Source: Kineosporia sp. A_224
GTDB lineage: Bacteria > Actinomycetota > Actinomycetes > Actinomycetales > Kineosporiaceae
Direction: 5' to 3'
Assembly: GCF_002198655.1 (NCBI RefSeq)
Contig: NZ_MWLN01000197.1
Span: forward strand, 1-35,077
Length of the DNA: 35,077 nt
Every line of letters begins with the position of its first letter. Within the stretch, counting starts at the first letter, position 1. The notes beneath the pieces were generated by a model. That model ran no database searches. It worked only from the letters and a program-made list of their open reading frames with translations, and was not told the origin of the DNA. The position numbers were made by a program, and so were the translations under genes. Shown here one piece after another: positions 1-35,077 of the stretch.

Positions 1-772
1 GGGAGGGGGCGGACGAGGCGGAGCCTGAGGGTGCTGGTGCCGGCCCGGGGTCGTCGACGATCCGGCCGTCCTTCATCCGGACGACGCGGCTCGCCTCGTC
101 GGCGACCGTCGGGTCGTGGGTCGAGGCGACGACGGTGACGCCGAGGGTGGAGCACAGGTCCCGGAGCATGCCCACGACGACCTTCCCGGTGCGGGCGTCG
201 AGGTTGGCGGTCGGCTCGTCGGCGAGGATCAGCCGCGGGTTGCCGACGAGGGCGCGGGCGATCGCGGTGCGCTGCTGCTCGCCGCCGGACATCTTCGTGG
301 GGTGGTGGTGCATCCGGTGCCCGAGGCCGACCATCTCGAGCAGGTCGACGGCGCGGCGCCGCAGCGATGCCCGGTCGTACGGCTCGAACATGAGCGGGAG
401 CTCGACGTTCTCCACGGCCGACAGGAAGGGGATGAGGTTGTAGCTCTGGAAGATGAAGCCGATCGTGTCGTGCCGCAGGGACGCGAACTGGCTCTCCGTC
501 AGGGCCCCGGTGTCCTGGCCCTCGATGCTCACGGTGCCCTTCGTCGGCCGGTCGAGGCCGCCGATGATGTTGAGCAGCGTGGACTTCCCGCTGCCGCTCG
601 GGCCCATGAGGCAGGCGAACTCGCCCGGGGTCACCGTGAGGTCGGCCGCGACGAGCGCCTTGACGACCTCGTCGCCGAGCTTGTGCAGCTTCCACACGTC
701 GCGGACCTCGAGCACCGGCCCGTCGGGTGTCGTCGGGGCGGGTGCGCCGGTGCGGTCCGGTGCGATCGTCAT
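1..772 (-). CDS. ABC transporter ATP-binding protein, MacB/LolD type (3' end cut by window edge)
   Basis: This is the nucleotide-binding subunit of an exporter- or lipoprotein-release-type ABC system and powers the two FtsX-like permeases encoded just upstream. Reading from ATG at 772, I see Walker A GPSGSGKST (residues 57-65), the Q-loop Gln109, the signature SGGEQQR (162-168), Walker B LILADEP (181-187) and the H-loop His219. About 257 residues are visible. The last 18 or so are a Pro/Ser/Ala-rich tail, so the ATPase domain is complete and only the extreme C-terminus is missing. The start lies 1 bp after the stop of the second permease (774-776), so the three genes form one operon. The substrate cannot be told from sequence; LolD, MacB and DevA relatives handle lipoproteins, macrolides, peptides or glycolipids. 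Confidence 0.93.
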   Translation of the reverse strand, partial: MTIAPDRTGAPAPTTPDGPVLEVRDVWKLHKLGDEVVKALVAADLTVTPGEFACLMGPSGSGKSTLLNIIGGLDRPTKGTVSIEGQDTGALTESQFASLRHDTIGFIFQSYNLIPFLSAVENVELPLMFEPYDRASLRRRAVDLLEMVGLGHRMHHHPTKMSGGEQQRTAIARALVGNPRLILADEPTANLDARTGKVVVGMLRDLCSTLGVTVVASTHDPTVADEASRVVRMKDGRIVDDPGPAPAPSGSASSAPS

Positions 773-773
773 C

Positions 774-1361
774 TCAGCCTCCACTGGTCAGGGACAGGGC
801 AGGGGGTCGGGACGCGGCCCGGTACGCCGGTCCGGCGCTCGTGACGAGGGCCGCGACGGCGGACGTGCCGACGGCCAGCGCGAGCGCCGCCAGGGCCGGG
901 CCGGGGCGCACGTCCGCGGAGACGAGCCCGGCGAGGTTCGCCGCACCGGTACCGACGACGGCGACGACCCCACCGGCCGCCGCGCCGGCGACCGCCGCGA
1001 CGAGCGGCTCGACGAGCAGCGCGCCGACGACCGGGCCGCGCGGGACGCCGGTCGCGCCGAGGACGCCGATCTCGCGCGTCCGGTGGACGACCGTGCGGGT
1101 CGTGGAGACGGCCATCTCGACGACACCGACGAGCAGGACGACGACGGCGATGAGCGTCGTGGCCCGCACGAGCTGCTCGGTGTCGCCGAGCGCCGCCGAC
1201 TGCCGGCGCACGCTGTCGGTGAGCGTGAGGACCTGGACGAGCAGGAACGCGCCCGTCGCCGTCGTGACGACCGGGAGCACGAGCTGCCCGGCCCGCCGCC
1301 GGGTCGAGAGCCAGCCGTAGGCGAGCCCCTTGCGCAGGGCCGGCGACAGCGGGCCGGTCAC
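774..1361 (-). CDS. ABC transporter permease, short FtsX-like protein
   Basis: Second membrane subunit of the ABC exporter (195 aa). The GTG start at 1361 overlaps the stop of the preceding permease by 4 bp (GTGA), a sign of translational coupling, and the stop sits 1 bp before the ATPase start. Four hydrophobic segments are visible (about residues 26-48, 66-85, 109-140 and 153-172), with the cytoplasmic coupling motif REIGVLGATG between the second and third, as in FtsX-domain permeases. The extracytoplasmic domain that usually separates TM1 and TM2 is reduced to a short linker, so this is a minimal partner of its larger neighbour. A longer open frame exists upstream, but it runs antisense-like through the first permease and is rejected. 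Confidence 0.85.
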   Translation of the reverse strand: MTGPLSPALRKGLAYGWLSTRRRAGQLVLPVVTTATGAFLLVQVLTLTDSVRRQSAALGDTEQLVRATTLIAVVVLLVGVVEMAVSTTRTVVHRTREIGVLGATGVPRGPVVGALLVEPLVAAVAGAAAGGVVAVVGTGAANLAGLVSADVRPGPALAALALAVGTSAVAALVTSAGPAYRAASRPPALSLTSGG

Positions 1362-2533
1362 GCGTCGTCCCGGAGCAGGTCGACCGGGCGCTGCTGGAGC
1401 AGCCGGTGCACGGGGACGAGCGCCCCGACGATGGCCATCGCCGGCAGGTAGGCCGCGACGATGCCCGCGGCCTGGGCCCAGCCCGCCAGGGTCGTCACGT
1501 CGGGCACGACGAGCGTCGTCGCGGCGAGGGCCGCGAGCGCTCCGGCGGCGTAGGCCGCGACGAAGACGAGCGCGGACTCGACGAGGAAGAAGTAGAGGAC
1601 CTCGTCGGCCAGGCCGATGCTCGACATGATGCCGAACTCGCGCCGGCGCTCCTGGACCGCGGCGAGGAAGCTCGAGACGGCGATGACGAAGCCGAGGACG
1701 AGGCCGACGACGGAGACCAGCCCGAGCGTCGAGCTCGTGACCTTGCTCGCGAAGATCGCCGAGTACGCCTGCTGGAAGGTCGCCAGGCTCGTCCCGCCGC
1801 CCACGGTGTCGTAGGCGAGCGGGCGGCCGGACGGCGTCCGCGACGCGTCGGTCGTCGAGGGGATGCCGGAGGCCCGCGACAGCAGGGCGCCGAGGTCGCG
1901 CCGCCCGGTGTCCGCGGCGGACGGCGTGACCGTCCACCACCCGCGGTCGCCGACGACGGTGCGTGCGACGTCGACCGGGACGGTGACGCTCGTGCCGGTG
2001 CCGCCCGTGGCGACGGTGAGGTCGGCGGCACCGACGCGCAGCCGGGCGCCGGGAGCGACGCCGAGCAGGTCGGCCGCCGCCGGGCTGACCACGGCAGCGC
2101 CCGGCGCGACGTCGTCGCGACCGACGAGCGCCACGTCACCGCCCGGCGCGGCCCACACGCCGACGGCCTGGCGGTGCGCCGTCCAGCCCTCGGGGACCGT
2201 GAGGGCCGGCGTGGAACCGTTGGGCAGCAGCACGTCGAGGTCGGGGTCGAAGCGGACGCCCTCGGCGCCGACGACCCACACCGGGTCGCTGCCGAGCACC
2301 TCGCTCAAGGAGTCGGACCCGACCGTCGCGTAGCCGGCGGCGATCGTCCGGACGACGATCACAGCCATCACGGCGAGGGCGATCCCGGCGGTGGACAGGA
2401 CGAACCGCTCCGGTCGGCGGCGGACGTTGGCGAGCGCGAAGCGCAGGAGCCGGCTGCCGCCGCCCCGCGTCCCGCCGCTCGCGTCGACGACGCTCGCCGC
2501 GGTCGGTGCTGGGTGATCCAACACGGTGGCCAT
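1358..2533 (-). CDS. ABC transporter permease, MacB/FtsX family
   Basis: First gene of the ABC operon (391 aa, ATG at 2533). The layout is MacB/LolC-like: a cytoplasmic N-terminus, TM1 at about residues 43-66, a soluble extracytoplasmic domain of about 200 residues, then TM2 (about 270-295), TM3 (about 312-345) and TM4 (about 355-375). The coupling segment RRREFGIMSSIG between TM2 and TM3 is typical of FtsX-domain permeases. It should pair with the short permease and ATPase that follow with 4 bp overlap and 1 bp spacing. No strong Shine-Dalgarno is seen before the ATG. A 14 bp perfect palindrome (2596-2609) lies in its promoter region. The substrate is unknown. Confidence 0.9.
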   Translation of the reverse strand: MATVLDHPAPTAASVVDASGGTRGGGSRLLRFALANVRRRPERFVLSTAGIALAVMAVIVVRTIAAGYATVGSDSLSEVLGSDPVWVVGAEGVRFDPDLDVLLPNGSTPALTVPEGWTAHRQAVGVWAAPGGDVALVGRDDVAPGAAVVSPAAADLLGVAPGARLRVGAADLTVATGGTGTSVTVPVDVARTVVGDRGWWTVTPSAADTGRRDLGALLSRASGIPSTTDASRTPSGRPLAYDTVGGGTSLATFQQAYSAIFASKVTSSTLGLVSVVGLVLGFVIAVSSFLAAVQERRREFGIMSSIGLADEVLYFFLVESALVFVAAYAAGALAALAATTLVVPDVTTLAGWAQAAGIVAAYLPAMAIVGALVPVHRLLQQRPVDLLRDDA

Positions 2534-2595
2534 GCAGTCGATGGTTCGCCGCGGACGTTTCGCCAGAAGGGCGACGGGTGTGAAGTCCGCGTATC

Positions 2596-2609
2596 GGGAC
2601 GTACGTCCC
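2596..2609. promoter_or_regulatory. Perfect palindrome GGGACGTACGTCCC in the ABC-operon promoter
   Basis: A 14 bp perfect inverted repeat 63 bp upstream of the first permease gene. On the minus strand a TTGGAA (-35-like) and a CGATAC (-10-like) flank it with 17 nt spacing, so a bound protein would sit between the two boxes. A near copy, GGGACGTTCGTCCC, occurs at 8698-8711 in the boxC leader. The promoter boxes are inferred by eye; the palindrome is seen directly. Confidence 0.5.
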
Positions 2610-2632
2610 AGGTTTCCAAGATCTCACATGCG

Positions 2633-4252
2633 CTAGGCGCTGATCCGGTCGCGCCCTTCCGCCTTGGCCCGGTAGAGATGCTCGTCGGCGCCCCGCATCA
2701 GGGTGTCGACGGTGGCCGCCTCGCCGACGGCCTGGCCGGCGCTCACGGTGACCCGCAGGCCGGGGGCCAGCCGCTCCCAGTCGTGCGCGCGGATCTCCTC
2801 GACCAGCCGCTCGACCCGGGTGCCGAGGCGGCGGTCGCCGTCCGAGACGAGGAACAGGGCGAACTCGTCGCCGCCGAGCCGGACGGCCAGGTCGGTCGGC
2901 CGGATCGCGTCGCCGAGCAGCCGGCCGAGGACGCGCAGCACCTCGTCCCCGACCGCGTGCCCGTGGACGTCGTTGACGGCCTTGAACTCGTCGACGTCGA
3001 GCAGGACGACCCCGAGCCGCCGGCCCGGACCGAGGGTGCGCAGGCCGGGCAGCCGCTGGGTGAACGCGTGCCGGTTCGCCAGCCCGGTGAGCTCGTCGAC
3101 GAGCGCCTGCCGGCGCAGCCGGTCGCCGTGCCGGACGACCCGCTCGGCGGCGAGCCGGGCGCGGGCCGCGGCGAGCACCTGGAGCCGGGACTCCCACCGC
3201 AGGTCGCTGAGGTGCGCGGCCCAGCGGGCGGCCGGGGACTCGCCGGACCCGAGCGAGGCGAGGTGGTAGGCGAGGGTGCGGAACGATGGCTTGTAGACGT
3301 CGAAGTACTCGATCGACCGCTCGGCGTACGCGGCCGCCTCGGTGTCGTCCCCGGCGAGGTGCGCGCTCACCGCCGCGGCGAGCAGGAGGCAGCCGCGGTA
3401 GCCCTGCCAGGTGGTCGTGACGAGGGCGTCCCACAGCTCCTCGGGCACGCCGCGCAGCGCGGGGTCGCCGCTCCCGGCCAAGGCGTCGAGAAGGCGCTCG
3501 ACGGCCTGCAGGTCGGTCCGCCAGGTCGGCTGCAGGTCGGCGATCTCCTCGGCGCTCGGTCGGTAGCGCGCCGCCGCGACCTCGCGGGCCTGCTCGGCCC
3601 GCCCGACGTCCAGCAGGCCGCAGGCCATCGCCGCGGCCGCCTCGACGCGGTTGACGACGACGACCCGGCGGGTGAAGGCGAGCACCGGGCGGATCGCCTC
3701 GTCCCGCACGAGGTCGAACGACTGCACGGCCCGGGAGTACATCTCGTCCTCGAGCTCCCACAGCGCGAGGCAGTGGTACGACTGGCCGCACTCGTTGTAG
3801 CTCGCAGCGAGCTCCGCGGCCCGCCAGCCGAGCTCGTCCGGGTCGCTCTCGGCGATGTCGTCGAGCATCGCGACCGCCCGGGCGAGGTCGCTCGGCCGGT
3901 CCTCGCCGAGCGAGTCGGGGTCGGAGATGCCGAGGTAGGCGAGCCGGCCGCTGAGTGCGCGGGCGACGAAGACCTCGTCGCCGGTGTCGAAGGCGGCCGA
4001 GAGCAGGGCGTCGGCGCGGGTCCGCAGCGCCTCGTGCGGGGCGCCGGCGAGCATGTCGTTGACCAGCAGGTTGTGCAGCACCTGCACCCGGACGTCGGGC
4101 CAGCCCGCGTCGCCTGCCTGCCGGGCCCAGCGCTCGAACCGGCGGACGTGCTCGGCCGGGTCGGGCAGCGTCTGGACGTGCTCGAGGGCCGCGTACACGG
4201 CGATCCGCGCTGCGAGGTGGTCCGCGGGCAGGTCGTCCGACAGCAGCGTCAT
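2633..4252 (-). CDS. Diguanylate cyclase (GGDEF) with N-terminal helical sensor region
   Basis: Predicted to make cyclic di-GMP from two GTP (539 aa). The C-terminal GGDEF domain starts at DELTGLANRHAF (about 386-397), carries the metal-binding LLDVDEFKAVND segment (about 417-428) and an intact GGDEF signature at 460-464. An RxxD inhibitory I-site (RPTD, 451-454) lies exactly five residues before GGDEF, so product feedback is expected. The first 370 residues are helical, Ala/Leu/Glu-rich, with paired-helix TPR-like character and no transmembrane segment, so the enzyme should be cytosolic. No EAL or HAMP domain is present. It is not tightly linked to its neighbours: 99 bp separate it from the ABC operon and it diverges from boxD. 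Confidence 0.92.
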   Translation of the reverse strand: MTLLSDDLPADHLAARIAVYAALEHVQTLPDPAEHVRRFERWARQAGDAGWPDVRVQVLHNLLVNDMLAGAPHEALRTRADALLSAAFDTGDEVFVARALSGRLAYLGISDPDSLGEDRPSDLARAVAMLDDIAESDPDELGWRAAELAASYNECGQSYHCLALWELEDEMYSRAVQSFDLVRDEAIRPVLAFTRRVVVVNRVEAAAAMACGLLDVGRAEQAREVAAARYRPSAEEIADLQPTWRTDLQAVERLLDALAGSGDPALRGVPEELWDALVTTTWQGYRGCLLLAAAVSAHLAGDDTEAAAYAERSIEYFDVYKPSFRTLAYHLASLGSGESPAARWAAHLSDLRWESRLQVLAAARARLAAERVVRHGDRLRRQALVDELTGLANRHAFTQRLPGLRTLGPGRRLGVVLLDVDEFKAVNDVHGHAVGDEVLRVLGRLLGDAIRPTDLAVRLGGDEFALFLVSDGDRRLGTRVERLVEEIRAHDWERLAPGLRVTVSAGQAVGEAATVDTLMRGADEHLYRAKAEGRDRISA

Positions 4253-4390
4253 GCCTCGACCGCCCTCCGTCCCTCCGACGGGACCGGCCCCGCCCTCTGG
4301 ATGTCGACACTGCGGCGGGCAGGGTTGAGCGGGTCGGTCCGTGCCCAGAGCCTACGCGGCGCTCCCTGGCTGCCGGGAAGAGCCGAATCC

Positions 4391-4430
4391 TGCTACAGAT
4401 CGTTGACGGCGGGACGTCGAACCGTAGACT
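4391..4430 (+). promoter_or_regulatory. boxD promoter with shared box signature
   Basis: TGCTACAGATCGTTGACG (4391-4408) is followed, after 16 nt, by TAGACT (4425-4430). It contains the spaced dyad CTACA (4393-4397)-N25-CGTAG (4423-4427), which recurs with identical spacing before boxB and boxC. The TTGACG fits a -35 box and TAGACT a -10 box. The GTG start of boxD follows about 42 bp downstream. It is the likely operator for the PaaX-family regulator encoded at 7645-8520. Confidence 0.72.
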
Positions 4431-4471
4431 GACGCCCCGTCCCGGCCCGTCCACCGTCGAGAGGGACCGTC

Positions 4472-6019
4472 GTGCGTACTGTCGAGAGCTGGACCCAGGG
4501 CCGCTGGTGGTCCTCGTCGGACGGCGCGCGCGTCGTCGTCGACGCCGTGACCGGCGAACCGTTCGCGAGCGTGTCGAGCGCAGGGCTCGACGCCCCCGGT
4601 GTCGTCGCTTTCGCCCGCGGGACGGGTGGCCCGGCGTTGCGTGCGAGCGGGTTCCGGGCCCGCGGCACGCTCGTCAAGGAGCTCGCCCTGGCGCTGAAGG
4701 CCCGCCGCGACGAGCTCGTCGAGCTGTCCGCCCGCACCGGCGCGACGGCGGCCGACGCGGCCGTCGACGTCGACGGCGCGATCGGCACCGCGCTCGTCTT
4801 CGCCGCCAAGGCCAAGGCGCTGCCCGAGGGCAACGTCTGGGCCGAGGGTGACGTCGAGCCGCTGGGCCGCGGCGGCTCCTTCGCCGGACGGCACCTGCTC
4901 ACCCCGCTGACCGGGGTCGCGTTCCAGGTCAACGCCTTCAACTTCCCGGTCTGGGGGATGGTCGAGAAGCTCGCGCCGGCCCTGGTCGCCGGTGTCCCGA
5001 CGATCGTCAAGCCGGCGACGCCGACGGCGTACGTCGCGGAGCACGCCGTCCGGATCCTCGTCGAGTCCGGGCTGCTGCCGGACGGGGCGCTCCAGCTCGT
5101 CTGCGGCTCCGTCTCGGGCGTGCTCGACGAGCTCGGCGGCCAGGACCTCGTCTCGTTCACCGGCTCCGCGCAGACCGCCGCCCTGCTGCGGGCCCATCCC
5201 GCCGTGACCCACCGGTCGGCACGGTTCAACGCCGAGGCGGACTCGCTCAACGCGAGCGTGCTCGGCCCGGACGTCGCTCCCGGCTCGCCGGAGCTCGACC
5301 TCTACGCCGACGCGGTCGTCGCGGAGCTCACGTGCAAGGCCGGTCAGCGCTGCACGGCGATCCGCCGGGTGCTCGTGCCGGACGCCCTCGTCGGTCCGGT
5401 CTGCGACGCGCTCGTGGGCCGGCTCGAGCGGGTCGTCGTCGGGGCGCCCGGAGCCGACGGCGTGACGATGGGCGCGCTCGCCGGTCCCGACCAGCGGGCC
5501 GCCGTCCTCGACGGCATCGAGCGGCTCCGGGCCGCCGGGCCGGTGCTCACCGGCGGCGGGCCGCCGGAGCGTGCCGTCGGGGCCGACCCGGTGCGCGGTG
5601 CGTTCGTCGCCCCGACGCTGCTCCGGGCGGACGACGCGCAGGTCGTGGCGCCGCACGAGGTCGAGGCCTTCGGGCCGGTCGCGACCGTCGTCGGCTACCG
5701 GGACGTGCCGCACGCCGTCGACCTGCTCGCCCGCGGCGGCGGGTCGCTCGTCGCGTCGCTCGTCAGTGCGGACGACGCCGTCGTGCGGGCCGTCGTCCTC
5801 GGCGCCGCCGCGCACCACGGCCGGGTGCTCGTGCTCGACGCGGACTGCGCCGCGGAGAGCACCGGGCACGGCACCCCGATGCCGCAGCTCGTCCACGGCG
5901 GCCCCGGCCGGGCCGGCGGTGGCGAGGAGGAGGGCGGTCTGCGGGCGGTGGCCCACCACCTGCAGCGGACGGCGGTCCAGGGCTCGCCGCGGGTGCTCGC
6001 GCTGCTCGCGGACGGATGA
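4472..6019 (+). CDS. boxD: 3,4-dehydroadipyl-CoA semialdehyde dehydrogenase (BoxD / PaaZ-type ALDH)
   Basis: Oxidises the ring-cleavage aldehyde 3,4-dehydroadipyl-CoA semialdehyde to the acid in the aerobic benzoyl-CoA pathway. The 515 aa length matches single-domain BoxD proteins (about 510 aa) and lacks the C-terminal MaoC hydratase of full PaaZ. ALDH hallmarks are visible: FQVNAFNFPVWG (151-162), VKPATPTA (179-186), FTGS (229-232), the general base Glu255 in NAEADS, nucleophile Cys294 in GQRCTA, and EAFGPV (398-403). The GTG start at 4472 follows GAGGG (4461-4465) by 6 nt. Context with boxB, boxC and benzoate-CoA ligase supports BoxD over a PaaZ role. It has its own copy of the shared box promoter. 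NADP+ is the usual cofactor in the family; this is not visible here. Confidence 0.9.
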   Translation: MRTVESWTQGRWWSSSDGARVVVDAVTGEPFASVSSAGLDAPGVVAFARGTGGPALRASGFRARGTLVKELALALKARRDELVELSARTGATAADAAVDVDGAIGTALVFAAKAKALPEGNVWAEGDVEPLGRGGSFAGRHLLTPLTGVAFQVNAFNFPVWGMVEKLAPALVAGVPTIVKPATPTAYVAEHAVRILVESGLLPDGALQLVCGSVSGVLDELGGQDLVSFTGSAQTAALLRAHPAVTHRSARFNAEADSLNASVLGPDVAPGSPELDLYADAVVAELTCKAGQRCTAIRRVLVPDALVGPVCDALVGRLERVVVGAPGADGVTMGALAGPDQRAAVLDGIERLRAAGPVLTGGGPPERAVGADPVRGAFVAPTLLRADDAQVVAPHEVEAFGPVATVVGYRDVPHAVDLLARGGGSLVASLVSADDAVVRAVVLGAAAHHGRVLVLDADCAAESTGHGTPMPQLVHGGPGRAGGGEEEGGLRAVAHHLQRTAVQGSPRVLALLADG

Positions 6020-6041
6020 GGTCTTGCGCCGACCCAGGACG

Positions 6042-6081
6042 TGCTACAGACTCATGACGTAAGGCATCTTGTATGTAGAAC
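6042..6081 (+). promoter_or_regulatory. boxB promoter with shared box signature
   Basis: TGCTACAGACTCATGACG (6042-6059), 16 nt, then TAGAAC (6076-6081). The dyad is CTACA (6044-6048)-N25-TGTAG (6074-6078), here perfectly palindromic. Of the three copies this has the best dyad but the weakest -35 (ATGACG). It begins 22 bp after the boxD stop, so boxB can be transcribed separately from boxD. Confidence 0.72.
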
Positions 6082-6134
6082 GAAATCATGGAACGCGGCA
6101 CGACCCACGGTCCACCCGAGGAGGAACCACCGCC

Positions 6135-7619
<1,485 letters not shown>

Positions 7620-7644
7620 GCCGACGGCCCGCCGACGACCGGTG

Positions 7645-8520
7645 TCATCCGTCCGCGCCCAGCGTCTCCCAGTGCGCCTGGGCTCGGCGGTGCCACCGCT
7701 CGTGGCAGCGGTGGAACACCGTCGCCGCGCGCACGCCTGGCCAGTCGTGGTCGAGCAGCTCCATCGGCAGGGCCGGGTCGAGGAACGGGAAACGGCGCCA
7801 CGCCTGGACGAGCCCGACCTGGGCGACGAAGGCCGCCTCCGCGCCGTCCGCCCGGCGGTTCTCGAAGCCGTCGACGAAGTCGCCGTACGCGGCCTCGATC
7901 TCGCCGAGCGACGTCCAGGCGGCGGCGACGACGTCCTCGGGCCGGCCGATCGCACCGGACTCGCCGACCCACGACATCGCGCTCGACGCGATGCCCAGGT
8001 CCTCGACGATCCGGGCCACCTCGCCGGCCCGGTCGGCGTACGGCACGACCCACAGGCCCGGTGCCGGCGAGCCCATCCCGGCCCAGGTGAGCCGGGTGCG
8101 GAGCTTGTGCCGCAGGGCGCGCTGGGTCTCCGGCACGGTGACGGCGAGCACGAGCCAGCGGCCGTCCCAGCGGCGCTGCTCGCGGAGGAACCCGTAGATC
8201 CGGCGGGCGCCCTCCTCGAGCAGGTCGCGGCCGTCGGGGGTGAGGTCCCAGCGGGTGCGCCGGCCGACGCGGGACGGCGTGACGAGCCCCTCGGCCGCCG
8301 TCCGGGCGAGCGCCTGGCGGGCGGCCTTCTCCTCGACGCCGACCGCCGCGAGGGCCTCGACGAACGCCGCCGTCCAGACCGGCTCGGCGCGCGGCAGCAC
8401 GAACTCGCCGAGGATCGTCAGGAGCAGGCCGCGGGCGCTCGGGCCGCCGAGGCTCCGGCGCCGCGCGGAGGGGACCTCGTCCCAGCCTGCGTCGGGCTCC
8501 AGGGGCGCCGCGGCGGACAT
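7645..8520 (-). CDS. PaaX-family transcriptional regulator of the box genes
   Basis: A 291 aa regulator with the PaaX architecture: an N-terminal winged helix (about 28-95, including SARGLLLTILGEFVLP and the ARQALARTAAEGLV recognition region), a central PaaX domain (about 105-190 with GLWVVPY) and a C-terminal PaaX-C region with FLDPALPMELL and HRCHERWH. The start ATG 8520 has an AAGGAG site 5 nt upstream. In known systems PaaX is a repressor released by phenylacetyl-CoA. Here its place between boxB and boxC suggests an aryl-CoA effector, probably benzoyl-CoA, and control of the three shared box promoters. It is convergent with boxB (25 bp gap) and divergent from boxC. Confidence 0.9.
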   Translation of the reverse strand: MSAAAPLEPDAGWDEVPSARRRSLGGPSARGLLLTILGEFVLPRAEPVWTAAFVEALAAVGVEEKAARQALARTAAEGLVTPSRVGRRTRWDLTPDGRDLLEEGARRIYGFLREQRRWDGRWLVLAVTVPETQRALRHKLRTRLTWAGMGSPAPGLWVVPYADRAGEVARIVEDLGIASSAMSWVGESGAIGRPEDVVAAAWTSLGEIEAAYGDFVDGFENRRADGAEAAFVAQVGLVQAWRRFPFLDPALPMELLDHDWPGVRAATVFHRCHERWHRRAQAHWETLGADG

Positions 8521-8654
8521 CGTGCTCCTTGCGGACGGGTGCGCGCGGGGCGCACGGGGTGGTGCGGCTCAGGGACGGGACCACTGTAGGACGCGCCCCC
8601 GGCGCCCCGCCCGCGACGTGCCGCCCGCCGGTCCGGCCCAGGTCCGCATCGAAA

Positions 8655-8694
8655 TGCTACAAACTCTTGACGTTACTCAGTTTCAGCGTAGAAC
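8655..8694 (+). promoter_or_regulatory. boxC promoter with shared box signature
   Basis: TGCTACAAACTCTTGACG (8655-8672), 16 nt, then TAGAAC (8689-8694). The dyad is CTACA (8657-8661)-N25-CGTAG (8687-8691). It lies in the 209 bp divergent region between the PaaX-family gene and boxC and could serve autoregulation as well. Confidence 0.72.
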
Positions 8695-8697
8695 CTA

Positions 8698-8711
8698 GGG
8701 ACGTTCGTCCC
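8698..8711. promoter_or_regulatory. Inverted repeat GGGACGTTCGTCCC at the boxC transcription start region
   Basis: Six-base arms GGGACG and CGTCCC with a TT centre, starting 4 nt after the predicted -10 of boxC and so covering the likely +1. It matches 13 of 14 bases of the palindrome at 2596-2609. It may be an operator for a second regulator; no cognate protein can be assigned. Confidence 0.4.
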
Positions 8712-8729
8712 ACGGCCGGAAGGGCAGCC

Positions 8730-10427
8730 ATGACCGCCGTCGCAGAGCACGCCGTCGCCGACAACGGCGTCGAGGTCTCGTTCGACACCTCGCCCGAGCA
8801 GTACCGGCACTGGCGCCTGTCCGTCGAGGGCCGGGTCGCGACCCTGACCCTGGCCGTCGACGCCGACGGCGGACTCGTCCCGGGCTACGAGCTGAAGATG
8901 AACTCCTACGACCTCGGCGTCGACATCGAGCTCTACGACGCGGTGCAGCGGCTGCGCTTCGAGCACCCCCAGGTCGCGGCCGTGGTCGTCACGGGCGGGC
9001 TGGAGCGGATGTTCTGCGCCGGTGCCAACATCAAGATGCTCGCGCAGTCCTCGCACGCGTGGAAGGTGAACTTCTGCAAGTTCACCAACGAGACCCGCAA
9101 CGGCATGGAGGACGCCACGGCGAGCTCCGGCCAGACGTACATCGCGGCGCTCAACGGGACGGCGGCCGGCGGCGGCTACGAGCTCGCGCTGGCCTGCGAC
9201 GAGATCGTCCTCGTCGACGACGGGTCGTCCGCGGTGTCGCTGCCCGAGGTGCCGCTGCTCGGCGTCCTGCCCGGCACCGGCGGCCTGACCCGGGTCGTCG
9301 ACAAGCGGCACGTCCGGCGGGACCGGGCCGACGTCTTCGCGACGAAGAGCGACGGCATCAAGGGCCGCACCGCGGTCGAGTGGGGCCTCGTCGACGCGAG
9401 CGTGCCGCGGGCCCGGTTCGCCGAGGAGGTCGGCGCGCGGGCGCTGGCGGCGGTCGCCCGCTCGCGGCGGCCGCACGACGCGACCGGGGTGCCGCTCACC
9501 CCGCTGGCCCGTGTCGTCGACGGCGACGAGATCCGCTACCCGTTCGTGGCCGCCGCCCTCGACCGGGCCGGGCGCAGGGTCGAGATCACCGTGCAGGCCC
9601 CGGAGCAGGCGCCGCCCGCGGACGCCGCGGGCGTCCACGCGCAGGGCGTCGACTACTGGCCGCTGGCCGTCGCGCGGGCCCTCGACGACCTCGTCCTGCG
9701 GCTGCGCACCAACGAGCCCGGGCTCGGCACCTGGGTCCTGCGGACCACCGGGGACGCCGACCTCGTGCTCGCCCACGACGACCAACTGGTCGCCCTGGCC
9801 GACGACTGGTTCGTCAACGAGGTCCGGCACTACCTCAAGCGCACCTTCAAGCGGCTCGACGTGACGAGCCGCAGCCTCGTCGCGCTCGTCGAGCCGGGCA
9901 GCGCCTTCGCCGGCAGCCTGCTCGAGCTCGCGCTCGCCGCCGACCGGCAGTACATGCTCGACGGGGTCTTCGAGGACGTCGACCCGGACGCCGCCCCCGC
10001 CGTCCTCGTCGTCGGCGCGGCCAACGCGGGCCTGTTCCCCATGGGCAACGGGCTGACCCGGCTGCAGTCCCGGTTCTACGGCGACGACGCCTCGCTGGCG
10101 GCGGCGCTCGCCCGCAGCGGGGAGCGGCTCGACGCTGCGGCGGCCACAGGGCTCGGGCTCGCGACGATGACCCCGGACGACATCGACTGGGAGGACGAGA
10201 TCCGGATCGCGCTCGAGGAGCGCGCCGCGCTGAGCCCCGACGCCCTCACGGGCATGGAGGCCAACCACCGGTTCGTCGGCCCGGAGACCGTCGAGACGAA
10301 GATCTTCGGCCGGCTCACCGCCTGGCAGAACTGGATCTTCCTGCGGCCCAACGCCTCCGGCCCCGAGGGGGCGCTGCGGCGGTACGGTTCCGGCCTGCGC
10401 GCCGAGTTCGACCAGTTCCGCGTCTGA
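8730..10427 (+). CDS. boxC: Benzoyl-CoA-dihydrodiol / 2,3-epoxybenzoyl-CoA lyase BoxC
   Basis: Ring-opening enzyme of the box pathway: it hydrolytically cleaves 2,3-epoxybenzoyl-CoA to 3,4-dehydroadipyl-CoA semialdehyde and formate. The protein is 565 aa from ATG 8730 (GGAAGGGC Shine-Dalgarno region upstream), close to the usual 550-560 aa. It is a crotonase-superfamily protein with an oxyanion-hole segment MFCAGANIKML (94-104) and the second NGTAAGGGYELALACDE (142-158). A second crotonase-like half follows, with AGSLLELALAADRQYMLDG and GNGLTRLQSRFYG. The C-terminal KIFGRLTAWQNWIFLRPNA is characteristic of BoxC. An upstream in-frame extension would run through the promoter and is rejected. 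The benzoate-CoA ligase starts 36 bp downstream. Confidence 0.95.
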   Translation: MTAVAEHAVADNGVEVSFDTSPEQYRHWRLSVEGRVATLTLAVDADGGLVPGYELKMNSYDLGVDIELYDAVQRLRFEHPQVAAVVVTGGLERMFCAGANIKMLAQSSHAWKVNFCKFTNETRNGMEDATASSGQTYIAALNGTAAGGGYELALACDEIVLVDDGSSAVSLPEVPLLGVLPGTGGLTRVVDKRHVRRDRADVFATKSDGIKGRTAVEWGLVDASVPRARFAEEVGARALAAVARSRRPHDATGVPLTPLARVVDGDEIRYPFVAAALDRAGRRVEITVQAPEQAPPADAAGVHAQGVDYWPLAVARALDDLVLRLRTNEPGLGTWVLRTTGDADLVLAHDDQLVALADDWFVNEVRHYLKRTFKRLDVTSRSLVALVEPGSAFAGSLLELALAADRQYMLDGVFEDVDPDAAPAVLVVGAANAGLFPMGNGLTRLQSRFYGDDASLAAALARSGERLDAAAATGLGLATMTPDDIDWEDEIRIALEERAALSPDALTGMEANHRFVGPETVETKIFGRLTAWQNWIFLRPNASGPEGALRRYGSGLRAEFDQFRV

Positions 10428-10463
10428 CCCACCCATCCCCTTCAGCGCGAGAGGCGGACCACC

Positions 10464-12116
10464 ATGGCCGGGACGACGACGTCCACCCCCCGACCTCCGT
10501 TCGACGCAGGCCCTTCCTTCAACGCGTCGGCGTACCTCGTCGACCGGCACGTCGAGGCCGGGGACGGCGCCCGCGTCGCCCTGCGCTGCGACGGCGCGGA
10601 CACGACGTACGCCGCGCTCGCGGCGCTCACGGCGCGGGCGGCGGCGGCGTTCACCGCGCTCGGCGTGCGCCGCGAGGAGCGGGTGCTCTTCCTCATGGCG
10701 GACACCCTCGAGCTCGCCGCGGGCATCCTCGGCGCGATGCGGGCGGGGATGGTCGCCGTCCCGGTGAGCACGATGCTCACCGCCGCCGACCTCGGCCCGC
10801 TGCTCGCCGACTGCCGGGCCCGGGTCGTCGTCGCCTCCGCCGACTTCGCCGCGGCGCTGGCCGCCGCGCTCCCGGCGAGCGACGCCGTGACCCACCTCGT
10901 CGTCAGCGGCGGCGCCCGGCCGCAGGTGCCCGCCGGGGTGGTCCTCGTCGACTGGGACGACGCCCTCGCCGCCGGCGACGAGGCCGCCCCGGGCGGCGCG
11001 CCGGTCGTGGCCGCCGGGGACGACGCCGGTGCGCTGTGGCTCTACACGTCGGGGACGACGGGCGTCCCGAAGGCGGCGATGCACCGGCACGCGAACATCC
11101 GGCACGTCTGCGAGACCTACGGCACGCAGGTCCTCGGGATCCGGCGCGACGACCGGTGCCTGTCGGTGGCGAAGCTGTTCTTCGCCTACGGGATCGGCAA
11201 CTCGCTCTTCTTCCCGCTGTCGGTCGGCGCCATGGCGATCCTCGAGCCGCGGCGCCCGACGCCGGCGACCGTCGCCGAGCGCGCCCGGGCAGACCGGCCG
11301 ACCGTCTTCTACGCCGTCCCCGCGTTCTTCGCCGGGATGCTCGCCGCCGACCTGCCCGCGGACACGCTCGAGGGCGTCCGGATCGCGACCTCGGCCGGCG
11401 AGGCGCTGCCCGCCGCCCTCCAGCAGCGCTGGACGGCCCGCTTCGGGGTGGACATCCTCGACGGCCTCGGGTCGACCGAGGCGCTGCACATCTTCCTGTC
11501 CAACGCCCCCGGCGACATCGGGCCGGGCACGAGCGGGCGGCCCGTGCCGGGGTACGAGGTCGAGGTCCGCACCGAGGACGGCTCGCGCGCCCCGGCCGGC
11601 ACCCCCGGGATGCTCTTCGTCGGCGGGGAGTCGATCGCCACCGGCTACTGGTGCCGGACGGCGACCACCCGGTCGGTCTTCCAGGGACGCTGGCTCGCGA
11701 CGGGCGACACGTACGTCGAGGACGCGGACGGCCGGTTCACCTGCCTCGGCCGCTCCAACGACATGATCAAGGCCGGCGGGATCTGGGTCTCCCCGGGCGA
11801 GGTCGAGGCCCGGCTGCTCGAGCACCCGGACGTCGTCGAGGCCGCCGTCGTCGGGGGTGTCGACCACGACGGGCTCGAGCGGCCCGTCGCGGCCGTCGTC
11901 CTGCGGGACGGCGGCACCGTGACCGGCGACGACCTCGTCGCCTTCTGCCGGGAGGGGCTCGCGCACTTCAAGGCCCCGCGCGCCGTCCTCGTCCGGGACA
12001 CCCTGCCCCGCACCGCGACCGGCAAGCTCCAGCGGTTCAAGGTGCGGGCCCTCGTCGTCGAGCAGGACCCGCTGCACGCCCGTGAGGCTGCGCCGACCGG
12101 GGCGCCGGTCCCGTGA
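10464..12116 (+). CDS. bclA: Benzoate-CoA ligase
   Basis: Entry enzyme: ATP-dependent activation of benzoate to benzoyl-CoA through an acyl-adenylate (550 aa, ATG 10464 after a GCGAGAGGCGG stretch). ANL-superfamily motifs are present: P-loop YTSGTTGVPK (194-203), the benzoate-ligase-type AKLFFAYGIGN (236-246) and GSTEALHIFLSN (336-347), the TGD motif (413-415), and the catalytic lysine Lys521 in TATGKLQRF. The KLFFAYG and LHIFLSN segments separate it from fatty-acyl and 4-coumarate ligases and point to benzoate or a substituted benzoate such as 2-aminobenzoate. It is co-transcribed with boxC and overlaps the next gene by 4 bp. Confidence 0.92.
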   Translation: MAGTTTSTPRPPFDAGPSFNASAYLVDRHVEAGDGARVALRCDGADTTYAALAALTARAAAAFTALGVRREERVLFLMADTLELAAGILGAMRAGMVAVPVSTMLTAADLGPLLADCRARVVVASADFAAALAAALPASDAVTHLVVSGGARPQVPAGVVLVDWDDALAAGDEAAPGGAPVVAAGDDAGALWLYTSGTTGVPKAAMHRHANIRHVCETYGTQVLGIRRDDRCLSVAKLFFAYGIGNSLFFPLSVGAMAILEPRRPTPATVAERARADRPTVFYAVPAFFAGMLAADLPADTLEGVRIATSAGEALPAALQQRWTARFGVDILDGLGSTEALHIFLSNAPGDIGPGTSGRPVPGYEVEVRTEDGSRAPAGTPGMLFVGGESIATGYWCRTATTRSVFQGRWLATGDTYVEDADGRFTCLGRSNDMIKAGGIWVSPGEVEARLLEHPDVVEAAVVGGVDHDGLERPVAAVVLRDGGTVTGDDLVAFCREGLAHFKAPRAVLVRDTLPRTATGKLQRFKVRALVVEQDPLHAREAAPTGAPVP

Positions 12117-13129
12117 GCACCGCCCGCGGCCTCGAGGTCGACCTGCTCCTGGTCGGGGCCGGCCCGGTCGGCCTGTACGGGGCGTACTACGCGGGGGTCC
12201 GCGGGCTCCGTGTCGCCGTCGTCGACAGCCTGCCCGAGCCCGGCGGCCAGGTCACGGCGATGTACCCGGAGAAGCCGATCTACGACGTCGGCGGCTTCCC
12301 GCGGGTGCTCGGCCGGGACCTCGTCGCCGGGCTCGTCGAGCAGGCCGGGCAGTACGACCCGACGTACCTGCTCGGCGAGGAGGCGCAGGGCCTCGCGCCG
12401 GACCCCGGCGCGCCGGGCCGGTTCGTCGTCACGACCTCGGCGGGGACGACGGTCCGCACCGGCACGGTCGTCGTCACCGGTGGCATCGGGACCTTCTCGC
12501 CCCGGCCGCTGCCGGCGGGGGAGGACCTCCTCGGCCGCGGCCTGGCCTACTTCGTGCCGTCCTTCGCGGACTACGCGGGCGCGGACGTCGTTGTCGTCGG
12601 CGGCGGTGACAGCGCGTGCGACTGGGCGCTCGCACTGCTGCCGGTGGCCCGCTCGGTGACGCTCGTCCACCGCCGCAAGGCGTTCCGGGCGCACGCGGCG
12701 ACCGTCGAGGCGGTCCACGCGAGCGGCGCGACCGTGCTCGTCGACGCCCAGGTGACGGCGCTGCGCGCCGGACCCGACGGCCGGGTCGCGGCCGCGGAGG
12801 TGACGACCCGGGACGGCGTCCTCACCCTGCCCGCGCAGCGTGTCGTTGCCGCTCTCGGCTTCGTCGCCGACCTCGGGCCGCTGCGCGGCTGGGGGCTGGA
12901 CCTGCACGACAACCGGCACGTCGTCGTCGACACCCGGATGGGCACGAACGTGCCCGGGGTCTACGCCGCGGGCGACATCACCGACTACCCCGGCAAGGTC
13001 AGGCTCATCTCGGTGGGCTTCGGCGAGGTGGCGACCGCGGTGAACAACGCCGCCGTCCACCTCGACCCCGAGGTCACGCTGTTCCCCGGCCACAGCAGCG
13101 ACGCCGCGCCGGCGCCGGTGCCCGTCTGA
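12113..13129 (+). CDS. Thioredoxin-reductase-like ferredoxin-NADP+ reductase
   Basis: FAD protein of 338 aa that moves electrons between NAD(P)H and ferredoxin. The GTG start (12113) overlaps the ligase stop (GTGA). The FAD-binding VGAGPVGLYGAYYAG lies at about 14-28, and PGGQVTAMYPEKPIYDVGGF (about 43-62) is the signature of the TrxR-type FNR group; a CxxC redox disulfide is absent, which excludes thioredoxin reductase. The second dinucleotide domain has VVVGGGDSACDWAL and VHRRKAFRAH (Arg pair suited to NADPH), and VYAAGDITDY is the second FAD motif. With the ferredoxin 64 bp downstream it is the best candidate to feed BoxB in place of BoxA. Confidence 0.9.
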   Translation: MSTARGLEVDLLLVGAGPVGLYGAYYAGVRGLRVAVVDSLPEPGGQVTAMYPEKPIYDVGGFPRVLGRDLVAGLVEQAGQYDPTYLLGEEAQGLAPDPGAPGRFVVTTSAGTTVRTGTVVVTGGIGTFSPRPLPAGEDLLGRGLAYFVPSFADYAGADVVVVGGGDSACDWALALLPVARSVTLVHRRKAFRAHAATVEAVHASGATVLVDAQVTALRAGPDGRVAAAEVTTRDGVLTLPAQRVVAALGFVADLGPLRGWGLDLHDNRHVVVDTRMGTNVPGVYAAGDITDYPGKVRLISVGFGEVATAVNNAAVHLDPEVTLFPGHSSDAAPAPVPV

Positions 13130-13193
13130 CCCGACCTGCACGACCCGGCCCCGCCGGTACGTTCGACGAGAACCCGCGTCTGAGAGGACCGCC

Positions 13194-13532
13194 GTGCCCT
13201 ACGTCATCACCTCGAAGTGCATCGACGTCAGCGACCAGTCGTGCGTCGAGGAGTGCCCGGTGGACTGCATCTACGTCGGGGACCGCAAGCTCTACATCAA
13301 CCCCAAGGAGTGCATCGACTGCGGGGCCTGCGAGCCGGTCTGCCCGGTCGAGGCGATCTCGCAGGACCGCCGGGTCCCCGACGAGGACAAGGAGTTCGTC
13401 GAGGACAACCGACGCTTCTTCACCGAGGTGCTCCCCGGCCGGGACGCCCCGCTCGGTGCCCCGGGCGGGGCCCGCAAGGTCGGCGAGATCGGTGTCGACA
13501 CCCCGCTCGTCGCCGACCACCCCGGGAGCTGA
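13194..13532 (+). CDS. 7Fe ferredoxin ([3Fe-4S][4Fe-4S])
   Basis: Small acidic electron carrier of 112 aa, GTG start at 13194 after GAGAGGA. Cysteines at 9, 17, 21, 25, 40, 43, 46 and 50 give the pattern of bacterial 7Fe ferredoxins. The first motif reads CIDVSDQSC, lacking the second CxxC cysteine (Asp in its place), so cluster I should be 3Fe-4S; the second, CIDCGACEPVC, supports a 4Fe-4S cluster. The segment CPVDCIYVG and the C-terminal extension are like actinobacterial FdxA/FdxC. Its position between the FNR and the amidohydrolase, in the box operon, suggests it passes electrons from the FNR to the BoxB diiron centre. Confidence 0.93.
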   Translation: MPYVITSKCIDVSDQSCVEECPVDCIYVGDRKLYINPKECIDCGACEPVCPVEAISQDRRVPDEDKEFVEDNRRFFTEVLPGRDAPLGAPGGARKVGEIGVDTPLVADHPGS

Positions 13533-13535
13533 GGC

Positions 13536-14429
13536 GTGCTCGACGGTCGCGTCCTCGTCGACGCCCACGTCCACGTTCCGGTGCTCGGCTCGCTGGCCCC
13601 GGCCTGGAAGGACTGGGCGCGCGACTTCGGCCGCCCCGGCGTCGTCGAGGAGGTCTGGGACGCCGACGGCCGGCCGCGCCCCGCGGCGCTCGACGCGCAC
13701 TTCGCCGCCGAGGGGGTCGACGTCGCGCTCCTGTTCTGCGAGTACAGCCCGAAGGCCACCGGGTACCAGGAGTTCGACGACCTGCTGCCGCTCGTCGAGG
13801 CCAATCCGCGCCGCTTCCGCCCGGTCGCGAACGTCAACCCGCACCTGCACTTCCCGATCGCCGACGAGATCACCCGCCAGCTCGACCACGGGGCCGCAGC
13901 GCTCAAGCTGCACCCGGTGCACGGCGGCTTCCGCCTCGACGACCCGGCGCTGTTCCCCGCGTACGCCGTCCTCGCGGAGCGCGGGGTCCCGCTCGTCGTG
14001 CACTGCGGGACGTCCTCGTTCCCCGGCTCGATGAACGAGCTCGCCGACCCGGCGCACCTCTACCCGGTCCTGCGCCAGTTCCCCACGCTCGACGTCGTCC
14101 TCGCGCACGGCGGCCGCGGCTGGTGGTACGACGCCGCGGCCTTCCTGGCGCTCTCCCACGAGACGGTGTGGATCGAGCTGTCCGGCCTGCCGCCCAAGCG
14201 GTTGCCGACCTACTACGCGCGGCACGACCTCGCCCGGCTGGCCCGCCGCTTCGTCTTCGGTACCGACTGGCCGGGGGTGCCGGGTGTCGCCGCGAACGCC
14301 CGCACCGTCGCCGGGCTCGGGCTCGCGGAGGACACCGTCGCGCTCGCGCTCGGCGGCAACGCGCTGCGCCTGTACCACGGCCTCGACCCGGAGGTCGACA
14401 CCGGAACCGTTGCAGGAGAGGGAGTCTGA
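13536..14429 (+). CDS. Amidohydrolase family 2 (TIM-barrel) protein in the box operon
   Basis: A 297 aa metal-dependent hydrolase or decarboxylase-type protein, GTG start 13536 only 3 bp after the ferredoxin stop. Barrel metal motifs are visible: the N-terminal DAHVHVP (His11, His13), LKLHPVHGGF (Lys124, His126), VVHCGTSSF (His156), LAHGGRGW (His191) and FGTDWPG (Asp244). This is the PF04909-like set shared by ACMSD, pyrone-dicarboxylate lactonase and related enzymes. Its substrate is unknown. Well-studied proteobacterial box clusters often carry a lactone hydrolase, so a role on a lactone or dead-end product of the unstable epoxide or semialdehyde is plausible but inferred. The stop overlaps the next start by one base (TGATG). 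Confidence 0.8.
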   Translation: MLDGRVLVDAHVHVPVLGSLAPAWKDWARDFGRPGVVEEVWDADGRPRPAALDAHFAAEGVDVALLFCEYSPKATGYQEFDDLLPLVEANPRRFRPVANVNPHLHFPIADEITRQLDHGAAALKLHPVHGGFRLDDPALFPAYAVLAERGVPLVVHCGTSSFPGSMNELADPAHLYPVLRQFPTLDVVLAHGGRGWWYDAAAFLALSHETVWIELSGLPPKRLPTYYARHDLARLARRFVFGTDWPGVPGVAANARTVAGLGLAEDTVALALGGNALRLYHGLDPEVDTGTVAGEGV

Positions 14430-14986
14430 TGCCGGTCTACGCCTACGACGGGGCGACGCCGCGGATCTCGCGGACCGCCTACGTGCACCCGGACGCCGTC
14501 CTCATCGGCAACGTGACGCTCGGCCCCGAGGCGTCCGTCTGGCCCGGCACCGTGCTGCGCGGCGACCACGGCCGCATCGAGATCGGCGCCCGGACGTCGG
14601 TGCAGGACGGCACGGTCGTGCACACGACGGAAGAGTGGCCGACGGTCGTCGGGGCGGACTGCGTCGTCGGCCACAACGCCCATCTCGAGGGCTGCGTCGT
14701 CGAGCCGCGCTGTCTCGTCGGCTCGATGTCGACGGTGCTCAACCGGTCCCGGATCGGGGCCGGCTCCGTCGTCGGAGCCGGTGCCGTCGTCCCCGAGGGC
14801 CTGCAGGCGCCGCCGGGCTCGATGCTCCTCGGGGTGCCGGCCCGGATCCGCCCGCTGACCGGCGAGGACCACGACCGCTGGGTGGACTACGCGGTCGGGG
14901 TCTACGTCGAGAACGCCCGGCACTACCCGAAGGCGCAGCGCGCCGTCCGGCTCGAGGACTGCCTCACCGACGACCCGACCGACTGA
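14429..14986 (+). CDS. Gamma-carbonic-anhydrase-like hexapeptide protein, PaaY-like
   Basis: Left-handed beta-helix protein of 185 aa, ATG 14429 overlapping the amidohydrolase stop, with GGAGAGGGAG just upstream. Hexapeptide repeats are visible (VLIGNV, SVWPGTVLRGD, VVGADCVVGHN, RIGAGSVVGAGAVV, MLLGVPARI). Metal ligands of the family are partly kept: His65 in GTVVHT and His82 in VVGHN. The third His of the usual GHxxxLHGC motif is Glu87 here (GHNAHLEGC), with a His at 85. PaaY hydrolyses dead-end CoA thioesters in phenylacetate degradation; an analogous salvage thioesterase role in the box pathway is an inference. Carbonic anhydrase activity is an alternative. Confidence 0.8.
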   Translation: MPVYAYDGATPRISRTAYVHPDAVLIGNVTLGPEASVWPGTVLRGDHGRIEIGARTSVQDGTVVHTTEEWPTVVGADCVVGHNAHLEGCVVEPRCLVGSMSTVLNRSRIGAGSVVGAGAVVPEGLQAPPGSMLLGVPARIRPLTGEDHDRWVDYAVGVYVENARHYPKAQRAVRLEDCLTDDPTD

Positions 14987-15043
14987 CCGAGCGACCCGTC
15001 CGACCCACCGACCCACCCGGACCACCGAGGAGAAGGAGCGGCG

Positions 15044-15607
15044 ATGGAGCCCACCGGGGTCCCGGCCCGAGAGCTGAGCGACGAGGAGCTCGAACGTCAG
15101 GGCACGCACGCGCACGCGACCCGGAACTGGGTCTTCCTCCACGGCACCGCCGAGCAGTTCGCGCACCACACCGAGCGGATGCTCGAGCTCGAGAAGGAGT
15201 ACCTGCGCCGGCACCCCAAGCGCACCTGGCAGGGCAGTGCCGAGGCCGGCGGCGAGGTCGACGAGGCGACCCGGCTGCGGACGGCGCTGCGCGGTCTCGT
15301 CACGCAGATCGAGTCCGTGCTCGCCGAGGCGGACCCATTGCCGGACAAAGGGTCCGCGGCCGGCGGCGGCGGGGCGACCGGCGCCCGTGGCAGCTCGGCC
15401 GGCGTCGCGGCCCTGCTCCGCGAGGTCGCGGACGCGCCCGGCGGCAGGCTGCACCGGCTCGAGCTCCACCAGGCCGCCCGCCGCGCGGGGCTGCCCCGGG
15501 CGGACGTCGCGCAGCTCTACCGCAGCGACCCGCCGCTGCTCGCCGCCGACGGCGCCGACCGGGTGCTCACCGACGCCGGCAAGGAGTGGCTCGCGCACAG
15601 GTCATGA
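15044..15607 (+). CDS. DUF6158-like protein
   Basis: A 187 aa protein of unknown function, ATG 15044 with a strong AAGGAG site 6 nt upstream. The N-terminal 60 residues (ELSDEELERQ, HGTAEQFAHHTERMLELEKEYLRR) are helical and resemble a small actinobacterial family I recall as DUF6158. After a Gly/Ala-rich linker (about 105-120) the C-terminal 65 residues look like a second helical domain. No catalytic motif or membrane segment is seen. It follows the PaaY-like gene by 57 bp and ends the plus-strand box run, just before a hairpin; co-transcription is likely but a functional link is unproven. Confidence 0.6.
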   Translation: MEPTGVPARELSDEELERQGTHAHATRNWVFLHGTAEQFAHHTERMLELEKEYLRRHPKRTWQGSAEAGGEVDEATRLRTALRGLVTQIESVLAEADPLPDKGSAAGGGGATGARGSSAGVAALLREVADAPGGRLHRLELHQAARRAGLPRADVAQLYRSDPPLLAADGADRVLTDAGKEWLAHRS

Positions 15608-15640
15608 CCCACGCATGCACCGTCCTCTGGAGGGTTGCGC

Positions 15641-15664
15641 ACCCCAAGAAGCAGTTTTTGGGGT
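15641..15664. terminator. Candidate bidirectional terminator between convergent genes
   Basis: Seven-base arms ACCCCAA (15641-15647) and TTGGGGT (15658-15664) enclose a 10 nt loop that contains a T run. It lies in the 60 bp between the DUF6158-like gene stop (15607) and the stop of the minus-strand P-loop gene (15668). The T stretch precedes the right arm rather than following it, so it is not a textbook intrinsic terminator. Confidence 0.5.
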
Positions 15665-15667
15665 CGT

Positions 15668-16219
15668 TCACCCGCCAGAGGACGGGTCGGCGGGGGCGGG
15701 GACGAGGTGGTGGCCCGACGCGATCGCCTCCAGGAGGCGCGTCGCAAGCTCCTCGGCGGGTGCGGCGGCGTCCTCGACGACGTACCGCTCCAGGCCCTCG
15801 GCGGCGAAGTCGGCGTGCATCGCGCGCGTCGCCTCCTCGCTCGTGAAGCCGTGGCCGCTGCGGCGGACGACCCGTTCGACGCAGACGTCGACCGACGGCA
15901 GCAGGACGACGTAGTGGGCCACGGGGTCACCGGCGGTCGTCAGCCAGCGCGGCAGCTCCTTCGGCCTCACGACCCCGTCGTAGACGACCGTGCAGTCGGC
16001 CCGGGCGAACGTCCCGACGGTGCGGGCCGCGGCCGCGGTGCCGATCTCGTTCTGCGCGGCGGCCTCGGGCAGCCACGGCGGGACGGCGCCGCGCCGCCAC
16101 AGGCTGAAGAACCAGTCCCCGGGGACGAGCACCGACGGGTTGAGACGCTCCGCGAGGTGCGGGGCCAGCGTCGACTTGCCCGCCCCCGGCGGCCCCGTCA
16201 CGACGATCAGCTCACCCAT
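15668..16219 (-). CDS. P-loop kinase-like ATPase (AAA_33/zeta-like)
   Basis: Small nucleotide-binding protein (183 aa from ATG 16219; a TTG three codons upstream is also possible). Walker A is GPPGAGKST near the N-terminus (about 9-17), followed by the HLAERL helix and, further on, VVYDGVVRP and YVVLLPSVDVCVERVVRR, the layout of small metabolite, antibiotic or nucleotide kinases and of zeta-toxin-like P-loop folds. No toxin-antitoxin partner is adjacent, so a toxin role is not favoured. The phosphate acceptor is unknown. It ends 61 bp from the convergent DUF6158-like gene and begins shortly after the PucR-type regulator stop at 16233, so it may be read through from that gene. Confidence 0.75.
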   Translation of the reverse strand: MGELIVVTGPPGAGKSTLAPHLAERLNPSVLVPGDWFFSLWRRGAVPPWLPEAAAQNEIGTAAAARTVGTFARADCTVVYDGVVRPKELPRWLTTAGDPVAHYVVLLPSVDVCVERVVRRSGHGFTSEEATRAMHADFAAEGLERYVVEDAAAPAEELATRLLEAIASGHHLVPAPADPSSGG

Positions 16220-16232
16220 GCCGCCCAATCTG

Positions 16233-17498
16233 TCAGGTCAGCGGTCCCGCCGTCCCGCCGATGCTTGCGCTCGGTACCGGTTCCGGGGTCCGGCCGCCCG
16301 GGTTCCGGTACGCACCGTGAGCATGAGCGGTCAGGTGGTGGGTGAGGACGAGGTGCAGCTCGAAGCGGGCCGTGGGGTCGTCGAGGTCGTCGCCGAGCAG
16401 GTCCCGCAGGGTCCGCAGCCGGTAGCTGACGGTCTGGGCGTGGACGAACAGCTCGGCGGAGACGTCCGCCCGTGAGCCCCAGTGCCGCAGCCAGCTGTGC
16501 AGGGTCGCGAGGAGCCGCTCGCGCTGGGTCTCGCGCAGCGTGGCGAGCGGGGCGAGCCGCCGGGCCGTGAGCACGGCGAGGGCCCCCTGCTCGCCACGCA
16601 GCGCGAGCAGGGCGAGGTGGTCGTCCGCGAAGACCGGGGCCGCGGCGTCCGGCGGCGCGGCGACCTCCCCGGCGAGGACGGCGAGCCGGACCCCCTCCGG
16701 CACCTGCGGCCAGGGCAGCGCCGGACCGACGAGCGCGCCCCGGCCGGCGAGCGCGGTCGTGAGCGCCGCCCGGGTCGCCCGCGGGCCGGACCGCAGGAGC
16801 ACGACGGTGTCGCGTTCGCGGTCGAGGACGACCCCGTCGGCGCCGTACCGGAACCGGGCGTCCCGGGCCTGCTCGGGCGGCAGGACGACGGGGACGACGA
16901 CGTCCAGGCCGCGCCAGCCCGCCTCGGCGGCCGCGGTCCGGACGACCTCGTCCGGTGCGCTGCCGCGCACGAGCAGCTCGGCGAGCCGGCGCCGGGCCCG
17001 GTCGCCCTCGCCGGCCTGCTCGCGGAGCTGGAGGCCGAAGCCGTCGGTGGCCGCGGCCGCCAGGGCGTCGACGTAGGCCGTGATCGCGTCGGAGAGGTCG
17101 AGGAGCTCGTCGGTGCTCACCGGGCGGACCTGGCCGAGCGCCCGGGCCGCCGAGCGCAGCGTGAGGCCGGCCGCCGTCCGGAACGCGGCGAGGAGCGCCT
17201 CCGGACCACGGTCCTCCCGGGCCTCGGCGGCGCCGAGGGCGGTGAAGACGTCCCGGATGTCCGCCGGGACCGCCGGCTCCGCGGTGCCGACGAGGGCGAG
17301 GAACCGTGCCAGCGCGACCTCGACGGCCCGGCGGAGGTCGCGCTCGAGCTTGGTGCTGCGGGCCGCGGCGAACGCCGGCGTGGCCTGGGCGACCTCGCGG
17401 GCGACCTTCTCGACCGTCGCGGGCAGGTCGTGCCGCATGGCGGTGGCGAGGTCGGCGGGCAGGCGCTCCCACGGCGTCGGGGTCACGGCGCGGCTCAT
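16233..17498 (-). CDS. PucR-family transcriptional regulator (CdaR/HTH_30 C-terminus)
   Basis: A 421 aa regulator, ATG 17498. The C-terminal PucR HTH_30 region is clear: RERLLATLHSWLRHWGS (about 332-348), LFVHAQTVSYRLRTLRDLLG (about 354-373) and RFELHLVLTHH. The N-terminal 150 residues are a helical RsbRD-like segment, and a GGDEF-like PucR/CdaR middle domain follows. Such proteins usually activate or repress adjacent catabolic genes in answer to the pathway substrate. It is divergent from the aldolase-aminotransferase fusion, with 118 bp between and a TTGTCA-N5-TGACAA dyad at 17508-17524, so that fusion gene is its likely target. No Shine-Dalgarno is seen, so a leaderless transcript is possible. 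Confidence 0.88.
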   Translation of the reverse strand: MSRAVTPTPWERLPADLATAMRHDLPATVEKVAREVAQATPAFAAARSTKLERDLRRAVEVALARFLALVGTAEPAVPADIRDVFTALGAAEAREDRGPEALLAAFRTAAGLTLRSAARALGQVRPVSTDELLDLSDAITAYVDALAAAATDGFGLQLREQAGEGDRARRRLAELLVRGSAPDEVVRTAAAEAGWRGLDVVVPVVLPPEQARDARFRYGADGVVLDRERDTVVLLRSGPRATRAALTTALAGRGALVGPALPWPQVPEGVRLAVLAGEVAAPPDAAAPVFADDHLALLALRGEQGALAVLTARRLAPLATLRETQRERLLATLHSWLRHWGSRADVSAELFVHAQTVSYRLRTLRDLLGDDLDDPTARFELHLVLTHHLTAHAHGAYRNPGGRTPEPVPSASIGGTAGPLT

Positions 17499-17507
17499 GC
17501 GCAGATA

Positions 17508-17524
17508 TTGTCATGCGGTGACAA
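17508..17524. promoter_or_regulatory. Inverted repeat TTGTCA-N5-TGACAA between PucR gene and fusion enzyme gene
   Basis: A perfect six-base dyad in a locally AT-richer patch, 9 bp upstream of the PucR-type start and 92 bp upstream of the fusion gene start. Its position over the regulator's own start region suits autoregulation and divergent control. Binding is inferred. Confidence 0.5.
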
Positions 17525-17604
17525 GGTGGCGCGAGAACTGTGGTGCTCGGGGTGCGCAGACTCTCACCGGGTGATGGGTCACGATGGACGGGCCGCCACC
17601 TGCC

Positions 17605-17610
17605 AGGAGG
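17605..17610 (+). promoter_or_regulatory. Shine-Dalgarno AGGAGG that sets the fusion gene start
   Basis: AGGAGG lies 6 nt before GTG 17617. The upstream in-frame ATG at 17584 has no such site and would place the Shine-Dalgarno inside the coding sequence. Confidence 0.75.
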
Positions 17611-17616
17611 TCCGCC

Positions 17617-19881
17617 GTGGAGCACCGCACCTCGCGCCAGCACGTCGTCGACATGTGCCGCACCATGCTCGAACGGGGGTACCTCAAGGCCACCGAGGGC
17701 AACGTCTCGGTCCGGGTCCCCGGGCACCGGCTCTACGCCGTGACCCCGAGCAACTACGACTACGCCGCGATGCGCGTCGAGGACATCTGCATCGTCGACT
17801 TCGCCGGCACCCACGTGCCGGACCCCGGGGACGCCGGCCTTGCGCCGTCCATCGAGTGCGGGATGCACGCGAACATCTACCGCGAGCGCCCGGACGTCCA
17901 TGCGGTCGTCCACACCCACCAGCCGTACGCCTCGGCGCTCGCCGTGCTGCGCCGTCCGATCCCGGCCCTCACCGACGAGCAGGTGCGCTTCCTCGGGCGC
18001 GAGGTCGCCATCATCGACTACGCCCCGGCGGGCACCGGGTTCCTCGCGAAGAACGTGCAGAAGAAGGTCGCGGGCGGCGACAACGCCTTCATCATCGCCA
18101 ACCACGGCATCGTGGCGCTCGGCACCGACCCGGACCGTGCCGTCTTCAACATGGCGCTGCTGGAGAAGGTCTCCATCGCCTACCTGCTGGCCCTGACGAC
18201 CGAGGCCGGCAAGGTCTACACGATCCCCGCCGCGATCCGGGAGATCGCGTTCACCAAGCTGCGCAGCGACGAGAAGCGGATCGCGGCGCAGGTCGAGCGG
18301 TCCGTGCCGCCGGTGCGCGTGCGTGACCAGGACCCGCTGCCGAGCGCCGACGCGACGGCCGCCGCCGTCGCCGCGGCGCCGGTGCCGGCCGCGCGGCTCG
18401 TCGAGGTGGTCGAGCCCGGGGCCGAGGCGGCCCGGCTCGGCTACGCGATCAGCGAGTACCCGGACGTCGACGACACGATGCGCCGGCTGAAGGCCCTTGT
18501 CTCCCAGCCGGTCCGCGGTCTGCGGCACGACGCGCTGCTCGACGTCCTGGAGTGGTTCGAGACGAAGTGCCGGGCGAGCAAGGAGCTCACCGACCGGGCC
18601 AAGGAGCGGATCCCCGGCGGCGTCCAGCACAACCTCGCCTTCAACTACCCGTTCCCGCTCGCGGTCGAGAAGGCCGAGGGGGCGCACCTCGTCGACCGGG
18701 ACGGCAACGTCTACATCGACTTCCTCCAGGCCGGTGGCCCGACGATCCTCGGCAGCAACTACGCGCCGGTCAACGAGAAGGTCGCCGAGGTCGTCAAGGA
18801 GTCCGGGCCGGTGACCGGCCTGTTCCACGAGTACGAGCTGCGGCTCGCGGAGTCGATCAACCGGTACATGCCGCACATCGAGATGTACCGCTCGCTCGGG
18901 TCCGGCACCGAGGCCGTCATGGCCGCCGTCCGCGCCGCCCGCGCCTTCACCGGGAAGAAGACCGTCGTCAAGGTCGGCGGCGCCTACCACGGCTGGTCCG
19001 ACACGATGGTCTACGGCCTTCGGGTGCCCGGCACGTACCGGATGAACGCCAAAGGCATCCCGTTCGGGGCGACGAGCCGCACCCGCGAGACGTTCCCGCA
19101 CGACCTCGGCACGTTGCGCCGCAAGCTCGTCGAGAACCGGCTGCGCGGCGGGACGGCGGCGGTCGTCGTCGAGCCGGTGGGCCCGGAGTCCGGCACCCGG
19201 CCGGTGCCGCACGACTTCAACGCGAAGGTCCGCGAGCTGTGCGACGAGTTCGGCGCGCTGCTCGTCTTCGACGAGGTCGTCACGGGGTTCCGGCTCGGGC
19301 TCGGCGGGGCGGCCGGCTACTTCGGCGTCACCCCCGACCTCACCGTCCTCGGCAAGGCGGTCTCGGGCGGCTACCCGATGGCCGGCGGCGTCGGCGGCCG
19401 CTCCGACGTCATGGCCGTGTTCGGCTCCGGGCTCGACGGGAAGAGCGGCGCGCACATCCAGGTCGGCGGCACCCTGTCGGCGAACCCGCTGTCCTGCGCC
19501 GCCGGGTACTTCGCGATCGAGGAGATGGCCCGCACCAACGCCCCCGTCATCGCCGGCCGCGCCGGCGACCGGCTCACGAAGGGCCTGCAGCGGCTCGTCG
19601 ACCGGTACGGGCTGCCGTACGTGGCCTACAACCAGGGCTCGATCGTCCACCTCGAGTGCAGCGGGGTCATGCTCCTCGACATGCACAACCCGCTCAAGCT
19701 CCTCAAGGAGAACAAGGCCCGCAAGCGGCTCATGGAGCAGATGGGTGCCGCGTACGCGGCGAACGGGATCATCACGCTCGCCGGGTCGCGGATGTACACC
19801 TCGATGGCCGACACGGACGCTGTGATCGACGACGCGCTCGACCGCTTCGACCGGGTCTTCGCGACGGTCGAAGGGGTCTGA
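17617..19881 (+). CDS. Fusion of class II aldolase and class III (GSA-aminomutase-like) aminotransferase
   Basis: One 754 aa protein with two enzymes. Residues 1 to about 230 are a class II aldolase/adducin domain: GNVSVR (28-33), Glu80, the zinc pair His99 and His101 in VVHTHQPYAS, and the third ligand His163 in ANHGIVALG. A low-complexity Ala/Pro/Val linker spans about 238-270. Residues about 310-754 are a PLP-dependent class III aminotransferase: GSGTEAVMAAVRAAR (428-442), GGAYHGW (454-460), VVVEPVGPESG (516-526), FDEVVTGFR (551-559) and the PLP lysine Lys580 in LGKAVSGGYP. All key residues of both halves are present. A retro-aldol or decarboxylation-type step followed or preceded by transamination of an amino/hydroxy compound is suggested, but the substrate is unknown. 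It is probably controlled by the divergent PucR protein. Confidence 0.9.
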   Translation: MEHRTSRQHVVDMCRTMLERGYLKATEGNVSVRVPGHRLYAVTPSNYDYAAMRVEDICIVDFAGTHVPDPGDAGLAPSIECGMHANIYRERPDVHAVVHTHQPYASALAVLRRPIPALTDEQVRFLGREVAIIDYAPAGTGFLAKNVQKKVAGGDNAFIIANHGIVALGTDPDRAVFNMALLEKVSIAYLLALTTEAGKVYTIPAAIREIAFTKLRSDEKRIAAQVERSVPPVRVRDQDPLPSADATAAAVAAAPVPAARLVEVVEPGAEAARLGYAISEYPDVDDTMRRLKALVSQPVRGLRHDALLDVLEWFETKCRASKELTDRAKERIPGGVQHNLAFNYPFPLAVEKAEGAHLVDRDGNVYIDFLQAGGPTILGSNYAPVNEKVAEVVKESGPVTGLFHEYELRLAESINRYMPHIEMYRSLGSGTEAVMAAVRAARAFTGKKTVVKVGGAYHGWSDTMVYGLRVPGTYRMNAKGIPFGATSRTRETFPHDLGTLRRKLVENRLRGGTAAVVVEPVGPESGTRPVPHDFNAKVRELCDEFGALLVFDEVVTGFRLGLGGAAGYFGVTPDLTVLGKAVSGGYPMAGGVGGRSDVMAVFGSGLDGKSGAHIQVGGTLSANPLSCAAGYFAIEEMARTNAPVIAGRAGDRLTKGLQRLVDRYGLPYVAYNQGSIVHLECSGVMLLDMHNPLKLLKENKARKRLMEQMGAAYAANGIITLAGSRMYTSMADTDAVIDDALDRFDRVFATVEGV

Positions 19882-19948
19882 GCCGGGTCGGTCTGCGTGA
19901 TCTCGCGACCGGGTGCATCATCCGGCCGCCCACGGGTACACCCCGGGG

Positions 19949-20407
19949 ATGGATGACCTCGTCGCACGCGCGCAGATCGACGTCGACGCCGACCGGCACA
20001 CCGTCTGGCGGACGTTGACGGACCCCGAACGGATCAGGCAGTGGATGGGTGCCACCGTCACGAGCACCTGGGTGGAGGAGGCCGAGATCAGCTGGCACGG
20101 CGAGTGGGACGGCCGGTCCTTCGCCGACCACGGCCGGATCCTGCAGTACCTGCCGGAGAGCGCGCTGCGGATGTCGCACTCCGGCGGCACCGACGCCGAC
20201 GGGGTGCCGCACACACTGACGTTCGACCTGTCGGACGTCGGGGACGGCGGCACCCGGGTCGCCGTGACCCAGGAGCACAACGTGGACGAGGCGACGGTCG
20301 CCCGTTCGGAGCACACCTGGGCCGCGCTGCTCGGTGCGCTCAAGGGCGTCGCGGAGTCCCACCGCCCCGCGCGCTCCGACGTCAGGGGTGCTCGGACAGA
20401 CGGGTGA
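19949..20407 (+). CDS. SRPBCC / AHSA1-like domain protein
   Basis: A 152 aa START-fold protein from ATG 19949. The pattern RAQIDVDADRHTVWRTLTDP followed by RIRQWMG and a long beta-rich tract (WHGEWDGRSFADHGRILQ, TLTFDLSDVGDGGTRVAVTQ), then a C-terminal helix with HTWAALLGALKG, is typical of the Bet v1-like AHSA1 group. Its ligand is unknown. The start follows a CCCCGGGG stretch with no clear Shine-Dalgarno; an upstream ATG at 19913 is possible but looks non-conserved. It follows the fusion gene by 67 bp and its 3' end overlaps the convergent flavoprotein gene by 26 bp. Confidence 0.8.
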   Translation: MDDLVARAQIDVDADRHTVWRTLTDPERIRQWMGATVTSTWVEEAEISWHGEWDGRSFADHGRILQYLPESALRMSHSGGTDADGVPHTLTFDLSDVGDGGTRVAVTQEHNVDEATVARSEHTWAALLGALKGVAESHRPARSDVRGARTDG

Positions 20408-22466
20408 CCTCCCGCCGGAACGGCACGACGTCGTTCGGCGGCAGGTCGGTGTCGAGCTCCTCGGCGTACCGGCGGCCGGACCACACCGCCATGGCGATGG
20501 TGCCGGGGGCCCAGGCGTCCCCGATGCCGCGCACCGAGCGGAGCCGGCCGTCCGCGACGGCGCTGTCGAAGCCGTCGAGAAGGTCCTGGCCGGTGGGAAG
20601 CCGCGCGGTGACGAGGACGACGGCGTCGGCGGCCAGGTCCTCGGTCGCGCCGGTCCACGCGCACGCCGTCTCGACGTACCCGGTGCGGACGGCGGTCACG
20701 GCCCGGTCGGTGCGCACGTGCACGCCCGCCGCTGCGACCCGGCGCCGGACCTTCGCGAGCTCGAGGGTGTTCGCCGTCCAGGCCGAGACCTGCGACGCCG
20801 GGGTGACGAGGTGCACCTCGTACCCCTCGCCGCCGAGCAGCTCGGCGAGCACGCCACCGAGGTAGTAGTGGTCGTCGTCGAAGAGGACGACGCGCCGCCC
20901 GGCCGGGCGGTGGCCGGCCATGAGGTCGTCCGGGGTGAGCACCTCGGCGCCGGGGTCGACCGGCATCGCGTGCGTGTGCCGGCGGCCGACGCCGTCCCGT
21001 CGCCACGTCGCCCCGGTCGCGACGGCCACGTGGTCGAAGCCGAACTCGAGGGCGTCCTCGACGGTCATCCGGCTCTCCCGGTAGACCTCGACGCACCCGA
21101 GGTCCGCCAGGGCCAGCTCGCGGTGGTCGCGGACCCGGCCCCAGGCGGCCAGCCCGGGCAGCCGGGACTCGGCCGTGACCCGGCCGCCGAGCTCGCGGGT
21201 CGCCTCGGCGAGCACGACGTCGTAGCCGCGCACGCCGAGCGCTCGGGCCGCCTCGAGCCCGGCCGGGCCTGCACCGACGACGAGCACCCGGCCCTCGGAC
21301 CCCTTGGGCCGCACCCGCTCCGGGTGCCAGCCGCGCCGGTACTCCTCGCCCATGGTCGGGTTCTGCGTGCAGCGGATCGGGGTCATCGTGTGGTCCCCGG
21401 AGACGCACATGTTGCAGCCGATGCACTCGCGGATCGTGTGCAGCCGGTTCGTGCGGATCTTCTCCGGCAGGAACGGGTCGGCGATCGAGGGCCGGGCCGC
21501 GCCGACGAGGTCGAGGACGCCGTCCCGCACCTGCCGGACCATGAGGTCGGGCGAGGTGAACCGGCCGACGCCGACGACGGGCTTGGTCGTCAGCGCCTTG
21601 AGGCCGCGGACGGCGTCCTCGTGCTCGCCCTCCGGGCCGAACCGGGACGTGTTCGAGTCGTCCTCCCACGCACCGACGACGAAGTCCCAGAGGTCCGGCA
21701 GCTCACCGAGCGCGCCGACGACGTCCTCGATCTCCGCCCGCCCCAGCCCGCCCGGCCCGGCGAGCTCGTCGACGGTGAGCCGGCAGGCGACCGCAGCCCG
21801 GCCGGTCGCCTCCTCGACGCTGTCCTCGAGCACCTCGCGCAGCAGCCGCATCCGGTTCTCCGGGCTGCCGCCGTAGGCGTCGGTCCGCTGGTTGTACCGC
21901 GGTGACAGGAAGTGCTGCAGCCCCGCGAGGTCGTGGCCCGCGTAGACGTAGACGAGGTCGTAGCCCGCGGCGACCGCCCGGCGGACGGCGGTGCGGTGCC
22001 AGCGCCGCAGGTCCGCGACGTCCGCGAGGGACATCGCCCGGGCCTGGACCGGGTGGTACGACTGCACGGGCAGGTGCGCCGGGCCGAGCGGGGTCTCCCG
22101 GCTGTAGAGGTTCGCCGCGTGCATCCCGTTGTGCGCCAGCTCGATCCCGGCGAGCGCGCCGCCGGCGTGGATCTGCTCGGCGATCCGGGCCAGCGCGGGC
22201 ACGTCATCGTCGTCCCACAGCCGCAGCTCGACGAACGGCGCGACGTCGGACGTCGGGTGGATCTCGACCTCCTCGGTGCACACGACGCCCCAGCCGCCCT
22301 CGGCCTTGACCCGGCGCATCGCCGCCTGGGCGCTCGGGTCCCGGTAGCCCATGCCGTTGCAGTGCGGCACCTGGAAGAACCGGTTCTTCGTGACGAGCGG
22401 CCCGATCCGGACGGGCTCGAAGAGCGCGGCGTACCGCGGGTCGGTCGGGGGCTCCGGCGTCGTCAT
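20382..22466 (-). CDS. Trimethylamine/dimethylamine dehydrogenase-like iron-sulfur flavoprotein
   Basis: A 694 aa Old Yellow Enzyme-type barrel with a [4Fe-4S] cluster and a C-terminal dinucleotide-binding half. It matches the amine dehydrogenase branch: Cys36 in QVPHCNGMG aligns with the cysteine that binds FMN covalently in TMADH; Tyr175, His178 and Asp270 align with the catalytic triad; cluster cysteines are 348, 351, 354 and 366 (CIGCNMC...C), with CTQNPTMGEEYRRGWHPE after them. The ADP-binding VLVVGAGPAGLEAARAL starts at about 394. At the position of TMADH Tyr60 (Gln in DMADH, as I recall) it has Glu66, so the amine may differ. The alignment is from memory of the family. Methylamines, histamine or another amine are candidates. 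No ETF genes are adjacent. Confidence 0.88.
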   Translation of the reverse strand: MTTPEPPTDPRYAALFEPVRIGPLVTKNRFFQVPHCNGMGYRDPSAQAAMRRVKAEGGWGVVCTEEVEIHPTSDVAPFVELRLWDDDDVPALARIAEQIHAGGALAGIELAHNGMHAANLYSRETPLGPAHLPVQSYHPVQARAMSLADVADLRRWHRTAVRRAVAAGYDLVYVYAGHDLAGLQHFLSPRYNQRTDAYGGSPENRMRLLREVLEDSVEEATGRAAVACRLTVDELAGPGGLGRAEIEDVVGALGELPDLWDFVVGAWEDDSNTSRFGPEGEHEDAVRGLKALTTKPVVGVGRFTSPDLMVRQVRDGVLDLVGAARPSIADPFLPEKIRTNRLHTIRECIGCNMCVSGDHTMTPIRCTQNPTMGEEYRRGWHPERVRPKGSEGRVLVVGAGPAGLEAARALGVRGYDVVLAEATRELGGRVTAESRLPGLAAWGRVRDHRELALADLGCVEVYRESRMTVEDALEFGFDHVAVATGATWRRDGVGRRHTHAMPVDPGAEVLTPDDLMAGHRPAGRRVVLFDDDHYYLGGVLAELLGGEGYEVHLVTPASQVSAWTANTLELAKVRRRVAAAGVHVRTDRAVTAVRTGYVETACAWTGATEDLAADAVVLVTARLPTGQDLLDGFDSAVADGRLRSVRGIGDAWAPGTIAMAVWSGRRYAEELDTDLPPNDVVPFRREVTRLSEHP

Positions 22467-22525
22467 GGGGCCATGCTCGCAGCGGCGCCGGTGACAGTGC
22501 GGGACCGGCGTGCGACGCTGGCCGG

Positions 22526-23065
22526 GTGACTGACGTGACGCCGACGATCGAGCAGGTCCGCGCCCGGCGGAGCACCGCCGAGGGCCTGCGGTACTTCGAC
22601 TCGCTGCCCGCGGTCACCGTCGAGGAGATGCTCGGCCGCTGGCGCGGCGAAGGTGTCGAGACCGGTCACCCGATGGACGGCGTCCTCGAGCGGTTCGGCT
22701 GGTACGGCAAGCGGTTCGACGGCCCGGACGACGTGCACCCGCTCGTCTTCCGCACGTCGGGCGGCCTGCGCAGCGTCAACCCCGCGCTGATGCCGGTCGG
22801 GCTGCTCGCGGTCCGGCCGCGGACGGCGTTCCTGCCGGGGGTGGCGGGGGCGTTCCGGCTGCTGCTGCCGCTCGTCACGACGTCCCGGCCTGCGGCCCGG
22901 CTGCGGATGACCGAGTACCGCGGCGTCCTCACAGCGACCATGTGCTACGACGCGCACCCGATCCACGACGTGTTCCGCCGGGTCGACGACGACACCGTGA
23001 TCGGGGTCATGGACCAGCGCGGGCTGCCGCAGCCGTTCGTCTTCCTGCTGCGCCGGGAGCGCTGA
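22526..23065 (+). CDS. GXWXG / DUF4334 domain protein
   Basis: A 179 aa protein from GTG 22526. The N-terminal GXWXG motif is seen as MLGRWRGEGVETGHPMDG (about 35-52), followed by WYGKRFDGPDDVHPLVF. The second half (RMTEYRGVLTATMCYDAHPIHDVFR and GVMDQRGLPQPFVFLLRR) is the DUF4334 pattern. These two domains normally occur together in actinobacterial proteins of unknown function with a lipocalin-like appearance. The gene is divergent from the amine-dehydrogenase-like gene (59 bp, no clear motif) and convergent with the EthD gene (16 bp apart). Confidence 0.85.
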   Translation: MTDVTPTIEQVRARRSTAEGLRYFDSLPAVTVEEMLGRWRGEGVETGHPMDGVLERFGWYGKRFDGPDDVHPLVFRTSGGLRSVNPALMPVGLLAVRPRTAFLPGVAGAFRLLLPLVTTSRPAARLRMTEYRGVLTATMCYDAHPIHDVFRRVDDDTVIGVMDQRGLPQPFVFLLRRER

Positions 23066-23081
23066 CCCCGCCGGTCGGGTG

Positions 23082-23393
23082 CTAGAGCCTGATCTCGCTG
23101 ATCTGCATCGTCGGCGTCGTCGCGGTGTAGTTCGGGATGTCGCCCATGATCTCGGCGGTGTGCGGCCCGAACGCCGTCTGGAAGGCCTCGACGGACTCGA
23201 AGACGAGGTGGCCCACGGCGGCGAAGGGCGGCGGCTGTCCCGGCCCGCCGCCGGCGACGCCCTGGTCGACCGACGAGCTCTTGAGCGCGTCACCGAGGCG
23301 GTCGGCGACCATCGGCATGTGGCTGCCGAGGTAGTAGTCCATGTCGAACGGCTGGTCCTCGGCGTACGGGTAGAGCACGCTCACCTTGATCAT
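23082..23393 (-). CDS. EthD-family protein
   Basis: A 103 aa dimeric alpha/beta-barrel protein from ATG 23393, preceded by a strong GAGGAGG. The N-terminal IKVSVLYPYAEDQPFDMDYY and SHMPMVADRL are the EthD signature, and HLVFESVEAFQTAFGPH completes the fold. EthD proteins are small accessory or isomerase-like proteins in several degradation operons; the exact role is unknown. It is the last gene of the acyl-CoA dehydrogenase-SDR-EthD operon (46 bp after the SDR stop), so expression probably follows the TetR control at 25468-25518. An upstream in-frame start at 23429 lacks family similarity and is rejected. Confidence 0.88.
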   Translation of the reverse strand: MIKVSVLYPYAEDQPFDMDYYLGSHMPMVADRLGDALKSSSVDQGVAGGGPGQPPPFAAVGHLVFESVEAFQTAFGPHTAEIMGDIPNYTATTPTMQISEIRL

Positions 23394-23439
23394 GCCGGTC
23401 CTCCTCGACCTCGTCGTCCCGTCCAGCATGCGGTGCGGA

Positions 23440-24198
23440 TCAGCGCGGCGCCATGCGGAGCGCCCCGTCCATCCGGACGACCTCGCCGTTGAGGTAGTCG
23501 TTGTCGATGATCGCGAGCACGAGCCGGGCGTACTCCGACGGCAGGGCGAGCCGCTTCGGGAACGGCACGGACTCGGCGAGCGCGGCCCGGAACTCGTCGG
23601 AGACGGTCGCGAGCATCGGGGTCTCGACGATGCCGGGGGCGATGGTGCAGACCCGGATGCCGTACTGCGCGAGGTCGCGCGCGGCCGGCAGCGTGAGCCC
23701 GACGACGCCGCCCTTGGACGCCGCGTAGGCGACCTGGCCGATCTGGCCCTCGTAGGCCGCGATCGACGCGGTGTTGACGACGACGCCGCGCTGGCCGTGC
23801 TCGTCGGGCCCGGTCTCGGCGATCGCCTGCGCCGCGGTGGCGAGCACGGTGAACGTGCCGACGAGGTTGATCTGCACGACCTTCGCGAACAGGCCCACGT
23901 CGTGGACGTTGCCCCGGCTGAGGATCCGCTGCGACGGCCCGATCCCGGCGCAGTTGACGACGGTGCGCAGCGGGACGCCCGCCGACGCCGCGGTCGCGAC
24001 CGCCGCGCCCACCTGCTCGGCCGACGTGACGTCGGTCGGCAGGTAGGTCACGCCGGTCACGTCAGGGGCCTTCCCGAGCGCGTCGGCGAGGTCGAGCGCG
24101 AAGACCCGCGCGCCCTGGGCGGCGAGGGCCGCCGCGGTCGCGGCGCCGAGGCCGGAGGCCCCGCCGGTGACGATGGCTGCGGTGTCGGTCAGCTGCAC
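23440..24198 (-). CDS. Short-chain dehydrogenase, 3-hydroxyacyl-CoA dehydrogenase type 2 (HSD17B10-like)
   Basis: NAD-dependent oxidoreductase of 252 aa from GTG 24198 with AGGAG upstream. The cofactor motif TGGASGLG is at about 11-18, VNCAGIG at about 81-87, and the catalytic Ser and YxxxK appear in NTASIAAYEGQIGQVAYAASKGG (given here as NTASIAAYE and AYAASKGG). PGIVETPML and a C-terminal NGEVVRMDGALRM are typical of the HSD10/FadB2-like group, which oxidises 3-hydroxyacyl-CoA or 3-hydroxy-2-methylacyl-CoA in beta-oxidation and isoleucine breakdown. It lies 46 bp after the acyl-CoA dehydrogenase, which would supply substrate through a hydratase not present here. Confidence 0.9.
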   Translation of the reverse strand: MQLTDTAAIVTGGASGLGAATAAALAAQGARVFALDLADALGKAPDVTGVTYLPTDVTSAEQVGAAVATAASAGVPLRTVVNCAGIGPSQRILSRGNVHDVGLFAKVVQINLVGTFTVLATAAQAIAETGPDEHGQRGVVVNTASIAAYEGQIGQVAYAASKGGVVGLTLPAARDLAQYGIRVCTIAPGIVETPMLATVSDEFRAALAESVPFPKRLALPSEYARLVLAIIDNDYLNGEVVRMDGALRMAPR

Positions 24199-24244
24199 GG
24201 TCGGCTCCTGGGCGTCGTCGTCTGGTGGGTCTGTCGGTGGGCGG

Positions 24245-25420
24245 TCAGGCGTTCGGCAGCGTACGGATCGCCGTCGACGGGCCGGCCGCGAGGGCCCGGC
24301 CGACGACCATCCGCTGGATCTGGTTGGTCCCCTCGAAGATCTGCATGACCTTCGCCTCGCGCATGTAGCGCTCGACGGGGAAGTCCCTGGTGTAGCCCGC
24401 CCCGCCGAGCACCTGGACGGCGTCCGTCGTCACGCGCATCGCGTTGTCGGTCGCGACGAGCTTGGCCATGCTCGCCTCCGTCGCGAACGGAAGGCCGGCG
24501 TCGCGCAGCCGCGCGGCGGCCAGCGTCGTCGCCCGGGCCGACCAGACGGCGGCGGCCATGTCCGCGAGGAGGAACGCCAGGCCCTGGTGCTCGACGACGG
24601 GCCGGCCGAACGCCTCGCGTTCGCGGGCGTAGGCGAGCGAGACGTCGAGCGCGCCCTGGGCCAGTCCCGTGGCGACGGCGGCGATCCCGAGCCGGCCCGA
24701 GTCGAGCCCCGCCAGCGCGATCGACAGCCCGTCGCCCTCGGCGCCGATCCGACGGTCGGCCGGCACCCGGACGCCGTCGAACCGCATCGTGGCGGTCGTC
24801 GAGCCGGTGAGACCCATCTTGCGCTCGGGCGGGTCGGCGGACAGCCCGGGGGAACCGGCCGGCACGAGGAAGCAGCTGATGCCCCGGCGGCCCTCGTCGG
24901 TGCGGGCCATGACCGTGTAGAAGTCCGCGTGGCCGGCGTGCGTCGTCCAGGCCTTGGCGCCGGTGATGACGTAGTCGACGCCGTCCCGCACGGCACGGGT
25001 GCGCATCGCGGCCGGGTCGGAGCCGGCGTGCGCCTCGGAGAGGCAGTAGGCGCCGAGCAGGTCGCCGCCGAGCATGTCCGGCAGCCAGCGGTCCCGCTGC
25101 TCGTCGGTGCCGTACGCGAAGAGCGGGAAGCAGGCCAGGGCGTGCACCGAGACGCCGACCGCGACGCTCGACCACACGGTCGCGAGCTCCTCGAGGACCT
25201 GGAGGTAGGTCCCGTACGGCTGCCCGCCGCCGCCGTGCTCCTCGGGGTACGGCAGGCCCAGCAGGCCCGCCCGGCCGAGCGTGGCGAAGACGTCGCGCGG
25301 GAAGCGCTCGTCGGCCTCGTCCTGCGCGACCCGGGGGCGGAGCTCACGCTCGACGAGGGTGCGGACGAGCTGCAGCAGGTCGGCCTCCTCCGAGGTCCGG
25401 ACGAGCGGGGAGCCGGGCAT
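24245..25420 (-). CDS. Acyl-CoA dehydrogenase
   Basis: FAD enzyme of 391 aa from ATG 25420 (GAGAGG upstream) that desaturates an acyl-CoA and passes electrons to ETF. Family signatures are present: AYCLSEAHAGSDPAAMRTRA (the FAD/substrate segment), WTTHAGHADFYTVMART, ERKMGLTGSTTATMRFDGV, AREREAFGRPVVEHQ and the C-terminal QVLGGAGYTRDFPVERYMRE followed by QIFEGTNQIQRMVVGR. The Glu of FEGTNQ is the catalytic-base position of short-chain and branched-chain acyl-CoA dehydrogenases. It heads the operon with the SDR and EthD genes, and its promoter overlaps a nested palindrome shared with the divergent TetR gene. Chain length cannot be told by eye. Confidence 0.93.
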   Translation of the reverse strand: MPGSPLVRTSEEADLLQLVRTLVERELRPRVAQDEADERFPRDVFATLGRAGLLGLPYPEEHGGGGQPYGTYLQVLEELATVWSSVAVGVSVHALACFPLFAYGTDEQRDRWLPDMLGGDLLGAYCLSEAHAGSDPAAMRTRAVRDGVDYVITGAKAWTTHAGHADFYTVMARTDEGRRGISCFLVPAGSPGLSADPPERKMGLTGSTTATMRFDGVRVPADRRIGAEGDGLSIALAGLDSGRLGIAAVATGLAQGALDVSLAYAREREAFGRPVVEHQGLAFLLADMAAAVWSARATTLAAARLRDAGLPFATEASMAKLVATDNAMRVTTDAVQVLGGAGYTRDFPVERYMREAKVMQIFEGTNQIQRMVVGRALAAGPSTAIRTLPNA

Positions 25421-25467
25421 GAGGGCCTCTCGACGCGACGGGTACCGGGCGGTGGATGCTGGGCACT

Positions 25468-25518
25468 GGATACCGGAGTGAGTACCAACGTACCCGTTCT
25501 GGTACTCGACCGGTATCC
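25468..25518. promoter_or_regulatory. Nested palindromic operator between acyl-CoA dehydrogenase operon and tetR
   Basis: Outer arms GGATACCGG (25468-25476) and CCGGTATCC (25510-25518) and inner arms GAGTACCA (25480-25487) and TGGTACTC (25500-25507) are all perfect. The inner pair encloses 12 nt. It covers about half of the 105 bp divergent intergenic region and ends 7 bp before the tetR start, so it is very likely the TetR operator and autoregulatory site. Confidence 0.8.
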
Positions 25519-25525
25519 TCCGGGG

Positions 25526-26101
25526 GTGCCCTCCTCGACGCGCCTCGACGTCCGTCGCGAGGAGCTGCTCGCCGAGCTGACCGACCTGTTCCTGCGGGAG
25601 GGGTTCGCCGGGCTCAGCACGGCGGACCTCGCCGAGCGGCTGCGCTGCTCGAAGACGACGCTGTACCTCGTCGCGTCGAGCAAGGAGCAGATCGTCGTGG
25701 CGACGGTCCGCAGCTTCTTCCGGCGGGCGGCCGAGCGGATCGAGGCCCGCGTCGCGGCCTCGGAGGACCCGGTGACCCGGATCCGGCTCTACCTCGACGG
25801 GGTCGCCGCCGAGCTCGACCCGGCGACGCAGGCCTTCCATCGCGACCTCGCTGCGTCCGCCCCGGCCGCGCAGGTGTACCGCGAGAACACCCTGCACGCC
25901 GCGCGCCGGGTGCAGGAGCTCGTCGCCGCGGGCGTCGCCGCCGGGGCGCTGCGACCGGCCCACACCGGGTTCGTCGGGGCCGCGGTCACCGAGGTCATGA
26001 CGGCGATCCAGCGCGGCGACGTCGCGGCGGCGACGGGCCTCACGGACGCCGAGGCCTACCGCGAGCTCGTCGACCTCGTGCTCTCCGGCCTGGCCGTCTA
26101 G
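25526..26101 (+). CDS. TetR-family transcriptional regulator
   Basis: A 191 aa repressor-type protein from GTG 25526. The N-terminal HTH runs from about residue 8 to 55: RREELLAELTDLFLREGF, then LSTADLAERLRCSKTTLYLV and SSKEQIV, with a Val in place of the usual aromatic before the final helix. The C-terminal helical ligand domain includes TRIRLYLDGVAAELDP and AVTEVMTAIQRGDV. It is divergent from the acyl-CoA dehydrogenase operon with a nested palindrome between them, so it probably represses that operon until an acyl-CoA ligand binds. Its TAG stop overlaps the convergent small gene's stop within CTAG (26098-26101). The palindrome ends so close to the start that a short or leaderless mRNA is likely. 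Confidence 0.88.
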   Translation: MPSSTRLDVRREELLAELTDLFLREGFAGLSTADLAERLRCSKTTLYLVASSKEQIVVATVRSFFRRAAERIEARVAASEDPVTRIRLYLDGVAAELDPATQAFHRDLAASAPAAQVYRENTLHAARRVQELVAAGVAAGALRPAHTGFVGAAVTEVMTAIQRGDVAAATGLTDAEAYRELVDLVLSGLAV

Positions 26102-26517
26102 AGCTCCAGCACCTCGGCGCGGCCGCGGGCGGCGGGAGTCCCCTCGTCCACGGTGACCCCGCCGAGGTCGAGCGTCTGCACCTTCGCCAGCCGCGAGGCG
26201 TCCGTGAGCAGGGCCCGGTAGGCGTCCTGGACGACGTACGTCCGGAAGGCCCGGGCGAAGATCGAGCGGTCCTCGTCGAGCCGGACGAGCTCCTCGGAGA
26301 GCGCGGCGAGCCGGCGCTGGACGGCCTCCCGGGAGAGCAGCCCGCCGAGGTCCGGCGCCCGCGGCGGGGCCGGCTCCGGCGGGGTGCCGTGCGCGACGAC
26401 GACCCGGGACCAGGCCGGGCGCGGCGGGATGAGCAGCTCGAAGAGGGCGAACAGCGCGACGAAGAGCAGCACCGACAGCAGCAGCGCCATGACCCACCTC
26501 GCCTTCGAGAGCTCCAT
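26098..26517 (-). CDS. Small single-pass membrane protein of unknown function
   Basis: A 139 aa protein from ATG 26517 (ATG 26526 is an alternative; neither has a clear Shine-Dalgarno). One strongly hydrophobic helix lies at about residues 9-30, followed by a Pro-rich stretch (about 31-60) and a helical, charged C-terminal region (REAVQRRLAALSEELVRLDED) with coiled-coil character. I do not recognise the family. Its orientation is probably cytoplasmic N-terminus, outside C-terminus. It is separated from the upstream hydrolase operon by a long hairpin (26582-26654). Confidence 0.65.
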   Translation of the reverse strand: MELSKARWVMALLLSVLLFVALFALFELLIPPRPAWSRVVVAHGTPPEPAPPRAPDLGGLLSREAVQRRLAALSEELVRLDEDRSIFARAFRTYVVQDAYRALLTDASRLAKVQTLDLGGVTVDEGTPAARGRAEVLEL

Positions 26518-26581
26518 GCTAGGCATGCCGGGGCGTCGGCGTCACGAGCTGCGGGCTCCGGGCCGCGGAGTCCGCGACGGC

Positions 26582-26654
26582 GCCACAACGCAACCAGAAG
26601 TGCCTCCCGGACGGCGTTCGTGCTGTCGGACGGCGGTTCCGGTTGCGTTGTGGC
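26582..26654. repeat. Long near-perfect inverted repeat (17/18 bp arms)
   Basis: Left arm 26582-26599 begins GCCACAACGCAACC and right arm 26637-26654 ends with its exact complement GGTTGCGTTGTGGC. Fourteen bases pair perfectly, then one mismatch, then three more pairs. The 37 nt loop holds two direct copies of CGGACGGCG (26608-26616 and 26627-26635). It starts 8 bp past the stop of the MBL-fold gene on the minus strand. It may be a terminator or mRNA-stabilising hairpin, or a REP/MITE-like element; no T run follows. Confidence 0.75.
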
Positions 26655-26661
26655 TCGCAGG

Positions 26662-27693
26662 TCAGACGGTCAGGTAGTGCCGGATCCCGTCGGGGTCGTC
26701 GGTCTTCGACGTCACGACCGCACGGTCGACGAGCAGCTCGAGGTGCGCCGAGGTCTCCAGGGTCGCGAGCATCTGGTTGAAGACGTCGAGGTCGTCGAAG
26801 GCCCGGCCGCGACGGGTCCACGTGAGGATCCGGGCGACCTCGTAGGCGGTGGTCGCCCCGCCGGCGAGCGCGGCGAGCGTCGCGTCGAGACGCTCCTCGT
26901 GGTGCGCGAGCAACGCGTCGACCCGCTCGTGGACCGGCCCGGCGACCGCGCCGTGCGCGGGCAGCAGGAGGGCGTCGGGCATGGCGTGGACCAGGGCGAG
27001 GGAGGCCATGTAGTCCGCCAGCGGCGAGCGCCCGGGCAGCGGCTCGAAGCCGATCGACGGGGTGATGTGCGGGAGCACGTGGTCGCCGGCGAAGAGCAGC
27101 CCGGCGGCCGCGTCGTGGAAGACGAGGTGGCCGCGGGTGTGGCCGGGAGTCGCGACGGCGCGCAGGGTGCGGCCCGTGAGCGCGACGTCCGTGGCGTCGT
27201 CGAGCCACGTGTCCGGGGGCTGCCAGTTCTCGAGGTCGACCGGGCCCGGGTCGTGCGCCGCGACCGCGTCGGCGACCGGGCCGGCACCCGCGCGGCGGAG
27301 CAGGGAGACCTGCTGCGAGAGCCGTTCCCCGCTGCGGCCGAGGATCGCCGAGATCGCCGGCCGCTCGCCGGTCCCCAGGCTCACCGCCGCCCCGACCCGG
27401 CGGCGCAGCGCGACGGCCTGCGTGTAGTGGTCGCGGTGGACGTGCGTCACGAGCACCCGGCGCACCTCACGGACGTCGCGGCCGATCCCGGCGAGGGCGG
27501 CCTCCAGGGCCTGCTCGCTCTCGGCGAGCGCCCAGCCGCCGTCGACGAGCGTCAGTGCGTCACCGTCCTCGACGGCGTAGACGTTGACGGCGCGCAGCCC
27601 GTCGTGCGGCAGCGGCAGCGGGATCCGGTGCACGCCGGGGGAGACGGGGTGCGCCCCGGGCGTCGTCCAGTCCTGCTGCGTGGTCCCGGGCAT
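26662..27693 (-). CDS. Metallo-beta-lactamase-fold hydrolase
   Basis: A 343 aa protein from ATG 27693 with a full MBL metal set: THVHRDHYTQ (His84, His86, Asp88, His89), TPGHTRGHL (His185), FAGDHVLP (Asp204) and LLPAHG (about 248-253). The C-terminal region after about 260 (LLAHHEERLDATLAAL and a helical winged-like stretch) is typical of the LACTB2-like/RNase-Z-unrelated branch that cleaves thioesters, lactones or other small esters. Start lies 9 bp after the alpha/beta hydrolase stop, so it is the fourth gene of the permease operon. The substrate is unknown. Confidence 0.88.
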   Translation of the reverse strand: MPGTTQQDWTTPGAHPVSPGVHRIPLPLPHDGLRAVNVYAVEDGDALTLVDGGWALAESEQALEAALAGIGRDVREVRRVLVTHVHRDHYTQAVALRRRVGAAVSLGTGERPAISAILGRSGERLSQQVSLLRRAGAGPVADAVAAHDPGPVDLENWQPPDTWLDDATDVALTGRTLRAVATPGHTRGHLVFHDAAAGLLFAGDHVLPHITPSIGFEPLPGRSPLADYMASLALVHAMPDALLLPAHGAVAGPVHERVDALLAHHEERLDATLAALAGGATTAYEVARILTWTRRGRAFDDLDVFNQMLATLETSAHLELLVDRAVVTSKTDDPDGIRHYLTV

Positions 27694-27702
27694 GCCGCGA
27701 GA

Positions 27703-28674
27703 CTACGGTCCGTCGCCCGGGGCGCCGCCGGTGAGGGCCGTGACCGCGTCGGCGACGGCGTCCGGGTCGCTCACCGGCGTGAGGTGCCGGGCGTCCGGGA
27801 TGATCCGCGGCGCCGGGGCGCCGATCCGGCGGGCCGTCTCCTGCGGCGTCCCCGCCGGGAAGACGTCGTCCTGCGCCCCGAACACGACCGCCTTGGGCAC
27901 GTCGAGCCGCGCGACGAGCGACAGCCGCGCCGTCGGCACCCCGAGCACACCGGTGTCGAGCATCGCCCACAGCGCGTCCTCCGCGCCCGCCACCCGGAAC
28001 GGCCGCCGCCACGCGTCGATCCCGGCCGCGTCGAGCCGGGGGCACCGCGGCCCGCACTGCCCGCCGTAGACGCCGCGGACGACGGCGTCGGAGCCGACGG
28101 CGAGCCGCAGGAGCGTCGTCCGGTAGGGCGGCAGGACGGCGTACCGCACCGGGCTGCGGGCGCCGGCCCCGGTCGCGAGCGCGTCGCCGTCGAGGAGCAT
28201 GAGCCCGCCGACCCGTTGCGGCGCACGCAGTGCGGCCTCGACGACCACCGCCGCGCCGCTGGAGTGCCCCACGAGCACGGGCCGCTCGAGGCCGAGCGCG
28301 TCGAGCAGCCCGAGCAGCTGGCGGGTCGCGTGGTCGAGGTCGTAGGGACCGCGCCGTTGCGTGTAGCCCCAGCCGACGACGTCGTAGGCGTAGACCCGGT
28401 GGTCGGCGGACAGCCGCTGCGCGACGGCGTCCCAGGTGCCGGCGCTCTCCGCGGCACCGGGCACGAGGACGACGGCCGGACCGGTGCTGCCGTGCACGGA
28501 CACCCGGGTCATGAGGTCCCCGGTGCGCACGTACGTCAGCCCCGGCGGTGGGGCGGACGGCCCGTCGGTGACCCGGTTGAAGCCCCACGACACCACGGTG
28601 AGGACGACGACGAGGGCCGCGACGACGACGCCCGCCCGGCGCAGCGCCCGGCGCGCCCGCGGGCGCCGGCTCAC
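27703..28674 (-). CDS. Membrane-anchored alpha/beta hydrolase
   Basis: A 323 aa serine hydrolase, GTG start 28674 overlapping the previous stop (GTGA). An Arg-rich N-terminus followed by a hydrophobic helix (about 14-31) suggests a signal anchor with the catalytic domain outside the membrane. The oxyanion/beta-strand segment VVLVPGAAESAGTWD (68-82), nucleophile elbow GHSSG (Ser138), acid candidate in VFGAQDDVFP and catalytic His in PDARHLTP are all present. A pair of cysteines in GGQCGPRCPR could form a disulfide, in line with an exported domain. The substrate is unknown; as part of the APC permease operon it may process an ester or amide outside the cell before uptake. Confidence 0.85.
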   Translation of the reverse strand: MSRRPRARRALRRAGVVVAALVVVLTVVSWGFNRVTDGPSAPPPGLTYVRTGDLMTRVSVHGSTGPAVVLVPGAAESAGTWDAVAQRLSADHRVYAYDVVGWGYTQRRGPYDLDHATRQLLGLLDALGLERPVLVGHSSGAAVVVEAALRAPQRVGGLMLLDGDALATGAGARSPVRYAVLPPYRTTLLRLAVGSDAVVRGVYGGQCGPRCPRLDAAGIDAWRRPFRVAGAEDALWAMLDTGVLGVPTARLSLVARLDVPKAVVFGAQDDVFPAGTPQETARRIGAPAPRIIPDARHLTPVSDPDAVADAVTALTGGAPGDGP

Positions 28675-30509
28675 GGCCGGGCCACCGGCGGCGGCAGCGC
28701 CCGCTGCACCCGGGCCACGACCCGGAAGGCGTCGCGCAGCCCGCGCCGCTCGAGCGTCGTCAGCTCGTCGGGGCGCAGGTGGTCGTCGGGGGCGTCACCG
28801 CGCCGGACCTGGTCCGCCTGGTGGTGCAGCCGGGTGCCCTGGACGACGTGGAGCGCGTCGGCGAGGTCGCGCGCCTCGTCGTCCCGCAGCAGCCCGTGGA
28901 CGGCGGCGGCCCGCAGCCGGGCCGCGGTGCCGGCCGGCGGCGCGGGCAGCAGGGTCGCGAGGTACCGGCCGGCGGCGACGACGGGACCTGCGCCGCCGCG
29001 CTTGAGGTCGACGGTGCCGGCGTGCTCGCCGCCGCTCTCGATGACGAGCCCGCGGACGAAGCCGGTGGGCGGGTGCAGGGCCGTCGCGACCCGGTGGGCC
29101 GTCGCCCGGACGGCGGGGCGTGCGTGCGCCGAGCGCAGGGCCCCGGAGACGGGCGCCCACGTGGCGTGCCCCCGGACCGGGCGCGCGTCCGCGAGCGCGG
29201 AGAGGTAGATCTCGGCCTGGTTCTCGGTCGGCGCACCGGCCCAGCCGGCGACGGCCGAGCACCAGGCGCCGACCGAGCGGGAGAAGCGCGGGTCGTCGGC
29301 GCGGACGCCGTTGACGTCGTGGTCGAGCCCGCACGCGCCGAGCGTCGTGAGCACCTCGGCGGCGAGACCGCGCATCCAGCGCCGGACGTCCGGGTCGGTG
29401 TCGTCGCCCTCCCAGGCGAGGAGCGAGTCGAGGTCGGACGACAGCACCGCCTCGCCGCGGGCGACGGAACCGGTGACGAGCCAGGCGAACGGCACCGGCG
29501 GGACGCCGCGGGCCGCGACGTGGAGCTCGACGGCCCGGGCGACGACGGCCTCGACGAGCGCGCCCAGGGTGCCGGTCACGGTGCCCGGCGGCATCCCCGC
29601 CCCGACCGCGGCGAGCAGCGCCGGGCGCATCCCACGGGCCGCCTCGACGAGCGCGGCGGGCGTCGCGGCGCGGGACACCGCGCGACGCAGCCGCACCGGC
29701 GTCCGGCTCTGCGCCGCGAGCAGGTCGCGGTCCTCGACGACGCCGAGGACCTCCCCACCGGCCCCGACGACCGGCAGGTGCCGGAAGCCGTGGGTGAGCA
29801 GCGCCAGGACGGCGTCGTCCGTCGTCGCGTCCGGCGCCACGGTGACGGCCGGTACGGTCGCCACCTCGCCGACGGGGTCGCTGACGCTCCGTCCGGTCGC
29901 GACGACCCGGGTCCGCAGGTCGCGGTCGGTGACGATCCCGAGGTGGCCGTCCGCCGTCCGCACGAGGACGCACGAGGCGTCCCGGTCGTGCATCGCCGCG
30001 ACGACGTCGCGCAGCGGGTCGGCGGCCGCCGCGACGACGACGGCCCGCGCCAGCGGTCCCACGGCCCCGGGCCCGCCGTCCGTCACCGGCGCTGTGCCCG
30101 CCGGCGGCGTCCGCTCGCGCACGGTCCGCGCGAGGAAGCGCAGCCCGCTGCGGCCGGCGAGCAGCGGGAGGATCGCGTCGGCCGGCAGCCGGTAGGCGAC
30201 GACGTCCTCCGCGGCCCGGACGTCGAGCCCGGGCGGGAGCCCGGAGACCGCGGACGGCAGCCCGACGAGCTCGCCCTCGCCGAGGACGTCGACGACGCGG
30301 CCGTCGGCGAGCAGGTCGGCGTGCCCGGTGCGCAGCACCCGGACCGCTCCGTCGCCCGGGCCGCCGGCGGCGACGATCAGGGTGCCCGCGGGGACGTGCT
30401 CGACGACGACCGCCGCGGCGACGGCGCGCAGCGCGTCGTCCGGGGCGCCGTCGAACGGCGGGAACCCCCGCAGGAAGGCGACGGTGTCGTGCACGAGGTC
30501 ATCGTGCAC
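28671..30509 (-). CDS. cNMP-binding/CBS/DUF294 nucleotidyltransferase-like protein
   Basis: A 612 aa signalling-type protein. GTG 30509 is chosen because GGGGAGG lies about 5 nt upstream and the preceding gene stops 38 bp before. Domains in order: cyclic-nucleotide-binding fold (about 10-125, VLGEGELVGLPS at 75-86), a CBS pair (about 155-270, IVTDRDLRTRV and GVVEDRDLLA), a DUF294 nucleotidyltransferase domain (about 300-430) with GSVARGE (347-353) and SDLDS (358-362), and a DUF294 C-terminal helical domain. Similar proteins are often next to acetate or other symporters and are thought to regulate them; here it follows an APC permease. Its nucleotide ligand is not evident. Confidence 0.9.
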   Translation of the reverse strand: MHDDLVHDTVAFLRGFPPFDGAPDDALRAVAAAVVVEHVPAGTLIVAAGGPGDGAVRVLRTGHADLLADGRVVDVLGEGELVGLPSAVSGLPPGLDVRAAEDVVAYRLPADAILPLLAGRSGLRFLARTVRERTPPAGTAPVTDGGPGAVGPLARAVVVAAAADPLRDVVAAMHDRDASCVLVRTADGHLGIVTDRDLRTRVVATGRSVSDPVGEVATVPAVTVAPDATTDDAVLALLTHGFRHLPVVGAGGEVLGVVEDRDLLAAQSRTPVRLRRAVSRAATPAALVEAARGMRPALLAAVGAGMPPGTVTGTLGALVEAVVARAVELHVAARGVPPVPFAWLVTGSVARGEAVLSSDLDSLLAWEGDDTDPDVRRWMRGLAAEVLTTLGACGLDHDVNGVRADDPRFSRSVGAWCSAVAGWAGAPTENQAEIYLSALADARPVRGHATWAPVSGALRSAHARPAVRATAHRVATALHPPTGFVRGLVIESGGEHAGTVDLKRGGAGPVVAAGRYLATLLPAPPAGTAARLRAAAVHGLLRDDEARDLADALHVVQGTRLHHQADQVRRGDAPDDHLRPDELTTLERRGLRDAFRVVARVQRALPPPVARP

Positions 30510-30547
30510 GACCGCCTCCCCGCGGGGGTCCGGGTGGTGCCGGTCGG

Positions 30548-32068
30548 TCAGAGGTTCTCGATCTGGCGGGCGCGCCGCTGGTGCTCCAGCGGGTTGAGCT
30601 CGGCGTCGATCGCGTCGCCGTGCGGTGCGTCGCTGCGCTCGTGCGGCCGGCTCACGAGCATGTAGACGAGGCCGACGGCGATGACGACGACGGCCGAGAC
30701 GCCCAGGCTGTAGCGCTCGTACCAGGCGCCCTCGGCGGCGGCCGTGTACTTCACGAGGACGAAGATCGCCGAGACGCCGTAGACGAGGGCCGCGACCGTC
30801 ACCGGCATGCCCCAGCTGCCGAGCGTGAAGGCGCCGGAGGGCCGCCAGCCCTTGACCCGGGCCCGCAGCGCCGCGAAGACGACCATCTGGAACGCGACGT
30901 AGATGCCGAGCGAGCCGAAGCTGATGATGAGCGTCAGGGCCTTGCCGGGCATCCACTGCGAGCCGATGACGATGGCCGCGGGGATGAGCGCCGCACCGAG
31001 CATCGCGTACGGCGGCACGTGCCGGGTCTGGCTGAACTTCTTGAGGATCCGGCTGCCGAAGATCATGTCGTCGCGGGCGTAGGAGTACGTGAGCCGGCTC
31101 GCGGCTGCCTGCAGGCTCATCGCGCAGGAGATGAACGACAGCAGGATGACGACGAACACGACGCGGGTGCCGGTCTCGCCGAAGGCGTCCACGAGGACGG
31201 TGCCGACCGGGTCGGTGTCCTCGCCGGAGATGACCGCGCCGAAGTCGCTGATCGACAGCAGCAGCGCCATGGTCACGAAGATCGCCGCTGCGCCGCCGAT
31301 GTAGATGGTGCGGCGCATGGACGTCGGGATCCGCTTGCCGGGGTTGGGGACCTCCTCGGCGACGTCGCCGCAGGCCTCGAACCCGTAGTACTGGTAGATG
31401 CCGAGCAGGCTCGCCGCGAGGAACGCCGGCACGTAGCTGCCGGCCCCGGCGCCGAAGCTGTCCGTGAAGATGGACAGGGTCTGCTCGCGGTGGGTCAGGA
31501 GCAGCCAGGCGCCGACGGCGAGCGCGCCGACGATCTCGGCCGCGAAGCCGGCGATCGCGGCGAGCGCGAGCACCCGGGTGCCGGCCAGGTTGATGAACGT
31601 CGCGAAGACGATGAGGCCGAGCGCACAGGCGATCGTCGCGGCCGTCGACGGCTCGACGCCGAGGACGAACGACAGGTACGGGCCGGCGCCGTAGACGACG
31701 CTCGCGATCGTCGAGAGCAGGGCGGCGAGGTAGATCCAGCCCGCCATCCACGCCCAGCGACGGCCCCAGAGCCGGCGGGCCCAGGGGTAGACGCCGCCCG
31801 CGATCGGGTACTGCGCGACGACCTCGCTGAACACCTGCGCCACGAGGAACTGCCCGATGCCGACGATGACGAGGGACCAGATCATCGGCGGGCCGGCGAC
31901 CGGCAGCAGGAGCCCGAACAGGGAGTAGATGCCGACGACGGGCGAGAGGTAGGTGAAGCCGAGCGAGAAGTTCGCCCACAGGCTCATGTCGCGCTTGAAC
32001 TCGGACGTGTAGCCGAGGGCCGCGAGCCGGGCGGCGTCCTCGTCGTGGTGCGCGGCGGTGTCGCTCAA
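30548..32068 (-). CDS. APC-family amino acid/amine permease
   Basis: A twelve-helix cytoplasmic-membrane transporter (506 aa from TTG 32068). Family marks are FSLGFTYLSPVVGIYSLFG in TM1, the TM3 region PIAGGVYPWARRLWG, GFEACGDVAEEVPNPGKRIP (between TM6 and TM7) and SRLTYSYARDDMIFGS (between TM8 and TM9), as in amino acid/choline/GABA-type permeases. The TTG start has AGGAG 5 nt upstream (32074-32078); an upstream ATG at 32137 would place the start inside the predicted -10 and is rejected. It heads a four-gene operon and is divergent from the GntR regulator, with an AT-rich element shared with the P450 promoter between them. The transported molecule is unknown. Confidence 0.92.
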   Translation of the reverse strand: MSDTAAHHDEDAARLAALGYTSEFKRDMSLWANFSLGFTYLSPVVGIYSLFGLLLPVAGPPMIWSLVIVGIGQFLVAQVFSEVVAQYPIAGGVYPWARRLWGRRWAWMAGWIYLAALLSTIASVVYGAGPYLSFVLGVEPSTAATIACALGLIVFATFINLAGTRVLALAAIAGFAAEIVGALAVGAWLLLTHREQTLSIFTDSFGAGAGSYVPAFLAASLLGIYQYYGFEACGDVAEEVPNPGKRIPTSMRRTIYIGGAAAIFVTMALLLSISDFGAVISGEDTDPVGTVLVDAFGETGTRVVFVVILLSFISCAMSLQAAASRLTYSYARDDMIFGSRILKKFSQTRHVPPYAMLGAALIPAAIVIGSQWMPGKALTLIISFGSLGIYVAFQMVVFAALRARVKGWRPSGAFTLGSWGMPVTVAALVYGVSAIFVLVKYTAAAEGAWYERYSLGVSAVVVIAVGLVYMLVSRPHERSDAPHGDAIDAELNPLEHQRRARQIENL

Positions 32069-32073
32069 CGCTG

Positions 32074-32078
32074 CTCCT
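32074..32078 (-). promoter_or_regulatory. Shine-Dalgarno AGGAG that sets the permease TTG start
   Basis: Reads AGGAG on the minus strand, 5 nt before TTG 32068. No such site precedes the alternative ATG at 32137. Confidence 0.7.
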
Positions 32079-32137
32079 AGGACGTCGGGCCGAGTCGACT
32101 CGGCGACGGGACACGCCGCGGGCGGCGATGGCGGCAA

Positions 32138-32166
32138 AACCTATTGCTTCATAGTTCACAGCACAA
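32138..32166 (-). promoter_or_regulatory. Permease promoter with AACTATGAAG element (candidate GntR operator)
   Basis: On the minus strand TTGTGC (32161-32166), 17 nt, TAGGTT (32138-32143). Between the boxes lies AACTATGAAGCAATAG (32141-32156 on the minus strand), an AT-rich island in very GC-rich DNA. The same core occurs in the P450 promoter. On the plus strand TTGCTT and GACTTT could serve the divergent GntR gene. Confidence 0.62.
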
Positions 32167-32238
32167 GACTTTCCCGAGGCGTCCCGGTAACTTCTCCCGG
32201 GGGGCCTCCAGGGGCGACGGCGACGGGCGGGAACGGCA

Positions 32239-33000
32239 GTGGCGGTTGGGGAGCGGGTCAGCGCCCGTACGGCGGTCTTCGCGCCGCTGACCTCAGGCGG
32301 CCGGGCCGAGGCGGTGGTCCAGCGGATCACCGAGTCGGCCTCCCTCGGGCTGCTCGCGGACGGCGAGCAGCTGCCGAGCGAGACCGAGCTCGCCGCGCAG
32401 CTCGGGGTCTCCACGGTCACGCTGCGGGAGGCGCTCGCCTCGCTGCGGGAGCAGGGGCTCGTCGAGACCCGGCGCGGCCGCAACGGCGGCAGCTTCATCC
32501 GGGCCCCCGGCGACCCGACGAAGACCGACCTGCGCTCGCGGCTGTCCGCGCTGAGCGTCTCCGACCTGCGCGACGCCGGGGACGAGCTCGCCTCCGTGTC
32601 CGGCGCCGCCGCCCGGCTCGCGGCGTCCCGGGCGTCGACGGACAACGTCCGCCGCCTGCTCACCCTCGCCGAGCGGATCGGCGCCGCCGCCGGCGTCGGG
32701 GACCGCACGCGCGCGGACAGCCGGTTCCACATCGAGGTCGCCGTCTCGGCGGCGTCCGAGCGGCTCACCCGCAGCGAGGTCTCGCTCCAGGGCGAGCTCG
32801 GCCTGCTCCTGTGGGGCGCCGCGAGCGCGGCCGGGCACGCCGCCGAGTCCGCCGAGCAGCACCGCGCGATCGCCCTCGCGATCTCCCGGGAGGACGCCGG
32901 ACTGGCCCGGGACCTCGCCGAGCGGCACGTCGAGCAGAACATGCACCGGCTCATCGAGGCCCGGATCGAGCTGCACGGAGGTGGCGGGCGTGGTCGTTGA
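32239..33000 (+). CDS. GntR-family regulator with FCD ligand domain
   Basis: A 253 aa regulator from GTG 32239 (weak Shine-Dalgarno; the exact start is uncertain). The N-terminal winged helix is clear: RAEAVVQRITESASLGLLAD, GEQLPSETELAAQLGVSTVT and LREALASLREQGLVETRRGR with GGSFIR. The C-terminal FCD domain has ADSRFHIEVAVSAAS and EQHRAIALAI with a later AERHVEQN, giving the Asp/His set that usually binds a metal and a carboxylate ligand. It diverges from the APC permease and overlaps the Cache-domain gene by 11 bp. The shared AACTATGAAG element in both flanking promoters is its likely operator. Confidence 0.88.
   Translation: MAVGERVSARTAVFAPLTSGGRAEAVVQRITESASLGLLADGEQLPSETELAAQLGVSTVTLREALASLREQGLVETRRGRNGGSFIRAPGDPTKTDLRSRLSALSVSDLRDAGDELASVSGAAARLAASRASTDNVRRLLTLAERIGAAAGVGDRTRADSRFHIEVAVSAASERLTRSEVSLQGELGLLLWGAASAAGHAAESAEQHRAIALAISREDAGLARDLAERHVEQNMHRLIEARIELHGGGGRGR
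32977..32981 (+). promoter_or_regulatory. Shine-Dalgarno GGAGG that sets the Cache gene start
   Basis: GGAGG inside the 3' end of the GntR gene, 8 nt before GTG 32990. GTG 32981 overlaps it and so is a less likely start. Confidence 0.6.
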
Positions 33001-33733
33001 CGGGCCGGGCCGCGGCGGTGCGACGGCCGGCGACGTGGTGGCCGTCGCCGCGCTGCTCGCCGCGCCGGTCGAGCGGATCTTCGGCGAGCTGGGCCCGATC
33101 GCGACCGCGTTCGCCGGGATCGTCGCGGCCGCCGCGGCGGCCGGCCGCCGGCCGGTGGTCGCGGACCTCGCCGGGCTGCGCCCGCTCGCGGACGCCGCCA
33201 TGGGCGCCGACGGGCTGCTCGTCGGGGCCGGGGTCGTCCTCGAGCCCGGGCTGCTGGCGGACGCCGACCGGTACCTCGAGTGGCGCCAGCGCGGCCGCGA
33301 CGGCCGCTACGGCGCCCTCGTGCTCGACGTCGACCCGGCGAGCGAGGACCCGTACGACTACCCCGAGATGGAGTGGTTCCGGGTGCCGCGCGACGAGCGC
33401 CGGCGGATGGTCGGCGGCCCGTACTTCGACTACCGCGGCGCCGACCGGTTCGCGCTGACGTTCGCGCTGCCGGTCGTCGTCGACGGGGTGTTCGCCGGGG
33501 TGGCGGGGGCCGACGTCCCGCTCGCGGTGCTCGAGGCCGAGCTGCTGCCGGTGCTCCGCCGGATCCGCACCCGGGCCGCGCTCGTCAACCACGAGAGCCG
33601 CGTCGTCACCGCGAACACGCCGCACTACGCCACCGGCGCCCGGGTGCGTCCCGGCGGGCCGGGGGAGCCGCTCGAGGTCGTCCCCGCCGTCGAGGACCTG
33701 CCCTGGGACCTGCTCGTCGCCGCTGCGGGCTGA
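32990..33733 (+). CDS. Soluble Cache-domain (PDC-like) sensor protein
   Basis: A 247 aa protein from GTG 32990, overlapping the GntR gene end by 11 bp. The N-terminal 75 residues are helical (ALLAAPVERIFGELG and TAFAGIVAAAAAA). From about 75 a dCache-like fold follows: GLLVGAGVVLEPGLL, RYLEWRQRG, PEMEWFRVP, GGPYFDYRG, RFALTFALPVV and VFAGVAGADVPL, the order of motifs seen in extracellular amino-acid or amine Cache sensors. Here there is no signal peptide, transmembrane helix or output domain, so it looks like a free cytosolic ligand-binding module. Coupling to GntR suggests it helps sense or buffer the inducer. Confidence 0.8.
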   Translation: MVVDGPGRGGATAGDVVAVAALLAAPVERIFGELGPIATAFAGIVAAAAAAGRRPVVADLAGLRPLADAAMGADGLLVGAGVVLEPGLLADADRYLEWRQRGRDGRYGALVLDVDPASEDPYDYPEMEWFRVPRDERRRMVGGPYFDYRGADRFALTFALPVVVDGVFAGVAGADVPLAVLEAELLPVLRRIRTRAALVNHESRVVTANTPHYATGARVRPGGPGEPLEVVPAVEDLPWDLLVAAAG

Positions 33734-33783
33734 CCCGCCGTCCGGTGCGGACGGCACCCCCCGGCCCGTCCGTGGGCCTGCGC

Positions 33784-33836
33784 GTCAACCCCTTGACAAA
33801 TAAAACTATGAAGTCAATGGTTTGGCGTCATGACGC
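33784..33836 (+). promoter_or_regulatory. P450 promoter with shared element and three dyads
   Basis: TTGACA (33793-33798), 17 nt, AATGGT (33816-33821); the predicted start of transcription falls at or next to the ATG (33830), and no Shine-Dalgarno is present, so the mRNA may be leaderless. AACTATGAAGTCAATGG (33804-33820) matches the permease promoter element. Dyads are GTCAA-CCCC-TTGAC (33784-33797), TTGAC-N15-GTCAA (33793-33817) and the 12 bp palindrome GCGTCATGACGC over the start codon (33825-33836). Confidence 0.62.
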
Positions 33837-35056
33837 AGACACCCACCGCCGCGACGCCCCCGCTGTCGTGGGACGACCTCGCGTACCTGCCCGTCTCGGA
33901 CCCCACGTTCTCGGTGCAGTCGGACGCCGTCCGGCAGGCCCGCGCGCAGGGCTGGTGCGCCCGCACGCCCTACGGGCTCGCCGTCCTGCGCTACGACGAG
34001 GTCAACAAGCTCATCAAGGACCGGCGCCTGCGGCAGGGCAGCTGGGCGTGGCCCGCGCACAACGGCGTCACGGGGCGGTTCGCCGACTGGTGGGCGGGCT
34101 GGCTGCTCAACATGGAGGGCGAGGACCACGCCCGGCTGCGCCGCCTGCTCAACCCGGCGTTCTCCCCGCGTGCGCTCGCCGAGCTCTCGCCGACGTTCGT
34201 CGCGCTGGCGAACGAGCTCGTCGACGGGTTCGCCGCGACCGGTGAGTGCGAGTACGTCTCGCAGTTCGCCGAGCCGTACGCCGCCCGCGTCGTCGCGATG
34301 CTCCTGGGGATCCCCGAGGAGGAGTGGCCGGCGATCGCCGAGGTCTCGGCGACGATCGGGCTCGCGATGGGCGTGACGTTCGCCCAGGAGCTGCCGCGCA
34401 TCGAGGACGCCCTCGACCGGCTCTTCGCCTACTGCGACGCGATCATCGCCGACCGGACGGCGAACCCGCGCGACGACTTCGCGACGACCCTCGTGCTCGC
34501 CCAGCGGGACGGCGAGCGGCTCAGCCGGACCGAGCTGCGCGACTCGATGGCACTGCTCGTGTTCGGCGGCTTCGACACGACCCGCAACCAGCTCGCGCTG
34601 GCGATGAAGACCTTCGCCGAGCACCCCGACCAGTGGGCGCTGCTCGCGCAGCGGCCCGACCTCGGCAAGGCCGCGGTCGAGGAGGTCATGCGGGTCAGCC
34701 CGACGGTGACCTGGGTGACCCGGGAGGCGTTGGCGGACTTCGAGTTCCAGGGGCTGCGGATCGAGGCCGGGACGACGGTCCACCTCTTCTCGGAGTCCGC
34801 CGGGACCGACCCCCTCGCGTTCGCCGACCCCGCCTTCGACATCACCGCCGAGGGCCGGGTCCCGCACTTCGGGTTCGGTGGCGGCGCGCACCACTGCCTC
34901 GGGCACTTCGTCGGCCGGATGGACATGTCCGTCGCGCTGCCGATCCTCGCGCGCCGGATGCCCGACCTGCGGATCGGGCCGGGCGCGGAGTGGATGCCGC
35001 TGTCCGGCAACACCGGCGCGCACCGGCTCCCGCTGCTGTTCACCCCGCAGTCCTGA
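33830..35056 (+). CDS. Cytochrome P450
   Basis: Soluble bacterial class I-type P450 of 408 aa from ATG 33830. The I-helix oxygen-activation motif is GGFDTT (246-251; usually A-G-x-D-T-T, so the first Ala is Gly), the K-helix ExxR is Glu285 to Arg288, and the heme loop FGGGAHHCLG (349-358) has the cysteine ligand Cys356. The C-helix segment MEGEDHARLRRLLNPAF (95-111) holds the heme-propionate residues. It needs a ferredoxin and reductase; none is adjacent, though the box FNR/7Fe ferredoxin at 12113-13532 could in principle serve. It appears to belong to the GntR/Cache/APC regulon through its promoter. The substrate is unknown. Confidence 0.93.
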   Translation: MTQTPTAATPPLSWDDLAYLPVSDPTFSVQSDAVRQARAQGWCARTPYGLAVLRYDEVNKLIKDRRLRQGSWAWPAHNGVTGRFADWWAGWLLNMEGEDHARLRRLLNPAFSPRALAELSPTFVALANELVDGFAATGECEYVSQFAEPYAARVVAMLLGIPEEEWPAIAEVSATIGLAMGVTFAQELPRIEDALDRLFAYCDAIIADRTANPRDDFATTLVLAQRDGERLSRTELRDSMALLVFGGFDTTRNQLALAMKTFAEHPDQWALLAQRPDLGKAAVEEVMRVSPTVTWVTREALADFEFQGLRIEAGTTVHLFSESAGTDPLAFADPAFDITAEGRVPHFGFGGGAHHCLGHFVGRMDMSVALPILARRMPDLRIGPGAEWMPLSGNTGAHRLPLLFTPQS

Positions 35057-35077
35057 CCCCGCACCGAGCCCCACCGC

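Follow-up and report, generated by a model that had tools for sequence, protein, structure and literature searches.

We find two near-identical AT-rich elements, one at the promoter of an APC-family permease gene and the other at that of a cytochrome P450 gene, which are likely to be operators of the GntR-type regulator encoded between them. We consider it probable that this regulator, together with the Cache protein encoded next to it, forms an amine switch that represses the permease and P450 genes until a small amine relieves the repression. The analysis covers a window of 35,077 nt, i.e., the whole of contig C109 in a 7.2-Mb assembly of 242 contigs. Since a degenerate pattern picks out only these two sites in the window's own genome, and since the operator precedes the same genes in many relatives, the putative regulon of permease, gntR-cache, and P450 appears well supported. 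The sequence-only reading had proposed a single regulon that also took in a DUF294 protein and two hydrolases; we retain the permease, GntR/Cache, and P450 genes as members and drop the others.

The shared word, AACTATGAAG, occurs only twice in the window, at 32,147-32,156 on the minus strand and at 33,804-33,813 on the plus strand, in agreement with the earlier claim of near-identical elements at the two promoters. In both places it forms the core of a 22-bp imperfect palindrome, to which we assign no strand: operator 1 (32,137-32,158) lies at the permease promoter, in the divergent region between the permease and gntR genes, and operator 2 (33,802-33,823) at the P450 promoter. Operator 1 is weakly palindromic, with 10 of its 22 positions self-matching, compared with 14 of 22 for operator 2. 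The likeness of the two sites noted earlier holds, but the gapped alignment first used to display it is not the best register; the ungapped register common to both sites, AACTATGAAG-N5-GGTTT, leaves 4 mismatches in 20 nt, all within the N5, and is preferred. It had also been argued that AT-rich matches of this kind are unlikely by chance in DNA of about 74% GC. Indeed, the GC content of the window is 74.6%, compared with 32% and 27% in the two 22-mers, and AACTATGAAG was absent from all 100 dinucleotide shuffles of the window. Across the own 7.2-Mb genome, a degenerate pattern composed after the permease site had been seen matched only these two places at up to three mismatches, the P450 site at three. 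A looser genome scan with the word of the sequence-only reading again gave the two sites (0 and 2 mismatches), along with seven further places at 3 mismatches.

The permease gene (PF13520, 5e-39) occupies 30,548-32,068 on the minus strand if translation starts at the TTG at 32,068, which we took as likelier than the start of the mechanical open reading frame at 32,137. On the plus strand follow a GntR regulator of the FadR type with an FCD domain (32,239-33,000; PF00392 at 1.1e-15 and PF07729 at 1.6e-14, both over the cut-off), a stand-alone Cache protein predicted to be an intracellular amine sensor (32,981-33,733; PF22673, over the cut-off), whose gene overlaps gntR by 20 nt, and the cytochrome P450 (33,830-35,056; PF00067), whose haem, I-helix, and ExxR motifs are intact (FGGGAHHCLG, GGFDT, and EVMR). 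The window ends 21 nt past the P450 gene. For comparison, we used loci from the best 80 of 149 relatives of the window GntR, together with some further genome and plasmid loci. The gene counts below refer to 78 contig loci outside the genus, from which L019 and L020 were omitted as near-identical to L010 and L011, which belong to the same genus. The nearest among the named loci found with the window GntR is that of Kineosporia sp. R_H_3 (L019), with a GntR 99% identical. Twelve loci (L001-L009, L015, L016, and L018) gave no match to the reference proteins.

The candidate operators cover the -10 region and most of the spacer in both putative promoters. The permease promoter (32,138-32,166, minus strand) would consist of TTGTGC at 32,166-32,161 and, after 17 nt, TAGGTT at 32,143-32,138, the latter overlapping operator 1; the P450 promoter (33,793-33,821, plus strand) would consist of TTGACA at 33,793-33,798 and, again after 17 nt, AATGGT at 33,816-33,821, overlapping operator 2, with the P450 ATG 6 nt beyond that operator. 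The 17-nt spacing described earlier is thus present in both promoters, but the proposed -10 boxes fare less well: both hexamers are poor, and a sigma-70 consensus scan of positions 32,000-33,900 returned no promoter, as a terminator scan returned nothing. The -35 boxes appear better supported than the -10 boxes. Of the 18 P450 sites outside the genus that score at least 15 bits, 12 are preceded by a TTGAC whose first base lies 8 or 9 nt before the site; for TTGTGC, at an offset of 8 nt, the count is 8 of 22 at the permease, L012 being omitted as a copy of L022.

A promoter feature, such as an unusual sigma-factor site or an extended -10, or else the site of another regulator, would also account for an element that in both promoters extends over spacer and -10 and, in many relatives, keeps a fixed offset from TTGAC or TTGTGC. 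We regard this as improbable, given that the element is palindromic, that the degenerate pattern is so rare in the genome, and that the element accompanies gntR-cache even in P450-less loci holding polyamine-type ABC transporter or ALDH genes. Weak -10 hexamers would, in turn, suit an activator, and FCD domains are ligand-binding in other GntR proteins, so that GntR might activate, or its FCD domain might itself read the signal and leave the Cache protein another task. We think this pair of alternatives unlikely: the -10 region is an unusual location for an activator site, and the Cache gene begins no more than 350 nt after gntR in 75 of 78 loci. The reading that we carry forward is that of a GntR operator at which the regulator would repress.

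To score the element independently of the window, we learned a 22-nt motif by expectation-maximisation from redundancy-reduced 250-nt regions upstream of gntR, excluding the window and its near-identical relatives. This set superseded a first run on 83 regions, many of them near-identical, whose best solution was mixed. Trained on 68 regions from other genomes with the genus excluded, the motif scored operator 2 at 30.1 bits and operator 1 at 28.8 bits, the next place in the 35 kb reaching 1.7. Adding L017, which is a genus member's second gntR-cache pair, gave a 69-region motif with 30.3 bits at 33,802-33,823, 29.0 bits at 32,137-32,158, and 1.6 at the next place; none of 1000 column-shuffled versions of this motif reached the score of either window site. 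The signal was retained when the nearest relatives (L021-L023) were removed, either without L017 (65 regions; 29.9 and 25.1 bits, next 1.2) or with L017 kept and fewer restarts (28.0 and 19.9 bits, next -2.4), and a motif from 12 Nocardia-range regions alone still gave 11.0 and 8.0 bits in the window, with the next place at -2.6. The motif is itself palindromic (r = 0.75; 4 of 5000 shuffles did as well). When shuffled regions were used for training, the resulting motifs attained 13.2, 15.4, and 11.3 bits in the window, in one case at 33,800, indicating that AT-richness and base composition alone supply part of the score.

Outside the genus, sites of at least 15 bits lie upstream of gntR in 63 of 82 loci (19 gntR genes have none) and upstream of the permease in 22 of 33, counts that are partly by construction since many of these sites sit in training regions. 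The P450 upstream regions were untrained except for L101, the sole overlap: with L101 removed, 17 of 29 carry such a site, and over all 30 the number is 18, whereas 40 shuffled motifs averaged 1.9 and never exceeded 6. As the earlier reading had expected, the motif is therefore conserved with the cluster in related genomes, although the loci share ancestry and the counts are not independent events. Genes internal to the operon rarely have a site (Cache 1/79, reductase 0/18, C26 0/25, SBP-like 1/27, and ligase 2/28). Sites of at least 20 bits number 86 in the 48.6 kb upstream of gntR, P450, and permease genes, compared with 10 in the 1.19 Mb elsewhere, and these 10 include other likely targets. 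The per-gene counts and the 20-bit tally omit the window, L010, L011, L012, L019, and L020; those made with the 68-region motif omit L017 as well.

Chance, or the remnant of a recent duplication, could be invoked for two sites that are both AT-rich, in a window where motifs from shuffled training reach 11-15 bits. This explanation is exceedingly improbable, given that other genera, two Pseudomonas loci, and a Gordonia plasmid carry sites at the corresponding genes. Specifically, the P450 sites of the two Pseudomonas loci score 28.3 and 33.7 bits, and the ligase genes there have sites of their own, at 19-32 bits. Among the 12 of 30 P450 genes without a 15-bit site, six trail a permease on the same strand (L057, L079, L084, L088, L093, and L096), and the rest are near or real misses (L026 at 13.4 bits, L031 at 11.7, L076 at 11.2, and L100, L056, and L065). 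The Pot ATPase has a site in 0 of 27 cases, but the trimmed reference shifts the start of this gene, and several loci do have a site between Pot ATPase and gntR. The word itself drifts by clade, for example to CTCTA-N4-TAGAG at Streptomyces P450 genes, with the adjacent TTGAC often kept, as would be expected of an operator that evolves together with its regulator. Within each locus, the 14-mers common to both intergenic regions were mostly GC-rich noise, with an AT-rich pair only in L063.

The relatives also indicate which genes belong with the P450. A P450 57-86% identical to that of the window is present in 27 of the 78 loci outside the genus, and is followed, with varying completeness, by genes for a ferredoxin-like protein, an FAD reductase, a glutamine-synthetase-like ligase, a solute-binding-fold (SBP-like) protein, a Peptidase_C26 (C26) protein, and an aldehyde dehydrogenase (ALDH). 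In these 27 loci we counted the ligase in 26, the SBP-like protein in 26, C26 in 23, the permease in 22, the reductase in 18, and ALDH in 16, all lower bounds because locus ends cut some clusters. The ferredoxin-like open reading frame, of 62-63 residues, was recognised by eye in four loci. By comparison, the 51 loci without the P450 have the ligase in none and the SBP-like protein in one. As to the members proposed earlier, DUF294 is present in 2 of the 78 loci, and the alpha/beta hydrolase and MBL protein were noted only in the window and the near-identical L019, some loci being too short to show them.

The sequence-only reading missed the ferredoxin, reductase, ligase, solute-binding-fold, ALDH, and C26 genes because the contig ends. 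A 4.5-kb contig of the own genome, C57, carries ligase, SBP-like, ALDH-like, and C26-like genes, the ligase being 96% identical to that of L019, and from the arrangement in L019 we infer that C109 and C57 are neighbours. Since the best reductase match in the own genome is only 59% and sited elsewhere, the ferredoxin and reductase genes probably fall in a presumed assembly gap between C109 and C57. The nearest PDB relative of the L019 ligase is a glutamate-methylamine ligase, and the cassette as a whole looks like amine catabolism of the kind that combines a P450 with gamma-glutamylation. The SBP-like protein has no signal peptide, and in most loci its reading frame could begin at the stop codon of the ligase, with no leader. 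Among solved structures it is closest to an ancestral arginine/glutamine-binding protein, and the Arg and Asp residues that align with amino-acid-binding relatives, which we take to be the residues with a role in ligand binding there, are invariant in 20 aligned sequences.

The Cache protein resembles amine receptors. Its AlphaFold2 model (pLDDT 91) has a dCache fold and aligns with PctD (7prq) at Z 19.5 over 233 residues and 3.7 Å. The best structural matches, at Z 18.2-19.5, are PctD (choline), PacA, TlpQ (histamine), McpU (putrescine), MkcA, CqsR (ethanolamine, serinol), and McpX, and the top matches also include 6pzj (18.7), a chemoreceptor whose ligand is unstated. In the pocket, the equivalents of PctD W155 and D235 are present in 85 of 85 Cache sequences, that of the window included; the S217 column is T in all 85, and the F188 column is W in 89%, the window again among them. 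The M215 column varies (V 43, I 23, T 8, A 5, G 2, E 2, L 1, S 1), with A in the window, and the column of Y206, the cation-pi residue, has Y in 2 of 85, a Tyr being conserved in 81% one column off. We found no N-terminal signal or membrane helix in the Cache protein, and the 19-residue stretch of highest hydrophobicity (mean 1.98, starting at residue 157) is a core beta strand in the model; hence, the protein is predicted to stay inside the cell. A second Cache-like match in the own genome, on contig C63, was set aside as weak (35% identical over part).

The structural match of the Cache protein, taken with the glutamate-methylamine ligase as nearest relative of the ligase, points to a small amine as substrate class and supports the amine part of the earlier suggestion, with a small amine as likely substrate and signal. 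It is rather unlikely, in our view, that the substrate is instead an amino acid, a urea derivative, or a polyamine. Such a substrate would fit the best NCBIfam model of the permease, TIGR03428 (“permease, urea carboxylase system”), which scores far below its cut-off, the PotA-like gene of a polyamine-type transporter in 17 of the 51 P450-less loci, and the presence of the putrescine receptor McpU among the best Cache matches. It fits less well with the ligase, and with the fact that the best match titled as an amino-acid complex reaches Z 16.6, below the amine receptors.

Under the small-amine reading, we envisage that, when the amine is absent, GntR would sit on both 22-bp palindromes and block transcription of the permease and P450 genes. 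On entry of a small amine, GntR would release the DNA once the amine had been sensed by the Cache protein, acting alone or with the FCD domain. Import of the amine would be the task of the permease, and its oxidation that of the P450 with its ferredoxin and reductase; passage through gamma-glutamylated intermediates would fall to the glutamine-synthetase-like ligase, C26 protein, and ALDH, an order of reactions that we propose from the gene set. A bolder version, which we offer tentatively and think has perhaps a minor chance of being right, is that the split-sensor switch of GntR and intracellular Cache drives a gamma-glutamyl-tagging P450 pathway in which an SBP-fold protein, recruited into the cytosol, holds the glutamyl head of the tagged amine; it would be a new enzyme or else a carrier presenting the tagged amine to the P450.

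The description of this system as uncharacterised stands only in part, since the enzyme set resembles those of piperidine, morpholine, and isopropylamine pathways and the GntR-Cache pairing is in print. The isopropylamine (ipu) pathway of Pseudomonas sp. KIE171 is reported to comprise a permease, a gamma-glutamylamide synthetase, a monooxygenase, and a hydrolase acting on N-glutamylated intermediates, a set similar to that of the cassette by description and not by sequence. By the family rule, a P450 belongs to CYP151 if it shares over 40% identity with PipA or MorA. According to excerpts of PMC9477822 and PMC2018728, pip/mor loci (pipR/pipA, mor) hold a P450 with ferredoxin and reductase, the FadR-like GntR MSMEG_6700 regulates piperidine/pyrrolidine metabolism, and Gulosibacter has a glutamine synthetase gene with a neighbouring locus number. 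The P450, FadR-like GntR, glutamine synthetase, and, in relatives, the redox partners are alike by description and not by PipA, MorA, or PipR sequence, whereas no Cache partner is described in those excerpts. Similarly, the Streptomyces gamma-glutamyl poly/monoamine pathways with EpuRI/EpuRII, as excerpted from PMC6529630 and PMC8998196, use glutamine-synthetase-like amine ligases, with the neighbouring EpuRI repressing the ligase gene glnA4; the ligase type and a neighbouring regulator, a putative repressor in our cassette, are alike, whereas a P450 goes unmentioned in the main text of PMC8998196.

For the regulator pair itself, the closest description is in excerpts of a preprint (PMC10104139), where a stand-alone intracellular dCache_1AM protein is encoded beside a transcription factor, named as GntR in a figure legend, in a two-gene operon, with such pairs in Streptomyces, Nocardia, Rhodococcus, Arthrobacter, and Mycobacterium. 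These pairs share with ours the operon layout and the pocket residues W155 and D235, whereas the excerpts give no operator, target genes, or ligand for the intracellular pairs. Our search of the literature found no operator or regulon for GntR-Cache pairs. The pair is therefore already known in outline, and its operator and target genes are apparently new to the literature searched.

A row of gntR, cache, P450, and ligase genes also occurs on the Gordonia plasmid pGKT2 (L099), followed by an FAD oxidoreductase gene, presumably xplB from its position, and then by xplA. A 24.2-bit site lies before the first P450 of this row, ahead of the RDX-degrading xplAB. The identity of xplA was checked against PDB 2wiv, and the ligase is a tblastn match (64%) for which the plasmid table lists no gene. 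In the two Pseudomonas cassettes, a reductase shares 45-46% identity with pGKT2 XplB, and a further stretch shares 48-49% with the N-terminal flavodoxin part of XplA. In Rhodococcus DN22 (L123), where xplA is 99.8% identical, we found no annotated gntR-cache pair within 11 kb on either side, and this nearly identical xplA in another neighbourhood weakens the idea that xplAB originated inside the cassette. The permease of the same strain has a 20.7-bit site upstream of its likely ATG.

Altogether, these results propose an operator and a regulon for a regulator pair so far noted as an oddity, i.e., a normally extracellular type of sensor that is predicted to act in the cytosol. Searching for the operator could help to catalogue the amine-degradation gene sets of actinobacteria and some pseudomonads and to predict inducers, and it raises the question of whether the RDX-degrading xplAB genes on pGKT2 respond to amines.

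Among 78 loci outside the genus, drawn from the best 80 of 149 GntR relatives, a gene for a solute-binding-fold protein is found at 26 of the 27 loci with a P450 versus 1 of the 51 without. Its counterparts in Kineosporia sp. R_H_3 (L019:13696-14409) and in the own genome (L112:2363-3076, minus strand) lack a signal peptide, and the gene can begin at the stop codon of the ligase gene. Among proteins of solved structure, an ancestral Arg/Gln-binding protein is the closest relative.

In another genome of the genus (L017, G012:C470), an ALDH-like match accompanies a second gntR-cache pair (43% and 38% identical); this pair has its own site of 21.3 bits, a score from a motif whose training regions included L017 itself. 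In addition, a different contig of the own genome from that of the window holds a second, distant set, consisting of a reductase (59%), a ligase-like gene (34%), and a P450-like gene (31%) (G000:C148:45844-49807 and just beyond); no operator of the cassette's kind was found within the C148 stretches examined around it.

On the RDX plasmid pGKT2 of Gordonia, the order gntR-cache-P450-ligase is followed by an FAD oxidoreductase gene, taken from its position to be xplB, and by xplA (L099:10449-17460); the first P450 of this stretch is preceded by an operator-like site. Such an arrangement was not found for xplAB of Rhodococcus DN22, and the stretch examined around that cluster (L123) contains no annotated gntR-cache pair; an operator-like site of 20.7 bits (L123:7026-7047) lies 5' of the permease of the cluster. 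In two Pseudomonas cassettes (L035:10359-12066 and L039:10675-12410, both minus strand), the reductase resembles XplB, and a stretch resembles the N-terminal flavodoxin part of XplA.
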